Below, one piece after another: positions 1-64,000 of a DNA stretch of 64,000 nt. The stretch lies in contig JAHJHI010000046.1 of the NCBI GenBank assembly GCA_018824085.1, positions 62,001-126,000 on the forward strand, in the 5' to 3' direction. The notes beneath the pieces are model-generated. The model was not told the DNA's origin, made no database searches, and was given only the letters and a program-made list of their open reading frames with translations. Origin of the DNA: Gammaproteobacteria bacterium (GTDB taxonomy: Bacteria > Pseudomonadota > Gammaproteobacteria > Burkholderiales > Rhodocyclaceae). A program made the position numbers and the translations under genes. Numbering within the stretch: the stretch's first letter is position 1; each line of letters begins with the position of its first letter.

Positions 1-429
1 ATCGAGCTGCGCGTCCCGGATGCCTTGCACGAGGCGTTCGATGCGTTCGCGATAATCCATGACGCGCCCGCTCTGGCGCAGGTCTTCGCTCGCCAGCGGA
101 ACGGCGATGACGCGCGCCTCGCCGATGACACTGCGTTCGAACAGCTGCAGCACGACGCGGTCCCGCGTTTCCGGCCCGTCGCAATACAGCGCACCGCCCT
201 CGCTGCACAGCTCTCCGGCCGTCGTGCTCAGCGTCAGCGCCACGCCGGGAAAGCGCGCGCGGACGCTGCGCGCGACGCGGTCGATATCGACCTCCGGAGA
301 CACGTAGCCGCTGACGAACGACGGTTCGGCACCGGCAGCGGCAAGCCGCGCGTCAAGCTCCGATACACGCGTCTGCAGGGTGTGCACGCCGGTCTTGCAA
401 GCGCCCGCACGGCGACCGAATAGCTTCAT
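1..429 (-). CDS. FIST N-terminal domain protein, C-terminus cut by window edge
   Basis: This frame is open from an ATG at 429 to the window edge (143 codons, no stop), so only the N-terminal part is present. A GGGGGAG Shine-Dalgarno sits 6 nt before the ATG. The protein starts MKLFGRRAGACKTG, and residues about 38-75 read SFVSGYVSPEVDIDRVARS followed by a TTAGE motif. That matches the N-terminal FIST sensory domain found in small-ligand sensors, often on chemotaxis receptors or cyclases. The output domain lies outside the window, so the signalling class cannot be stated. FIST is a reading from motifs; the partial gene itself is certain. Confidence 0.7.
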   Translation of the reverse strand, partial: MKLFGRRAGACKTGVHTLQTRVSELDARLAAAGAEPSFVSGYVSPEVDIDRVARSVRARFPGVALTLSTTAGELCSEGGALYCDGPETRDRVVLQLFERSVIGEARVIAVPLASEDLRQSGRVMDYRERIERLVQGIRDAQLD

Positions 430-618
430 TTTTATCTCCCCCTGGAAAATGCGGAAACGACAGTCGAGCCGTTCTCCCACTCATCCTTACGGGAGGGCTA
501 TCGATCACTTGAGGGATGAATTCCCTATTTCTGCGGAAGTGTCCAGAATCTGGACGCTTTTGCACGCCTGTACATCGCAACACACCGGACAAGTGCATGT
601 TGCAACGCGCAAATCGCA

Positions 619-1581
619 TCACGCGGCACTGCGCAGCACGTGTCCGGCCAACGCGTTTGCACTGTCGAAGGCATCTTCCACGCGCTCGCCCAGACAGCCG
701 TCCGATGCATAGCCAAGACGTTGTCCGTCGTCCCAGATGCAGTCACGCCCGAGCGGCTTGAGCACGCGCGCGTAGCGCCAGCGATGCGCGCGCAGGTGGA
801 CCGGCATGACCGCCATGCCGAGCTGCATCTGGAACGCAGCCAGCAACAGTGGTTCGACGTCCTCCGGCTCCAGCCCCATGTGTTCGTCCGACCAGCGCGC
901 ACTCGCGTGCACGACCCAGCATTCGCTCGCAGCATCGTGCTGCGGCTTGCTGCTGTCCCGCGCCGCCCAGCCGAGCACGCCGTTCCGATCGAGGCGCATG
1001 CAATCAGGCGCATCGAGACGGTGGTCGAAGGAGAGCATCAGCGCCCAGCACGACGCGTACGAAATATCGCGCATCGCCTCCGAGAACGGTGTCGCGTCGG
1101 CACCGCTGCAACCGTCGAACAGCGCCGCGGCCTGCGGCGCGGGAAGCGTCACGAGCACTGCGTCGAAACAGTCCGGAATCATTCCTTCGTCATTGGCCAG
1201 CCACCAGCCGAGACGGTCGGTGCCGATGCCGGCAATCGTCGTCTGCGGCTGCAATTCCGCGCCCCACAGCATGCGTGGCGCCAGTGCGTTCATGCCCGGC
1301 ACGCCGACCCAGCGCGCATCGGCGCCGACCTCGGCCTGCGGCCACCGCGACACGACGCCGGCGCGCTGCCAGTCGGCCAGCTGTTCCGACATGGCGGCAC
1401 CGCGTACCGACATGAACTGCGCGCCATGGTCGAAACGGCACGCGCCAACGGCGCGCGTGGCCATGCGCCCGCCAGCGGCGCGGCCCTTGTCGAACACCCT
1501 CACCGACAGCCCGCCATCCACCAGTCTCCGGGCCAATGTGCAGCCCGCCATCCCTGCGCCTATCACCGCAATGTTGTGCAC
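619..1581 (-). CDS. FAD/NAD(P)-dependent oxidoreductase, renalase-like
   Basis: A 320-residue flavoprotein. Residues 2-15 carry the Rossmann dinucleotide-binding motif (HNIAVIGAGMAGCTLARR), followed by GGRMATR and FDHGAQF, which are typical of the bacterial renalase/amine-oxidase-like group that oxidises reduced nicotinamide isomers or amines. I chose a GTG start at 1581 because a GGAGGA ribosome site lies 6 nt upstream; the open frame continues upstream but there it has no homology-like features. It is a single gene, divergent from the ATP-grasp gene. The family is clear and the substrate is not. Confidence 0.8.
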   Translation of the reverse strand: MHNIAVIGAGMAGCTLARRLVDGGLSVRVFDKGRAAGGRMATRAVGACRFDHGAQFMSVRGAAMSEQLADWQRAGVVSRWPQAEVGADARWVGVPGMNALAPRMLWGAELQPQTTIAGIGTDRLGWWLANDEGMIPDCFDAVLVTLPAPQAAALFDGCSGADATPFSEAMRDISYASCWALMLSFDHRLDAPDCMRLDRNGVLGWAARDSSKPQHDAASECWVVHASARWSDEHMGLEPEDVEPLLLAAFQMQLGMAVMPVHLRAHRWRYARVLKPLGRDCIWDDGQRLGYASDGCLGERVEDAFDSANALAGHVLRSAA

Positions 1582-1715
1582 TTCATCTCCTCCGTCATTT
1601 TGTACGCTCGAAGCGCCGGCCGATTCATGCAAGCTCTGTGCTAGGGTGCGGCTGGAAATGGATTCGACCGCGCGCGCCCGCTCCTGGCGCTGCCCGCCCG
1701 GCGACTGCAACAGCG

Positions 1716-4172
1716 ATGCCCCGCCAACTGCTCGATCACTACCCTCAGACAAGCTCACGCTACGACGAACTGCTCGCCGGGCCGATGGCGCTGCGGCCGC
1801 ACTGGCGCAGCGTGTTCGACACGCTGGCGCGCTCGCGCCCCGAACAGATGGCGGAGCGCCTCGCGTCGGTGCATCGCCAGATCCGTGAGAACGGCGTCAC
1901 TTACAACGTCTATGCGGATCCTCAGGGTGTAGAGCGGCCGTGGGAACTGGACGTTCTGCCGCTCATCATCCCGCCTGACGAATGGCAGCAGATATCGACC
2001 GCGATCGCGCAACGCGCCGAATTGCTCAACCGCATCCTGCTGGACGTATATGGCCCGCAGCACATGCTGGAAGAAGGTCTGCTGCCACCGGCGCTGATCT
2101 ACGGCCACGCCGGTTTCCTGCGGCCGTGCCATGGCATGGCGGTGCCCGGCAACATGCATCTGCACCTGTATGCGGCAGATCTCGCGCGCGCGCCTGACGG
2201 CCGCTGGTGGGTGCTGGCCGACCGCACGCAGGCGCCGTCGGGTGCCGGCTACTCGCTGGAGAACCGGCTGGTCATTTCCCGCGTGTTCGCCGAGCAGTTC
2301 CGCGATCTGCGCGTCGAACACCTCGCGAGCTTTTTCGCGACACTGCGCGATACGCTGATCCAGAACGCGCCGCAGGGCGACGGCCCGCCGCTCATCGTGC
2401 TGCTCACGCCGGGACCGTACAACGAAACGTATTTCGAGCACGCCTATCTCGCCCGCTATCTGGGCTTCCCGCTGGTGGAGGGGTCTGACCTGATGGTGCG
2501 CGACGGACGCGTGTGGCTGAAGAACCTGTCCGGGCTGCGCCGCGTGCACGTCATCCTGCGCCGGCTCGACGACGACTTCTGCGATCCGCTCGAACTGCGT
2601 GCCGACTCGGCCCTTGGCGTACCCGGCCTCGTCGACGCGGCGCGCCAGGGCAATGTGCTGATCGCCAATGCGCTCGGCTCCAACCTGCTGGAATCCGGCG
2701 CACTGCTCGGCTTCCTGCCGCGCCTGTGCGAGCGGCTGCTGGGCGAGCCGCTCGCCATGCCGTCGCTGGCCACCTGGTGGTGCGGCGAAGAGGCAGCGCT
2801 GGAGGACGCCATCGACAAGCTCGACAACCTGGTGATCAAGCCGGCCTTCCCGCAACTGCGCATCGACTCCGTGTTCGGACAGGATCTCGACCGCAAGTCG
2901 CGCGCGGCACTGATCGCCCGCATGCGCGCGCGCCCCCACCACTACGTCGCCCAGGAACTGGTGCCGCTGTCGCAGGCGCCGGTCTGGGACACTCAGCACC
3001 CGCGCCGGCTTGCCGCACGCGCGGTCGGCCTGCGCGTATTCGCGTGCGCGTCTCCCGACGGCTACGTGGTCATGCCGGGCGGGCTGACGCGGGTCGCATC
3101 CGAACGCGCGGCACGCGTCATCGCGATGCAGCGCGGCGGTTCCAGCAAGGACACATGGGTGATGACGCACGGCGCCGTCAACACTTTCAGCCTGCTGCGC
3201 CGCTCGATCACGCCATCTGAACTGGTGCGCAGCGGCAGCAAGCTGTCCAGCCGCGTCGTCGAGAACCTGTTCTGGTTCGGCCGCTATTGCGAGCGCTGCG
3301 ACAACGTCGCACGACTGCTGCGCGCCACGATCAGCCAGCACATCGAGCACGGCGACATCGCCGAACACGCGCTGATCCGGCTGTGCCAACGCTTCCGGCT
3401 GCTGCCGGAAGAACTCGACGACGTGCCGACCGGCGACATCGAGACCGCTCTGCGCGCCGCGACGACGGACCCGGCGCTCGCCCAGTCGCTGGCCGCCAAC
3501 CTGCAGCAGCTGTCGGCCGTGTCGTTCAACCTGCGCGAGCGGCTGTCGATCGACAACTGGCGCATCATCAGCCACCTCGCCGACGGCCCGGGCGATGCGC
3601 CGGCCGAGCTCGGCGAAGTCCTCGAAAGTCTGGACGAGTGCGTGCAGGCGATGATGACGCTGTCCGGTTTCGCGCTTGACGGCATGACGCGCGACCAGGG
3701 CTGGCGCTTCCTCTCGGTCGGCCGGCGCATCGAGCGGCTGCAGTTCATGAGCAGCGTCCTGCAGCACGCGCTCGACGAAGGCGGTGAAACGCCCGAGTGG
3801 CTGCTGGACCTCGCAGACAGCACCATCACCTATCGCTCGCGCTACATGACGCGCCCGCAGTGGCTGCCGGTGCTCGACCTGCTGGTCGCCGACGAAAGCA
3901 ACCCGCGTTCGGTGGCCTATCAGGCGCTCGGCCTGGCGGACTATCTCGCACGGCTCGCGGCCCAGTTCGGCGCCATCGAATCGGCTCCGCTGTCGGACGC
4001 CGTGGCCGACCTGTTGTCACTGCGTGCGGAGCGCGACTTCCGGCCAGGGGCGACGGCACTGACCGAAACGCTCGACAGCCTGCACTCGGCCGCCTACGCG
4101 CTGTCCGAACAGCTCGGCCTGCGCTTCTTCAGCCACGCGGACACGCAGTGGCCGACCTCTCCGCAGGTCTGA
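1716..4172 (+). CDS. Circularly permuted ATP-grasp / alpha-E fusion protein
   Basis: An 818-residue fusion of two domains usually annotated DUF404/DUF407 (circularly permuted type 2 ATP-grasp, about residues 1-480) and DUF403 (alpha-E, about 490-810). The N-terminal half has the family's typical ITYNVYADPQG-like segment (NGVTYNVYADPQG) and a glutamate/asparagine-rich nucleotide site near NLVIKPAF. The alpha-E half begins near SRVVENLFWFGRYCERCDNVARLL. Comparative genomics places this pair with transglutaminases in predicted peptide ligation/degradation systems, and the next gene here is such a transglutaminase, 2 nt away. The ATG at 1716 starts the conserved region. The natural substrate is unknown. 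Confidence 0.85.
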   Translation: MPRQLLDHYPQTSSRYDELLAGPMALRPHWRSVFDTLARSRPEQMAERLASVHRQIRENGVTYNVYADPQGVERPWELDVLPLIIPPDEWQQISTAIAQRAELLNRILLDVYGPQHMLEEGLLPPALIYGHAGFLRPCHGMAVPGNMHLHLYAADLARAPDGRWWVLADRTQAPSGAGYSLENRLVISRVFAEQFRDLRVEHLASFFATLRDTLIQNAPQGDGPPLIVLLTPGPYNETYFEHAYLARYLGFPLVEGSDLMVRDGRVWLKNLSGLRRVHVILRRLDDDFCDPLELRADSALGVPGLVDAARQGNVLIANALGSNLLESGALLGFLPRLCERLLGEPLAMPSLATWWCGEEAALEDAIDKLDNLVIKPAFPQLRIDSVFGQDLDRKSRAALIARMRARPHHYVAQELVPLSQAPVWDTQHPRRLAARAVGLRVFACASPDGYVVMPGGLTRVASERAARVIAMQRGGSSKDTWVMTHGAVNTFSLLRRSITPSELVRSGSKLSSRVVENLFWFGRYCERCDNVARLLRATISQHIEHGDIAEHALIRLCQRFRLLPEELDDVPTGDIETALRAATTDPALAQSLAANLQQLSAVSFNLRERLSIDNWRIISHLADGPGDAPAELGEVLESLDECVQAMMTLSGFALDGMTRDQGWRFLSVGRRIERLQFMSSVLQHALDEGGETPEWLLDLADSTITYRSRYMTRPQWLPVLDLLVADESNPRSVAYQALGLADYLARLAAQFGAIESAPLSDAVADLLSLRAERDFRPGATALTETLDSLHSAAYALSEQLGLRFFSHADTQWPTSPQV

Positions 4173-4174
4173 CG

Positions 4175-5089
4175 ATGGCACGCATCCGCTACGACGTCCT
4201 GCACGAAACCCGCTACCTGTACGCGCAACCGGTGTCGCTTTCGCGCCAGCTGCTGCATCTGACACCTCGCGAGACGCCGCGCCAGAGCACCGTTGCGCAC
4301 CGCATCGACATCGAACCGGCACCGGCCGAGCGCGCCGGGCGCGACGACTATTTCGGCAACCGGATCGAGCAGTTCGCCGTCAGCGCGGCGCACGACGAAC
4401 TGACCGTCATCGCCCATTCGACCGTAGACGTCGTCCGCCAGGACCTGCTGGACACCCCGTCATCGCCAGCGTGGGAACACGTGCGCGACCGCCTGCGCCA
4501 GGTCGGGCCTGCGCCGCTGCTCGAACCCGGCCAGTACCTCTACGCGAGCCCGCACGTGGAACCGCTGCGCGCGCTCGCGCGATATGCCCGGCTGGACTTT
4601 CACCGCGACCGCCCGCTGTTCGAGTCGGCGCAGGCGCTGATGCGGCGCATCCATCGCGACTTCGAATTCGATCCGGAAGCGACGACCGTCAGCACGCCAC
4701 TGGAAACACTGCTCAAGGAACGCCGTGGCGTCTGTCAGGACTTCGCCCATTTCATGATCGGCTGCCTGCGCTCGCTCGGCCTGCCGGCGCGCTACGTCAG
4801 CGGCTACCTGCTGACCCGGCCGCCCCCAGGCAAGCCGCGACTGGTCGGCGCAGACGCCTCGCACGCGTGGGTGTCCATGTTCTGCCCCGGCGCCGGATGG
4901 GTGGATTTCGATCCGACTAATTGCGTACGACCCGATGACCAGCACATCACCGTTGGCTGGGGACGCGACTTCGGCGACGTCACGCCGATGCGCGGCGTCA
5001 TTCTGGGCGGCGGCGAGCACACGGTCGAAGTCAGCGTGACGGTCACGCCCGAGGGCGAGTCCGCGGCGCAGCCCCTTGAAACGGAATGA
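4175..5089 (+). CDS. Transglutaminase-like cysteine protease
   Basis: A 304-residue protein with a bacterial transglutaminase-like N-terminal beta domain ([21 protein letters not shown]) and a transglutaminase core. The catalytic triad is visible: Cys in [11 protein letters not shown], His in [10 protein letters not shown] and Asp in GWVDFDPTN. It starts 2 nt after the ATP-grasp/alpha-E gene and is almost certainly co-transcribed. In this family the enzyme is thought to act as a peptidase or amidase on the product of the partner ATP-grasp, which is inference. No signal peptide is visible, so it is cytoplasmic. Confidence 0.9.
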
Positions 5090-5104
5090 AATCCCATCCA
5101 TAAT
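5076..5104 (+). promoter_or_regulatory. Predicted sigma-70 promoter for rpmE
   Basis: TTGAAA and CATAAT are separated by exactly 17 nt, with the -35 inside the last codons of the transglutaminase gene. Transcription would start near 5111, giving rpmE a leader of about 110 nt. Confidence 0.55.
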
Positions 5105-5222
5105 GCTCGCTTTTCCTCCGCGGGCACCGTCTGCACAGCCTGACAATGGCGCAGCCGACCCGGGGTTTGATGATCAGCAGTCGTGGCAGCCCGGCCACAC
5201 CGCGCCAGCGAAAGAATCCAGC

Positions 5223-5435
5223 ATGAAACAAGGCATCCATCCCAGCTACGAAAACGTGTCCGTCACCTGCTCGTGCGGTGTCGTATTCGAAACCCGCTCG
5301 ACGCTGGGCAAGCCGCTGCACATTGAAGTGTGCTCGTCCTGCCACCCGTTCTACACCGGCAAGCAGAAGATCGTCGATACGGCAGGCCGCGTCGAACGCT
5401 TCCGCCAGAAATACGCAAACGTACCGCGCGGCTGA
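5223..5435 (+). CDS. rpmE: 50S ribosomal protein L31 (zinc-binding type)
   Basis: A 70-residue L31 that begins [16 protein letters not shown] and keeps all four zinc-ligand cysteines (16, 18, 37, 40; CSC and CSSC). It is therefore the C+ form, which serves as a zinc reserve and is normally replaced by a C- paralogue under zinc starvation. No C- paralogue is present in this window, although a Zur locus lies 25 kb away. It has its own promoter and terminator. Confidence 0.97.
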
Positions 5436-5451
5436 GGTTCACCCCGTCGCG

Positions 5452-5479
5452 AAAAAGGCAGCCAGCGGCTGCCTTTTTT
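5452..5479 (+). terminator. Rho-independent terminator of rpmE
   Basis: The stem is GGCAGCC-AGC-GGCTGCC, flanked by A5 and T6, starting 16 nt after the rpmE stop. Confidence 0.9.
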
Positions 5480-5552
5480 CATTTCTGTCCGCTCTCTGCA
5501 CCGCGCCCGCGCCTTCCCTGGAATCCGTACGCCACTGCCCGTCACCCAGCCC

Positions 5553-7211
5553 ATGCTGCCTTCGCCGCCGCGCCCACCCCGCCAAGCACTGATCGGTGAC
5601 CCGCCTCAGACCGGGTTCGTCATTGCGCTGTGCGTGCTCTTCCTGCTGACCGGCCTGTTCGGCCGCGACCCATGGAAGGGTGACGACGCCCTGCACATCG
5701 GCGTGGCGCTCGCGTTCGCGCGCGACGGTCAATGGTTGCTGCCGCGGCTCGCGGGCGAATTGTGGCTCGACAGCCCGCCCCTCTTTCACTGGCTGGCCGC
5801 ATTGACCGGGCAGCTTGCCAGCCGGGTCGGCGCGGATTTTGCGGACGGCGCCCGGCTGGCCAGCGCGGTGTTCGCAGCGCTCTGGCTGTGGGGCAGCGCC
5901 GGCGCCGCACGAGAACTTTACGGTCCGCCAGCGGCTCGTATCGCACCCTTGCTCGGCATCGCGTGCGTCGGCGCGGTCGTTCATCTGCACAACGCCCAGA
6001 GCGCAATCACCCAGCTCGCGGCCCTCGGGCTCGGCATGTGGGCGCTGGCGCTGATCGCGCGCAAACCGCTGCACGGCGGCGCGGCCTTCGTCGTTGCGCT
6101 CGCGCTGTCCGGTCTGGGCACCGGACTGTGGCTGACCGGCATCCTGCTGCTTGCCGCGACGGCAATGCCGCTGCTGCCGGTCTGGCGCAGTGTGGCCGGC
6201 ACGCCGCGCCGGATGCTGGCTCTCGCCCTTTCGATGGTCATCGGTACGCTGATCGCTGGCGCATGGCTGTATGCGCTGTACCGGACGCATCCGGATCTGG
6301 CATCGCAGCTGTTGCGGGACGACATGGCCCGGTTGATTCCGCAGGGCCGGCTGATCCCCGAAGGGGTGGAGGACTGGAGTTCGGCACTTGCCTGGTTTGC
6401 CTGGCCTGCGCTCCCGCTGGCGGGATGGGCCATCTGGAAACGCCGTCATCAATGGCGTTCGCCCGTCCTCACGCTGCCGCTGCTGCTGTTCGTGCTGCTG
6501 TTCATCCAACTGTGCGGTGACGGCAGCGCCCGGAATCAGCGCGCGTTACCGTTGCTGGCACCGCTGGTCGTACTCGGCAGCACCGGTCTGCCCAACCTTC
6601 GTCGCGGCGCCGCGAATGCGCTCGACTGGTTCGGTGTCATGACATTTTCACTGCTCGGCGCCATCATATGGCTGGGTTGGATCGCCATGGTCACGGGCTG
6701 GCCGGCGCGCCTTGCACGCACGTTCTCGCGGCTGGAACCTGGCTTCGACATGCCGCTGCTGTGGCTGCCCGTCGTCATGGCAGGCGTCGCAAGTACAGCG
6801 TGGCTGTGGCTGCTGTGGCGTTCGCCACGCTCCCCGACGCGCGGTGCCGTCACGTGGGGCTGCGGCATGGTATTGATATGGTTTCTCGTAAGCAGCCTGT
6901 GGCTGCCGTGGGTAGACTACGGCCGCAGTTACCGTGACGTCGCGCATCGCATGTCGCGCTCGCTGCCGGCCGAACGCAGCTGCATTGCCTACAGCGGACT
7001 GCAGGACAGCCAGCGTGCATCGTTCTACTACTTCGCCAACCTTGAGGTGCGCAATGTCGCGAGCCTCGCCGGAAGCAGGTGCGATGTGCTGCTTGCCTAC
7101 CACGGACGCGGAGGCAAACCTCCGGTACTCGACGAACACTGGACGCAGCGGTGGGAAGGACGCCGACCGGGAGACCGGCACGAGAGGTTCCTGCTTTACA
7201 CGAGAAAGTGA
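5553..7211 (+). CDS. ArnT/PMT-like membrane glycosyltransferase
   Basis: A 552-residue polytopic membrane protein with about twelve hydrophobic segments. Near the N-terminus it has the acidic loop of the PMT/ArnT fold (GRDPWKGDDALHIGVALAFA, then LWLDSPPLFHWLAAL), the place where these GT-C enzymes bind the lipid-linked sugar. It probably transfers a sugar from undecaprenyl or dolichyl phosphate to a periplasmic acceptor such as lipid A or a protein. There is no arn cluster nearby, so the acceptor is unknown. It starts at an ATG 74 nt after the rpmE terminator. Confidence 0.75.
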   Translation: MLPSPPRPPRQALIGDPPQTGFVIALCVLFLLTGLFGRDPWKGDDALHIGVALAFARDGQWLLPRLAGELWLDSPPLFHWLAALTGQLASRVGADFADGARLASAVFAALWLWGSAGAARELYGPPAARIAPLLGIACVGAVVHLHNAQSAITQLAALGLGMWALALIARKPLHGGAAFVVALALSGLGTGLWLTGILLLAATAMPLLPVWRSVAGTPRRMLALALSMVIGTLIAGAWLYALYRTHPDLASQLLRDDMARLIPQGRLIPEGVEDWSSALAWFAWPALPLAGWAIWKRRHQWRSPVLTLPLLLFVLLFIQLCGDGSARNQRALPLLAPLVVLGSTGLPNLRRGAANALDWFGVMTFSLLGAIIWLGWIAMVTGWPARLARTFSRLEPGFDMPLLWLPVVMAGVASTAWLWLLWRSPRSPTRGAVTWGCGMVLIWFLVSSLWLPWVDYGRSYRDVAHRMSRSLPAERSCIAYSGLQDSQRASFYYFANLEVRNVASLAGSRCDVLLAYHGRGGKPPVLDEHWTQRWEGRRPGDRHERFLLYTRK

Positions 7212-7246
7212 ACTGAATCCTGGGCTGACACGGGGAACCGCACACA

Positions 7247-8845
7247 ATGAATCATCTGATGCAGACCTCCGCCTGGCCGGCACTGCGTTCGAAAGCGATC
7301 CAGCTCTCGCGCGTGCACCTGCGCAATTTCTTCGAGCAGGACAGCGAACGTTTCGCACACCTGACGCTGCGCCATGACGGCTGGTTGATGGACTATTCCA
7401 AACAGCGCGTCGACGGCGAAACGATGTCGCTGCTGATGGATCTGGTGAACGCCCTTGATCTGCCGCGCGGCATCCAGGCGCTGGCGGCCGGCGACCAGAT
7501 CAATTTCACCGAACGGCGCGCGGCGCTGCACATGGCACTGCGCGCCCGCGACGGCACGCACGCCGATGTGGTGCGCGACTGCCTGGCATCGCTCGAACAC
7601 TGGGTCAACCTGATCCGCAATCGCGAGCTGCTCGGCGCGACCGGCCAGACCATCACGCACATCATCAATCTCGGCATCGGTGGCTCGGACCTGGGGCCAC
7701 GCCTTGCCATGGAGGCACTCGAACCCCAGTGTGACGGTCCGGTCGTCAAGTTCGTTGCGAATCTCGACCCGGCGGCGCTCGATCTCGCACTGCGCGACTG
7801 CAAGCCAGCGCACACCGCCTTCGTGCTGTCGTCAAAAAGCTTCAGCACGCAGGAAACGCTGGCCAATGCGCGGGTTGCCATGCAATGGCTCGCCGGGTCT
7901 CTCGGCAATGCCGGCGTCGGGCAGCATCTGTTTGCCGTCACCAACCGCCCGGCCGCCGCACAGGAACTTGGCGTGCCGGCTCAGCATTGCCTGTTCCTGC
8001 CGGAGTGGGTCGGTGGACGCTATTCGGTATGGTCGTCGATCTCGCTGCCGCTGGCCTGTGCCATCGGAATGCCCGCGTTCCGCGCCATGCTGGACGGAGC
8101 ACGCAGCATCGACGAGCATTTCACCCGGGCACCGATGAATGCCAACCTGCCGGTGATGATGGGGCTGATCGACTTCTGGAATGCAAGCGGCATGGGACTG
8201 GAGACGCTGGCCGTGCTGCCCTACAGCCATCTGCTGCGCAGCCTGCCCTCCTACCTGCAGCAGCTCGAGATGGAGAGCAACGGCAAGCGCTGTACTTCGA
8301 CCGGCGAGCTGAGTCGCGCACCGACCTCGCCCGTGGTGTGGGGCGGCTCGGGCATCGTGGGACAACACGCGTACCACCAGCAGCTCTACCAGGGCACGCG
8401 CATGATGCCGATGCACTTCATCGTGCCGCGTGTGGCGCGCGAGGCGCGTACGCGCATGGTGCAGCTGAACGCGCTGGCCCAGAGTGCTGCGCTGATGCGT
8501 GGCAAGACGCGCGATGAAGCGCTGGAAGAACTGCGTACCAGCGGCCTGTCGGAACAGGAATCGCAGCGCCTCGCACCCCACGTCGCCTGCCCCGGCAATC
8601 AGCCGAGCACGACGCTGCTGATGCCGGAGTTGACGCCGCACACGCTTGGACAATTGCTGGCGCTGTATGAACACAAGGTGTTCGTGCAGGGCTGGCTGCT
8701 CGGCATCAACAGCTTTGACCAGTACGGCGTCGAATACGGCAAGCAGATGGCGCGCTCGCTGGCAACCGGCACACTTGCGGCCGACGCTGACGCGTCCACA
8801 CGCGGCCTGCTCGACGCACTGGAACATCCGGCCGGCGTGCGCTGA
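7247..8845 (+). CDS. pgi: Glucose-6-phosphate isomerase
   Basis: A 532-residue protein that interconverts glucose-6-phosphate and fructose-6-phosphate in the cytoplasm. Signature segments include the phosphate-binding GIGGSDLGPRL, the SKSFSTQET loop, VWGGSGIVGQHAYHQQLYQG and the late QGWLLGINSFDQYGVEYGK. Length is typical for the family. Two in-frame ATGs (7247 and 7259) are possible starts; the first is used. The TPR gene overlaps the stop codon, so the two are probably co-translated. Confidence 0.97.
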   Translation: MNHLMQTSAWPALRSKAIQLSRVHLRNFFEQDSERFAHLTLRHDGWLMDYSKQRVDGETMSLLMDLVNALDLPRGIQALAAGDQINFTERRAALHMALRARDGTHADVVRDCLASLEHWVNLIRNRELLGATGQTITHIINLGIGGSDLGPRLAMEALEPQCDGPVVKFVANLDPAALDLALRDCKPAHTAFVLSSKSFSTQETLANARVAMQWLAGSLGNAGVGQHLFAVTNRPAAAQELGVPAQHCLFLPEWVGGRYSVWSSISLPLACAIGMPAFRAMLDGARSIDEHFTRAPMNANLPVMMGLIDFWNASGMGLETLAVLPYSHLLRSLPSYLQQLEMESNGKRCTSTGELSRAPTSPVVWGGSGIVGQHAYHQQLYQGTRMMPMHFIVPRVAREARTRMVQLNALAQSAALMRGKTRDEALEELRTSGLSEQESQRLAPHVACPGNQPSTTLLMPELTPHTLGQLLALYEHKVFVQGWLLGINSFDQYGVEYGKQMARSLATGTLAADADASTRGLLDALEHPAGVR

Positions 8846-9438
8846 TGGGCCGTGCGGGCGGGTCATCGCTGCGCTCGTCGTTGTATTACGCGGCCGGTCA
8901 TTGCTTCATGCTGCTGCGAAAAAACGAGCGCGCCGTTGCCGAGTTCCGCAGCTGCGTCGCGCAACAGCCGGCACATGTTCAGGCCTGGCGCATGATCGGC
9001 TTCCTCGGTCAGCGGGCCGGGCGCGACGCAGAGGCCGCGCTTGCCTTTGGCCGGGCGCTCGAACTGGCGCCGGACGACGCGGCAACCTGCTACAACCGCG
9101 GTTTCCTGCTGCATCGCATGCAGCAACTGGACGCAGCACTCGCACACATGCAGGACGCAACGCGGCTCGATCCGTCGCTTGATCTGGCCTGGTATGGCAC
9201 CGGGCTCATACTCGCAGCGCTGGGCCGCCACGCGGCATGCGCCGGCGCGCTGGAAGAAGCGGTACGCCTGCAGCCGTTCAACGGTGCAGCAAGCATCGCG
9301 CTGTGCCGCGCCTACCGCGAGTCAGGCGACGAAGAAAAGCTGCTCGCGGAATACCGGCGGATCCGCGAATTCGATCCACCGGGCGCGCGGCAGCTGTGCA
9401 GGGAACTGGCCATCGAGCCTGTCGACACGGCCGGCTGA
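8845..9438 (+). CDS. TPR-repeat protein
   Basis: A 197-residue protein built of about four tetratricopeptide repeats (for example SLYYAAGHCFMLLRKNERAV, then HVQAWRMIGFLGQRAGRDAE, ATCYNRGFLLHRMQQLDAAL and DLAWYGTGLILAALGRH). No signal peptide is visible. The ATG overlaps the pgi stop by 1 nt, implying translational coupling. It is a scaffold or adaptor by fold; its partner is unknown. Confidence 0.75.
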   Translation: MGRAGGSSLRSSLYYAAGHCFMLLRKNERAVAEFRSCVAQQPAHVQAWRMIGFLGQRAGRDAEAALAFGRALELAPDDAATCYNRGFLLHRMQQLDAALAHMQDATRLDPSLDLAWYGTGLILAALGRHAACAGALEEAVRLQPFNGAASIALCRAYRESGDEEKLLAEYRRIREFDPPGARQLCRELAIEPVDTAG

Positions 9439-9469
9439 TCCGGCCCTGCGGCATCGCCGGATCGCGTCG

Positions 9470-10102
9470 TTACGGCGCCAGTCTCACGCGTGCCCAGCCG
9501 GACGTCCCGCGCCGGTACAGCAGGCGATCATGCAGGCGGTCCGCCCTGCCCTGCCAGAATTCGATCGACTCCGGCCTCAGCCGGTAGCCCCCCCAGTTCT
9601 GCGGACGGGGCGGCGCGGCGCCGTAACGCGCCTCGAACTCGTCGACGCGCGCCGCCAGGAACTGACGATCCGGTATTTCGCGGCTCTGCGGTGATGCCCA
9701 GGCACCCAGTCGATTGCCGAGCGGGCGCAGCGAAAAATAGGCATCGGACTCCTCCTCGCTCACGCGGCTCACCGTGCCTTCGATCCGGATCTGCCGCTCG
9801 AGCGCCGCCCAGAACAACAGCAGGCTGGCGTGCGGATTCGCTTCGATTTCGCGTCCCTTGCGGCTTTCGTAGTTGGTGAAGAACACGAAGCCGTCATCGC
9901 CGTAACCGCGCAGGAGCACGATGCGCACGCTCGGCCGGCCGTCGGCGCCGACGGTGGCCAGCGTCATCGCATTCGGATCGCGCTCGACGACGCGCCCTGC
10001 GTCGGCAAACCACAGGCGGAACTGTTCGATCGGATCGGCACTGGCTTCGGCGTCATCGAGCGTACCGCTGGTGTAATCGATTCTGTGATGGGTCGGATCC
10101 AC
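9470..10102 (-). CDS. pdxH: Pyridoxamine/pyridoxine 5'-phosphate oxidase
   Basis: A 210-residue FMN enzyme that makes pyridoxal phosphate. Family motifs are RIVLLRGYGDDGFVFFTNYE with SRKGREI (FMN and phosphate contacts) and the C-terminal signature ESIEFWQGRADRLHDRLLY. A GTG start at 10102 has an AAGGAAG ribosome site 5 nt upstream, and the protein then has the usual length. It lies 11 nt after the DUF192 gene on the same strand. Confidence 0.95.
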   Translation of the reverse strand: MDPTHHRIDYTSGTLDDAEASADPIEQFRLWFADAGRVVERDPNAMTLATVGADGRPSVRIVLLRGYGDDGFVFFTNYESRKGREIEANPHASLLLFWAALERQIRIEGTVSRVSEEESDAYFSLRPLGNRLGAWASPQSREIPDRQFLAARVDEFEARYGAAPPRPQNWGGYRLRPESIEFWQGRADRLHDRLLYRRGTSGWARVRLAP

Positions 10103-10113
10103 GATGTCTTCCT

Positions 10114-10551
10114 TCAGTCCGGCGCCGGCGCGCGGTCGAGGCCTGTGATGCGCGCGCCGGCGCGCAATTTGCGGGCGGCGAACCACCCGGCATTCGTTTC
10201 CAGCGCATACCGCACCGCGCGCGCCGCGCAGTGCGAGTCGTCACTCTGTGGCGACATGTCGGCGATGTTGATGATGACGCCCTTGTCGTCGACAAAAGCG
10301 ACGCTGAGCGGAATGAGCGTGTTGCGCATCCACATGCAGTACTTCTGCGGCTGCGGGAAGACGAACAGCATGCCGCTGTCGGCAGCCATCTCCGTGCGAT
10401 GCATCAGCCCGGTCATGCGACTCGCCTGCGTATGCGCGACTTCGGCCCGGATGCGGTACATGCCGACGGCCAGGTCCAGCGCAACCGGTTCCGCACGCGC
10501 GACATGCGCGAGCAGCAACAATGGCAGGCACGGCAGGAACAGCTTTCTCAT
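10114..10551 (-). CDS. Exported DUF192 family protein
   Basis: A 145-residue protein with a clear signal peptide (MRKLFLPCLPLLLLAHVARA) and the DUF192 hallmarks TGLMHRTEM, GMLFVFPQPQ, MWMRNTLIPLSVAFVDDKG and a conserved C-terminal ALETNAGWF. The family is periplasmic or lipoprotein-like and has no established biochemical function. The ATG at 10551 was chosen because it starts the signal peptide. It is upstream of and probably co-transcribed with pdxH. Confidence 0.85.
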   Translation of the reverse strand: MRKLFLPCLPLLLLAHVARAEPVALDLAVGMYRIRAEVAHTQASRMTGLMHRTEMAADSGMLFVFPQPQKYCMWMRNTLIPLSVAFVDDKGVIINIADMSPQSDDSHCAARAVRYALETNAGWFAARKLRAGARITGLDRAPAPD

Positions 10552-10627
10552 GATGTATGAAGCCCCGAATGCACTAATGATGGCGGTCCGGTGTTGGCCG
10601 CGCATTGATCCGCGTCAGGCAAACCGC

Positions 10628-11182
10628 TCATTGCGGACACCTGACGTCCGCGTCGACCCACTGGCCGGGTTGCAGCCCGCCGAGTTGCCAGGGACCGATC
10701 GCCACACGAATGAGCCGCAGCGTCGGATGGCCGATGGCGGCTGTCATGCGGCGTACCTGCCGGTTGCGCCCCTCTGCGATCCCGATTTCAAGCCAGCAGG
10801 TATCCACCGTCAGACGATGGCGTACCGGCGGCGATCGCTGCCACAGTCCCGCCGGCGGATCGATGCGAAGTGCGGTGCACGGGCGGGTCGGCCCGTCCTT
10901 GAGCTGCAGGCCGGCGCGCAGGCGTGCGAGCGCCGGTTCGTCCGGGATACGTTCGACCTGCACCCGGTAACGCTTGACCATCTTGTGACGCGGGTCCGTG
11001 ATGCGGTGCTGCAGCGCACCGTCGTCCGTCAGCAACAGCAATCCTTCGCTGTCCGTATCCAGCCGTCCCGCCGGATAGACACCCGGAATGTCGACGCAGT
11101 CGGCGAGCGTCGGGTGCATGCCGTCGGGCGAGAATTGGCAGATCACGCCGTACGGCTTGTTCAGCAGCAGCAGGCGACTCAC
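10628..11182 (-). CDS. rluE: 23S rRNA pseudouridine synthase, RluE type
   Basis: A 184-residue RsuA-family pseudouridine synthase without the N-terminal S4 domain, as in RluE, which modifies U2457 of 23S rRNA in E. coli. The catalytic Asp is in PAGRLDTDSEGLLLL, and the GRNRQVRRM motif is present. It begins with GTG, whose bases overlap the stop codon of aceK (GTGA), so it is coupled to aceK. Assignment to RluE rather than another short RsuA member rests on length and motif order. Confidence 0.85.
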   Translation of the reverse strand: MSRLLLLNKPYGVICQFSPDGMHPTLADCVDIPGVYPAGRLDTDSEGLLLLTDDGALQHRITDPRHKMVKRYRVQVERIPDEPALARLRAGLQLKDGPTRPCTALRIDPPAGLWQRSPPVRHRLTVDTCWLEIGIAEGRNRQVRRMTAAIGHPTLRLIRVAIGPWQLGGLQPGQWVDADVRCPQ

Positions 11183-12957
11183 GCGTCCTGCCCTGCCGAG
11201 GCCTCCGGCTGGGCGAAGCGGCGCGCGAGCCGCAACTCTTCCGGATACGGAAAGAACTCCTGCAGGTGCCCGTCACGAATGCGCTGCTGTGTGTCCTGCC
11301 AGAACTTCACGTCGAGCAGATCCTTGTGATACTTCATGAAGGATGCGCGGACCTTGGGCGTGGACAGCAGAAAGGTCGCGAATTCCTCGGGAAAGATGTC
11401 GTTGCGGGCGACCGAATACCAGACCTCGCCGGACATTTCGTATTCCGGACTCGGCGCCGGCGGGATGCGCCGGAAATTGCAGTCGGTCAGGAACTCGATC
11501 TCGTCGTAGTCGTAGAACACGACGCGCCCATAGCGCGTGACGCCAAAATTCTTCCACAACAGGTCGCCCGGAAAAATATTCGCGACCGCCAGCTCCCGGA
11601 TCGCGTTGCCGTACTCGTAGACCGCGTGATCCGTTTCTTCGGCGGTGGCCTTTTCGAGAAACATGTTGAGCGGCGTCATGCGTCGCTCGATATAGCAATG
11701 GCGGATGACGACCGTATTGCCATCCCGTTCGATCATCGACGGTGCGAGATCTTCAAGCTGTTCGAGCAGCTCCGGCGAGAACCGGTGCTCGGGCAGCGCA
11801 ATGTCGGAAAACTCGAGCGTGTCGGCCATGCGCCCGACGCGGTCGACCTGCTTGACCATCAGGAACTTGCGCTTGACCGTCTCACGATCCGTGTCCTTCG
11901 AGCTGCCGAACTTGTCCTTGATCACCTTGAACACGTACGGATACGACGGAAGCATGAAAACAAGCATGACGAGGCCGCGGATGCCCGGCGCCTCGACGAA
12001 GTTGTCGTTGGAGTGCCTGAGATGGTTGATCAGGTCCCGGAAAAACATCGCCTTGCCCTGCTTGCCGAGGCCCAGCATCATGTAGATCTCGGATCGCGGC
12101 TTCTTGGGCATCAGCGAGCGCAGGAAATCGACGTTCTCCGATGGCACATCCATGTCGGCCTGGAAATAGGCGCGGGACAAGGAAAACATGACACTCACAC
12201 GCCAGGGTTCGAGCAGGATGGTGTCGAGAAAAAGCCCTTCCTTGCGGTCATGCAGCACCGACACCATGAACGGGTATTCGTGGTGTCCGTTGATCGCCTT
12301 GCCGATCACGTATGCGGCCTTGTTGCGGTAATAGGCCGAACCCAGCACCTGCAGTTGCAGATTGGCTTCGCGCGCGGGCCACTCACCGCCCACGTGGGCA
12401 AGGACAGCACGCATGATGTAGTCGACATCACGATCGAGGTCGGTGAATGGGCGCTGCCAGTCGAAATCGAGAAAGATCTGTTTCACTGACGCCCGAAGGC
12501 CTGTCTTGTTCGGATAGTAGCTGCGCCAGGTCGGCGGCGAACTTTCGATCAGTTCGGTCGAGATCGCAGGCCGCACGAAGATGAAATCGTTGTGGAAGTA
12601 CTTGCGATGCAGAATTTTCGTCGTGACCGAATTGAAGAAGGTCTCGGCCAGTTCGGGTTGCTTGTGATCGACCAGCAAACCGATGTAGAGAAGCTTTGCC
12701 TGATGCCAGGTGTTATCGTCCAGCGAATCGGCGTGGAACTCGTTGTGCAGGCGCGTCACGCACTCGCGCACGCGATCGTCGTAGTACTGGATGCGTTCTC
12801 GGATGCAGCGCTGCTGTCCCGGCCAGTCCGCCTGTTCGAAGCGCTGCTTCGCGTTTCCGCTGACGGAACGAAACAGCCGGTAGTGCTTGTCGAAGCCTTC
12901 GATAAGCGCGTTGGCAATCGCCTGTGCCACCTGATTCTGGCCTGCCGGAAGAGTCAT
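11179..12957 (-). CDS. aceK: Isocitrate dehydrogenase kinase/phosphatase
   Basis: A 592-residue bifunctional enzyme that phosphorylates isocitrate dehydrogenase to push isocitrate into the glyoxylate shunt, and dephosphorylates it again. Recognisable segments are QIFLDFDWQRPFTDLDRDVDY, the kinase lobe around FKVIKDKFGSSKDTDRETVK, and GDLLWKNFGVTRYGRVVFYDYDE with the metal-binding DYDE. The ATG at 12957 gives the usual N-terminus; the frame is open further upstream without conserved sequence. It is divergent from its substrate gene icd, 203 bp away. Confidence 0.97.
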   Translation of the reverse strand: MTLPAGQNQVAQAIANALIEGFDKHYRLFRSVSGNAKQRFEQADWPGQQRCIRERIQYYDDRVRECVTRLHNEFHADSLDDNTWHQAKLLYIGLLVDHKQPELAETFFNSVTTKILHRKYFHNDFIFVRPAISTELIESSPPTWRSYYPNKTGLRASVKQIFLDFDWQRPFTDLDRDVDYIMRAVLAHVGGEWPAREANLQLQVLGSAYYRNKAAYVIGKAINGHHEYPFMVSVLHDRKEGLFLDTILLEPWRVSVMFSLSRAYFQADMDVPSENVDFLRSLMPKKPRSEIYMMLGLGKQGKAMFFRDLINHLRHSNDNFVEAPGIRGLVMLVFMLPSYPYVFKVIKDKFGSSKDTDRETVKRKFLMVKQVDRVGRMADTLEFSDIALPEHRFSPELLEQLEDLAPSMIERDGNTVVIRHCYIERRMTPLNMFLEKATAEETDHAVYEYGNAIRELAVANIFPGDLLWKNFGVTRYGRVVFYDYDEIEFLTDCNFRRIPPAPSPEYEMSGEVWYSVARNDIFPEEFATFLLSTPKVRASFMKYHKDLLDVKFWQDTQQRIRDGHLQEFFPYPEELRLARRFAQPEASAGQDA

Positions 12958-13057
12958 GTTCCGTTCCGCGGTGTCGATGAAACTCCCGATTCTATGGCGA
13001 GTACGGTGATTTCGTGCTGTCGCACCGCGGCAGTGCGGTGCGGGCCCGCCGCAGCAA

Positions 13058-13088
13058 TTGCCGCAGCGGAACGCGATTGGGGGATAAT
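13058..13088 (+). promoter_or_regulatory. Possible promoter for icd
   Basis: TTGCCG and GATAAT are separated by 19 nt, a loose fit. A perfect 8-bp hairpin (13021-13028 with 13035-13042) lies just upstream in the aceK-icd divergent region; its role is unknown. Confidence 0.35.
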
Positions 13089-13160
13089 CGTCGATGCCCA
13101 TGGGCGGCAACCCCCGCTGAAGGGAATATAACCAGACAACACACCAAGGAGCTGGATGGC

Positions 13161-14405
13161 ATGAGTACTACTCACATCAAGATTCCCGCAGAGGGGACAA
13201 AAATCGTGGCGGGCCAGCCGATGCCCGACCATCCCATCATCCCGTTCATCGAAGGTGACGGCATCGGCGTGGACATCACGCCCGTAATGATGGAAGTCGT
13301 CGATGCCGCCGTGGCCAAATCCTACGGCGGCAAGCGGAAGATCACCTGGATGGAGGTCTACGCCGGCGAGAAGGCAACCCGCATGTACGGCCCCGACGTG
13401 TGGCTGCCTGAAGATACGCTCGCTGCGCTGAAGGAGTACGTGGTATCGATCAAAGGTCCGATGACAACGCCGGTCGGCGGCGGTATCCGTTCGCTGAATG
13501 TCGCGCTGCGCCAGGAACTCGATCTCTACGTCTGCCTGCGCCCGGTCCGTTATTTCACCGGCGTGCCGAGCCCGGTCAAGCAACCGGAACTGATCGACAT
13601 GGTCATCTTCCGTGAAAACACGGAAGACATCTACGCAGGCATCGAGTGGCAGTCGGAATCCGACGGTGCCCGCAAGCTCATCAAATTCCTCGTCGAGGAA
13701 ATGGGCGTCAAGAAGATCCGTTTCCCCGAAACCTCCGCCATCGGCATCAAGCCGGTGTCGCGTGAAGGATCGGAACGGCTGATCCGCAAGGCTCTCCAGT
13801 ACGCAGTGGACAACGACCGCAAGTCGGTCACCTTCGTGCACAAGGGCAACATCATGAAGTTCACGGAAGGCGGTTTCCGTGATTTCGGATATGCGCTTGC
13901 CCAGAAGGAATTCGGCGCCGAGCCGATCGACGGCGGCCCGTGGTGCAAGTTCAAGAATCCGAAGACGGGCCGCGACATCGTCGTCAAGGACGCGATTGCC
14001 GACGCGTTCCTTCAGCAGATCCTGCTGCGCCCGGCTGACTACGACGTCATCGCGACACTGAATCTCAACGGTGACTACATCTCCGACGCACTCGCAGCCC
14101 AGGTCGGCGGCATCGGCATCGCGCCTGGTGCAAATATTTCGGACAAGTACGCGGTGTTCGAAGCCACCCACGGCACGGCGCCGAAATATGCCGGTCTGGA
14201 CAAGGTCAATCCGGGCTCGCTGATCCTGTCGGCTGAAATGATGCTGCGTCACATGGGCTGGACGGAAGCCGCAGACCTGATCATCTCGTCCATGGAACGC
14301 GCAATCGGCGACAAACAGGTCACCTACGACTTTGCCCGTCTGCTGGACGGCGCCAACGAAGTCTCGTGCTCCGAATTCGGGCGCGTGATGATCGCCCGCA
14401 TGTAA
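13161..14405 (+). CDS. icd: NADP-dependent isocitrate dehydrogenase
   Basis: A 414-residue TCA-cycle enzyme that converts isocitrate to 2-oxoglutarate. It has the E. coli-like layout: [13 protein letters not shown], then [23 protein letters not shown] with Ser111 at the position phosphorylated by Ace[15 protein letters not shown], and a C-terminal NADP-binding region [17 protein letters not shown]. The ATG at 13161 follows AAGGAG. Its divergent neighbour aceK and the phosphorylatable Ser together indicate that flux is controlled by phosphorylation. Confidence 0.98.
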
Positions 14406-14445
14406 CCGGAAACCGGGCGTCTCTCGCGCCCGGAACCCGCAGAAA

Positions 14446-14471
14446 AAAAACCCGGCCGAAGCCGGGTTTTT
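14446..14471. terminator. Bidirectional terminator between icd and cspA
   Basis: The hairpin CCCGGC-CGAA-GCCGGG is flanked by A5 on the left and T5 on the right, so it can end both icd and the convergent cspA transcript. Confidence 0.9.
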
Positions 14472-14493
14472 CATTGTGGATCCAGGGAAAGGA

Positions 14494-14697
14494 TCATGCA
14501 GCCTGGATGTTTGCGGCCTGCTTGCCCTTTGGACCCTGGGTTACTTCAAAACTCACTTTCTGGCCTTCCTTCAGGGTCTTGAAGCCCCCCATCTGGATGG
14601 CGGAAAAATGGGCGAACAGATCTTCGCTGCCATCATCCGGGGTGATGAAGCCGTAACCCTTGGAATCATTGAACCACTTCACAGTACCAGTTGCCAT
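14494..14697 (-). CDS. cspA: Cold-shock domain protein
   Basis: A 67-residue single cold-shock domain. It has RNP1 (KGYGFIT) and RNP2 (DLFAHF), so it binds single-stranded RNA/DNA as an RNA chaperone. The start is the ATG at 14697, preceded by GAGAGGAAGAG. It has its own promoter with a leader of about 150 nt, as is usual for cold-induced members. Which csp paralogue this is cannot be decided from one gene, so the symbol is generic. Confidence 0.95.
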
Positions 14698-14854
14698 TGA
14701 TCTCTTCCTCTCAACCTCTCAAATGAGCCGAAGCTCCCGAACATGTTGGTTTTTCAAGTTCTGATGTTCCTGCCCGGGAACTACTGACCGCGCCGGAACT
14801 CGACTACGGTCAGGGACGCCGATCACTCGAGAGCTTGAACCAAACACAAAACGG

Positions 14855-14883
14855 CTTTTAGCCCAGATACCGGATGCGGTCAA
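14855..14883 (-). promoter_or_regulatory. Predicted promoter of the cold-shock gene
   Basis: On the minus strand, TTGACC and TAAAAG are separated by 17 nt. Start of transcription near 14848 gives a leader of about 150 nt, close to the length of the thermosensing cspA leader of E. coli. The rest of the 386-bp gap 14698-15083 shows no other gene. Confidence 0.5.
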
Positions 14884-15049
14884 CACGTTTCCATGCTGCA
14901 CCACGGAAGACGCACACGCGCCGTTTCGTGCCAGTTCGGGTGGCGCGCACAAGGGCCCCGCACGCGACGCACACGGGTCCTCGCGAAGCGCACGCCGGCG
15001 GGTGTGAAGGAGGTCCGGAAAAGCACCCGGAACCCCTCCAATTCCCGTG

Positions 15050-15077
15050 TTGCACCCCGGTTGATTGTGATTAGAAT
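15050..15077 (+). promoter_or_regulatory. Predicted promoter of clpS-clpA
   Basis: TTGCAC and TAGAAT are separated by 16 nt. The -10 ends only 6 nt before the clpS ATG, so the message would be leaderless or nearly so. Confidence 0.45.
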
Positions 15078-15083
15078 GAGGCC

Positions 15084-15392
15084 ATGGTTACACGCAGGCA
15101 GGACGAGTCGCTCCTTGAACTTGAAAAGACCCGGGTCAAGCCCCCACCTCTGTTCAAGGTCATGGTGCTGAATGACGATTACACCCCCATGGACTTCGTG
15201 GTCGCGGTGCTTCAGAAATTTTTCGGGATGAACCGGGAACAGGCTACGCGCGTGATGCTCAAGGTACATACGGAGGGGGCCGGAGTGTGCGGCATTTACC
15301 CCAAGGACGTCGCAGCATCGAAAGTTGAACAGGTGTGTACCTTTGCCCGCCAGCATCAGCACCCGCTGGCGTGTGTGATGGAGGAAAATTAA
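15084..15392 (+). CDS. clpS: ATP-dependent Clp protease adaptor ClpS
   Basis: A 102-residue N-recognin that delivers proteins with N-degrons to ClpA/ClpP. The core is [24 protein letters not shown], with the NDDYTPM motif that forms the N-end residue pocket. The preceding 30 residues are the flexible tail that engages ClpA. The stop codon touches the clpA ATG, so the two are translated together. Only a weak GAGG is present before the start. Confidence 0.97.
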
Positions 15393-17663
<2,271 letters not shown>

Positions 17664-17680
17664 CGTGCATGAGATACAAC

Positions 17681-17709
17681 GAGGCGGCCTGCGGGCCGCC
17701 TCTTTTTTT
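17681..17709 (+). terminator. Rho-independent terminator of clpSA
   Basis: A 9-bp stem GAGGCGGCC / GGCCGCCTC with loop TGCG is followed by T7, 17 nt after the clpA stop. Confidence 0.92.
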
Positions 17710-17742
17710 GTCTGTTCCACTCCAGAAACGAAAGGAAATCCG

Positions 17743-18222
17743 ATGAACATCCACACCGCCGACCTGTGCGATCAATTCGAATCCGAGCTGCGCATCTGCG
17801 CCCCCATGTTCCGCAGTTACGGTGGACGCCCGGCTTTCAGTGGACGGATCACGACGCTCAAACTGTTCGAGGACAACGGACTCGTGCGCAAGGCGCTCGA
17901 AGCAAAAGGCGACGGACAGGTTCTTGTCGTCGATGGCGGGGCCTCGATGCGCCGCGCGCTGGTCGGCGACCAGATCGCACAACTCGCTGCAAACAACGGC
18001 TGGTCAGGAATAGTCGTCTATGGCTGCATCAGGGACTCGGCCGCCATCGCCAAAATGGACGTCGGATTGTTCGCGCTCGGCACCCATCCGCTCAAAACGG
18101 TGAAACGCAACGAAGGTACAGTGGATTCGATCGTCGCGTTCGGTGGCATTGACTTCGTACCAGGCCATTATCTGTACGCCGACGCGGATGGCGTCATCGT
18201 GTGCCCGCGCAACCTGACATGA
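17743..18222 (+). CDS. rraA: RraA family protein (RNase E regulator / aldolase-like)
   Basis: A 159-residue protein of the RraA/HMG-aldolase fold. It has TADLCDQF at the start, VVDGGASMRRALVGDQIAQLA and VVYGCIRDSAAIAKMDVGLFALGTHP, the segments that form the active-site-like pocket. E. coli RraA inhibits RNase E; other members are oxaloacetate decarboxylases or HMG aldolases, and sequence alone does not separate these. The ATG at 17743 follows AAAGGAA. Confidence 0.88.
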   Translation: MNIHTADLCDQFESELRICAPMFRSYGGRPAFSGRITTLKLFEDNGLVRKALEAKGDGQVLVVDGGASMRRALVGDQIAQLAANNGWSGIVVYGCIRDSAAIAKMDVGLFALGTHPLKTVKRNEGTVDSIVAFGGIDFVPGHYLYADADGVIVCPRNLT

Positions 18223-18324
18223 CTGCCGCAGCGCACAAGTCGAAGATTTATTTTCGGCATTTTTTCACGCCTCGCATCGTCTGAAAAACACAACCAATTG
18301 TTTAAAAAGAAAATAATGCTTCTT

Positions 18325-18342
18325 ATGTCTTATACAAGACAT
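18325..18342. promoter_or_regulatory. 18-bp palindrome upstream of aceA promoter, likely operator
   Basis: ATGTCTTATACAAGACAT has 7-bp perfect arms around ATAC. It sits directly upstream of the predicted aceA -35. The TCTTATACAAGA core looks like sites of FadR/FCD-type GntR regulators, but the protein is not identified; no GntR gene is in the window. Confidence 0.55.
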
Positions 18343-18343
18343 C

Positions 18344-18372
18344 TTGTTGCTTTGCCAAAGGCTCTCTATACT
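18344..18372 (+). promoter_or_regulatory. Predicted promoter of aceA
   Basis: TTGTTG and TATACT are separated by 17 nt. Start of transcription would be near 18379. Confidence 0.55.
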
Positions 18373-18378
18373 TACGTC

Positions 18379-18618
18379 TGTCACGATCGCTGACCCGTCG
18401 CATTCGACAATCAGCGTTCCCCGAGCGCCCGGCCTGCATCCCGCCATCCGCGGCATCAGGCCCACGCCGGTTTCGTGTATCGGCACGCACCGGGTGATAC
18501 CGGCTTGAAAGATGTCCGCAAGCGACGTCGGGACAGGGTGCAAAACCGTTTTCATCGTCAGGGCGTTCAGGTGGCCGCAGCCGCCCGTACGGGTTGTTTT
18601 TTTCTTCGAGGATATGCA
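18379..18618 (+). other. Long untranslated leader of aceA
   Basis: About 240 nt lie between the predicted start of transcription and the aceA ATG with no convincing gene. The gap 18223-18618 otherwise holds only the palindrome and promoter listed here. Part of the leader is GC-rich with short inverted repeats (for example near 18470-18500); I cannot assign a known RNA element. Confidence 0.4.
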
Positions 18619-19917
18619 ATGAGCACGAAAGAACAGGAAATCGCCAAGATTCAGAAGGATTGGGACGAGAACCCCCGCTGGAAAGGCATCAAGCGCGGCT
18701 ATACGGCCGAGGACGTCTATCGTCTGCGCGGTTCTTTCCCCGTGGAATACACGCTGGCCCGCCGCGGCGCGGAAAAGCTGTGGGATCTGGTCCATAACGA
18801 GCCGTTCATCAACTGTCTCGGCGCACTGACCGGTGGCCAGGCCATGCAGCAGGTGAAGGCCGGCGTCAAGGCGATCTACCTGTCGGGCTGGCAAGTTGCT
18901 GCCGACAACAACTCGTACGAAGCGATGTACCCCGACCAGTCACTGTACCCGGTGGATTCGGTCCCGACCGTGGTCAGCCGCATCAGCAACAGCTTCAAGC
19001 GTGCCGACGAAATCCAGCACGCCAAGGGTATCTACGAAGGCGACAAGGGCTACATCGACTACTTCGCTCCGATCGTCGCTGACGCGGAAGCCGGTTTCGG
19101 TGGCGTGCTGAACGCCCACGAACTGATGAAGGCCATGATCCGCGCAGGCGCCGCTGGCGTTCACTTCGAAGATCAGCTCGCGTCCGTCAAGAAGTGCGGT
19201 CACATGGGTGGCAAGGTTCTCGTGCCGACGCAGGAAGCCGTTCAGAAGCTCATCGCCGCCCGCCTCGCTGCGGACGTCTACGGTGTGCCGACGCTGATTC
19301 TTGCCCGTACCGATGCGGAAGCAGCCGATCTGTTGACCAGCGATTGCGACGCCAACGACAAGCCGTTCGTCACGGGTGAGCGCACGTCGGAAGGCTTCTA
19401 CAAGACCAAGAAGGGTCTCGACCAGGCCATCTCGCGCGGTCTCGCATATGCTCCGTACGCCGACCTGATCTGGTGCGAAACCGGTACGCCTGACCTGGCT
19501 TTCGCCAAGGCATTCGCCGATGCAATCCACGCCAAGTTCCCGGGCAAGATGCTGGCCTACAACTGCTCGCCGTCCTTCAACTGGAAGAAGAACCTTGACG
19601 ATGCCACCATCGCCAAATTCCAGCGCGAACTCGGCGCGATGGGCTACAAGTACCAGTTCATCACCCTCGCCGGCATCCACAACATGTGGTACCACATGTT
19701 CGATCTGGCACAGGATTACGTGGCCCGCGGCATGTCGGCCTATGTCGAGAAGGTTCAGGAGCCGGAATTCGCAGCCCGCGACCGCGGCTACACCTTCGTG
19801 TCGCACCAGCAGGAAGTCGGCACCGGTTACTTCGACGATGTGACGACAACGATCCAGGGGGGCGCCTCGTCGGTGACCGCGCTTACGGGTTCTACCGAAG
19901 AAGAGCAGTTCCACTGA
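18619..19917 (+). CDS. aceA: Isocitrate lyase
   Basis: A 432-residue enzyme that splits isocitrate into glyoxylate and succinate. The catalytic loop KKCGHMGGK (Cys193) is intact, along with the metal-binding region around DAEAGFGG and the [10 protein letters not shown] segment. Length fits the bacterial type. The ATG at 18619 follows GAGGATATGCA. In a methylotroph using the serine cycle, this enzyme can also regenerate glyoxylate; that role is inference from context. A strong terminator follows. Confidence 0.98.
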
Positions 19918-19957
19918 GGATGCTGTGGCCTGCGCAAGCAGGTCCGGCACGCCAGAA

Positions 19958-19990
19958 AGGCCGTCCGGCAATGCTGGACGGCCTTTTTTT
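19958..19990 (+). terminator. Rho-independent terminator of aceA
   Basis: A 9-bp stem AGGCCGTCC / GGACGGCCT is followed by a T7 run. Confidence 0.92.
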
Positions 19991-20100
19991 CGATCGCTTG
20001 TCTCGGCGTCCGCCAGGCCTTCGCCTCTGGATGGCGCCACGCTGCGCACAGAGGAGGGCGTCCAGCCGCTGCACGACGTCGCACGACATGCAGCGGCTGC

Positions 20101-21045
20101 TCAGGCCTCCGGAAGCGGTGGTTCGGGGATGTACTTGCCACCGGATTCCCAGTAAGCGAGATCAGCGTAGGTAAGTTTGAGCTGATCGACAAACAGCCGT
20201 ACGCGCAGGGGCAGGTGCCGGCGTTGCGGCAACAGCGCGAAAATGCCCATGGCCGGTGCGGCAAACTCCTTCAGCACCTCGACAAGCGCACCGTTGTTGA
20301 GATCCTCCCTGACCTCCCAGTACGAACGCCAGGCCACTCCCAGCCCGCTCAGCGCCCAGTCGCGCAGCACTGCGCCGTCATTGCATTCGACAAGATGAGT
20401 GATGCGCAGCGTGATCGGCTCGCCGTGCGCCATGAAGCTCCAGCCGCGAGCCTGCGAACGGTTCGGTCCGAGGCCCAGGCAGCGATGCTGCAGCAGGTCA
20501 TATGGATGCCCCGGCTTGCCGAAACGCCCGAGGTAATCGGGGCTCGCCACCACTACGCGTCGCGTTTCACCCAGCTTGATACTGATCATGCTGGAATCCG
20601 GCAGGCTACCGATTCGCACCGCGCAGTCCACGTTCTCATTCACCAGGTCAACCATTCGGTCGGTCAGATCGAGCGATATCTTCACATCAGGATTTGCCGC
20701 CATGAAACGCTTCACCAGCGGCGCGACGTGGCGGCGTCCGAAGCCTGCCGGCGCGCTGACACGCAACAGGCCCGTCGCTCGCGCGCCTCCCAACGTGACA
20801 GCGGCATCCGCACTGGCCATTTCGTTCAGGATGCGCTGGCAATCCTCCAGATAAGCGCTGCCTTCGTGCGTCAGCGTGAGCTTGCGAGTAGTGCGCAGCA
20901 TCAATTTGACGCCCAGCCTCTCTTCCAGCGAATCAATGCGCCGCCCGATCACCGCTGGCTGAACCCCTTCCTGTCGTGCCACAGCGGACAGACTGCCGTG
21001 AGCAGCGACTGAAACAAACGATTCAATCTCTTTAAAACGATCCAT
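20101..21045 (-). CDS. LysR-type transcriptional regulator next to aceB
   Basis: A 314-residue LysR protein. It has a winged helix at residues 1-60 (FKEIESFVSVAAHGSLSAVARQEGVQPAVIGRRIDSLEERLG), then a periplasmic-binding-like effector domain. It is divergent from aceB, with a LysR-type palindrome at 21075-21089 beside the aceB promoter, so control of aceB (and perhaps aceA) is the natural reading. The effector is not known. Confidence 0.9.
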   Translation of the reverse strand: MDRFKEIESFVSVAAHGSLSAVARQEGVQPAVIGRRIDSLEERLGVKLMLRTTRKLTLTHEGSAYLEDCQRILNEMASADAAVTLGGARATGLLRVSAPAGFGRRHVAPLVKRFMAANPDVKISLDLTDRMVDLVNENVDCAVRIGSLPDSSMISIKLGETRRVVVASPDYLGRFGKPGHPYDLLQHRCLGLGPNRSQARGWSFMAHGEPITLRITHLVECNDGAVLRDWALSGLGVAWRSYWEVREDLNNGALVEVLKEFAAPAMGIFALLPQRRHLPLRVRLFVDQLKLTYADLAYWESGGKYIPEPPLPEA

Positions 21046-21074
21046 TTTGTACTTTTAGTAAAAAATAAATGTAC

Positions 21075-21089
21075 TTAAGCGAATCTTAA
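21075..21089. promoter_or_regulatory. LysR box between lysR gene and aceB
   Basis: TTAAG-N5-CTTAA is a perfect 5-bp dyad with the T-N11-A pattern of LysR sites. It overlaps the predicted aceB -35. Two direct copies of TGTACTT (21048-21054 and 21070-21076), exactly 22 bp apart, flank it on the lysR side. Confidence 0.5.
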
Positions 21090-21114
21090 CTATTGCATAA
21101 GGAAAGTCTAGTAT
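21086..21114 (+). promoter_or_regulatory. Predicted promoter of aceB
   Basis: TTAACT and TAGTAT are separated by 17 nt. The weak -35 suggests a need for an activator. A leader of about 220 nt would follow. Confidence 0.45.
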
Positions 21115-21151
21115 TTGTGCAGATGCAGCAATTCATGCCGGGCACAAGCCG

Positions 21152-21167
21152 GTCTGATGCATCAGAC
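21152..21167. promoter_or_regulatory. Perfect 16-bp palindrome in the aceB leader
   Basis: GTCTGATGCATCAGAC is a perfect palindrome about 30 nt downstream of the predicted start of transcription, a typical repressor position. It shares the outer GTCT...AGAC with the aceA palindrome. Confidence 0.45.
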
Positions 21168-21343
21168 GTTAGACCCGGTCCTCCCGCCCGCGTGTTGCGC
21201 AACCCGCACCACATGGCACATCCGCCCGACGATGGCACCACCGTCATTGATCGGATGTGAGGGACGGCCACCCACCGCCCGGGCACTGAGCGCGCATGCT
21301 CAAACCACTCCGGCCAACGAACCGTACATCGGAGCGCACGCAC

Positions 21344-22969
21344 ATGACTATTGCTGAATCTGCACAGAAGCTGGACCGGGCCATGGATCTGCCCGAGGGC
21401 GTGAGCATCGCCGCCCCGGTCAGCGCCGAATACCAATCCATCCTGACTTACGACGCGCTGACGCTCGTCGCCGAACTGCATCGCAAGTTCGAGCCGCGTC
21501 GCCGCGAACTGCTGGCTGCACGCGTGACACGCGCGGCGGAACTCGATGCCGGCAAGCCGCTCGACTTCCTGCCTGACACGCTCCACGTCCGCGAAGGAAA
21601 ATGGACGATAGCGCCACTTCCCAAGGCCCTCGAACGCCGTCGTATCGAGATCACGGGCCCGACCGAGCGCAAGATGATCATCAATGCGCTCAACGCAGGC
21701 GCCGATAGTTACATGAGCGATTTCGAAGATTCGAACTCGCCGTCCTGGGACAACCAGATCACCGGTCAGATCAATCTGCGCGACGCCGTACGTGGCACCA
21801 TCAGCGTCGAACAGAACGGCAAGACTTATTCGCTGAACGACAAGGTTGCGGTCCTGCAAGTCCGTCCGCGCGGCTGGCACCTCGATGAAAAGCACGTAAC
21901 GGTCGACGGACAGCGCGTTTCGGGCGGTCTGTTCGACTTCGCCCTCTTCTTCTTCCACAACGCGAAGGAGCAGATCGCGCGCGGTGCCGGTCCGTTCTTC
22001 TACCTGCCAAAGCTGCAAAGCCACCGTGAAGCTCGCCTGTGGAACGACATCTTCATCGCCGCCCAGGATGCAGTCGGCATTCCGCGCGGCACGATCAAGG
22101 CCACCGTGCTGATTGAAACGCTGCATGCGGCGTTCGAAATGGAAGAAATCCTGTACGAATTGCGCGAGCACAGTGCGGGGCTGAACGCCGGTCGCTGGGA
22201 TTACATTTTTTCGTGCATCAAGGTGTTCCGCAACAACCGCGATTTCTGTCTCGCAGACCGCAGCCGCATCACGATGACCGTGCCTTTCATGCGCGCCTAT
22301 GCGCTCTCGCTGATCAAGAACTGCCACAAGCGTGGTGCGCCGGCCATGGGCGGGATGAGCGCGCTGATTCCGAACAAGAAGGATCCGGAAGCCAACGAAA
22401 AGGCAATGGACGGCATCCGTTCGGACAAGCGTCGTGATGCGAGTGACGGCTACGACGGCGGTTGGGTTGCACACCCGGGCCTGGTCGAAGCGGCAATGAC
22501 GGAATTTGTCGCCGTGCTCGGCGACAAGCCGAACCAGATCGAAAAGCAGCTGGACGATGTCGACTTCACCGCTGCGGATCTGCTCGACTTCCGCCCGGAA
22601 GGCCCGATTTCGGAAACCGGCCTGCGCACCAACATCAACGTCGGCATTCAGTATCTTGGCGCCTGGATGGACGGCAACGGCTGCGTTCCCATCCACGGCC
22701 TGATGGAAGACGCAGCGACGGCAGAGATCAGCCGGGCGCAGGTGTGGTCGTGGATTCGCAGCCCGAAGGGCATTCTCGACGATGGCCGAAAGGTGACTGC
22801 AGAGATGGTACGAGCGCTGATCCCGCAGGAACTCGAGAAGATCCGCGCGCTGCTCGGTGCGGGTTACAAGGACACCTACATGCGTGCCGCCAATCTGTTC
22901 GGCGACATGTGCGTAGCAACTGAACTGGAAGACTTTCTGACGCTGCCGGCTTACGAACGCATGGACTGA
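21344..22969 (+). CDS. aceB: Malate synthase A
   Basis: A 541-residue enzyme that condenses glyoxylate with acetyl-CoA to malate. It is the shorter A-type (not the 720-residue G-type), with YMSDFEDSNSPSWDNQ (family signature), KATVLIETLHAAFEMEEIL, GRWDYIFSCIK and the catalytic-loop region in the C-terminal half. The ATG at 21344 has GGAG 10 nt upstream. Together with aceA it completes the glyoxylate shunt; it has a separate promoter and a divergent LysR regulator. Confidence 0.97.
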   Translation: MTIAESAQKLDRAMDLPEGVSIAAPVSAEYQSILTYDALTLVAELHRKFEPRRRELLAARVTRAAELDAGKPLDFLPDTLHVREGKWTIAPLPKALERRRIEITGPTERKMIINALNAGADSYMSDFEDSNSPSWDNQITGQINLRDAVRGTISVEQNGKTYSLNDKVAVLQVRPRGWHLDEKHVTVDGQRVSGGLFDFALFFFHNAKEQIARGAGPFFYLPKLQSHREARLWNDIFIAAQDAVGIPRGTIKATVLIETLHAAFEMEEILYELREHSAGLNAGRWDYIFSCIKVFRNNRDFCLADRSRITMTVPFMRAYALSLIKNCHKRGAPAMGGMSALIPNKKDPEANEKAMDGIRSDKRRDASDGYDGGWVAHPGLVEAAMTEFVAVLGDKPNQIEKQLDDVDFTAADLLDFRPEGPISETGLRTNINVGIQYLGAWMDGNGCVPIHGLMEDAATAEISRAQVWSWIRSPKGILDDGRKVTAEMVRALIPQELEKIRALLGAGYKDTYMRAANLFGDMCVATELEDFLTLPAYERMD

Positions 22970-22992
22970 GCCTACCCCCGCAGCGTTTCGGA

Positions 22993-23018
22993 CGGCACCT
23001 CAAAAGGGTGCCGTTTTT
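22993..23018 (+). terminator. Rho-independent terminator of aceB
   Basis: The stem CGGCACC / GGTGCCG has a 7-nt loop and is followed by T5. Confidence 0.88.
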
Positions 23019-23073
23019 CTTTTCCGTACTGCTTTTCTGCCCCGTTCCCGCAGGCCAGCCGCAAGTGACGGGC

Positions 23074-23100
23074 AAAAAAAGACCCGCTTCAGGCGGGCCT
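23074..23100 (-). terminator. Terminator of the cytochrome c gene
   Basis: Read on the minus strand, the hairpin CCCGC-CTGAA-GCGGG is followed by a run of seven T, 33 nt after the cytochrome stop codon. Confidence 0.8.
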
Positions 23101-23132
23101 TCTCAACTCTGTAGACAGAACCAGCCTCTGCC

Positions 23133-23510
23133 TTACTCCATCGGCTGCACACGTTCCGGGCCGATCTTGCCATCCGAGCGACCTTTCAGGTAACTGTACA
23201 GCGCATCGACCTTCTCACCCTTCAGGAACGGGTGCGGGGGCATGCCCTTTTCCGCACGGCCATCCAGAACGGTTTTCATGAATTCATCCTTGCTGATGGC
23301 CTTCAGGCTGTCAATCAGCGAAGGACCGACCATGCCTTCCTGGTGCGCGCCATGGCAACGCTCACAGGCAGCCTGACGCCACGTCTTCCAGCCCTTCATG
23401 GTCTTCGCATCCACCTTGTTGCCTTCAGCAACGGTGTACGGTGCCTCCTGAGCCATCGCGGAAGAAGCCAGAACGGCCAGCACGACGGTTGCCAGATGTT
23501 TACGAATCAC
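23133..23510 (-). CDS. Small class I c-type cytochrome
   Basis: A 125-residue periplasmic monohaem cytochrome. It has a signal peptide (IRKHLATVVLAVLASSAMA), a haem motif CERCH followed by GAHQEGMVGPSL, and a Met axial ligand in EKGMPPHPFL. I chose a GTG start at 23510 because GAGGAG lies 8 nt upstream; the TTG two codons earlier is too close to it. It is a stand-alone gene, and its redox partner is not evident. In this organism an alcohol-dehydrogenase or oxidase shuttle is possible but unproven. Confidence 0.85.
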   Translation of the reverse strand: MIRKHLATVVLAVLASSAMAQEAPYTVAEGNKVDAKTMKGWKTWRQAACERCHGAHQEGMVGPSLIDSLKAISKDEFMKTVLDGRAEKGMPPHPFLKGEKVDALYSYLKGRSDGKIGPERVQPME

Positions 23511-23695
23511 AATCAACTCTCCTCAAATGATTGGTGGGTGTTGTTACAGTCAGAAAAACGATCGTTCCGGCCAAAAGGATTACATGACCTTCGATAAATC
23601 AGAAAAAAAACCTGCTTATGGCTGGTGTTTCCCAAACTCATAAGCTTACCGTGCCCGTTCCATTAAAAAAAGGGATGGCCACGTCCGGCCAATAC

Positions 23696-24145
23696 TCAGT
23701 GACTTCCGGTCGACCCGAATCCGCCTTCGCCACGTTGCGATGCATCGAACGCGTCGACCCGCTTCAGCTGGACCTGAACGACCGGCACCACGACGAGCTG
23801 TGCGATGCGCTCGAGCGGCTCCAGGACGAACACAGATCCTCCTCGATTCCACAACGACACAAAAATTTGCCCTTGGTAGTCGGAATCGATCAAACCGACG
23901 AGATTGCCGAGCACGATTCCGTGCTTGTGTCCGAGCCCCGAACGCGGCAGCACCATGGCAGCCAGACCGGGGTCAGCCAAATGTATTGCGATACCACTGG
24001 GCACGAGCGAAGTCTGGCCGGGCCCGAGCACGAGCGCTTCATCAATGCATGCACGCAGATCCAGGCCGGCTGAACCGGGCGTGGCATACGAAGGCAGGAC
24101 CTCGTTGAGTCGCGTATCGAGAATCTTGTAGTCGAGCGTAGACAT
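23696..24145 (-). CDS. dut: Deoxyuridine 5'-triphosphate nucleotidohydrolase
   Basis: A 149-residue dUTPase that hydrolyses dUTP to dUMP. The five motifs are in order, including [10 protein letters not shown] (I), [26 protein letters not shown] (II-III) and the C-terminal arm [11 protein letters not shown] (V). It starts 8 nt after coaBC, as in many proteobacteria. The 23517-23695 gap between it and the cytochrome gene holds nothing I can name. Confidence 0.97.
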
Positions 24146-24153
24146 TGTCTGGT

Positions 24154-25356
24154 TCAGTCCGCCATCAGTTTGGAAATATGATCGAGTATCGAACGCGCAA
24201 CGGCCGGTTTCGGCGCGCGCGCCAGCGGATGCCGGCCCTGTGCGTCGTACAGGACAACCTGGGTATCGGCGCCCCCCAGCCCGTCGGCAACAAGGTTGCC
24301 CACGACAAGCGGCAGTTTCTTGGCCGCGCGCTTGCCTTGCGCATAGGCATCGAGGTCGCGGCTCTCCGCCGCGAATCCGACGCAGAAGGGCGCATCGGCT
24401 CGCGCTGCGACGTCGGCAAGGATATCCGGGTTGCGCACCAGCTCGATGTTCAACGTGTCTGCGCTTTTCTTGATTTTCTGCCCACTGGTCACCGCAGGCC
24501 GGTAGTCGGCGACGGCCGCAACGGAAATGAACACATCGCACTCGTGAAGCCTGCGCAGGACGGCCTCATGCATCGCCTGCGCGCTGCCGACATCGACACG
24601 TTCGACGCCGTATGGCGTGTCGAGCGCCGTCGGACCGCTGACCAACGTGACACACGCTCCCGCCTTTGCCGCCTCGTCCGCCAGCGCGTAACCCATGCGG
24701 CCGGAGCTGAGGTTGCTGATGACCCGCACCGGATCGATCGGCTCGGCCGTCGGCCCCGCCGTGATGAGCACGCGCTTGCCCGCCATCGTCTTCGGCGTGA
24801 AATGCGTCAGGACCGCGGACAGCAACTGAGCCGGTTCGACGAGACGCCCCTGCCCCACCTCACCGCACGCCTGTTCTCCCGCAGCCGGCCCGACAATGGC
24901 GACACCGTCCCCTGCGAGCGTCGCCACGTTGCGCCGCGTCGCCGGGTGCTCCCACATCTGCCGGTTCATCGCAGGCGCAACCATCAACGCACATGTCGCG
25001 TCCCGTGCAAGGCAAAGCATGCCCAGAAGGTCATCCGCCCGCCCATGCGCAAGCCGGGCGATGCAATCGGCGGTCGCCGGCGCGATCAATAAAAGCTGCG
25101 CATCACGGGTGAGATCGATGTGCGCCATGCCGTTGGGCATGCGCACATCCCACGGATCGGTCCAGACCGGCTCGCCGGTAATCGCCTGAAACGTCGCCGC
25201 GCCGATGAAATGGGTTGCCGCCTCGGTCATGACCACACGTACCCGTGCGCCCTCCTTGACCAACAGACGCGCAAGCTCGGCCGATTTGTATGCCGCGACG
25301 CCACCGCTCACGCCGAGCACGACAGAGCGGCCGGGCAGTCCTGGCTCCGAATTCAT
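24154..25356 (-). CDS. coaBC: Phosphopantothenoylcysteine decarboxylase / synthase
   Basis: A 400-residue bifunctional coenzyme A biosynthesis enzyme. The N-terminal CoaC half binds FMN ([41 protein letters not shown]). The C-terminal CoaB half begins near [20 protein letters not shown] and has the VAAVADYRP motif. The ATG at 25356 starts the conserved sequence. It is in an operon with dut and divergent from radC. Confidence 0.97.
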
Positions 25357-25401
25357 GACAATGTTGTATCCTGCAGCAACTCGATCACGGATTGTAGCGC
25401 G

Positions 25402-26079
25402 ATGGCGATCAAGGACTGGAGCAGCGGCCTGCGGCCGCGGGAGCGTCTGCTGGCCCACGGTGCCGAAGCGCTGTCATCCGCGGAACTGCTGGCCATATTC
25501 CTGCGCGTCGGCGTCGCCGGAAAATCAGCCGTCGATCTGGCGCGCGAACTCATGGCCCACTTCGACGACAGCCTCGTGCGCCTGGGCAACGCGCCCATAG
25601 AAGATATCTGTCGGGTGAAGGGCATGGGCGTCGCAAAGTCCGTGCAATTGAAAGCAACACTGGAACTGGCGCGCCGCGCTCTGACCGAACAATTAAAGGA
25701 ACGCGACGCGCTGTGCTCGCCCGCAGCGGTACGGGATTGGCTGCAACTGCGCATGGCTGGACTCCCACACGAGATTTTCATGGTGTTGCTGCTTGATGCA
25801 CAGAACCGTCTGATCACAGCGGTGGAGCTGTTTCGCGGTACGCTGACGCAAACCAGCGTCTACCCGAGGGAAGTGGTCAAGCTGGCGCTCGCGCACAATG
25901 CAGCCGCTGTCATCCTCGCGCACAATCACCCGTCCGGCGTTGCCGAACCGTCCCGCGCCGACGACTTCCTGACGCAATCGCTGAAGCAGGCACTCGCGCT
26001 GGTGGACGTCAGGGTTCTCGACCATGTAATCGTCGGAAGCGGCGCGACCTGCTCGTTCGCCGAGCGCGGCATGCTGTGA
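25402..26079 (+). CDS. radC: RadC family JAB-domain protein
   Basis: A 225-residue protein with an N-terminal helix-hairpin-helix (residues 1-95) and a C-terminal JAB1/MPN metalloprotease-like domain. The zinc motif is intact in [17 protein letters not shown]. Once thought to be a DNA repair protein, the family's role is still uncertain. It is divergent from coaBC, and the rpmB promoter begins directly after it. Confidence 0.95.
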
Positions 26080-26084
26080 AATAC

Positions 26085-26114
26085 TTGAACATCGGCAGGC
26101 GCATCCGCTATAAT
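26085..26114 (+). promoter_or_regulatory. Strong predicted promoter of rpmB-rpmG
   Basis: TTGAAC and a perfect TATAAT are separated by 18 nt, starting 6 nt after the radC stop. Confidence 0.7.
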
Positions 26115-26144
26115 CACGAGCTTTTCCGATTCTGGAGCCAGAAC

Positions 26145-26381
26145 ATGTCCCGCGTTTGCCAAGTTACCGGGAAGTCGCCGATGGTGGGGAACAATGTTTC
26201 CCACGCTAACAACAAGACCAAGCGCCGCTTCCTCCCCAATCTCCAGCAGCGCCGTTTCTGGCTGGAGGCCGAAGGCCGCTTCGTGAGCCTGCGCGTCAGC
26301 ACCAAAGGTCTGCGCACGATCGACAAGAAGGGCATCGAAACCGTACTCGCCGAAATCCGCGCACGCGGCGAGAAGATCTGA
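26145..26381 (+). CDS. rpmB: 50S ribosomal protein L28
   Basis: A 78-residue L28: [29 protein letters not shown], then the usual [25 protein letters not shown]. The ATG at 26145 is 31 nt after the TATAAT box. It is in an operon with rpmG. Confidence 0.98.
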
Positions 26382-26445
26382 TTTCCGGCTGAACCGGAAC
26401 CAAGCAAGTCCGGCTCAGCCGGCATAGACAGGAAGGGAATACGTC

Positions 26446-26613
26446 ATGGCCAAGGGCGGACGCGACAAGATCAAGCTGGAATCAACTGCCGGCACGGGTC
26501 ATTTCTACACGACCACGAAGAACAAGCGCACCAAGCCGGAAAAGATCGAAATCATGAAGTTCGATCCGAAGGCGCGCAAGCACGTGATCTACAAGGAAAC
26601 CAAGCTCAAGTAA
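26446..26613 (+). CDS. rpmG: 50S ribosomal protein L33
   Basis: A 55-residue L33: [20 protein letters not shown], then [21 protein letters not shown]. It lacks the zinc-binding cysteines, so it is the C- form. AGGAAGG is 9 nt before the ATG. The rpmB-rpmG pair is a standard operon; the 64-nt gap between the genes can form small hairpins (CCGG-rich). Confidence 0.96.
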
Positions 26614-26681
26614 GCTTCGGCGCCCCGAGCTTGCTCGAGCTGAAGCTCAGCTCCGGCAGCTTCGCCAATGCGAAGCCAGCA

Positions 26682-26722
26682 AGGCAATAAAAAACCCGCT
26701 TGAAGCGGGTTTTTTATTGCCT
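26682..26722. terminator. Perfect bidirectional terminator between rpmG and purM
   Basis: A 19-bp perfect inverted repeat with a 3-nt loop (TGA) has the stem core ACCCGCT / AGCGGGT flanked by A6 and T6. It serves both convergent transcripts. Confidence 0.95.
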
Positions 26723-26762
26723 TGTGGACGCGGGCGGCCGCACATCGACGCAGCCACGGAAC

Positions 26763-27818
26763 TCAGGCCACCACCGTCTGGGCCTCGCCCGGCGAGCAAC
26801 GCTGGATGCGGCCGATGCGATGCACCACTTCCCCGCCGTCAGTCAGCGTGCGCGTCGCCTGTGCCGCATCGTTTTCCGCGACGATGACGACCATGCCGAT
26901 TCCGCAATTGAACACACGGTACATTTCCTGTTCGGCCACGTTTCCGGCTTCCTTCAGCCATGCAAACAGCGGCGGCATCGGCCATGCAGACGCGTCGATG
27001 TGCGCTGCAAAGCCAGCCGGCAGCACGCGCGGCACGTTGTCGAGCAGCCCGCCCCCGGTAATGTGTGCCATTCCCTTGACCAGACCGGGGGCCTCGCGCA
27101 TCAGCGCCAGCAGCGACTTCACGTAGATGCGCGTCGGTTCGAGCACCGTTTCGCGCAGCGTCCGTCCGTGAAAGTCCGCCTCCAGGTCCGGGGCATCCCG
27201 CTCCAGTATCTTGCGCAGCAGAGAATAGCCGTTGGAATGCGCACCACTGGACGCAAGCCCCAGCACCACATCGCCTTCGCCGATGGTTTCACCGGTGATC
27301 AGCGCACTCTTCTCCGCTATGCCAACGGCAAAACCGGCAAGGTCGTATTCGCCGGGCGGGTACATGCCCGGCATTTCCGCCGTCTCTCCGCCTATCAGCG
27401 CACAGCCAGCCAGTTCGCAGCCGCGCGCGATACCGCCAACGACACGGGCAGCGGTATCGACGTCGAGCTTGCCGCAGGCGAAGTAGTCGAGGAAGAAGGC
27501 CGGCTCGGCGCCCTGCACGAGAATGTCATTGACGCTCATGGCCACCAGGTCCTGCCCCACGGTGTCGTGCCCGTCCAGCTCGAACGCAAGCCGGAGCTTG
27601 GTGCCCACACCATCGGTGCCCGATACGAGCACCGGTTCCCGATAGCTCTTCGATACCTCGAACAGCGCACCGAAGCCGCCGATGCTGCCCAGCACTTCCG
27701 GGCGCATCGTGCGTTTTGCCAGAGGCTTGATGCGTTCGACCAGGGCATCGCCCGCGTCGATATCCACACCGGCGGCGGCGTAGCTGAGGGGGGATCGGGA
27801 GTCCTTGGCAGATGTCAT
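26763..27818 (-). CDS. purM: Phosphoribosylformylglycinamidine cyclo-ligase
   Basis: A 351-residue AIR synthetase of purine biosynthesis. It has [19 protein letters not shown], the ATP-site [25 protein letters not shown], and [11 protein letters not shown]. Length is typical. The ATG at 27818 begins [17 protein letters not shown]. It is divergent from the permease gene by 131 bp. Confidence 0.98.
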
Positions 27819-27949
27819 GACGTTTCGGGGCGCAATGCGCCGGGAATAGAAAGGGATTGGATCGGAAACTTGCTACACTCGGGGCCGTTTTCGCAATGCA
27901 CCGGCGCGCCGTCTCAAGGGTGCGCATTCTACCCCTGCCGCAACACGTC

Positions 27950-29035
27950 ATGACTCCTCCGGGCATCAACCGCAAACAATCCTTGCTGTGGGCAGCTGTC
28001 GGGGTCGGCATCGTCGCGCTGTTGTGGCTGCTCGGACCTGTCCTGTCGCCTTTTGCGCTCGGCCTGGTGCTGGCCTATATCTTCGAACCGCTGGTCGAAC
28101 GCCTGTGCCGGCAACGCGTGCCTCGCACACTCGCCGTCGTGCTGGTCATCATGCTTGTGATCGGGCTGATGGTCGGTCTGGTACTCATCCTCGTCCCGAT
28201 GTTCCAGCAGGAGATCCGCACGCTCATCGAGCGGCTGCCGGGCTATCTCACCGCGGCGCACGACAAGCTCGTGCCCTGGATCAACATGCATCTGGGCATC
28301 ACGCTGTCGCTCGACGTCGACAGCCTGCGCCGCTTCATCGCCAAGAACTGGAGCAGCGCGCAGGATTACCTGATGCTTGCGCTGGAATACGTGAGCAGCC
28401 AGAGCGCGGTCATCGTCGGCGTCGTGGCCAATGTACTGCTGACGCCGGTCGTCATGTTCTATCTGATGCGCGACTGGAAGGACCTGCGCCATCGTGTCAG
28501 CAGCTTCATTCCCCGGCCCTGGCTCAATCGCACGCTGTCCATGGTCGACGAGATCGATGCCGTACTGGCCGAGTTCCTTCGCGGCCAGCTGTCCGTCATG
28601 GCGGCGCTCGCCTTTTTCTACTGCATAGGCCTGTGGATCGCCGGCATCGACTACGCGCTGCCGCTGGGTCTGCTGTCCGGCCTGCTCGGTTTCATTCCCT
28701 ACGTCGGCTTCTCGACCGGCCTGCTGCTGTCCCTGCTCGTTGCCATCCTGCAGTTTGACGGCTGGACGCCCATCATCGGCGTGGCCGTCGTGTACGGACT
28801 GGGCCAGTTGTTGGAAAGCTTCGTGCTCACGCCCTGGCTGGTGGGCGAGCGCATCGGCCTGCATCCGCTCGCCGTCATTTTCGCGTTGATGGCGTTCGGC
28901 CAGCTGTTCGGTTTCGTCGGCGTGCTGGTCGCGCTTCCGGCATCGGCAGCACTGCTGGTCGGCCTGCGAGAAGTCCGCCGGCACTATCTGGCCAGCCACT
29001 TCTATCAGGGCGACACCCCGAAGCTGCTCGAATGA
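27950..29035 (+). CDS. AI-2E family / PerM-like permease
   Basis: A 361-residue inner-membrane protein with seven or eight membrane segments. The UPF0118 hallmarks are visible: an early VLAYIFEPLVERL loop, the long helical domain in the middle, and GLLGFIPYVGFSTGLLLSLLVA. Family members range from PerM to the sodium/proton antiporter-like and AI-2 exporter TqsA, so substrate is open. It is adjacent to purM and hda, a conserved beta/gamma arrangement. It overlaps hda by 4 nt. Confidence 0.9.
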   Translation: MTPPGINRKQSLLWAAVGVGIVALLWLLGPVLSPFALGLVLAYIFEPLVERLCRQRVPRTLAVVLVIMLVIGLMVGLVLILVPMFQQEIRTLIERLPGYLTAAHDKLVPWINMHLGITLSLDVDSLRRFIAKNWSSAQDYLMLALEYVSSQSAVIVGVVANVLLTPVVMFYLMRDWKDLRHRVSSFIPRPWLNRTLSMVDEIDAVLAEFLRGQLSVMAALAFFYCIGLWIAGIDYALPLGLLSGLLGFIPYVGFSTGLLLSLLVAILQFDGWTPIIGVAVVYGLGQLLESFVLTPWLVGERIGLHPLAVIFALMAFGQLFGFVGVLVALPASAALLVGLREVRRHYLASHFYQGDTPKLLE

Positions 29036-29724
29036 TGCGTCAGCTCCTGCTCGACATCCGGCCGATCGCGGCGCCCAGTCTGAACAACTACGTCGCCGGC
29101 GCCAATCGCGACCTGCTGAATCACCTGCGCAACATGGCGGCCGGCCACACACCCGGCTCGGCCTACCTCTGGGGCGACAGCGGCAGCGGCCGCACCCACC
29201 TGCTGCGCGCGCTTGCTGCCGAATCGGCTGTGCGGGGCCTGTATCTCGAAGCCGACCAGATCAACAACACGCCGGTCGATACGCTGGTCGCCGCGCTAGA
29301 TGCCACACAGGCGAAGCTGTGGCTGTTCGACGACATTCACCTGCTGGATGCAACCGCCCAGATCGCCCTCTTCCGCGCGGTGAACCTTGCTGCAGCACGA
29401 TCGATCACGGTGGTCGCCGCCGCCAGCAGCGCACCGCGCGACCTGCCGCTGCGCGAGGACCTGCGTACGCGCATCGGACAAATGCTGGCATTCTGCATAC
29501 AGCCGCTGCACGACGAGGAACGGGTGGAGCTGCTGCATGCGCACGCGGGGGCACGCGGCATGAAGATAGACGCCGAGGTGTTCGACTACCTGCTGCGCCA
29601 CGGTCGCCGTGACATCCGTTCGCTGCTCGGTGTGCTCGATCTCCTGGACGAACATTCGCTGACGCGCCAGCGCCCGGTCACGCTACCGCTGCTGCGCGAA
29701 ATCATGCACACAAGACTGATCTGA
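29032..29724 (+). CDS. hda: DnaA regulatory inactivator Hda
   Basis: A 230-residue AAA+ protein homologous to the ATPase domain of DnaA. With the beta clamp it stimulates ATP hydrolysis on DnaA and so prevents re-initiation. The N-terminal clamp-binding motif is QLLLDI (residues 4-9), followed by Walker A GDSGSGRTHLL and Walker B LWLFDDIHLL. It overlaps the upstream permease gene by ATGA and precedes a HAD phosphatase. Confidence 0.93.
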   Translation: MMRQLLLDIRPIAAPSLNNYVAGANRDLLNHLRNMAAGHTPGSAYLWGDSGSGRTHLLRALAAESAVRGLYLEADQINNTPVDTLVAALDATQAKLWLFDDIHLLDATAQIALFRAVNLAAARSITVVAAASSAPRDLPLREDLRTRIGQMLAFCIQPLHDEERVELLHAHAGARGMKIDAEVFDYLLRHGRRDIRSLLGVLDLLDEHSLTRQRPVTLPLLREIMHTRLI

Positions 29725-29742
29725 CCGACACGGATTCACGAC

Positions 29743-30435
29743 ATGGAACTGGTACTTTTCGATCTCGACAACACGCTTCTCGCCGGTGACTCCGACTTCG
29801 AGTGGGCGCAATTCCTGATCTCCAGGGGCGTCCTCGACCGCGAACTCTACGAAGCCCGCAACGCCACCTTCTACGCGCAGTACAAGGCCGGCACGCTGGA
29901 TATCCACGAGTTTCTCGCGTTCCAGCTGGCGCCGTTGGCGCGCCACCGGCGCGCGGAACTCGATGCCTGGCATGCGGAATTCATGGCGACGCAGATCCGG
30001 CCGCGCCTGTCCGACGGTGCCCGCGCGCTGGTCAACGGACACCTGGAGACGGGCGCACTGTGCGCCATCGTCACCGCGACCAACAGCTTCATCACCGGCC
30101 CGATCGCGCGCGAACTCGACATCGGGCACCTCATCGCCACGATACCGGCGCAGGAAAACGGCGAATTCACCGGAAAGCCGCGAGGTACCCCGGCTTTCCG
30201 CGAAGGCAAGATCGAGCGCGTCGAACGCTGGCTGGAGGAGCTTGGCCTGTATCTCGGCAGCTTCCGCCGCACCACCTTCTACAGTGATTCGCTGAACGAC
30301 CTGCCGTTGCTGTGCCGCGTCACGCATCCGGTCGCCGTCGATCCGGACCCGACGCTGGAAGCCCATGCGATCAAGCATGGCTGGCCGGTCATGCACCTGC
30401 ATACGGCCGGCGAGCCCGAACGCGACGACGACTGA
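29743..30435 (+). CDS. HAD-IB family hydrolase
   Basis: A 230-residue phosphatase of the HAD-IB subfamily (SerB-like). It has the nucleophile motif LFDLDNTLL at residues 5-13, an alpha-helical cap, motif II in IVTATNSF, and motif III/IV in TTFYSDSLNDLPLL. Its usual neighbours hda and the permease are the same across many betaproteobacteria. The natural phosphate ester is unknown. Confidence 0.88.
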   Translation: MELVLFDLDNTLLAGDSDFEWAQFLISRGVLDRELYEARNATFYAQYKAGTLDIHEFLAFQLAPLARHRRAELDAWHAEFMATQIRPRLSDGARALVNGHLETGALCAIVTATNSFITGPIARELDIGHLIATIPAQENGEFTGKPRGTPAFREGKIERVERWLEELGLYLGSFRRTTFYSDSLNDLPLLCRVTHPVAVDPDPTLEAHAIKHGWPVMHLHTAGEPERDDD

Positions 30436-30476
30436 CCGCGCACCCTGCGCACATTCACGGGAATCGATTGCTGCCC

Positions 30477-30902
30477 ATGGAACGCAACACCCGCCAACGC
30501 ACGGCCATTCTCGGTTCGATCGAAAACGCCGGGCGCCCGCTGTCCCCGGCCGAAATCCACGACATCGCCCGCGCTGACGCGCCGGCGCTCGGACTGGCGA
30601 CGGTCTATCGCAACATCAAGATGCTGATCGAGGACGGACGCATCCGCGAGGTCAGCCTGCCCGGCGAGCCGCCGCGCTACGAAGTCGCCCACCTTGGCCA
30701 CCACCACCACTTCAAGTGCCGGCTATGCGGCCGGGTGTTCGACATCGCCGAATGCGGGACGGACTGGAACGCAATCGCCCCGGCCGGATTTGCCGTCGAG
30801 GCGCACGACGTCACGCTGTTCGGCGTATGCGCGCAATGCGCCGGCACGGCCGGCGCCGGCGTCGCCGCACCGCACCGGCACGACGACCACGGACATCACT
30901 GA
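30477..30902 (+). CDS. zur: Fur-family regulator, probably the zinc repressor Zur
   Basis: A 141-residue Fur-family protein. It has a winged helix (residues 1-75: RQRTAILGSIENAGRPLSPAEIHDIA, then LATVYRNIKMLIEDGRI) and a dimerisation domain with HHHHFKCRLCGRVFDIAEC and a second CAQC pair for structural zinc. A His-rich tail (APHRHDDHGHH) ends the protein. Its neighbours, a ZnuD-like receptor, a COG0523 GTPase and Zur-box-like sites, argue for Zur rather than Fur or PerR. The ATG at 30477 was chosen over the longer frame because the upstream part has no Fur sequence. Confidence 0.85.
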   Translation: MERNTRQRTAILGSIENAGRPLSPAEIHDIARADAPALGLATVYRNIKMLIEDGRIREVSLPGEPPRYEVAHLGHHHHFKCRLCGRVFDIAECGTDWNAIAPAGFAVEAHDVTLFGVCAQCAGTAGAGVAAPHRHDDHGHH

Positions 30903-30938
30903 GCGCGCGCCGGCACCGGGAGGTGACGCCCGCCCCGC

Positions 30939-31682
30939 TCAGCCCGCCTTCGCGCGGCGCATCGCCGCACCCAGCAAACTCAGTCCCGCAAGCATCAGCG
31001 CGTAGGCCTGCGGCTCCGGCACCGGCGCCATCAGCGCACCCACCGCGCTTTCAAACGCAGGCTCGCCCAGACCGTTGTTGAACGCGATGTGAAACGCATC
31101 CGACATCGCGTAGGGGCCGGGCAGCGAACCACCGTTGCCTCTTGACGTGAGTTGCAGCGTGATCAGATACGCCGACGCCACGTCGCGATCAGCGCCCGTG
31201 ATCGAAAAATCGAGATGGGAGTGGATGTCGCCCGCGCCGGACACCTGCGCGATCGCGCCCACCGGATCGGTCACACCGACCGACGAGAACGTGGTGTAGG
31301 TCCCGAGTACGTCAAGAATATTGACCGCCACGGCGGACGAAGCCACCACCCAGGAACTTCCGTTCCACGCCTGCAACGTACCGAGGCCCTGATACCAGAT
31401 CTGCGTACCGCCGGCCAGCGCGCCGTCCCCGGCGACGAAACCCGGATCGTCGGTTACGTAAAGGCCACCGCCGAAGTCCCGGAAGTCGGCTTCGAAAATC
31501 TTGCTGCCGTCGGCCGCGACCTGCGCCTGCCCGTGCGGATCGACATGCAGCACGTCCGAAACCGCCGCCACTTCGATATCTCCTGCGTGCTCCGCCGCGA
31601 ACGACGGTTGCGCCAGCACGCACAACAGCGCGATCGACATCCCGCGGACGGCGCGCAGCCGTCCTTTTGTATTCAACATCAT
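30939..31682 (-). CDS. Exported PEP-CTERM protein A, candidate zinc-limitation protein
   Basis: A 247-residue protein with a signal peptide cleaved after SFA and a C-terminal PEP-CTERM sorting tag: VPEP, a hydrophobic stretch, then RRAKAG. The middle has ADFRDFGGGLYVTDDPGF, the motif DIHSHLDFSI and the end segment AFHIAFNNGLGEPAF. These are shared with protein B at 33966-34805, so the two are paralogues. The HxHxD motif recalls the metal-linked surface-anchored repeat of actinobacterial zinc ABC loci; this is from memory and not tested. An ideal GGAGG lies 8 nt before the ATG at 31682. A Zur-box-like site is in its upstream region. Confidence 0.8.
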   Translation of the reverse strand: MMLNTKGRLRAVRGMSIALLCVLAQPSFAAEHAGDIEVAAVSDVLHVDPHGQAQVAADGSKIFEADFRDFGGGLYVTDDPGFVAGDGALAGGTQIWYQGLGTLQAWNGSSWVVASSAVAVNILDVLGTYTTFSSVGVTDPVGAIAQVSGAGDIHSHLDFSITGADRDVASAYLITLQLTSRGNGGSLPGPYAMSDAFHIAFNNGLGEPAFESAVGALMAPVPEPQAYALMLAGLSLLGAAMRRAKAG

Positions 31683-31778
31683 GTACAGCACCTCCATGAA
31701 GGATTGGAAAGGAACCGGAAACGACCGGGAGCACCCGCACACCGGATACGAAGCAACCGCCCGCTTGCCGCCTGTTAA

Positions 31779-31800
31779 CGATAATACGTTATTATTATCG
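31779..31800. promoter_or_regulatory. Zur-box-like palindrome 1 (protein A / TonB receptor)
   Basis: Arms CGATAATA and TATTATCG (8 bp, perfect) are separated by CGTTAT. The inner TAATACGTTATTATTA matches site 2 at 14 of 16 positions and resembles the published proteobacterial Zur consensus TAATG-TTATAA-CATTA. Confidence 0.7.
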
Positions 31801-31831
31801 AAACAACGCCGCGCTCACCTTTCCCGCCTTC

Positions 31832-33976
31832 ATGTCCGTCGCCAACCGTCGTCTCCGCCACCGCGCGCCGTCTCTGCCATCGTTCCGCCATACGCTGCTG
31901 GCGACGGCGCTGGGCGCCCTGCTTCACCAGGGTCCGGCCGGCGCGCAATCCGCCGAAACGCCGGTGGAGCTCGCACCGGTCGAAGTCGAAGCGTCGCGGC
32001 CCGACGAATCACCGGCCGAGCCGGGCCGGCCACGCACGGTGCTGCGGGACGACGCGCTGCGCGATCGCCGGGGCTCGACCCTCGGTGAAACCATCGGCGA
32101 CGAAGCCGGCGTGCACAACGCCAGCTTCGGCAGCGGCGTCGGCCTTCCGGTCATCCGTGGCCTGAGCGGCGCCCGCGTCAAGGTACTCAGCAACGGCGGC
32201 GGCACGCACGACGCGTCCGCCTTCAGCCCGGACCACGCGTCGACCGCCGACACGACGCTGGCCGACAGCGTGCGCATCCTGCGTGGCCCCGCGACGATCC
32301 GCTACGGCGGCGGCGCCATCGGCGGCGTGGTCGACGTCGACGACGGCCGCATCCCGACGCGCATTCCGGCACGCCCGTTCAGCGGCATGCTGGACACCCG
32401 CTACAACCGCAACGGTGCGGGTCGCGTGACTGCGTTGCGGCTCGACGGCGGCAACGCGCGGCTCGCCGTGCACGCCAGCGCGTCGAGCCACAGCCGCAGC
32501 GACAGTCACATTGCAGGCTGCGCCGTCGATGACGCCGCCGTGTTCGCGCAATTCGGGCAGATCAACGCGCGCAACAGCTGCGGTCGCCTCTACAACAGCG
32601 ACGCTCGCGGCGCGGCCGGCACGCTGGGCGGCAACCTGTTCCTCGACACGCTGGCCATCGGCGTCGCAATCAACGAAAGCTCAAGTCGCTACGGTATCCC
32701 GCCGGCGCCGGGCCACAGCCACGGCGGCGATGACCGCGTGCGCATCGACATGGACAATCGCCGGGTCGACACCCGCGTCGAATGGCTGGGCGAGGGCTGG
32801 CTGCAGGCCCTGCGCTACACCGGTGCGCACGTTGCATACCGGCACGACGAAATCGAACATGGCGCGGTCGCCACCACCTTCCGCAACGACGCCGTCGAAC
32901 AGCGACTCGAAGCGGAGCACCGCGTCGGCACGCACCTGAGCGGCACCGTCGGCGCACACGCGGTGCGGCGCGACTTTTCGGCACTCGGCGTCGAATCCTT
33001 CGTCCCGCTGACCGCGCTCGACAGCGCCGCGCTCTATGCGACACAGCGCATCGAGTGGTCCGCCTTCAGCCTTGAACTGGGGTGGCGCGCCGAGCGCACG
33101 CGCATGCGCGCGGCCGAACACCGGACCGTGCTCGGCGCCGACATCGTGTATCCGGCGCGCACACTGCACACCGGCAGCCGTTCGGCGGCGCTGTCCTGGC
33201 AGGCAACCCGCGCACTGAAGATCAGCCTGACCCGCTCGCATGCCGAACGTCCGCCCGAAATACACGAGCTGTATTCGACCGGCCCCCATCTGTCGACGCG
33301 CACCTTCGACATCGGAAAGCCCGATCTCGCGACCGAAACCATGCGTGGCACGGACTTCTCCGTCGAATACGAGAACGACGCCGTGCGCGCCACCGTCACG
33401 CAATTCAGCAACGACATCGAGGGCTACATCCACCAGCGCACCTTGCCGCTGTTTTTCGACACCGATTCACAACAGATCATCTTCGCCTGCGTGCGCCTGG
33501 AGGAGTGCCTGCCCATCGTGCAATACGCACAGGGTGACGCGCGCATGCATGGCTACGAAGCGGAGCTTGCGCTGAAGTGGCGCACGAGCCGCGCGGGCGA
33601 CGTCGAATGGAGCGTGTTCGCCGACGAAGTCAGCGGACGGCTGACGCAACTGCGCGAAGACATCCCGCGCCTGCCCGCCGCGCGCCTCGGCACGCAGTTG
33701 TCATTCAGCACGCCGGCGTGGAACGGGCGCGTGCGCGTGACGCGCCACGCCGACCAGAACCGCCCCGGCGCCAACGAAACACCGACCGCCGGCCACACGC
33801 GCGTGGATGCCAACCTGACGCACCGGCGCACGCTCGGCGCGACGCGCACGCTGACGCTGTATCTGCGTGCACGCAACCTGCTCGACGCTCACGCGCGCAA
33901 CGCGACCTCCTTCCTGCGCACCTTCTCGCCCGAGCCCGGACGCAGTGTGGAGGCTGGCGTGAGCCTCACGTTCTGA
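31832..33976 (+). CDS. znuD: ZnuD-like TonB-dependent outer-membrane receptor
   Basis: A 714-residue receptor with a signal peptide, a TonB-box-like VELAPVEVEA, a plug domain (about 78-180; VIRGLSGARVKVL, SVRILRGPATIRYGGGAIGG) and a 22-strand-type barrel ending in Phe. Features shared with ZnuD-type zinc receptors are the THDASAFSPDHAS plug segment, an external loop with Cys230 and Cys250, and the histidine cluster PGHSHGGDD (His295, His297). No good ribosome site is visible before the ATG. Zinc as substrate is inferred from Zur and the binding-site-like histidines. It overlaps the convergent protein B gene by 11 nt. Confidence 0.82.
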   Translation: MSVANRRLRHRAPSLPSFRHTLLATALGALLHQGPAGAQSAETPVELAPVEVEASRPDESPAEPGRPRTVLRDDALRDRRGSTLGETIGDEAGVHNASFGSGVGLPVIRGLSGARVKVLSNGGGTHDASAFSPDHASTADTTLADSVRILRGPATIRYGGGAIGGVVDVDDGRIPTRIPARPFSGMLDTRYNRNGAGRVTALRLDGGNARLAVHASASSHSRSDSHIAGCAVDDAAVFAQFGQINARNSCGRLYNSDARGAAGTLGGNLFLDTLAIGVAINESSSRYGIPPAPGHSHGGDDRVRIDMDNRRVDTRVEWLGEGWLQALRYTGAHVAYRHDEIEHGAVATTFRNDAVEQRLEAEHRVGTHLSGTVGAHAVRRDFSALGVESFVPLTALDSAALYATQRIEWSAFSLELGWRAERTRMRAAEHRTVLGADIVYPARTLHTGSRSAALSWQATRALKISLTRSHAERPPEIHELYSTGPHLSTRTFDIGKPDLATETMRGTDFSVEYENDAVRATVTQFSNDIEGYIHQRTLPLFFDTDSQQIIFACVRLEECLPIVQYAQGDARMHGYEAELALKWRTSRAGDVEWSVFADEVSGRLTQLREDIPRLPAARLGTQLSFSTPAWNGRVRVTRHADQNRPGANETPTAGHTRVDANLTHRRTLGATRTLTLYLRARNLLDAHARNATSFLRTFSPEPGRSVEAGVSLTF

Positions 33977-34805
33977 CGCGCCGCGCCAGCGCGCCCACCA
34001 TGAGCAGGCCCAGCGCCAGCATGCCGGCGGCCGGCGCCTCGGGCACCGGCGCCGTCACGCGCGACAGGAACGCAGCGTCGTACTGCGCCGGGGACAGGCC
34101 GTAGTTGAACAGCACGTGAAACGGCTCCGAGTCGACGTACACGCCGCGCCCGCCGATCGCCCGGTCATCCGTCAGCTGCAGCGTGAGCAGATAGGCGCCC
34201 GGCGTGCTGCCTTCGAAGAACCAGTCGAGGTGGGCATGAAAGCCGCCGTTGGCGTTCGCATCGTCGATGGTGGCCATCGCCGGGCCGCTCACGCCACTGC
34301 CCGAGAACAGTGTGCCGTTCTGGTAATAGGCGATGTCGGCCGCCGCATTTGGCGCAAGCAGCGGATTGATGAGGTACTGCAGATAGGCATTGGACACGGC
34401 CGGCGGCACCGCGCCATAGAGACGGATGCCGACGCCTGCCGCGGCGTCGCTCCATGTTCCGCTGAGCGGATTCCACTGCTGCAACGTGCCGAGCGCCCGG
34501 AAGCCGATGTAGTCCTTCGCGCCACCGGCGCCGGACAGCGTGCCGGCGAAGGCCTGGAAGCCCGGATCGTCAGTGGCTTTCGGCCCCCCTTCGAAGTCAC
34601 CGAAATCGGCCGGGAACACGGCGTATCCGGTCACCGCGTCGAGCGGCAGCGTACTGAACGGCAAGTCACCGTAGACGCCGGTGGTGATGCGGCTGCCGGC
34701 GACCGGCCCGTGGTCGAGGCCGATCTCGACATCGAAGTGGATGGCATGGGCCGCCGACGCATACAGCGACAGGGCGACGAAGCTTGCGCGGATGGTTGCA
34801 TTCAT
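33966..34805 (-). CDS. Exported PEP-CTERM-like protein B, paralogue of protein A
   Basis: A 279-residue protein with a signal peptide (MNATIRASFVALSLYASAAHA). It has the same order of landmarks as protein A: ADFGDFEGGPKATDDPGF, FHAHLDWFFEGSTPGAYLLTL and EPFHVLFNYGLSPAQYD. The C-terminal tag reads VPEAPAAGML followed by a hydrophobic helix and RRVRT, so the canonical PEP is PEA here. The ATG at 34805 has GGAG 7 nt upstream. Two Zur-box-like sites lie in its divergent promoter. The function is unknown; metal binding or surface presentation is inferred from context. Confidence 0.78.
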   Translation of the reverse strand: MNATIRASFVALSLYASAAHAIHFDVEIGLDHGPVAGSRITTGVYGDLPFSTLPLDAVTGYAVFPADFGDFEGGPKATDDPGFQAFAGTLSGAGGAKDYIGFRALGTLQQWNPLSGTWSDAAAGVGIRLYGAVPPAVSNAYLQYLINPLLAPNAAADIAYYQNGTLFSGSGVSGPAMATIDDANANGGFHAHLDWFFEGSTPGAYLLTLQLTDDRAIGGRGVYVDSEPFHVLFNYGLSPAQYDAAFLSRVTAPVPEAPAAGMLALGLLMVGALARRVRT

Positions 34806-34831
34806 GAAGATCTCCGTTGGGGTGGCTTTGC

Positions 34832-34847
34832 TAATGATAACGCATTA
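34832..34847. promoter_or_regulatory. Zur-box-like palindrome 2 (protein B / protein C)
   Basis: On the minus strand it reads TAATGCGTTATCATTA, differing from site 1 by a compensated A/T to G/C pair. It lies between the divergent PEP-CTERM genes, 27 nt from the start codon of protein B. Confidence 0.7.
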
Positions 34848-34877
34848 CCGTTTACATCAAAACAGAACACCTCTATA

Positions 34878-34895
34878 TTGATACTTCGTTATCAA
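34878..34895. promoter_or_regulatory. Zur-box-like palindrome 3 (protein C operon)
   Basis: TTGATA-CTTCGT-TATCAA has 6-bp perfect arms around a 6-nt centre. It matches the site 1/2 core at 12 of 16 positions and shares CGTTAT. It lies 35 nt before the ATG of protein C. Confidence 0.6.
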
Positions 34896-34929
34896 CAACA
34901 GGCTCACGCCTCCACCGGAGTGATTCACC

Positions 34930-35790
34930 ATGATCCATCCCCGCCCCCTCCTGCTCGCGCTGCTGCTGGGCACCACCGCCGGTTCCGCCCTTGCATCGGA
35001 GCCGATCCGAGGCGCTGAAGGCATCGGCTTCTATATCGGCATCGATTCGCTCGAAACACTGTCGAGCGGCACCTACGCCGGTCTCGACAATCCGAACTAC
35101 GGTCGCCTCACGCTGCTGTTCGACCACGGCAACCACTTTCACAGCATCGGTGCGTACAGCCTTGTCGGCACCGCTGACGCACCGGTCGTCAACGGTACGA
35201 ACGCGAACAACCGCATCCCGGAGCTTTACGCGCGCATCGACCCGCTGCCGGGCGCCCTCACGCTGACGCCGGGCAGCGGTGACTTCGCCGGCCAGCTCGT
35301 CAGCGGCGTGCTGGACTCGTCCGCCGCGCATCACGAATACAGCTACCTCGGCATGTCCTCCATCCAGACGCTCGCCGACGCCGCACCCGGCAGTGCGCAA
35401 GCCGTGCTGTACGGAAGCAGCAGCGGTCGCTGGAGCAGCGCGCTCGACGGCGTGCAGGTCGCCCTCAAGCTCGAATACATCACCCCCGGCCTGAAGGTGG
35501 CGGCCAACGGTGACGCCGACCTGTTCGACGAAAGCAATCTGTTCCTGCTGGGCGCCGGCAACACCTTCGACTTCCTGCCCACCTTCTACACCGATGCCGG
35601 CAGCGCGCCCGGCACCTACAGCGTGCAGTTTTCGCTGGTGAATCTCGGCAGCAACCTGTCCGTGCGGGACGGCGGCACCTTCCACTACGACTTCGCCGTC
35701 GCGGCGCCGGTCCCCGAGCCCGGCAGCTGGGCCATGCTGCTCGGCGGCCTGCTCATGGTCGGACTCACCGCGTCGCGTCGCGCACGCTGA
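34930..35790 (+). CDS. Exported PEP-CTERM protein C (all3515-like, Zur-repressed family candidate)
   Basis: A 286-residue protein with a signal peptide cleaved after SALA and a canonical PEP-CTERM tag (VPEPGSWAMLLGGLLMVGL, then RRAR). The body (FYIGIDSLETLSSGTYAGL, NPNYGRLTLLFDHGNHFHSIGAYS, NNRIPELYARIDP) is unlike A and B. From memory it resembles the Zur-repressed all3515 PEP-CTERM family named after an Anabaena gene. The HGNHFHS cluster could bind metal. It is first gene of a likely operon with the DUF1826 and COG0523 genes (gaps of 39 and 19 nt). Confidence 0.8.
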   Translation: MIHPRPLLLALLLGTTAGSALASEPIRGAEGIGFYIGIDSLETLSSGTYAGLDNPNYGRLTLLFDHGNHFHSIGAYSLVGTADAPVVNGTNANNRIPELYARIDPLPGALTLTPGSGDFAGQLVSGVLDSSAAHHEYSYLGMSSIQTLADAAPGSAQAVLYGSSSGRWSSALDGVQVALKLEYITPGLKVAANGDADLFDESNLFLLGAGNTFDFLPTFYTDAGSAPGTYSVQFSLVNLGSNLSVRDGGTFHYDFAVAAPVPEPGSWAMLLGGLLMVGLTASRRAR

Positions 35791-35829
35791 CGAGGAGCGC
35801 GGGCGACTGAGGCCGGTCGTCCGCATCAC

Positions 35830-36471
35830 ATGAATTCACGCCTTGACCCTGCCAGCCATGTGTCGTCGCTGCCGCTGGCCGGCAGCACCGGCGACGTCGC
35901 CGAACTGGCCCGCATCTTCCAGCCCGACTGCCACCTGATGTGCCTGCGCCGGCAGGTACCGCCCGACCTGGCCGGCTTCCTGCATGCCGCTTTCGCGAGC
36001 GGCGCCCTGCGCAGCGGAAGGCGGGCGGTGATCGACGCCGGTGCCGCGCTGCCGCCGGACATGCTGCCCGATCTGCCCGGCCGCGATGCCGTGCACGAAG
36101 ACGTGAGCCGGCTGTCCGGACTGCTCGCCGACCTGACCGGTTGCCCGCGCGCCGGCGTTCGCATCGAAGTCCTGGATCGCGCCATGTGCCCGCGCTGGCA
36201 CGTCGACCAGGTCGGACTGCGGCTGCTCACGACATGGATCGGTCCCGCCACCGAGTGGCTGGCCGAACACTGCGCAGACCGCAGGCTGCTCGGCAGCGAC
36301 GCAGTGATGGCCGATGCAAGCGGCATCGGACGCGCCGGCACAGGCGATGTCGTGCTGATGAAGGGCGAGCGCTGGCCCGGCAACGCCGGGCGCGGCGTCA
36401 TCCACCGCTCGCCTGCCCTTTCAACCCCGCACCGCGTGCGCATCGTGGCCGCCATCGATGCCGTGTGGTGA
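35830..36471 (+). CDS. DUF1826 protein with HxD...H...R pattern
   Basis: A 213-residue cytoplasmic protein of the uncharacterised DUF1826 family. It has Cys120-Pro-Arg-Trp-His124-Val-Asp126, then His192 in [10 protein letters not shown] and Arg202/Arg204 ten to twelve residues on. That order and spacing is the iron/2-oxoglutarate dioxygenase signature (HxD, distal His, Arg). It lies between a PEP-CTERM gene and a zinc GTPase under likely Zur control; COG0523 genes of the zinc group often have this neighbour. Enzyme activity is inference from residues only. Confidence 0.7.
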
Positions 36472-36490
36472 ACACCGACGGATTCCCCTC

Positions 36491-37744
36491 ATGACCCACC
36501 GCCTCCCCGTCACCGTGCTGTCCGGCTTTCTCGGCGCCGGCAAGACGACACTGCTGAACCACATCCTGTCCAATGCCGAAGGCCGTCGCGTGGCGGTCAT
36601 CGTCAACGACATGTCGGAGGTCAACATCGACGCGCAACGGGTCGCCGACCAGGGCGCACTCACCCGCACCGACGCTCGCATGGTCGAAATGTCCAATGGC
36701 TGCATCTGCTGCACCTTGCGGGAAGACCTTCTGATCGAGGTGTCGCGCCTCGCGCGCGAAGGCCGCTTCGACTATCTCGTCATCGAATCGACCGGCATAT
36801 CGGAGCCGCTGCCGGTGGCCGAAACCTTCACCTTCGAGGACGAAGCCGGCGCCAGCCTGTCAGCCGTGGCCCGGCTCGACACCATGGTGACCGTCGTCGA
36901 CGCCTTCAATTTCCTGCGCGACTACTCGGGCACCGACGCGCTCGCCGCGCGTGGCGAATCGATGGGCGAAGAAGACAGCCGCACCGTGGTGGACCTGCTG
37001 GTCGACCAGATCGAATTCGCCGACGTCATCGTGCTCAACAAGTGTGATCTCGCGACCGCCCCGGAACTCGCCCGTCTGCAGGCCATCCTGCGCGCACTGA
37101 ACCCGCGCGCCGACATCGTGCAGGCAAGCGAAGGACGCGTGCCGCTCGCGCGCATCCTCGACACCGGGCGCTTCGACTTCGACGCGGCGGCCGAAGCACC
37201 GGGCTGGCTGCAGGAAATGCGCGGCACACACGTTCCCGAATCGGACACCTACGGCATCCGCAGCTTTTCGTGGAGCGCCCGTCGCCCGCTGCACCCCCAG
37301 CGCTTTCGCAACCTGATCGACCTGGAATGGCCGGGCGTCATCCGCAGCAAGGGCTATTTCTGGCTGGCCAGCCGCATGGACGTCGCCGGCGAATGGGCAC
37401 AGGCCGGCGCGATCTGCCGCAGTCAGGCCGCAGGGCTGTGGTGGGCTGCGGTCGACCGCGCGCACTGGCCGACCGACCCTGACGCCATGAAGCAGATCCA
37501 CGCCCGCTGGCAGGCGCCGTTCGGCGACCGCCGTCAGGAACTCGTGTTCATCGGCATGGACATGGACGAAGCATGGCTGCGCAGCCAGCTCGGCGCCTGT
37601 CTGCTCGATGACGACGAGATGGCGCTCGGCGAGGCGGCGTGGTCGCGCTTCGCCGACCCGTTCGACGTCTGGACGAAAGTGTCCGACGAGGCAGACGAAC
37701 ACGAGGAAGAAGGCGCAGGCGAGGAAGCGCCCGAAGCCGTCTGA
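36491..37744 (+). CDS. zigA: COG0523 zinc GTPase, ZigA-type metallochaperone
   Basis: A 417-residue G3E GTPase. It has Walker [10 protein letters not shown] (12-20), the metal-binding CxCC (Cys71, Cys73, Cys74 in [11 protein letters not shown]), ESTGISEP, and NKCD for guanine. The C-terminal CobW domain is at about 255-400, and the protein ends in an acidic tail. ZigA/ZNG1-type members deliver zinc to apo-enzymes in zinc shortage. It is the last gene of the protein C operon and convergent with the two-component regulator. Confidence 0.88.
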
Positions 37745-37752
37745 ACGACGCG

Positions 37753-38445
37753 TCAGCGGCGCGGCGTGTCGGTCGTCTCCAGACCGATGCGCCGCTCGGT
37801 CACCCAGGGCACCAGCCCCACTTCCGACGCCAGCTTCACCAGTTCGATGTCCGAATTCACGTCCAGCTTGCGGCGCGCCGTACTGAGCTTGTTGGCCACC
37901 GTCTTCGGACTGAGGTTGAGCTGTTCCGCGATGCGCTCAATCGAATGGCCGGACACCAGCAGGCGGCACATTTCGAATTCACGCGGCGTCAGATAACCGA
38001 ACAGCTTGGACTCCGGCAGGTAATGCGAGAACGCGACGCTCTCGGCCACTTGCCGGCTCAGTACGCGTTTGCCGCGCGCGATCGACTGGACGCCGTCGAC
38101 CAGCGCATCGGCCGGACTGTCCTTCGTCAGCACGCCCATCGCGCCGGCGTCCAGCGCCTGCTGCACCACGGTCGGGTGCGAACACATGGTGAACATCAGC
38201 ACGCGCGCCTGTTCGTCAAACGCCACGATGCGGCGCGTCGCCTCGATGCCGCTCGAACCCGGCAGCATGATGTCCATCACCACGACATCCGGCCGGTGCT
38301 TGCGGTATGCGGCATACGCGTCATCCGCACTCCCCGCCTCGGCGACCACGGCGAGCGCTTCGTTCATTTCGAGCAGCGTGCGGTATCCGGTGCGTACCAC
38401 CTCGTGATCGTCGACGAGAAGGATGCGTGTCTGGCGTACGTTCAT
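37753..38445 (-). CDS. LuxR-type response regulator beside the mxa operon
   Basis: A 230-residue NarL/FixJ-type regulator. The receiver has the acidic pocket DDHE and phospho-acceptor Asp in VVVMDIMLPG. The C-terminal helix-turn-helix is LTPREFEMCRLLVSGHSIERIAEQLNLSPKTVANKL. It overlaps the sensor kinase by 4 nt. Divergent position to mxaF matches MxaX of Paracoccus and recalls MxaB of Methylobacterium, regulators needed for methanol dehydrogenase expression, so control of mxaF is likely. Confidence 0.88.
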   Translation of the reverse strand: MNVRQTRILLVDDHEVVRTGYRTLLEMNEALAVVAEAGSADDAYAAYRKHRPDVVVMDIMLPGSSGIEATRRIVAFDEQARVLMFTMCSHPTVVQQALDAGAMGVLTKDSPADALVDGVQSIARGKRVLSRQVAESVAFSHYLPESKLFGYLTPREFEMCRLLVSGHSIERIAEQLNLSPKTVANKLSTARRKLDVNSDIELVKLASEVGLVPWVTERRIGLETTDTPRR

Positions 38446-39794
38446 GCGGATATCTCCTGTTCATTGCGTGCAAAAGGCAGCCGTACCGAAACCCGCCAGC
38501 CGCCGCCCGGCGCCGGGCCCGCCTCGCAGCTGCCGCCGAGTGCCAGCGCGCGCTCGCGCATGCCGAGCATGCCCAGTCCGCTACCGCCGGCCGGCGGACC
38601 GTGGGCGCTGCCGTTGTCCCAGATGTCGAGCTTCAGCGCGTGTTCGTCGCTGGCATCGTCGATCGACACATGCACCAGCAGGCGCGAACAGTCCGAGTGC
38701 CGGAACGCATTGGTCACCGCTTCCTGCACGATGCGGTAGGCGCTCGCCTCGATCGCCGGACCGGCGTCGGCCGATTCGCCCTCCAGCTCCAGCACCAGTT
38801 CAAGCGGGCGCGGCGCCTGATCACCGCGCTGTTCGATCAGCTGACGCAGCGCGTTGTACAGGCCGAGCGCATCGATCTCGGCCGGATGCAGCGACTCCAG
38901 CTGCATCCGCACCCGGCCGAGCAATTGCGCCAGATGCTCGCCCAGCGCCAGCGCGCTCGGACGAAAGCGGGCAAGCGCGGGCTCGCTGCGGCAGGCCATC
39001 GCCAGCACGGCGACGTGCGGCTGCATGGCGACCATATAGGTGCTCATTTCATCGTGCAGGTCGCGCGCGATGGCGCGCCGCGTCTGCTCTTCCATCACCA
39101 TGATCTTGCGCAGCAGCGACGAGCGCTCGCGGCTCACATCGGCCAGCGAGCTGGCCATGCGGTTGAACGACGCGGACAGTTCGGCCAGTTCGGGCAGACG
39201 GAACGGCGGCAGACGCGCGTCGAGATTGCCGGCCTCGATCTGGCGCAGCGCCGCGCGCAGCGCGTGCGCCGGCTCCAGCGCCCGTCCGAGCGCCCAGTAC
39301 AGCACCGCGCCGAGCGACACGCAGTAGGCCACCGTCAGCAGGCTCAGGCGCTTGAAGCCCTCCCACTTCTCGCGCATCTCGTCCGACGGCATCGGCGACA
39401 CGCGATAGAACCCCTCGATGCGGCCGTTCATGCGCCAGGGCTTCATGCGCACCGTTCCGTTGTCGTGCGTCACGGCCGCATCCGGCGGCGCCGCGCCTCC
39501 CGCATCCGACGACGCCAGCACGACGCCGTGCAGGTCGACCACGTCGATGCGCACATGCCGGATGTCCTTCATGTGCTGAACGCGCGCCAGCAGCGAATCC
39601 AGCATGCGCGACCCGGCCGCGTCCTCGGGCCGGTAGATCTCGTCCGGCAGCAACAGCAGCGCGAGCCGCGTGCCGGACTCGATCTCGTCGACCGAATCGA
39701 TACGCCAGGCCTTGTAGTGCAGGACGCCATGCGTCAGCAGCAGCAGGCACATGAGCGCGAGGACGATCAACAGCAGTCGGTTTTTCAGGTTCAT
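38442..39794 (-). CDS. MoxY/MxaY-like sensor histidine kinase
   Basis: A 450-residue membrane kinase. It has TM1 (7-22), a periplasmic region of about 125 residues like the LapD/MoxY N-terminal domain, TM2 (150-170), HAMP (about 170-225), and a HisKA_3 phospho-acceptor in ARDLHDEMSTY (His247). The HATPase has NAFRHSDCS and GLGMLGMRERA. The ATG at 39794 starts the first TM segment. With the overlapping response regulator it forms a methanol- or C1-responsive pair by position; the sensed signal is unknown. Confidence 0.87.
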   Translation of the reverse strand: MNLKNRLLLIVLALMCLLLLTHGVLHYKAWRIDSVDEIESGTRLALLLLPDEIYRPEDAAGSRMLDSLLARVQHMKDIRHVRIDVVDLHGVVLASSDAGGAAPPDAAVTHDNGTVRMKPWRMNGRIEGFYRVSPMPSDEMREKWEGFKRLSLLTVAYCVSLGAVLYWALGRALEPAHALRAALRQIEAGNLDARLPPFRLPELAELSASFNRMASSLADVSRERSSLLRKIMVMEEQTRRAIARDLHDEMSTYMVAMQPHVAVLAMACRSEPALARFRPSALALGEHLAQLLGRVRMQLESLHPAEIDALGLYNALRQLIEQRGDQAPRPLELVLELEGESADAGPAIEASAYRIVQEAVTNAFRHSDCSRLLVHVSIDDASDEHALKLDIWDNGSAHGPPAGGSGLGMLGMRERALALGGSCEAGPAPGGGWRVSVRLPFARNEQEISA

Positions 39795-39863
39795 GCCGGA
39801 CAGAGGGGCAATACGGAGACGGCCGGCATGCGGCACCGGTGTGTCGATGGTATCGCCACAGCC

Positions 39864-39895
39864 GAGGGACAAAATCCCCTCGTTGCAATGAGGGG
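39864..39895. promoter_or_regulatory. Triple alternating repeat upstream of mxaF
   Basis: GAGGG (39864), CCCTC (39877) and GAGGG (39890) alternate in orientation with starts exactly 13 nt apart. The right pair extends to 6-bp arms CCCCTC and GAGGGG around GTTGCAAT. It lies about 40-70 nt upstream of the likely mxaF start of transcription, a usual activator position. Confidence 0.55.
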
Positions 39896-39924
39896 CGCAC
39901 CGCAGCCGGGCAGGTCCGCTTTCC

Positions 39925-39930
39925 TATAGT
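39925..39930 (+). promoter_or_regulatory. Likely -10 element of mxaF
   Basis: TATAGT is present without a recognisable -35 at 16-18 nt upstream, which suggests activator dependence. Start of transcription near 39937 gives a leader of about 146 nt. Confidence 0.45.
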
Positions 39931-40082
39931 TGCCGGACCGAACGGACTGGAGGCCGGGCGAGCAGCACATGCCTCCGGAAGCCGACGGCGACGGCCCGCG
40001 TGATCACTCCCGTGCTCACGCGGGCTGCCAGAAAGCGAGGCGCGTATCCCCGCGCGCAACATCCATGGAGGAGAGAACCGAT

Positions 40083-41909
40083 ATGTCCCGTAAGAATACG
40101 ACCCGGCAGGCGAACCTGAAGCCGCGCCGGCTGAGCAGCCTCGTTGCTGCCGCAGCCGCCGGCTTCGCACTCGCGTCGGTGGCTGGCGTCGCACACGCCA
40201 ACGCCGAACTCGTGAAGCTGTCGAAGGACGACCGTCAGTGGGTCATGCAGGGCAAGGACTACGACCACAGCCACTACAGCGGCCTGAAGCAGATCAACCG
40301 CAGCAACGTGAAGAACCTGAAGGCGGCATGGACCTTCTCGACCGGCGTGCTGCACGGCCACGAAGGCGGTCCGCTGGTGGTGGACGGCATCATGTACGTC
40401 CACACGCCCTTCCCCAACACGACCTACGCGATCGATCTCGACAACCCGAACAAGATCCTGTGGGAACACAAGCCGAAGCAGGACGCATCGGTCCGCGCAG
40501 TGGCCTGCTGCGACGTCGTGAATCGCGGTCTCGCTTACGGCGACGGCAAGATCTTCAAAACCCAGCTCGACGGCCACGTCGTCGCGCTCGACGCGAAGAC
40601 CGGCAAGGAACTGTGGAAGATGGAGAACTCCGACCCGAAGGTCGGCTCCACGCTGACGCAGGCACCGATGGTGGTTGAAGACATGGTCATCGTCGGCTCG
40701 AGCGGCGCCGAACTGGGCGTGCGCGGCTACGTCACGGCCTACCGCATGAAGGACGGCAAGCAGGTCTGGCGCGCGTTCGCGACCGGCCCGGACGAGGACA
40801 TCCTGCTGGCGGACGACTTCAACATGGCCAACCCGCACTACGGTCAGAAGGGCCTCGGCACCTCGACCTGGGAAGGCGACGCATGGAAGATCGGCGGCGG
40901 CACCAACTGGGGCTGGTACGCCTACGACCCGGCACTGAAGATGATGTACTACGGCTCGGGCAACCCGGCGCCGTGGAACGAAACGATGCGCCCGGGCGAC
41001 AACAAGTGGACCATGTCCATCTGGGGTCGCGACGTGAAGACCGGCAAGGCCAAGTTCGCCTTCCAGAAGACGCCCCATGACGAATGGGACTACGCCGGCG
41101 TGAACTGGATCGGCCTGTCGGAACAGACGGTCGACGGCAAGAAGCAGAAGCTGCTGACCCACCCGGACCGCAACGGCATCGTCTACACGCTCAACCGCGA
41201 GAACGGCAACCTGGTGCGGGCCGACAAGATCGACCCGACGGTGAACGTGTTCAAGGGCTACGACATGAAGAAGGGCGTGCCCATCCGCGATCCGGAATAC
41301 TCGACCCGCATGGACCACCTCGCCAAGGGCATCTGCCCGTCCGCGATGGGTTACCACAACCAGGGCCACGACTCGTACGACAAGAAGCGCGAGCTCATGA
41401 TGCTGGGCACCAACATGATCTGCATGGACTGGGAGCCGTTCATGCTGCCCTACCGCGCCGGTCAGTTCTTCGTGGGTGCGACGCTGAACATGTACGCCAC
41501 GCCCGGCAACAACGGCAACATGGGGCAGGTCAAGGCGTACGACGTGAAGACCTCGAAGTTCAAGTGGGTCAAGGACGAGAAGTTCTCGGTCTGGGGCGGC
41601 ACGACCAGCACCGCGGGCGACCTCGTTTTCTACGGCACGCTCGACGGTCTGATCAAGGCGGTGGATGCCGACAACGGCAAGACGCTGTGGGAATTCAAGC
41701 TTCCCTCGGGCGTCATCGGCCACCCGGTCACCTATGAGCACAAGGGCAAGCAATACGTGGCCATCTACTACGGCGTGGGCGGCTGGCCCGGCGTCGGCCT
41801 CGTGTTCGACCTGACCGATCCGACCGCAGGTCTCGGTGCAGTGGGCGCCTTCAAGGAGCTCCAGCAATACACCAAGATGGGCGGCGGCGTGATGGTGTTC
41901 TCGCTGTAA
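40083..41909 (+). CDS. mxaF: Methanol dehydrogenase large subunit (calcium type)
   Basis: A 608-residue PQQ enzyme that oxidises methanol to formaldehyde in the periplasm. The signal peptide ends near AHA (residue 39). Eight W-motif propeller repeats follow. Key residues are visible: adjacent Cys142-Cys143, calcium ligands Glu210 and Asn294, and the catalytic base Asp336 in [10 protein letters not shown]. Ala338 marks the Ca-type; lanthanide XoxF enzymes have Asp there. The presence of mxaI and the mxaRSACKL assembly genes agrees. GGAGGAGA precedes the ATG at 40083. Electrons go to MxaG. Confidence 0.98.
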
Positions 41910-41916
41910 GGCTCAC

Positions 41917-41945
41917 AGGACACGGCGCCAGGGGCGCCGTGTCCT
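41917..41945 (+). other. Strong hairpin between mxaF and mxaJ
   Basis: A perfect 13-bp stem (AGGACACGGCGCC / GGCGCCGTGTCCT) with a 3-nt loop begins 8 nt after the mxaF stop. Only TT follows the stem, so it is more likely a stabilising or partial-attenuation element than a full terminator. Confidence 0.75.
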
Positions 41946-41964
41946 TTCAGGCAGGAGTTCCACT

Positions 41965-42804
41965 ATGAAACAGACCCTCATTGCAGCGCTGCTGTGTGCA
42001 CTCGGCACCGGCGCCCAGGCCGCCGGCACGCTCAAGGTGTGCGCGGCCGACAACGAAATGCCCTACGCCAACGAGCGTGGCGAGGGCTTCGAGGACCGCA
42101 TCGCGGAAAAGCTGGCGGCGGCCATGGACATGAAGCTGGAGCGCGTCGGATTCAGCGACGCGCGCTACGTGGTGCGCGACCTGCTCGACAAGGGCAAGTG
42201 CGACGTCATGATCGGCGTGGATGCGGGCGACCCCCGCGTCGCCACGACCCGCGCCTACTACCGCTCCAGCTACGTGTTCGTCACGCGCGCCGACTTCGGC
42301 CAGGACATCACCGGCTGGGACAGCCCCGCGATGCAGAGCGCGCACATCGGCGTCGTGCCCGGCACGCCGGCCGAAACCATGCTGGTGCAGATCGGCCGCT
42401 ATCCGGACAGCTTCCGCTACATGATGTCGCTCGGCGGCAACCGCGCACCGCGCAACCGCTATGTGCGCTACGACACGGAAAAGCTGATCCGCGACCTCGC
42501 CGCCGGCGAGATCGACGTCGCCGTTGCCTGGGCGCCGTCGGTCGCCCGCTACATCCGCAGCGCCGCCGTACCGCTGAAGGTGACGACGGTGCCGGCGCAG
42601 GCGCACAAGTCCAACGGCGAAGCCGTGAATTTCCACTACGACACATCGATCGCCGTCAGGCGTGACGACACGGCGCTGCTCGGGCGCATCGAAGCCGCAC
42701 TGGCCGAAAGCCGCAGCGACATCGAAGCCGTGTTGCGCGCGGAAGGCATACAGCCCTTGCCACCGGCTCCGGTGGCTGAAGCACACAAGGACGGGAAAGG
42801 ATGA
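41965..42804 (+). CDS. mxaJ: Methanol oxidation protein MxaJ
   Basis: A 279-residue periplasmic solute-binding-like protein with a signal peptide (ending AQA). It has the TLKVCAADNEMPYANERGEGFEDRIA start typical of MxaJ/XoxJ and lacks an ABC transporter partner. It is required for mature methanol dehydrogenase and is thought to assist folding or subunit assembly. The ATG at 41965 has AGGAG upstream; it overlaps mxaG by 4 nt. Confidence 0.95.
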   Translation: MKQTLIAALLCALGTGAQAAGTLKVCAADNEMPYANERGEGFEDRIAEKLAAAMDMKLERVGFSDARYVVRDLLDKGKCDVMIGVDAGDPRVATTRAYYRSSYVFVTRADFGQDITGWDSPAMQSAHIGVVPGTPAETMLVQIGRYPDSFRYMMSLGGNRAPRNRYVRYDTEKLIRDLAAGEIDVAVAWAPSVARYIRSAAVPLKVTTVPAQAHKSNGEAVNFHYDTSIAVRRDDTALLGRIEAALAESRSDIEAVLRAEGIQPLPPAPVAEAHKDGKG

Positions 42805-43277
42805 AGTTTTCAGTCAGCAAGACAGTCGCCGCCGCAGCACTGGCCGGCGTGCTGGTCAGTGCGTTCGCCAACGCGACGCCACCGCGCTTCTACAACCTGA
42901 TCGAGGGCACGCCGCTCGACTTCTCGGACAAGGAAGAAAGTGCGGCGGTCAAACAGTTCAAGGCGGACGGCATCAATCCGTACAACGACGACGCCGCCAA
43001 GATCGCCGAGGGCGAGTCGCTGTTCTCGACGGCATGTTCCGGCTGTCATGGCCACCATGCCGAAGGCAAGCTCGGCCCCGGCCTGGCGGACGACTACTGG
43101 ACCTATCCGGCCAACGCGACGGATCCGGGCCTGTTCTCCAGCATCTACGGCGGCCTGCAGGGAATGATGGGGCCGCAGAGCGGCCATCTGAAGCAGGACG
43201 AAATCCTCATCATCATGAGCTGGATACGTTCCGTCTACAAGGGCGATCCGGCGAAGGCGCTGTGGAAGCAGAAGTGA
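42801..43277 (+). CDS. mxaG: Cytochrome cL, electron acceptor of methanol dehydrogenase
   Basis: A 158-residue periplasmic cytochrome with a signal peptide (ending NA near residue 25), the haem motif CSGCH (79-83) and an axial Met in LQGMMGP (122/123). It accepts electrons one at a time from PQQ in MxaFI and passes them to a class I cytochrome and the oxidase. The ATGA overlap with mxaJ indicates coupling. Confidence 0.96.
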   Translation: MKFSVSKTVAAAALAGVLVSAFANATPPRFYNLIEGTPLDFSDKEESAAVKQFKADGINPYNDDAAKIAEGESLFSTACSGCHGHHAEGKLGPGLADDYWTYPANATDPGLFSSIYGGLQGMMGPQSGHLKQDEILIIMSWIRSVYKGDPAKALWKQK

Positions 43278-43344
43278 CGGCGCGCAGTGCCCGGCTTGCC
43301 GGGCGGACAGGGCAGCACCCAAACCAAACCATGGAGGAATGACA

Positions 43345-43614
43345 ATGAAGATCCGCATAGCAGCCGCAGCCGTTCTGATGACGCTCGCCGCCGGCGCGCA
43401 CGCCTACGACGGCACCAACTGCAAGGCCGCGGGCGACTGCTGGGAGCCGAAGCCGGGCTATCCGGCCAAGGTCGCCGGGTCGAAGTACGACCCCAAGCAT
43501 GACGGCAAGGAAATCGCCCGCCAGGGCGACTCCATCAAGCAGATGGAAGCCCGCAATGCCAAGCGCGTGGAACAGCTGAACGCGACCGGCACCTTCAAGT
43601 ACGACGTCAACTGA
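43345..43614 (+). CDS. mxaI: Methanol dehydrogenase small subunit
   Basis: An 89-residue precursor; the mature chain is about 70 residues after AHA and starts YDGTNCKAAGDCWEPKPGYP. This matches the highly conserved MxaI, with its two cysteines and Lys-rich helix. It is part of the alpha2beta2 enzyme and is absent from XoxF systems. The second of two nearby ATGs (43345) is preferred because GGAGG is 7 nt upstream; the first (43339) is too close to it. Confidence 0.97.
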   Translation: MKIRIAAAAVLMTLAAGAHAYDGTNCKAAGDCWEPKPGYPAKVAGSKYDPKHDGKEIARQGDSIKQMEARNAKRVEQLNATGTFKYDVN

Positions 43615-43626
43615 GCGACGCCCTTT

Positions 43627-43651
43627 CCCGGCCGGGCATCGCCCGGTCGGG
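43627..43651 (+). other. Hairpin between mxaI and mxaR
   Basis: An 11-bp stem (CCCGGCCGGGC with GCCCGGTCGGG, one G-U pair) has loop ATC and no T run. It lies 12 nt after mxaI, at the boundary between abundant structural genes and the assembly genes. Confidence 0.7.
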
Positions 43652-43699
43652 CCTCCTCCCACGGCACCGCGCGCACCCGCGCCGGTCGCCCCGTTCTGG

Positions 43700-44731
43700 A
43701 TGCTCCCGATGCACGCCGAACCTGTTGACCTGAACGCGTGGCGCACGCTCGCCCTCGATTTCGAGCGCCAGCTCAACGCCGTGCTCGTCGGCATGCCGCG
43801 TACCGTGCGGCTCATGACCATCGCCGTGTTCGCGCGCGGCCACGTGCTGCTCGAAGGCGACGTCGGCGTCGGCAAGACGACGCTGCTCAAGGCGGTGGCG
43901 CGCGGCATCGGCGGCGCCTACCAGCGCATCGAAGGCACCGTCGACCTGATGCCCGGCGACCTCGTCTACCACACCTATGTCGGCGACGACGGGCGGCCGC
44001 GCGTCGAGCCGGGCCCGCTGATCGCGCAGGGCAGCGAACTGTCGGTGTTCTTCTTCAACGAGATCAACCGGGCCCGGCCGCAGGTACACGCGCTGCTGCT
44101 GCGCCTGATGGCCGAACGCACGGTAAGCGCCTTCAACCGCGAATACCATCTGCCCTGGATGCAGGTGTTCGCCGACAGAAACCGGGTCGAGCGCGAGGAA
44201 ACGTTCGAACTGCCGTCCGCCGCGCGCGACCGCTTCCTGATGGAAATCAGCGTGGAAGCACCGGATGCGCGCGACCAGCTGCGCAGCCTCATGTTCGACA
44301 GCCGGTTCCATGATGCCGACGCGCTGATCGCGCAGGTCGCGCCGGCCACGCTGGACCACACCCGCCTGAACGACGTCGCGGCCGCCATCCAGGACACCGT
44401 GCGCTCGAGCGACGTGCTCGACGGCTACGGCGTCGATCTGTGGCTCGCCACGCGCCGCCCGGCGCAGTACGGCGTGCGCCTGTCCGACGTCGACATCGAC
44501 GGCTTCATACAGGCCGGCGCCAGCCCGCGCGGTGTCGCCATGCTTGTGCGCGCCGCCCGCGTCCAGGCCTGGCTCGACGGACGCGACCGGCTGGTGCCGG
44601 AAGACCTGCACGACGTGTTCTTCGAAGCCATCGCGCACCGGCTCTGCCTGAACCCGGTCTATGAGAGCCAGCGCCCGCTGTACGCCCGCCCCTTCATCAG
44701 CGAAGTGCTGCGCACCATCGCCTCGCCATGA
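43700..44731 (+). CDS. mxaR: MoxR-family AAA+ ATPase MxaR
   Basis: A 343-residue AAA+ ATPase with Walker A GDVGVGKTTLL, Walker B VFFFNEINRARP and a typical MoxR sensor/lid region. MoxR was named from this operon: with MxaS, A, C, K and L it is needed for calcium insertion into methanol dehydrogenase. No clear ribosome site precedes the ATG at 43700; an internal ATG at 43709 is an alternative. It overlaps mxaS by ATGA. Confidence 0.95.
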   Translation: MLPMHAEPVDLNAWRTLALDFERQLNAVLVGMPRTVRLMTIAVFARGHVLLEGDVGVGKTTLLKAVARGIGGAYQRIEGTVDLMPGDLVYHTYVGDDGRPRVEPGPLIAQGSELSVFFFNEINRARPQVHALLLRLMAERTVSAFNREYHLPWMQVFADRNRVEREETFELPSAARDRFLMEISVEAPDARDQLRSLMFDSRFHDADALIAQVAPATLDHTRLNDVAAAIQDTVRSSDVLDGYGVDLWLATRRPAQYGVRLSDVDIDGFIQAGASPRGVAMLVRAARVQAWLDGRDRLVPEDLHDVFFEAIAHRLCLNPVYESQRPLYARPFISEVLRTIASP

Positions 44732-45576
44732 ACGGCGTTCCGGCGCTTGCCTACCAGCTGCGCTGGCGCAGCCGTGCCGTCATGTCGGGTGCGCATCGCG
44801 GCACGCTGTCCGGCCCCGGACACGACATGGAGCGCAGCGTGCCGTTCGACGGCCACCGCGATGCACGCCGGCTGGACCTGCGCGCATCGCTGCGCGACCC
44901 GTCCGAACGCATGTGGGTGCGCCTGTTCCGCCAGCAAGCCATCGTGCCCGTGGTGGTGCTGGCCGACGTGTCGCGCTCCATGGACTATCGCGGCGCGGCG
45001 CACCGGTTCGACCTCCTCGTCACGCTGGCCGACGCCATCGCGCGGGCCGCCTGGCGCCTCGGCGACCCCTTCTCGCTGATCGCCTGTGACGAGTCGCCGC
45101 GCCCCGAGCTCTACCTGCCGCCCTGCCGCAGCGTGGCCGGCGCGCGCGCCGCCGTGTCGCGCCTGCGCGCCCACGCCCTGCAGGGCCGCAGCAATGAAGG
45201 TCTGCTGAAGGCCGCACCGCTGCTGCCCCGGCGCCGCTCGCTGGTCTTTCTGGTCACCGACGCCCACATGCCGCTGACGCGTCTGGAACAGGTGCTCGGC
45301 GCGCATCACCGGCATGACGTCGTGCCGGTACTGCTCGGCGACAGCCGCGAACAGCACGCCAGCGCGCGCTGGGGCATCGCGCGCCTGCGGGACATGGAAA
45401 GCGGCGCCGAGCGGCTGCTGCTGCAGCGCCCTGCGCTCGCGCACGCCTTCGACGATGCCGAACAGGCGCGCCGGCATGCGCTGCGGCGCAGCTGCCTGCG
45501 CCACGGACGCCCGCCGCTGTTCATCGACGACGCCATCGACGCAACCGTCTTCAACCGCTACTTCTTCCAGACATGA
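44728..45576 (+). CDS. mxaS: MxaS, DUF58/VWA-like partner of MxaR
   Basis: A 282-residue DUF58 protein. It has RSRAVMSGAHRGTLSGPGHDME and DARRLDLRASLRDPSERMWVRLF near the N-terminus, and a VWA-like core with VVLADVSRSMDYRG, a MIDAS-type DxSxS. DUF58 proteins pair with MoxR ATPases, as here. It overlaps both neighbours by 4 nt. Confidence 0.93.
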   Translation: MNGVPALAYQLRWRSRAVMSGAHRGTLSGPGHDMERSVPFDGHRDARRLDLRASLRDPSERMWVRLFRQQAIVPVVVLADVSRSMDYRGAAHRFDLLVTLADAIARAAWRLGDPFSLIACDESPRPELYLPPCRSVAGARAAVSRLRAHALQGRSNEGLLKAAPLLPRRRSLVFLVTDAHMPLTRLEQVLGAHHRHDVVPVLLGDSREQHASARWGIARLRDMESGAERLLLQRPALAHAFDDAEQARRHALRRSCLRHGRPPLFIDDAIDATVFNRYFFQT

Positions 45577-46547
45577 ACCGCGCCCGCCACGCATCCTTCA
45601 TTTGCACGCTGGTCGTCCTGTTCGCCTCCTGTGTGCCCGGCGCCGGCGCGCGCGCGGCAGACGCCGGCGGCGTCACGCTCCGGCACATCGACTGGCCGCG
45701 CAGCTTCGGCTACCGCGTCGGTGACACCGTACCGGTGCGCATCGCGCTGGACATCGAACCGGGCTGGCTGCCAGACCGCGACGGCCTGCCCGAACCCGGA
45801 CAGGGCGACCGCCAGTTCGAGCTGCGCCGCCTCGATGTCACCGACGCACGCGAGCGCTGCGCGCGCTGCAGCGACTACACGCTGGAATGGCAACTGATGA
45901 AGAGCGTGCGCTCGCCGCAGACCTTGCGCCTGGCGCCCGTCACCCTGCGCTTCCGCAAGGGCAGCGAAGTGCGCAGCGTCGCCGTGCCGGCCTTCGCCAT
46001 CGACGCCGCGCCGCTGCTGCTCTGGCAATCGAAGAAGGACTGGATAGACAGCGTGCATCCGGGCTACCGCGCCAGCCCCTTCACCGTGTCGGCACCCCTG
46101 AGGCGCGCCGGATTGTGGGCGCTGGCGGCCGTCGCGCTGCTGGCCGCCGCGCTGTGGGCCGGCGGCCGCCTTGGCGCACAGGCTGCCCGCCCGTTTGCCC
46201 GCGCCTGGCGCGACGTGCGCGCGCTGCGCCGGCGCACGTCCGGCGACGCGCCCGCGCTCGCATTGCGCGCACTGCACCACGCCTGCAACGGCACGGCCGG
46301 CTGCACGGTTTTCAGCGAAACCCTGCCGGCCTTCCTGCAACAGGCACCGGAATTCGCCGATCTCGCGGACGACCTCCGCGCCGCGTTCGCCGCGTCGCGC
46401 GCGCACTTCTTCGGCCTGCCACCGACCGGGCGCTTCACCACGCTCGCCGAAATCGACACGCTGCTGCGCGCGCTGCGCGACCGCGAACGCCTGCACGCGT
46501 GGCGCGCCGCAGCGGTCGCGCCACGGCCCGCGGCGCCAGCCCGCTGA
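45573..46547 (+). CDS. mxaA: MxaA, methanol dehydrogenase assembly protein
   Basis: A 324-residue protein with an N-terminal signal peptide (ending GARAA), an exported beta-rich domain (40-155; it has the CARCSDY pair), a membrane helix at about 175-200 (LWALAALLAAALWAGG-like), and a cytoplasmic tail. This is the topology of MxaA, which is required for calcium insertion. It follows mxaS with a 4-nt overlap; the identification rests on position and topology. Confidence 0.88.
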   Translation: MNRARHASFICTLVVLFASCVPGAGARAADAGGVTLRHIDWPRSFGYRVGDTVPVRIALDIEPGWLPDRDGLPEPGQGDRQFELRRLDVTDARERCARCSDYTLEWQLMKSVRSPQTLRLAPVTLRFRKGSEVRSVAVPAFAIDAAPLLLWQSKKDWIDSVHPGYRASPFTVSAPLRRAGLWALAAVALLAAALWAGGRLGAQAARPFARAWRDVRALRRRTSGDAPALALRALHHACNGTAGCTVFSETLPAFLQQAPEFADLADDLRAAFAASRAHFFGLPPTGRFTTLAEIDTLLRALRDRERLHAWRAAAVAPRPAAPAR

Positions 46548-46557
46548 CGCCGCCGTC

Positions 46558-47538
46558 ATGTGGTCGATCGATCATCCATTCGTGTTGTGGGCGCTGGCGC
46601 TGGCGCTGGCGCCACTGCTCTGGCACGGCCAGCGCACGCTGCCGCATGGCTGGCTGCCAGCCGTCCCGCCCGACCCGGCCTCGCGCGTGCTGGCACTGGC
46701 ACTGCGCCTGACCGGCGCGCTGACCGTGGTGGCTGCCGTGCTCGCACTGAGCGGGCTGCACCGGCAGGGCAGCGCCGTCGAGCATGTCGGCACCGGTGCC
46801 CATATCGTCATCACCATAGACCGCAGCGCCAGCATGAGCGACGGCTTCGCCGGGCGTGACGCGAAACAGGGCGACGAACCGAAAGGTCAGGCCGCCGCCC
46901 GCCTGCTTGAAGACTTCGTGCGCGAACGCCCGCGCGACCTGTTCGGCATGGTGGCCTTCAGCACCGCGCCGGTGCACGGCCTGTCGCTGACCGCCGACCA
47001 GGACGCCGTGCGCGCCGCCGTGCGCGCGTCGGCCGCGCCCGGCGTCGGCCTGACCAATATCGCCGCCGGCCTGACGATGGCGCTGGAGCAGTTCCGCGAC
47101 AAGCCGGTCACCGGCTCGCGCGTCGTGCTGCTGGTGTCCGACGGGGCCGCCCGGATCGACGCGCGCGCTCAGAACCAGATACGCCGCCTGTTCGCGGAAA
47201 ACCGCAGCGCGCTCTACTGGATCTTCCTGCGCAGCGCGGGCGGTCGCGGCCCGTCCGATCCGCCTGACCCGGAAAAGGGTTTCGACCCTGCGCCCGAGTA
47301 TTTCCTCAACGAGTATTTCCTGGACCTTGGCGTGCCTTACCGGCTGTACGAAGCGGACACGCCGGACGCGCTGCAGCGCGCCATTGCCGATGTCAGCCGT
47401 CTGCAGAACCTGCCGCTGCGCTATCTGGAGACGCCGCCGCGCGAAGACCTCGGCGGCATCTGTCTTGCCATCGCGCTGGCCGGCAGCCTTGTGCTGCTGC
47501 TGGCGCGCTCACTCGAGGTGTCCGCATGGTCACGCTGA
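46558..47538 (+). CDS. mxaC: MxaC, membrane VWA protein
   Basis: A 326-residue protein with two N-terminal membrane helices (DHPFVLWALALALAPLLWH and LTGALTVVAAVLALSG), a VWA domain with an intact MIDAS (IVITIDRSASMSDGF), and a C-terminal helix near 300-318. VWA proteins pair with MoxR ATPases in metal-insertion complexes. The ATG at 46558 starts the first helix. It overlaps mxaK by 13 nt. Confidence 0.92.
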   Translation: MWSIDHPFVLWALALALAPLLWHGQRTLPHGWLPAVPPDPASRVLALALRLTGALTVVAAVLALSGLHRQGSAVEHVGTGAHIVITIDRSASMSDGFAGRDAKQGDEPKGQAAARLLEDFVRERPRDLFGMVAFSTAPVHGLSLTADQDAVRAAVRASAAPGVGLTNIAAGLTMALEQFRDKPVTGSRVVLLVSDGAARIDARAQNQIRRLFAENRSALYWIFLRSAGGRGPSDPPDPEKGFDPAPEYFLNEYFLDLGVPYRLYEADTPDALQRAIADVSRLQNLPLRYLETPPREDLGGICLAIALAGSLVLLLARSLEVSAWSR

Positions 47539-48116
47539 ACCGACTGGCGCGCCGCCAGCTCGCACCCGCCCTGTACCTGTGCGCGCTGGCCGCGCTGACG
47601 CTGGCCGCGCACGCCGCCTGGCAGGCCTGGCAGGCGCACGACGCCAACCGCCAGATGCGCGACGGTGTGGCCGATGCCGGCGCGCCACCGATGGTGGTGT
47701 TCGCGCACGGCGTCCGGCTTGACCGCGAAAAGGACTACGACGCGGCACTCGCCGCATACAGCGAGGCCGAGTCGCGCGGCGAATTGCGCCATGACACGGC
47801 GCTCGGCCACGCCGCCCGCCTCAATGCATCCAACATCTACCTGCGCCGGGCCATCGAGGTCGCCACACGCGACGGCGCCGCGGCGCGCGCGATCACGCTG
47901 ATCGAACTTGCGAAAACCGGCTACCGGCGCGTGCTGCGCGAGCGCCCCGACGAGTGGGGTGCACGCTACAACCTCGAACTGGCGCAGGTGCTGGTGCCCG
48001 ACTACGAGGTGCGCAACTGGCGCCCCGACGGCAAGGAAACCCAGGTCGACGACGACGCGCTGCCCGACAAGGCGGCGTGGACGGAAATGGTCGGCGCCCC
48101 GCGGGGCATGCATTGA
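47526..48116 (+). CDS. mxaK: MxaK
   Basis: A 196-residue membrane-anchored protein. It has one N-terminal helix (LYLCALAALTLAAHAAWQAW) and a TPR-like helical region (DYDAALAAYSEAES, then AARLNASNIYLRRAIEVA) facing the periplasm. It is the MxaK of the calcium-insertion group by position and topology. Its start lies inside mxaC and its stop overlaps mxaL. Confidence 0.9.
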   Translation: MVTLNRLARRQLAPALYLCALAALTLAAHAAWQAWQAHDANRQMRDGVADAGAPPMVVFAHGVRLDREKDYDAALAAYSEAESRGELRHDTALGHAARLNASNIYLRRAIEVATRDGAAARAITLIELAKTGYRRVLRERPDEWGARYNLELAQVLVPDYEVRNWRPDGKETQVDDDALPDKAAWTEMVGAPRGMH

Positions 48117-49117
48117 TGCGTGCATCGCTGCGCCACTTCGCGGCGACGCGCGGCGCGCGCTTCTGGCTCGTCGCCGCGTCCGGCGCGTGCTTCGCGGCCG
48201 GCATCGCGGACCCGGCGCTGCACATCGAGCGCACGGTGGGCACCTACATGCTGGTGTTCGACATCACGCAGAGCATGAACACGCAGGACGCCGGCCGTGC
48301 CGGCGCACGCACGAGCCGCCTCGACTTCGCGAAGTCGCTGGCGCTTGACGCGCTCGACCGCATGCCGTGCGGCACCCACGCGGGCGTGTCGGTCTTCGTC
48401 GAGCGCAAGACCCAGCCGCTGCTGATGCCGGTCGAAGCGTGCGCCCACCGCGCCGCGCTCGCCGACGCCATTTCCCACATCGACTGGCGCATGGCCTGGG
48501 CCGCCGACAGTCATCTGTATTACGGCACCTACTCGGCGCTGAACGACATCCGCACGCTGACGCCCGGCGCGGCACTCGCATTCTTCACCGACGGCCACCA
48601 GGCACCGGCGCTGCACGCGGGACGCACGCCGGCCTGGGACGGCAAGCCCGGCGACATCGCCGGCCTGCTCATCGGGGTCGGCGGCGACACACCGGAGCCG
48701 GTCCCCAGACTGGGCGACAAGGGCCGCATCGAAGGCTACTGGACGGCAGAGGACACGGCCGGATTCGCCAGTGCCGGAGCGCCCACGCAGTCGGTGGCCG
48801 ACATGGAGCGCGCGGGCGGCGACCTGCGCAACGCGCCGCAGCGCGCGGCCGGCTCGGACAACGACCACCTGTCGCGCCGGCGCGACGACATCCTGGAGGA
48901 CGTCGCGCAGATCACCGGTCTGGGCACGCTGGTCGCCGGCACGCCCGAGCAACTCGCGGCACGCCTGCGTGCACTGCCCGGCGGCCATCTCACCGATACC
49001 CGCTTCTCGTTGCGCACGCCGCTCGCGCTCGCCGGCCTGCTTGCCCTGCTGGCCAGCCTGGTCCCGCGCGTGACGCTGCGGCGCCTGCCCCGCTTGTTCC
49101 ACTTCAGGAGTTCCTGA
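48116..49117 (+). CDS. mxaL: MxaL, second membrane VWA protein
   Basis: A 333-residue VWA protein with an N-terminal helix (residues 14-30), a MIDAS-like DITQSMNTQD, and a C-terminal helix (LALAGLLALLASLVPRV). It is the companion to MxaC. The ATG at 48116 shares a base with the mxaK stop. Confidence 0.91.
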   Translation: MRASLRHFAATRGARFWLVAASGACFAAGIADPALHIERTVGTYMLVFDITQSMNTQDAGRAGARTSRLDFAKSLALDALDRMPCGTHAGVSVFVERKTQPLLMPVEACAHRAALADAISHIDWRMAWAADSHLYYGTYSALNDIRTLTPGAALAFFTDGHQAPALHAGRTPAWDGKPGDIAGLLIGVGGDTPEPVPRLGDKGRIEGYWTAEDTAGFASAGAPTQSVADMERAGGDLRNAPQRAAGSDNDHLSRRRDDILEDVAQITGLGTLVAGTPEQLAARLRALPGGHLTDTRFSLRTPLALAGLLALLASLVPRVTLRRLPRLFHFRSS

Positions 49118-49118
49118 C

Positions 49119-49670
49119 ATGCACGCTTCACCCCTGGCACGCCTCGCGTCCACATCCGTTGCCGTACTTGCCCTGTGCGCGGGCGCCGCCCATGCGCATG
49201 GCCCCACGCCGCAGAAGGTCGAGGTGTCGGTCACCATCGCGGCGCCACCGTCGGCGGTGTGGGCCGCCGTCGGCAACTTCGCAGACTTCGCGGCATGGAA
49301 TCCCGCTGTCACGCGCTCGTCCGCTGACCGCGGCAACGAGGTCGGCTCGACCCGCACGTTGACGCTGCCGGCCGGCGAAGTGACCGAGCAGCTGGACGAC
49401 CACGACGCCGCTGCGATGACCATGAGCTACCGCTCGGGCCGCTTCGACGCCAAGGTGCTTCCTGTCAGTTCCTACTCCGCACGCCTGAGCGTCAAGGCCG
49501 AAGGCAGCGGCAGCACGCTGCGCTGGCAGGCGCGGGGTTACCGCGCGGACACCGGCAACGAACCGGCCCCCGGCATGGACGATGCCGCGGCAGTCGCGGC
49601 CCTCAAGGCACTGATGACGCCGGGGCTGGATGCGGTGCGCGCACGGCTCGAAGCGGCCCCGGCGAACTGA
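49119..49670 (+). CDS. mxaD: MxaD, SRPBCC-like periplasmic protein
   Basis: A 183-residue protein with a signal peptide (ending AHAH) and a SRPBCC/polyketide-cyclase fold (VTIAAPPSAVWAAVGNFADFAAWNPAV). MxaD is reported to help methanol dehydrogenase interact with its cytochrome. It begins 1 nt after mxaL. Confidence 0.9.
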   Translation: MHASPLARLASTSVAVLALCAGAAHAHGPTPQKVEVSVTIAAPPSAVWAAVGNFADFAAWNPAVTRSSADRGNEVGSTRTLTLPAGEVTEQLDDHDAAAMTMSYRSGRFDAKVLPVSSYSARLSVKAEGSGSTLRWQARGYRADTGNEPAPGMDDAAAVAALKALMTPGLDAVRARLEAAPAN

Positions 49671-49675
49671 CGGCC

Positions 49676-50476
49676 ATGCCGCCGACCTGCCGGACACCGG
49701 CGACGGCGCTGCTGCGCTGGCTGACGCTGCTGGCACTGGCGCTGCCCTTGCCATCGTGGTCCGCTGACGATCTTGCATGGACGCGCGTGCGCAAGGCGGT
49801 GTTCGGCGAGCGGCCCCTGCTCGAGGACCCGTCGGTGCTCTCGCTCGACGCACCGGAACGCGCGGAAGACGCCTCCATGGTGCCGGTCGCGCTGCGCGTC
49901 GGCCCGCGCGGCACGGTATTGCGCACGCTGTGGCTGGTGGTGGACGACAATCCGTCACCGCTCGCCGCCCGCTTCACGCTGCACGACGCGGTCGTCGGCA
50001 GCATCGAAACGCGCATCCGCGTCGAGCGCTACACCCCTGTGCGGGCGGTCGGCGAAACCGGTGACGGCCGCCTGTTCATGGCCACGCGCTTCGTGCGCGC
50101 GGCCGGAGGCTGCTCGGCCCCGGCCGGTCCGGGCGGCGATGACGACGCGCTCGGACGCATGTCGCTGCGCCGCTTCGGTACGGCGTCCGGCGGGCGCGCC
50201 GAAACGGAACTGCGCATCCGGCACCCGAACCATTCCGGACTTGAAATCGAACTCGACTCGCGCGGCTATATCGCCGCCGACTACGTCCGCACGGTCACGG
50301 TGCGCCAGGACGGCCAGCCGCTGCTCGACGCCGTGCTGGACATTTCGATCAGCCGCAATCCGTATCTGCGCTTCGGCGTAGCCGCCGGCGCACAGACGCT
50401 TGACGCGCAGGTGCGCGACAGTCGCGGTCGCGATTTCCGCGCGCGCTGGCCGTCCGACGAACCCCGCCCGCCATGA
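49676..50476 (+). CDS. Quinoprotein dehydrogenase-associated SoxYZ-like carrier
   Basis: A 266-residue exported protein. After a signal peptide (ending SWSA) come a SoxY-like beta domain (FGERPLLEDPSVLSLDAPERAEDASMVPVALRV) and a SoxZ-like domain (RIRHPNHSGLEIE, then ISISRNPYLRFGV). A lone Cys near residue 145 is in RAAGGCSAPAG, the place where SoxY carries its sulfur adduct. This family recurs beside PQQ dehydrogenases, and its role is unknown. It may correspond to MxaE of other operons, which I cannot verify. It is 5 nt after mxaD and overlaps the protease by ATGA. Confidence 0.8.
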   Translation: MPPTCRTPATALLRWLTLLALALPLPSWSADDLAWTRVRKAVFGERPLLEDPSVLSLDAPERAEDASMVPVALRVGPRGTVLRTLWLVVDDNPSPLAARFTLHDAVVGSIETRIRVERYTPVRAVGETGDGRLFMATRFVRAAGGCSAPAGPGGDDDALGRMSLRRFGTASGGRAETELRIRHPNHSGLEIELDSRGYIAADYVRTVTVRQDGQPLLDAVLDISISRNPYLRFGVAAGAQTLDAQVRDSRGRDFRARWPSDEPRPP

Positions 50477-51483
50477 CCCGCACCCGCCCGTCCAGCCGGC
50501 ACTGGATGTGCGCGCTCGCCGCGTTCGTCTGCGCCACCGTGCTCGCACCGGCGGCTGCCGCGCCGACTGGCGAGGTGATGGCGAAACTGTCGCGCGCCGT
50601 GCTCAAGGTGACGGCGGTCGGCGACGGCGACGACCTGTCCATCGGCTCGGCTGTCGTCATCGGCCCGGACACGGTGCTCACCAACTGCCACGTCGTGCGC
50701 CACGCGCACACCGTCGTGCTGTCGCGCGGCCTCGCGCAGTACGCGGTGGTCGGCGAACGGGCCGACATGTCGCGCGACCTGTGCCTGCTGCGCACGGAAA
50801 AGACGCTGCCCCACCCTGGCGTCGACATCCGCGCCGCCCGCACGCTGCAACCCGGGGAACCCGTCGTCGCGCACGGCTACACCGGCGGCACGACACCGCT
50901 GTTCGCACGCGGTGTCGTCGTCGACCTGCACGCCACGTCGGGCAGCCACATCATCCAGACCTCGGCCGGCTTCATGCAGGGTGCCAGCGGTGGCGGCCTG
51001 TTCGACGAAGCCGGCAAGCTGATCGGCATCACGACCTTTTTCACCGCGGCGGAACGCGCCGCGTATTTCGCCGTGCCGGCCGACTGGTCGGAGCGCGTGC
51101 TCGAGCGCGCCGAGCACGCGCCGCGCCCGCTCGGCGGGTCTGCGCTGTGGGAACGGCTGCCATCCGGCCAGCCCCATTTCATGCGCATGATCGAGCCGCT
51201 ATCAAGCGGCGACTGGGCGCGCGTGGCCGGGCTGGCCGAAGCGTGGAGCGAGGCCGCGCCGCAGGCCCCCGCCGCCTGGCTCATGCGCGCACGCGCGGCG
51301 CGCGCGCTGGGCCAGGTGCGCCGCGCCGACACGTGGTTGCGGCATGCGATCGTGCTCGCGCGCCAGGACCGGATCGAATTGGCGCGCATCGCCGCGCACG
51401 CCCGTGATGCGGACCTTCAGGACGCACTTGCACTGGCCGTGACGGCGCTCGCGCGGCTGCAGCCGGTGCCGCTGCCCGACTGA
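50473..51483 (+). CDS. Trypsin-like periplasmic serine protease at end of mxa operon
   Basis: A 336-residue exported protein. A signal peptide (ending AAA near residue 30) is followed by a trypsin-like domain with a full triad: His73 in LTNCHVV, Asp102 in SRDLCLL and Ser172 in QGASGGGLFD. There is no PDZ domain; instead the C-terminal third is helical and TPR-like (AWLMRARAARALGQVRRADTW). It is coupled to the SoxYZ-like gene by a 4-nt overlap. Processing or quality control of periplasmic methanol oxidation proteins is an inference from the operon. Confidence 0.82.
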   Translation: MTRTRPSSRHWMCALAAFVCATVLAPAAAAPTGEVMAKLSRAVLKVTAVGDGDDLSIGSAVVIGPDTVLTNCHVVRHAHTVVLSRGLAQYAVVGERADMSRDLCLLRTEKTLPHPGVDIRAARTLQPGEPVVAHGYTGGTTPLFARGVVVDLHATSGSHIIQTSAGFMQGASGGGLFDEAGKLIGITTFFTAAERAAYFAVPADWSERVLERAEHAPRPLGGSALWERLPSGQPHFMRMIEPLSSGDWARVAGLAEAWSEAAPQAPAAWLMRARAARALGQVRRADTWLRHAIVLARQDRIELARIAAHARDADLQDALALAVTALARLQPVPLPD

Positions 51484-51497
51484 TCCGGCCGCCGGCG

Positions 51498-51737
51498 TCA
51501 GCCCACGGGCGCGCCGGTGCGATTGACCTGACTGTAGAAAATCTTCTGATTGTGCAGGCTGCCGAGCAAGGCATTCAGTTCGGCGATCAATGCGTCGTTG
51601 GTGCGGCTTTCGATGCTCTGCGCGTCACCGCTCGCGATCACGACGTGGGCAAGGATGCCGACCCGTTCCCGCAACGCGTCCTCGATCAATTCGATGTCGC
51701 GGACCGACAGTTCGAACGTCGTCTGGTGCTTGGCCAT
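51498..51737 (-). CDS. Small conserved-looking hypothetical protein
   Basis: A 79-residue acidic, helical protein with no signal peptide or known motif (ELSVRDIELIEDALRERVGI, then LIAELNALLGSLHNQKIFY). A good GGGAG site lies 8 nt before the ATG. It is on the strand opposite to the mxa operon, whose last stop is 15 nt from its own stop. I do not recognise the family. Confidence 0.65.
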   Translation of the reverse strand: MAKHQTTFELSVRDIELIEDALRERVGILAHVVIASGDAQSIESRTNDALIAELNALLGSLHNQKIFYSQVNRTGAPVG

Positions 51738-51940
51738 GGTATGTGCTCCCGTGAATCCGGCGCCTCATGGGCAGCGGAAGTTTGACGAACGGCCAGCGTA
51801 AACACTTCCTGCTGCGCGGCAAGCCCTCCGCCCGGCGACGTCGGGATTGCGTCCCCTGACATGAGGGCAAACACCGCCGGTTTCACCGTCCCGACTGCCG
51901 GATAGTTGCAGGCCCGTCCGCACACAAGGCCGTCCGTCAA

Positions 51941-52717
51941 ATGTCCGTCACACCCCGGTTTCTCGCAACACTGCTCCTTCTCGCAACGCCGGCGGCGTTC
52001 GCCGGCAACACGCTGCTCACCGTCAATGGCAAGGCGGTCGACCGGGCACAGCTCGATTTCGTCATCAAGGAACAGGTACGCCAGGGCCGGCCGGCGTCAC
52101 CCGAGCTCGCGCGACAGGCGCGCGAAGAGCTGGTGACGCGGGAAGTGCTGGCACAGGAAGCCGAGCGCCGGCTCGGCGACAGCGAATCGCTTCGCACACG
52201 GATCGATTTCATGCGCCAGCAGGCGCTGGTCAACGCCCTGCGCGAAGATTTTTTCCTGCGGACGCAGCCGGCCGACGCCGAAGTGCGCAAGATCTACGAT
52301 GACCTGACCGCACGGGCCGGCGAACGCGAGTACCGGGTGCGCCACATCCTGCTCGAATCCGAAGACCAGGCGAAGGCGCTGCTCGCGCAGATCGGCAAGG
52401 GCGCGCGCTTTGAAGATCTGGCGAAGATCCATTCGAAGGACACCGACAGTGCCGCCGCCGGCGGCCTGCTCGACTGGACGGTGCAGGGGCAGTTCGCGCC
52501 CGCGTTTGCCGCTGTGCTGCCGCAACTGACGCGCGGGCGCGTCAGTGAAGCGCCGGTACAGACCTCCGCCGGCTGGCACCTGATCCGCCTCGACGACGTG
52601 CGCGCCGCTGCGCCGCCACGCTTTGACGACGTGAAGCCGCGCATCGTCGAAGCGCTCATCGAACAGAAGTGGCGCCAGTACGTGAAGGACCTGCAGGCCG
52701 GAGCCGTCGTACGGTGA
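51941..52717 (+). CDS. Periplasmic parvulin-type peptidyl-prolyl isomerase
   Basis: A 258-residue foldase with a signal peptide (ending FAG), a SurA/PrsA-like helical N-domain, and a PpiC parvulin domain (YRVRHILLESEDQAKALLAQI, then GGLLDWTVQGQFAPAF and TSAGWHLIRLDD). It would assist folding of exported proteins. It is placed between the mxa operon and mtdB and may act on those products. The 203-bp gap before it (51738-51940) shows nothing clear. Confidence 0.9.
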   Translation: MSVTPRFLATLLLLATPAAFAGNTLLTVNGKAVDRAQLDFVIKEQVRQGRPASPELARQAREELVTREVLAQEAERRLGDSESLRTRIDFMRQQALVNALREDFFLRTQPADAEVRKIYDDLTARAGEREYRVRHILLESEDQAKALLAQIGKGARFEDLAKIHSKDTDSAAAGGLLDWTVQGQFAPAFAAVLPQLTRGRVSEAPVQTSAGWHLIRLDDVRAAAPPRFDDVKPRIVEALIEQKWRQYVKDLQAGAVVR

Positions 52718-53184
52718 CGCGCGCAGCCGCACGCCCGCGCCGTCACGGCCTGAGGTGTCGGGCGATCATGATGGCCATGGCCGGCGCCCTTCCCTGCGCG
52801 CTGGCGTTCGGCGACGCCGAACCGCCGACCTACGTCCGGGCCGGCGGCGACCGCCTGATCACCGCGTGCACACTGGACGGGCACACGCTGAGCCTGATCG
52901 CCCACCCGGGCGTCGCCTTGCCCGGCGGCGCACAGCCCGCCCCGGATCTGCCGGTCGACGCCTTCATGGATGGCGCGGCCAACGTCGTCCGCCGACAGAC
53001 GGCGCAAGTACCTGTCGACGATTTCCTGCGGCCGGGCAGCGACGGTGCGCGCCGCTTGAGCGACGCCGTCGAAGCATGGATGGACGCCTTCAATGTCGAA
53101 CACGGCTCCCGCATGGGCTGGGCCATCGCCGATTTCGGCGTCAGTGACACGCCGCAGGCGGCCTGCCGGCACACGCTGCCTTGA
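52714..53184 (+). CDS. Secreted protein of unknown function
   Basis: A 156-residue protein starting at a GTG that overlaps the PPIase stop (GTGA). An ATG at 52768 (MMAMAGALPCALAFG) would give a shorter signal sequence and is the alternative. After the signal region come TYVRAGGDRLITACTLDGHTLSLIAHPG and a conserved-looking C-terminal part with Cys near each end (possible disulfide). I do not recognise a domain. It is likely co-transcribed with the PPIase. Confidence 0.6.
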   Translation: MTRAAARPRRHGLRCRAIMMAMAGALPCALAFGDAEPPTYVRAGGDRLITACTLDGHTLSLIAHPGVALPGGAQPAPDLPVDAFMDGAANVVRRQTAQVPVDDFLRPGSDGARRLSDAVEAWMDAFNVEHGSRMGWAIADFGVSDTPQAACRHTLP

Positions 53185-53328
53185 GGGCCGGCAGGCACCC
53201 CGGACGCGCTGCAACCTCTCAAGTTATTGGCGCCCGCCGTCGATAGAACACTCCTGAGCGCAGAACGCCCGAGCACCGTGCCGGGCGCGGCGCCGGCCAC
53301 GCCATGGTGGAACGAGGAGACATTGAAG

Positions 53329-54249
53329 ATGACACAGCGCATCCTGTATTTTCTGGTGCCGGGCAGCAACATCAGCCCGTTCGACGTAACCATCGCCGCC
53401 GACGCCGGCTTTGATCAGGTCATCCCGCTGACCGGCATCCGCCCGGAAAACGTGACGGCACTGGTGCAGGACGCCATTTTCTGTCGCCCGCCGGGCCGCT
53501 TCAACGACACCGGCATCTTCATCGGCGGTCGCGACGTCCATATGGCGACCGACATGTTCGTGTCCGCGCGCGCCGCCATGGTCGGCGACTTCCAGGTTGG
53601 CGTCTTCGCCGACCCGAACGGCGCCTACACGACGTCTGCCGCCGTCGTGGCGCTGGTCGAGAAAGCCGTGCACGAATCCACCGGAACCGGCCTCGCGGGG
53701 CGCACGGTGTCGGTTTTCGGCACCGGCCCGGTCGGGCTGTGCACCGCAATTCTGGCTGCCCGCCAGGGCGCCCGGACGCGCCTGTGCCAGCTCACCGCCG
53801 ACGACGATTCAAAGGCCGCGCTGCGTTTCTGCGAGCGATACGGCGCGCAGGTTGAATGGGTGTCCGCCGAAACCCACCGCAGCAAGATGAGCGTCGTCGC
53901 CGACAGCCATGTTGCCGTGAGCGCCGCCAAGGCGGGCATCCGCATCCTCGACCGTGAAGTGCTTGACGCAGCCGAAACGCTGCTGGTGGCGGCCGACACG
54001 AACGCCGTACCGCCGGCCGGCATCGAGGGCGTCGGCGTCAATGACCGCAACGTGCCGGTGAAGGTCGCAAAGACCACCTTCCTCAGCATCGGTCCGCTGG
54101 CCATCGGCAGCCTCAAGTACAAGACACAGTTCGGGCTCTACCGGACGATACAGACCGCCTCGACGCCGGCGCTGCTCGACTTCCCGGAAGCATACGCGTA
54201 CGCACTGCAGGAACTCGGCCAGGCCAGGCCCGCCGCGAAACCGGACTGA
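53329..54249 (+). CDS. mtdB: NAD(P)-dependent methylene-H4MPT dehydrogenase
   Basis: A 306-residue enzyme that oxidises methylene-tetrahydromethanopterin in cytoplasmic formaldehyde oxidation. It has ISPFDVTIAADAGFDQVIPLTGI and TGIFIGGRDVHMATDM at the start, and the Rossmann segment VSVFGTGPVGLCTAILAARQGA. VAADTNAVPPAGIEGV and ALAIGSLKYKTQF match the Mtd family. MtdB rather than MtdA is chosen on overall resemblance; cofactor preference is not certain. GAGGAG precedes the ATG. It is the next methylotrophy gene after mxa, with separate transcription likely. Confidence 0.9.
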   Translation: MTQRILYFLVPGSNISPFDVTIAADAGFDQVIPLTGIRPENVTALVQDAIFCRPPGRFNDTGIFIGGRDVHMATDMFVSARAAMVGDFQVGVFADPNGAYTTSAAVVALVEKAVHESTGTGLAGRTVSVFGTGPVGLCTAILAARQGARTRLCQLTADDDSKAALRFCERYGAQVEWVSAETHRSKMSVVADSHVAVSAAKAGIRILDREVLDAAETLLVAADTNAVPPAGIEGVGVNDRNVPVKVAKTTFLSIGPLAIGSLKYKTQFGLYRTIQTASTPALLDFPEAYAYALQELGQARPAAKPD

Positions 54250-54479
54250 GGCCGCGGGCGACGCGCATGACTCCGCCATGCCGCCGGGCGCGGCGCGACG
54301 CATCGTCGCGCGCCGGGGCCAGCGCGCCTTGTCATTTCCCCGCGAGTCGGCGCAACATGGGCAACGAATGTGGCGTCCCGCCGTCGTAGCCCGGCGTCCG
54401 GACACCATCCGGTCGGGATAATCCGCAACCTCGCAGCCGCTGACCGCAGGCGGCGAACGGTTGCCTCGGGAGGTGACCG

Positions 54480-56642
54480 ATGCCTGATGCCATCGACAGG
54501 ACGCCTCACCCCGAGCCGGCGCCCGGACAATACCCGCTTGACGAAGGCACGGCCGACGGCGCAGTGGCGCGCGTCCTTCTCGAGCGGATGACGGACGGCG
54601 TATTCGTTGCACAGGAAGGCCGTTTCGTCTTCGCGAACGCCGCCATGCTCCGCATGCTCGGCCACGGCCCCGCCGGACTCATCGGCTGCGACGTGACATC
54701 GGTCATCGCCCCCGCCTGCCTTGACATCTGGGACGCACGCTGCCGCCAGTACGACAGCAGCCGCCCGGAACCCGGAAACCGCTGCGAGCTGTCCTTGCTG
54801 CGCAGCGATGGCAGTCACGAACTGCCGGTCGAGCTGAATACCCACCCCATCGTCTTCGCCGGAAATGCCGGCGTGCTCGGCATCGTGCGGGACATTTCCC
54901 GGAGGCGGCGAGCGGAGCGCGCGTTGCGAGACAGCGAACTGCGTTTTCGCGGCACCTTCGAACAGGCTGCGGTCGGCATCGCGATGGTGGATGTCGACGG
55001 ACGCTGGCTGCGCGTGAACCGCAAGCTGTGCGACATTCTCGACTATGCCGCACGCGAACTGCGGCAGCTCACCACCCGGGACGTCACCCACCCGGACGAC
55101 CGGCAGGCCGAGCGGGAATACATGCAGCGCATGCTGGACGGGCATATCGTTTCCTGTGCATTCGAAAAACGCTACATCCGCAAAAGCGGCCCGGTGCTGT
55201 GGGCCCGCCTGTCACTTTCGATGATGCGTACCCCGGACGGGCGCCCGTCACACGTCATCGCCGTCATCGAGGACATCCACGAGCGTCGCATGGCGCAGAA
55301 GGCCCTGGCGGACAGCGAACTGCGCTACCGCCTGCTGACGCACAACCTGCACGCCGGCATCATCATCTGCGCGCCGGACGCCCGCATCGTCTACGGCAAT
55401 CCGGAAGCATCGCGGCTGCTGCATGTCGACAGCACGCAGATGATCAACCGCACGATGGCCCAGCTCGGCTGCGACGTGTTCGATGAATCCGGCGCGCCGC
55501 TGACGGAACATGACGACGTCGTCCGGCGCGTACTCGAATCGGGGCGGGTCGTCGCGGATCTGCTGATCGGCATCCGCGTGGCGCACGGCAAGGCGCCGGC
55601 GTGGCTGCTGGTCCATGCCTACCCGGAATTCGATACCGCGCACCAGCTGCGCCAGATCGTCGTGATGCTCGTCGACGTCACGGATCGCCGGCGCCTCGAA
55701 GTCGAACTCGAAGCGAACCGGCACGTGAAGGCCACGGCGCTCGACGCGACGACCGCACATATTGCGGTGCTCGATTCGAACGGCATCGTCGTCGAGAGCA
55801 ACGCGAGCTGGCAGGCCTACGCCAGACGCGGCGGCTACGGCAAGGACCCGTCGTTCGGCGGCGTCAACTACCTGGACGCGCTCGACCGGGTTGCCGGCGA
55901 CGACATGCCGCGCGCGCAGGCCGCGCGCGAAGGCATCCTGTCCGTCATGCGCGGCCACGCGCCGCTGTTCCAGATGGACTACGCCTGCCACGCGCCGATG
56001 GAACGCCAGTGGTTCAGCCTGAAGGTGACACCGATGGACCCGCAGCGCGAGCGTGTGCTGGTCAGCCACGAGAACATCACCCGCAGCAAACTGGCCGAGG
56101 AAGCGATGTTCGCGCTGGCAAATACGGACGCGCTGACCGGACTGTCCAGCCGCCGCCATTTCTTCGAGAAGGCGGACGACGAATTCGCGCGCGCCCAGCG
56201 CTACGCAACACCGCTCGCGGTGCTGATGGCGGACCTGGATCATTTCAAATCGGTCAACGACAAACATGGCCACGCCGGCGGCGACGTCGTGCTGCGCAGT
56301 TTCGCCGAAGTACTGTCGGGCCTGCTGCGCGACTCCGACATCGCCGGACGCATCGGCGGCGAGGAATTTGCCGTCCTGCTGCCGCACACCACGCTCGACG
56401 GCGCACGCGCTTTTGCCGAACGCGTCATGGATGGCGTCGCCGCGAACCCGCCCGACGTCGGCGGTGGCAAGGTGGCGCCCTACACGCTGAGCATCGGTGT
56501 CAGCGCCCTCTCGCCTGCCTGCAAGGATTTCCCGGCCCTGCTGCGCCTTGCCGACGATGCGCTCTACCGCGCCAAACGCCGCGGACGCAACCGCCTGGAA
56601 ACACATCCCCGCACAACGGCGCCCGGAGAGCCACCGCCATAG
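54480..56642 (+). CDS. PAS-domain diguanylate cyclase
   Basis: A 720-residue protein with no membrane segments. Four PAS-like modules span about 30-540 (for example DGVFVAQEGRFVFANAAMLRML, and AAVGIAMVDVDGRWLRVNRKL), followed by a GGDEF domain. The active site GGEEF is at 626-630, and an inhibitory I-site RxxD (RDSD, 617-620) is placed correctly, so it should make c-di-GMP with product inhibition. Multiple PAS domains point to redox or small-molecule sensing. GGAGGTGA lies just before the ATG. No EAL domain. Confidence 0.93.
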   Translation: MPDAIDRTPHPEPAPGQYPLDEGTADGAVARVLLERMTDGVFVAQEGRFVFANAAMLRMLGHGPAGLIGCDVTSVIAPACLDIWDARCRQYDSSRPEPGNRCELSLLRSDGSHELPVELNTHPIVFAGNAGVLGIVRDISRRRRAERALRDSELRFRGTFEQAAVGIAMVDVDGRWLRVNRKLCDILDYAARELRQLTTRDVTHPDDRQAEREYMQRMLDGHIVSCAFEKRYIRKSGPVLWARLSLSMMRTPDGRPSHVIAVIEDIHERRMAQKALADSELRYRLLTHNLHAGIIICAPDARIVYGNPEASRLLHVDSTQMINRTMAQLGCDVFDESGAPLTEHDDVVRRVLESGRVVADLLIGIRVAHGKAPAWLLVHAYPEFDTAHQLRQIVVMLVDVTDRRRLEVELEANRHVKATALDATTAHIAVLDSNGIVVESNASWQAYARRGGYGKDPSFGGVNYLDALDRVAGDDMPRAQAAREGILSVMRGHAPLFQMDYACHAPMERQWFSLKVTPMDPQRERVLVSHENITRSKLAEEAMFALANTDALTGLSSRRHFFEKADDEFARAQRYATPLAVLMADLDHFKSVNDKHGHAGGDVVLRSFAEVLSGLLRDSDIAGRIGGEEFAVLLPHTTLDGARAFAERVMDGVAANPPDVGGGKVAPYTLSIGVSALSPACKDFPALLRLADDALYRAKRRGRNRLETHPRTTAPGEPPP

Positions 56643-56657
56643 GGCGCCATGTTTCCG

Positions 56658-57611
56658 TCACGCCACGCGCAACTGCCCGCTGTCGCGACCGACGCTCACC
56701 CGCAAGGTGCGCGCAAGGGATTGCAGTGACGCCCCCGCCTGATAGGAAAACGCAACCTGCAGCACATCGCCCGCCTTGACGCCGACCGGCGCCTCGAGCG
56801 GAAGCACGAGATAGTCGTTCAGCCAATCGACGGTATCGCCCTGCCGGCCGAGCACGGCGAGAATGTTCTTCGTGACGAAACGCAAGGCGTTGACCGTCGC
56901 GTCCGCTTCCATCATGAAGCAGCCTTCCCACGCGATGTCACGCGACACCGCATCATCGAAATCGAGCACGCTGTAGACCGCCGGCTCGGCCAGTTCGCGC
57001 GAACCTTCATGCACCGCGCCAACCCGCTGGAACTGCATGATGGGCGCCTGGAAACCGAAGAAATCGTAGGTTTGCTGCAGCGGCTGCACCGCCATCACAG
57101 CGGCGGTCGGAACAAAGACGGGCATGCGCTCGCCGAATCGTTCGCGATAGCGTGCCTTGAACGCATTGATCACCTCGACCTGCTTCTCGCGCAGCATGCC
57201 GACGTGGATCATTTCGCAGATGACGACATCGACCGGTTCCGGCGGCAGGTACTCGAACGCGTCGGCATGCACCACCTCCACCTTGTGACCGTGCGCGTTG
57301 TGCGCAAGCAGCCGGCGCGACTCCGCCACCATGTCCGGATTGAACTCGACACACCACACCTTGCTCGCCGTCGCCGCCGCAAAGCACGACAGCACCCCGG
57401 TACCGCCACCGAGTTCGAGCACGCGCGCGCCGGCAAACACGACATGTTCGATGGCCGCCTTGAAGTTCGCCATCCGGTTGGCGTCCATCAACATGTTGTG
57501 GTGGTAGTGCAGCGGAATGAACTGCCCCAGATAGTGCGGCTCTGCCTGCTCCTCGCGCAGCGCGCCGCTCTGCGGACGCAGGAATCGGGCGGCGGGTTCC
57601 ATCAAAGACAT
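56658..57611 (-). CDS. Class I SAM methyltransferase, PRMT-like
   Basis: A 317-residue protein. Residues about 50-130 are a Rossmann methyltransferase: VLELGGGTGVLSCFAAAT (motif I), VEFNPDMV, and DVVICEMIHVGML, which resembles the double-E loop of protein arginine methyltransferases. The C-terminal part is a beta-barrel-like region as in PRMTs. The ATG at 57611 starts the conserved part. Protein methylation is a guess from fold; the substrate is unknown. Confidence 0.78.
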   Translation of the reverse strand: MSLMEPAARFLRPQSGALREEQAEPHYLGQFIPLHYHHNMLMDANRMANFKAAIEHVVFAGARVLELGGGTGVLSCFAAATASKVWCVEFNPDMVAESRRLLAHNAHGHKVEVVHADAFEYLPPEPVDVVICEMIHVGMLREKQVEVINAFKARYRERFGERMPVFVPTAAVMAVQPLQQTYDFFGFQAPIMQFQRVGAVHEGSRELAEPAVYSVLDFDDAVSRDIAWEGCFMMEADATVNALRFVTKNILAVLGRQGDTVDWLNDYLVLPLEAPVGVKAGDVLQVAFSYQAGASLQSLARTLRVSVGRDSGQLRVA

Positions 57612-57836
57612 GTCGAGCCCCTTCACTTGATCGGTCACCGGCCAGAATGCGCGGGACGCCGGGCGGGTTTGCCGGCAAGAACTGCCGAAACCGTCCCGCG
57701 CATGCCCGCAATCTGCCGCCAGCGGCCGTTTCGGCTGGCGACGGTGCGCTAACGCAGCATTCGTGCCAGCCCGTGCGTCGACGGGAAAAACCCTGCGCAA
57801 GCAGGCGAAGAAGCGCCGCCTCGGCTGCAACGGACG

Positions 57837-57866
57837 TAAAAAAACCCGCCGGGGCGGGTTTTTTTA
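57837..57866 (-). terminator. Terminator downstream of tRNA-Ser
   Basis: AAAAAAACCCGCC and GGCGGGTTTTTTT form a near-perfect hairpin. On the minus strand it ends the serS/tRNA-Ser transcript with a T7 run. Confidence 0.9.
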
Positions 57867-57873
57867 CACTGCT

Positions 57874-57963
<90 letters not shown>

Positions 57964-58032
57964 GGAACTGGTCGAGTCAAGCGGCGCGCAGTTTAGCACA
58001 GCCGGAACGGAACACCACACCTGCTTCAGGGC

Positions 58033-59457
<1,425 letters not shown>

Positions 59458-59476
59458 TCACTTGAATGCATACGTC

Positions 59477-59749
59477 ATGCTGTCACTGCGCGACTGTCTC
59501 GATCACAGCAATCTGAGCGAACTGGAGGTCGGCGTCCTCGCCGATCACACCGGTTTGCCGACCATGCTGGCGGCAACCCTGGCGGGCGCCATGCTGCAAA
59601 GCGAGGGCGGCGCCGACCTCTTCCTGCGCATCCTGCGCGAAGCCGAATCACTGGCGGCGCAGAAGCTGGACATGGCGCAGCGGGAGCGCACCCATGCGGC
59701 GGTCGAACGTTTCTGCCGCATCCATCACCCGGACGGTCACGTCACCTAA
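59477..59749 (+). CDS. Small hypothetical protein
   Basis: A 90-residue helical protein (MLSLRDCLDHSNLSELEVGVL, a middle LPTMLAATLAGAMLQ, end HHPDGHVT), without recognised domain or signal. TATAGT near 59440 could be its -10. Its last 4 nt overlap the end of rarA on the other strand. The DNA has the codon pattern of the region, so I take it as a real gene. Confidence 0.6.
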   Translation: MLSLRDCLDHSNLSELEVGVLADHTGLPTMLAATLAGAMLQSEGGADLFLRILREAESLAAQKLDMAQRERTHAAVERFCRIHHPDGHVT

Positions 59750-61128
59750 CCGTCACGCTCCGCGTCCGTCCGCGCCTTGCGATCGATTTCGCGCAGCGCA
59801 TCCAGCTTTTCCGCGATCTTCGCTTCCATGCCGCGCGCCACCGGGCGATACCAGTGCACGTCGGGCATGCCGTCCGGCAGGTAACGCTCACCCGCCGCAT
59901 AGCCGCCCTCTTCGTCATGCGCGTAGCGGTATTCGGCGCCGAATCCCATGTTCTTCATCAGCTTGGTCGGCGCGTTGCGCAGATGCAGCGGCACCGGTCG
60001 CGAGCCGTCCTCGCCGACGAAGCGGCGAGCCGCGTTGTAGGCCATGTAGACCGCATTCGATTTTGCGGCGCAGGCAAGAAAGATGACCGCCTGTGCCAGC
60101 GCGAGCTCTCCTTCCGGCGAACCGAGCCGCTCGTAGGTCTGGCAGGCCTGGAGCGATATTTCGAGCGCGCGCGGGTCGGCCAGCCCGATGTCCTCGACCG
60201 CCATGCGCACGATGCGCCGCCCCATGTACAGCGGGTCGGCGCCACCGTCGAGCATGCGCACGAACCAGTAAAGCGCGGCATCCGGATTCGAGCCGCGCAC
60301 CGATTTGTGCAGCGCTGAAATCTGGTCGTAGAAAGCGTCGCCGCCCTTGTCGAAACGCCGCAGGTTGCGCGACAGCGTGCTGTCCACGAACCCGGCCGTC
60401 ACCGCATCGACTTTCGCCGTGCGCGCCGCGGTACCGAGCTGTTCGAGCAGATTGAGCAGCTTGCGCGCATCGCCGTCGGCAAAGCCGACCAGACGCGCGC
60501 GCGCGTCTTCGTCAAAACTCAGGCCGCCCAGCGCAGACGCGCAGGCGCGGTCGAACAGCGCACCCATCTCGTCGTCGTTCAGGCTTTGCAGCACATAGAC
60601 GGCGGCGCGCGACAGCAGCGCGGAATTGACCTCGAAACTCGGGTTTTCAGTGGTCGCGCCGATGAAGGTGATGGTGCCGGATTCGACATAGGGCAGGAAT
60701 GCGTCCTGTTGCGCCTTGTTGAAGCGGTGCACCTCGTCGACGAAGAGGATGGTGCGCCGCCCGGTGTTCGCGACGACGGTTTCGGCGCGCTGCACCGCCT
60801 CGCGGATGTCCTTCACGCCGGAGAACACGGCCGACAGCGCGGTGAATTCAGCGTCGAAGGCGCCCGCCATGAGGCGCGCCAGCGTGGTCTTGCCGACCCC
60901 CGGCGGCCCCCACAGGATCATCGAATGCGGCACACCCGACTCGAAGGCGAGACGCAGCGGCTTGCCCGGCCCGAGCAGGTGTTGCTGGCCGATCACCTCG
61001 TCCGGCGTGCGCGGGCGCAGCAACTCGGCCAGCGGCGCGTTGGACGATCCCTTCGCGTCGGCCGCCGCCGCATGCGCGCGCGCTGGCTTGGCCGGCTCGT
61101 CGGGCATGCCGAAAAGATCGGTGCTCAC
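59746..61128 (-). CDS. rarA: Replication-associated recombination protein A
   Basis: A 460-residue AAA+ ATPase (MgsA/RarA) related to clamp loaders, acting at stalled forks. It has the N-terminal LFGMPDEPA clamp-binding-like segment, RPRTPDEVIGQQHLLG, Walker A GPPGVGKTTLA, Walker B ILFVDEVHRF and the family C-domain (LYMGRRIVRMAVEDIGLADPRAL). It starts with GTG overlapping the lolA stop (GTGA). It is in the conserved ftsK-lolA-rarA order. Confidence 0.96.
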   Translation of the reverse strand: MSTDLFGMPDEPAKPARAHAAAADAKGSSNAPLAELLRPRTPDEVIGQQHLLGPGKPLRLAFESGVPHSMILWGPPGVGKTTLARLMAGAFDAEFTALSAVFSGVKDIREAVQRAETVVANTGRRTILFVDEVHRFNKAQQDAFLPYVESGTITFIGATTENPSFEVNSALLSRAAVYVLQSLNDDEMGALFDRACASALGGLSFDEDARARLVGFADGDARKLLNLLEQLGTAARTAKVDAVTAGFVDSTLSRNLRRFDKGGDAFYDQISALHKSVRGSNPDAALYWFVRMLDGGADPLYMGRRIVRMAVEDIGLADPRALEISLQACQTYERLGSPEGELALAQAVIFLACAAKSNAVYMAYNAARRFVGEDGSRPVPLHLRNAPTKLMKNMGFGAEYRYAHDEEGGYAAGERYLPDGMPDVHWYRPVARGMEAKIAEKLDALREIDRKARTDAERDG

Positions 61129-61775
61129 GGCGTCATCACGTCTCCGACGACGTCCGCGCCCGCCGGCGGCGTGAAGCGGAACTGATCCGGATCCAGCGTC
61201 GGGTTGCGTTCGAATCCGGAGAAGCGCAGCAAGGTGGTCTGGCCGAAGCTGTCGCGCAGCACCATGCCGCGCAGCGTGCCGTTGGCGAAACCGATGCGCA
61301 CCGATTCAAAGCCGCCCTCGGTCTGTTTCGGTTTTGCTTCCACCCAGTCCATGCCGTCTTCGGTACCGCCTTCGCTCAGGTCGAAGTTGCGCTCGAGTTC
61401 GTTGCGCCCGGCAAGCAGGGCCGCCGGCGTCGAAGCCAGCGCGTCACCGAGTGTCTTCACCGTCACCTGGTTCAGGTCGCGGTCATGCACCCAGAGCTTT
61501 TCGCCGTCGCCGACCAGCAGCTGGTAGTACGGCTTTTCATAGGTCCAGCGGAATTTCCCCGGGCGGGAGAACGCCATCGTGCCGCTGGCGTCCTGTGGCT
61601 TGCGCCCGGACTTCGCGGTGACGCGCTGCTCGAAGCCGGCGCGTCCGGACTGCGTCGACGCGATGAAGTCGCGAAGTTGCGCGATCGCACTGGCGGCATT
61701 CACCGGCTGCGGCAAGGCAAGCGCGCCGCCGGCCACGCAGGCCGTCATCAGCGCGGAACGGAAAAGCGGGTTCAT
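61125..61775 (-). CDS. lolA: Outer-membrane lipoprotein carrier protein LolA
   Basis: A 216-residue periplasmic chaperone that carries lipoproteins from LolCDE to LolB. It has a signal peptide (MNPLFRSALMTACVAGGALA) and the LolA core (GFEQRVTAKSGRKPQDASGTMAFSRPGKFRWTYEKPY). An ATG at 61781 gives an ATGA overlap with ftsK, but the AGAGGA site is 6 nt before the ATG at 61775, so that one is used. Confidence 0.95.
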   Translation of the reverse strand: MNPLFRSALMTACVAGGALALPQPVNAASAIAQLRDFIASTQSGRAGFEQRVTAKSGRKPQDASGTMAFSRPGKFRWTYEKPYYQLLVGDGEKLWVHDRDLNQVTVKTLGDALASTPAALLAGRNELERNFDLSEGGTEDGMDWVEAKPKQTEGGFESVRIGFANGTLRGMVLRDSFGQTTLLRFSGFERNPTLDPDQFRFTPPAGADVVGDVMTP

Positions 61776-61777
61776 CG

Positions 61778-64000
61778 TCATTCCTCTCGTGCGGGCGCAA
61801 GCACTTCGCGTCCGCCGGTTGCGTTCATCGGCGACACCAGCCCCGAGCGCTCCATCTGTTCGATCAACCGCGCCGCCCGGTTGTAGCCGATGCGCAGATG
61901 GCGCTGCACCAGCGAAATCGAGGGCCGGCGGGTCTTCAGGACCAGTTCGACCGCCTGGTCGTACAAAGGGTCCGCTTCCCCGTCACTGCCGCCACCCGCG
62001 CCTTCGGTCTGCAGTTCGCCGCCCTCATCGTCGCCCGAACCGCTGAGGATGCCTTCGACGTAGTCAGGCGCGCCGGTCGTCTTGAGGTACTCGACCACCT
62101 TGTGCACCTCGCCGTCCGCCACGAAGGCGCCGTGCAGGCGGATCGGCACGCCGGTGCCCGGCGCGAGGTAGAGCATGTCGCCCTGGCCAAGCAGCGCCTC
62201 GGCGCCCATCTGGTCGAGGATGGTGCGGCTGTCGATCTTGCTTGATACCTGGAATGCGATGCGTGTCGGCACATTGGCCTTGATCAGACCGGTGATGACA
62301 TCGACGCTCGGGCGCTGCGTGGCGAGAATCAGATGTACGCCCGCCGCACGCGCCTTCTGCGCCAGCCGCGCAATCAACTCCTCGATCTTCTTGCCGGCCA
62401 CCATCATGAGGTCGGCCAGTTCGTCGATGACGACGACGATGAGCGGCATCTGCTGCAGCGGTTCCGGCGTCTCGGGCGTGATCGAGAACGGATTGGTCAG
62501 CGGCGTGCCGGCTTTCTCGGCCTCCTGCAGCTTGCTGTTGAAGCCGGCCAGATTGCGCACGCCCAGCGTCGACATGAGCTTGTAGCGCCGGTCCATTTCG
62601 CCGACGCACCAGTTCAGCGCATTGGCCGCGTGACGCATGTCCGTCACGACCGGCGCCAGCAAGTGCGGAATGCCCTCATAGACCGACAGTTCCAGCATTT
62701 TCGGGTCGATCATGATGAGGCGGATGCGGCTGGCGTCCGCTTTGTAGAGCAGCGACAGGATCATCGCGTTGATCGCCACGGACTTGCCCGAGCCGGTCGT
62801 GCCGGCCACCAGCACGTGCGGCATGCGCGCGAGATCCGCGACCGCCGGCTGACCGCCGATGTCCTTGCCGAGCGCCATCGTGAGTGGGCTGGACATGTCG
62901 TGATAGACGGCCGAGCCGAGGATTTCGGACAGGCGCACGATCTGTCGCCGCGCGTTCGGAATTTCCAGTCCCATGCAGCTCTTGCCTGGGATGGTTTCAA
63001 CGACGCGGATGCTCATGACCGACAGCGCACGCGCGAGATCCTTCACCAGATTGACGATCTGGCTACCCTTCACGCCGGTTGCCGGTTCGATCTCGTAGCG
63101 CGTGATGACGGGCCCCGGATAAGCCGCGATCACCTTCACCTCGACATTGAAGTCGGCCAGCTTGCGTTCGATCTGCCGGGAAATGAGTTCGAGCGATTCC
63201 GGGCTCGGCGGCGCCACCTCATGCTGGGCTTCGTCCAGCAAGGCCAGCGCGGGCAACGAACCCGGCAGGTCAGAAAAGAGGGTCTGCTGACGCTCCTTTT
63301 CGACCCGCGCCGATTTCGGCACCTCGACCTCCGGCACCTCGATGCGTACCGGCTCCCGCCGGCGCGACGGCTTGCTCCGCTCGGCTTCGATCACCGCCTC
63401 GCGCTGCTCCGCCACCTGCTGGCCGACGCGCCTGTCGCGCCAGCCGGCCCAGGCCGTCCGTGTCGCCTGCCAGCCCAGTTCAAGCGCGCGCCCGACGTTC
63501 TCCGCGGCACGTAACCAGGTCACGCCCGTCATGCCGCTCAATCCGACGCCCAGCGCGACCAGCAGCAACAGGCTGCCGCCGGTGAATCCGAATGCGGAAC
63601 CCAGAATACGGCCCAGCTCCATGCCCACCATGCCGCCAGGTCCGACCGGCAGCTCGGCGTTCAGCGAATGAAACCGCATCGATTCCAGCGCGCAGCTCGA
63701 CAACAGCACCAGCACGAAGCCGCCCAGCGCCACGAACAGCGGCCGGCGATCGGTACGGCGACTCGCGTCGCGTGCCAGCCACACACAACCGCCAACGAAC
63801 AGCGCCACCCACCACCAGGCCGACAGGCCGAACAGGAACAGCACCAGGTCCGACAGCCAGGCACCGAAGCGCCCGCCAGGATTCGACAGCGCGCCGGCCG
63901 CAGCCGCGTGCGACCAACCGGGGTCGGCGCGGTCGTAGCCGCCGAGGACCATGACCAGATAGAGGGCAATCGCGGCAAGCACCAGCCAGCGCGCTTCATG
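61778..64000 (-). CDS. ftsK: DNA translocase FtsK, N-terminus cut by window edge
   Basis: 741 codons are visible and the reading frame is open to the window edge, so the start is missing. It has membrane segments in the first 170 residues, a short linker, and the motor domain with Walker [15 protein letters not shown] and Walker [19 protein letters not shown]. The C-terminal gamma domain ([29 protein letters not shown]) recognises KOPS and activates XerCD. The linker is short compared with E. coli FtsK, as is usual in betaproteobacteria. Confidence 0.97.

What the first reader, a model, noticed from the sequence alone, without database searches (positions are those of the whole stretch)
30477..37744. 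Zur-centred zinc regulon combining PEP-CTERM surface proteins, a ZnuD-like receptor, a DUF1826 protein and a COG0523 GTPase
Seven genes with a common theme lie together: a Fur-family regulator with zinc-type cysteines and a His tail, a TonB receptor with histidine loops, three exported proteins, a DUF1826 protein and a ZigA-type GTPase with CxCC. Each divergent promoter holds a matching palindrome. Zur, ZnuD and COG0523 are established zinc-starvation components. The use of three exosortase-sorted proteins as part of such a set is much less described and may be a surface zinc-capture system.
Basis: partly seen in the sequence, partly recalled or inferred. Interest (0 to 1): 0.78.

Follow-up and report, generated by a model that had tools for sequence, protein, structure and literature searches.

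The report
Zur-linked surface zinc-scavenging gene cluster
A bacterial gene cluster that looks like a zinc-starvation kit: besides parts already known from other bacteria, it carries two related exported proteins that, in most loci examined, sit beside a zinc-type receptor and may feed zinc to it.

Summary
The seven genes and the palindromes are real; most of the set is already known. Protein C is ZepA/All3515 (NF040463, 269.5 bits, cut-off 75), a published Zur-regulated PEP-CTERM zinc exoprotein, reported near COG0523, TonB receptors, other PEP-CTERM proteins and a Fur-family gene. ZigA passes its cut-off; DUF1826 is reported Zur-linked. The regulator's nearest solved relatives are Zur. The receptor keeps all four ligands of a ZnuD zinc site. 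An even-spaced palindrome, GATAAT-N8-ATTATC, recurs in related promoters above chance, though in only 5 of 19 loci outside the genus. No ZnuA was found in the genome. New here: A and B are paralogues without a named family or detectable kinship to ZepA once sorting tails are cut. They form two separate clades, keep an invariant HxH, and A and/or B lie with a ZnuD-type receptor in 31 of 35 loci; once, A shares one open frame with it. Best reading: a Zur-repressed surface zinc-acquisition locus with A and B as receptor partners. Zinc binding by A/B and zinc response are untested. Most novel reading: a two-protein extracellular zinc relay for a ZnuD-type receptor.

The parts
30477..30902 (+). Fur-family regulator, Zur-like (141 aa, two CxxC pairs, HHHH before the first, His-rich tail)
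   Evidence: PF01475 74.9 bits; best solved matches 3mwm (named 'putative metal uptake regulation protein', S. coelicolor Zur as I recall it) 72.5 bits and M. tuberculosis FurB 'zinc uptake regulation protein' 2o03 58.5, ahead of Fur 51.6 and PerR 51.0; E. coli-type Zur model NF008646 only 26.8 bits, cut-off 167
30939..31682 (-). Protein B: exported protein, mature start near AEHAGDIE (by eye), invariant H32/D35 and H154-x-H156, PEP-CTERM tail
   Evidence: PF07589 28.1 bits over 20.7; alignment of 25 B proteins
31780..31799 (.). Palindrome GATAATACGTTATTATTATC between B and the receptor (putative Zur box)
   Evidence: only perfect GATAAT-N8-ATTATC in the genome; counterparts in relatives
31832..33976 (+). 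ZnuD-type TonB-dependent receptor; zinc-site residues D134, H135, E340, H486 kept
   Evidence: PF00593, PF07715; ZnuD 4rdr the only solved hit at 1e-10, 214 bits; residues by alignment; NF038289 295 bits, below its 950 cut-off
33966..34805 (-). Protein A: paralogue of B, invariant D25 and H190-x-H192, tail VPEA-hydrophobic-RR
   Evidence: 36% identity to B over 227 columns, E 2e-27; profile match 100%; alignment of 23 A proteins
34830..34849 (.). Palindrome GCTAATGATAACGCATTACC between A and C (putative Zur box 1)
34851..34879 (+). Promoter-like TTTACA-17-TATATT facing C, lying between the two palindromes
   Evidence: 1 found; shuffles mean 0.2
34878..34895 (.). Palindrome TTGATACTTCGTTATCAA (putative Zur box 2, weaker)
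   Evidence: sequence; 3 mismatches to the seed pattern
34930..35790 (+). Protein C = ZepA/All3515 family zinc exoprotein; H66-GN-H69-F-H71 motif; PEP-CTERM tail
   Evidence: NF040463 269.5 bits, cut-off 75; H66, H69, F70, H71 invariant in 16 of 16 aligned homologues
35830..36471 (+). DUF1826 protein, 39 nt after zepA
   Evidence: PF08856 171.4 bits
36491..37744 (+). COG0523 GTPase ZigA (GCICC motif), 19 nt after DUF1826
   Evidence: NF038288 667.3 bits, cut-off 600

Best explanation
A Zur-repressed zinc-acquisition locus. When zinc is plentiful the Zur-like regulator binds the palindromes and shuts off two divergent promoter pairs: B with the receptor, and A with zepA-DUF1826-zigA. When zinc is scarce, ZepA, A and B are exported by Sec; ZepA and B (and A by analogy) lose their sorting tails to an exosortase and end at or beyond the outer membrane. 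They collect zinc there, and A and B present it to, or gate, the ZnuD-type receptor. The receptor moves zinc into the periplasm, where, with no ZnuA found in this genome, a ZIP transporter probably carries it inward, and ZigA distributes it in the cell. Shown by sequence: gene content, families, receptor zinc-site residues, paralogy of A and B, their co-occurrence with the receptor, shared palindromes in part of the loci, no ZnuA match, presence of ZIP and exosortase genes. Inferred: zinc binding by A and B, contact with the receptor, repression by this regulator, the ZIP step.
For: ZepA and ZigA over curated cut-offs, DUF1826 over Pfam's; regulator nearest to solved Zur; receptor nearest to solved ZnuD, with the D/H/E/H zinc site complete in 29 of 31 receptors aligned, window included; the exceptions are L026 (cut before the last residue) and L140 (second residue Leu). 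The same seven genes in the same-genus genomes of L007 and L008 and in L009, L010 and L011 (L020 is the L008 genome again). A, B and a ZnuD-like receptor together in 23 of 24 loci of one A/B scan (in L026 A and receptor are in pieces); a receptor in 8 of 11 further loci. A and B are reciprocal clades at 100/97. A and the receptor in one 2065-codon frame in L029. Palindromes enriched, flanking a promoter-like site of zepA. No ZnuA in the own genome while 11 of 14 controls ring; ZIP present; two exosortases. L027, L030, L031, L032 have a neighbour closest to the E. coli-type Zur model (87-108 bits, below its cut-off of 167); for L031 solved E. coli-type Zur 4mtd is second at 65.3 bits after a Fur-family entry at 86.9.
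Against: No expression, binding or phenotype data. Regulator and receptor miss the NCBIfam Zur and ZnuD cut-offs. The palindrome is found at 10/12 or better in only 5 of 19 loci outside Methyloversatilis, so in the others another motif or no such control must act; spacing 5 was a runner-up with 8 sites. No promoter-like site was found between B and the receptor. The pattern also catches a site conserved in four congeners, in three of them right before a gene that reads like an iron ABC ATPase, so it does not by itself tell Zur from Fur. The site before the ZIP gene has a non-palindromic right arm and may be a promoter -10. The regulators beside L016 and L017 are not clearly Zur. In A and B the HxH could be structural. 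Seven of 20 genomes tested have ZnuA as well, so the module does not simply replace it.
Confidence: 0.72

Rival explanations
1. The locus is the published ZepA system and nothing more: A and B are just further PEP-CTERM surface or matrix proteins co-expressed with it, with no part in zinc capture.
For: The 2024 paper already lists other PEP-CTERM proteins, TonB receptors and COG0523 near zepA (PMC10957091). A and B have no detectable kinship to ZepA with tails removed and no family of known function over cut-off.
Against: A and B stay with the receptor even where ZepA is not in the fetched stretch: ZepA was found in 14 of 24 loci, the A-B-receptor trio in 23. A and the receptor share one frame in L029.
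Confidence: 0.17
2. The regulator is a Fur- or PerR-type protein and the locus answers iron, haem or peroxide; the receptor takes up a haem-like or metallophore ligand.
For: NCBIfam's top (sub-cut-off) regulator matches are PerR and Fur models; the receptor also matches a haem-receptor model weakly (88.7 bits, cut-off 316.85); the box resembles a Fur box with one base more (inference), and the pattern also hits an iron-type promoter.
Against: Solved Zur proteins outrank Fur and PerR; a better Fur candidate exists elsewhere in the genome (157 bits); spacing 7, which I recall for the Fur box, gives 1 site against 18 for spacing 8; zinc ligands of ZnuD are kept; ZepA and ZigA are zinc proteins.
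Confidence: 0.07
3. A and B stay in the periplasm or on the inner membrane and act as zinc-binding proteins in place of ZnuA, handing zinc to the ZIP transporter.
For: 13 of 20 genomes tested lack a ZnuA match, including the own one; the genome has ZIP genes.
Against: G070, a congener in which ZepA was not found (A and B not tested there), also lacks ZnuA, and 7 of 20 have ZnuA. PEP-CTERM tails are thought to direct proteins outward (PMC10957091). A sits in one frame with an outer-membrane receptor in L029.
Confidence: 0.08

Closest known systems
ZepA (All3515) system of Anabaena and relatives (PMC10957091)
   Same: C is a ZepA by curated model and by the H-x2-H-F-H motif; Fur-family gene, COG0523, TonB receptor and other PEP-CTERM proteins nearby; palindromes upstream
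   Different: Here two extra paralogous exoproteins (A, B) form a unit with the receptor that also exists where ZepA was not found in the fetched stretch; A/B are not homologous to ZepA by profile once tails are cut
ZnuD of Neisseria (4rdr; PMC4557270, one passage seen)
   Same: TonB-dependent receptor, four zinc ligands kept, His-rich loop
   Different: Partnered with A and B; below the ZnuD model's cut-off (295 of 950 bits). In Neisseria no such exoproteins are known to me (recalled)
COG0523-DUF1826 Zur-regulated clusters (PMC2770081, PMC5786701; passages seen)
   Same: COG0523 and DUF1826 in Zur-regulated gene clusters with an outer-membrane protein (figure legend); DUF1826 gene in a Zur RNA-seq set of Francisella
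   Different: The passages I saw do not mention A/B-type proteins
Azurin and the copper receptor OprC (named in PMC10957091; listing)
   Same: An exported metal-binding protein reported to interact with a TonB receptor
   Different: Copper, cupredoxin fold, single protein, no exosortase tail (recalled); resemblance of working only

Membership tests
ZepA/All3515 family | NF040463 over curated cut-off | tested here: met
   269.5 bits, cut-off 75
ZepA/All3515 family | H-X2-9-H-F/Y-H zinc motif | tested here: met
   H66-GN-H69-F-H71; the three His and the Phe invariant in 16 of 16; motif as defined in PMC10957091
ZepA/All3515 family | signal peptide and PEP-CTERM tail | tested here: met
   PF07589 23.2 over 20.7; signal peptide by eye only
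ZepA/All3515 family (asked of A and B) | A and B homologous to ZepA | tested here: not met
   profile match 96-98% with the tail falls to below 4% without it
Zur | closest to solved Zur structures | tested here: met
   3mwm 72.5, 2o03 58.5, next Fur 51.6
Zur | NF008646 (E. coli-type Zur) over cut-off | tested here: not met
   26.8 bits, cut-off 167; that this model covers another Zur lineage is my reading
Zur | zinc-dependent DNA binding | not testable with these tools
   needs a binding assay
ZnuD | four-residue zinc site (printed D90/H100/E340/H499; the alignment puts an Asp directly before H100) | tested here: met
   window D134/H135/E340/H486
ZnuD | NF038289 over cut-off | tested here: not met
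   295.1 bits, cut-off 950; so called ZnuD-type, not ZnuD
ZigA | NF038288 over cut-off | tested here: met
   667.3 bits, cut-off 600
DUF1826 | PF08856 over cut-off | tested here: met
   171.4 bits, cut-off 22
PEP-CTERM proteins | PF07589 over cut-off in A, B and C | tested here: inconclusive
   B 28.1 and C 23.2 met; A no match, tail VPEA
choice-of-anchor M / TIGR03769 surface proteins (asked of A and B) | NF038134 or TIGR03769 over cut-off | tested here: not met
   window A 18.1 of 55 and 18.8 of 30.9 bits; matched at E 0.01 in 1 of 23 A and 0 of 25 B

The most novel reading that the evidence does not exclude
A and B are an undescribed pair of exported zinc-handling proteins, duplicated long ago and kept together in beta- and gammaproteobacteria, that work as a two-part extracellular relay or lid for a ZnuD-type receptor: a protein counterpart of a zincophore and its receptor, to which some lineages add ZepA.
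Probability: 0.4. Interest if true: 0.75.

Novelty: new variant of a known kind. Interest (0 to 1): 0.56.

Why it matters
How extracellular zinc is handed to outer-membrane receptors is little known. The ZepA authors suggested hand-over to an outer-membrane TonB receptor and pointed to two Anabaena candidates, untested. Here a ZnuD-type receptor with its zinc ligands kept is tied to two other dedicated exoproteins by neighbourhood, by co-occurrence in 31 of 35 loci and by one shared open frame. That makes the hand-over idea testable with three purified proteins in a genus that I recall as non-pathogenic methylotrophs, and would give the exosortase system a clear nutritional use.

Tried and rejected
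A/B as relatives of ZepA: hhalign gave 96-98%, but this rested on the sorting tail; rejected.

A/B as choice-of-anchor M or TIGR03769 proteins (recalled to lie near actinobacterial metal ABC transporters): sub-cut-off in one of 23 A proteins, none of 25 B. The genome search with NF038134 rang in 0 of 398 and in none of 14 controls, so it says nothing. A paper search gave nothing useful (listing). Left as a lead only.

ZIP promoter box as an independent proof of the Zur box: it is the second-best site of the genome, and congener G070 has one at 1 mismatch just before its ZIP match. But in four of five Methyloversatilis genomes compared the right arm reads ATTTTC or GTTTTC (11, 11, 10, 10 of 12), and in the fifth (L060, 8 of 12) the TTTTC comes one base earlier, which fits a -10 element as well. 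Kept as suggestive only.

Absence of ZnuA as a correlate of the module: 13 of 20 lack a match, but so does a congener in which ZepA was not found (A/B not tested in it). Rejected as a correlate.

Profile search of solved structures found nothing for A and one chance-level hit for B.

L007 and L008 were left out of the promoter counts; L020 has the contig length of L008 and is that genome again. In one search, four of 15 fetched stretches were duplicates and not counted. The regulator alignment has 10 rows: L018 was dropped because the stretch I named held a stop (its gene is also cut by the contig start), and L011, L016, L017, L027, L030, L031 and L032 were not included. The receptor alignment leaves out L133, whose receptor is cut, and L007/L008. 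Spacing 5 was the runner-up with 8 sites.
Full report
What is there. The seven genes are at the stated coordinates. The Fur-family gene (30477-30902) has no palindrome of this kind in its own upstream region (best 7 of 12). B (30939-31682, minus) and the receptor (31832-33976, plus) diverge, as do A (33966-34805, minus) and C (34930-35790, plus). DUF1826 and the COG0523 gene follow C at 39 and 19 nt, so C-DUF1826-zigA reads as one operon (inference from spacing).

Families. C passes the curated cut-off of NF040463, 'all3515 family Zur-repressed PEP-CTERM protein', 269.5 against 75 bits; the GTPase passes NF038288 ZigA, 667 against 600. DUF1826 passes PF08856. The receptor scores 295 bits to the ZnuD model (cut-off 950), and ZnuD 4rdr is its only solved relative at 1e-10. 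The zinc site of ZnuD is printed as D90/H100/E340/H499 in the one passage I saw of PMC4557270; the alignment puts an aspartate directly before H100, so I read D90 as D99. The window keeps all four (D134, H135, E340, H486), and so do 29 of 31 receptors aligned, window included; L026 is cut off before the last one and L140 has Leu at the second. The regulator is nearest to solved 3mwm (72.5 bits; S. coelicolor Zur as I recall, listed as a metal uptake regulator) and M. tuberculosis FurB, a zinc uptake regulator (58.5), then Fur (51.6) and PerR (51.0). The genome has two other FUR-family genes: one far stronger match (157 bits, the likely Fur, inference) and one without CxxC pairs beside an ispH-like gene (named from sequence by eye).

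What is in print. PMC10957091 (abstract, passages, and sections 10, 12, 13, 17 and 18 read) shows that All3515, renamed ZepA, is a Zur target and a zinc exoprotein in Anabaena. It reports that zepA in Proteobacteria, Nitrospirota and the PVC group is near a Fur-family gene and that zepA contexts include COG0523, TonB receptors and other PEP-CTERM proteins, with a 16-bp palindrome upstream in Proteobacteria. It proposes hand-over to an outer-membrane receptor. DUF1826 is Zur-linked in Francisella (one passage of PMC5786701) and is drawn in Zur-regulated clusters with an outer-membrane protein (figure legend in PMC2770081). [quoted passage not shown] Its figures are not held, so A/B homologues may be drawn there unnamed.

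A and B. They are paralogues (36% identity over 227 columns, E 2e-27; profile probability 100%). No named family covers their body over cut-off: sorting-tail models match, besides sub-cut-off hints in A. Their apparent kinship to ZepA (96-98%) vanishes when tails are cut. In 23 A proteins D25, H190 and H192 are invariant; in 25 B proteins H32, D35, H154 and H156 are. An ML tree puts all A and all B rows on opposite sides of one branch at 100/97: I infer an old duplication with both copies kept.

Neighbourhood. A scan of genome contigs with the A/B profile matched 70 stretches, of which 25 encode relatives, in 24 loci; the receptor played no part in the choice. A, B and a ZnuD-like receptor are together in 23 (in L026 with A and receptor in pieces); the exception, L032, ends at the contig edge. 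ZepA lies in 14 of the 24 stretches and a Fur-family gene in 17. A second scan with B found 14 of 399 genomes of the order, the own one included. Of 15 stretches fetched, four duplicated earlier loci; matches in G162 that are L016 and L029 again were not fetched. Of the 11 new stretches 8 hold a receptor; the misses are L137 (A with ZepA; the same genome has B with a receptor in L136), L141 (a lone extra B in the genome of L016 and L029) and L142 (contig end). Total 31 of 35, not all from different genomes. In L029, A, an autotransporter part and the receptor form one frame of 2065 codons without a stop; one genome only, a metagenome assembly. ZepA was found in 3 of 150 family genomes sampled, all of the own genus; one of four own-genus genomes, G070, had no match.

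Control sites. In module promoters of the window and the 24 loci GATAAT-N8-ATTATC at 10 of 12 or better gives 18 distinct sites in 102 regions; 20 dinucleotide shuffles give a mean of 1.25 and a maximum of 4. Eleven of the 18 are outside Methyloversatilis, in 5 of 19 such loci; in the other 14 none was found. In 429 kb of whole loci there are 20 such places; by my reading of the list 16 lie in module promoters, one more just before B of L031, and three elsewhere. Spacing 7 gives 1 site, spacing 5 gives 8. In the window a promoter-like TTTACA-17-TATATT for zepA lies between two palindromes; none was found between B and the receptor. Genome-wide, the only other site with at most one mismatch lies 18 nt before a ZIP gene; its right arm is not palindromic in relatives, so I do not rely on it. 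The pattern is not proof against Fur: a site conserved in four congeners lies, in the three where I could read it, right before an iron-type ABC ATPase gene, named by eye.

Genome setting. ZnuA has no match here, and none in 13 of 20 genomes tested, the own one included; ZIP is present in 11 of 11 other genomes tested and here; two exosortases are present. In L027, L030, L031 and L032 the Fur-family neighbour of the module is closest to the E. coli-type Zur model (87-108 bits, below its cut-off of 167; L031), so two Zur-like lineages seem to accompany the module; those of L016 and L017 are not clearly Zur.

Mechanism. The most likely reading is a surface zinc-acquisition set under Zur, in which ZepA, A and B act outside and the receptor brings zinc in. 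The A-B-receptor tie is the new element; that A and B bind zinc is inference from HxH, neighbours and shared palindromes.

Verdict.

Noticed in passing
L029:9941-16138: A-type domain, PATR repeats, autotransporter barrel and a ZnuD-type receptor in one stop-free frame; by eye the segment before the plug is repeated about three times.
   Followed up: partly
L007:10142-11338, and the zigA places of L010, L011, L012: In these Methyloversatilis loci the COG0523 gene is only 48-49% identical to the window's ZigA, against 81-82% in L008 and L009, as if replaced by another COG0523.
   Followed up: no
L017, L021, L024 (A genes); L027:9929-11299: A shows no PEP-CTERM-like tail by eye in the first three (proline-rich end); in L027 a dockerin-like domain follows (PF00404 23.4 bits, cut-off 22.9).
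   Followed up: no
L026 (Methylobacillus glycogenes): A and the receptor are in pieces, as if the module is decaying or the assembly has errors.
   Followed up: no
L085, L086, L096, L097 near base 1501: A site like TATAATTGAGAGCGATTATC is conserved in four congeners; in three (L085, L096, L097) a gene reading like an iron ABC transporter ATPase starts right behind it.
   Followed up: partly
window 37753-38445 and 38442-39872, minus strand: By eye a LuxR-type response regulator and a sensor kinase, next to a PQQ-type dehydrogenase gene (about 39930-41909, plus). Not tested against families.
   Followed up: no
L024:2609-4762 and L017:4649-6892: A large lipoprotein-like frame (717 and 747 aa, by eye) lies just before the receptor in both loci.
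   Followed up: no
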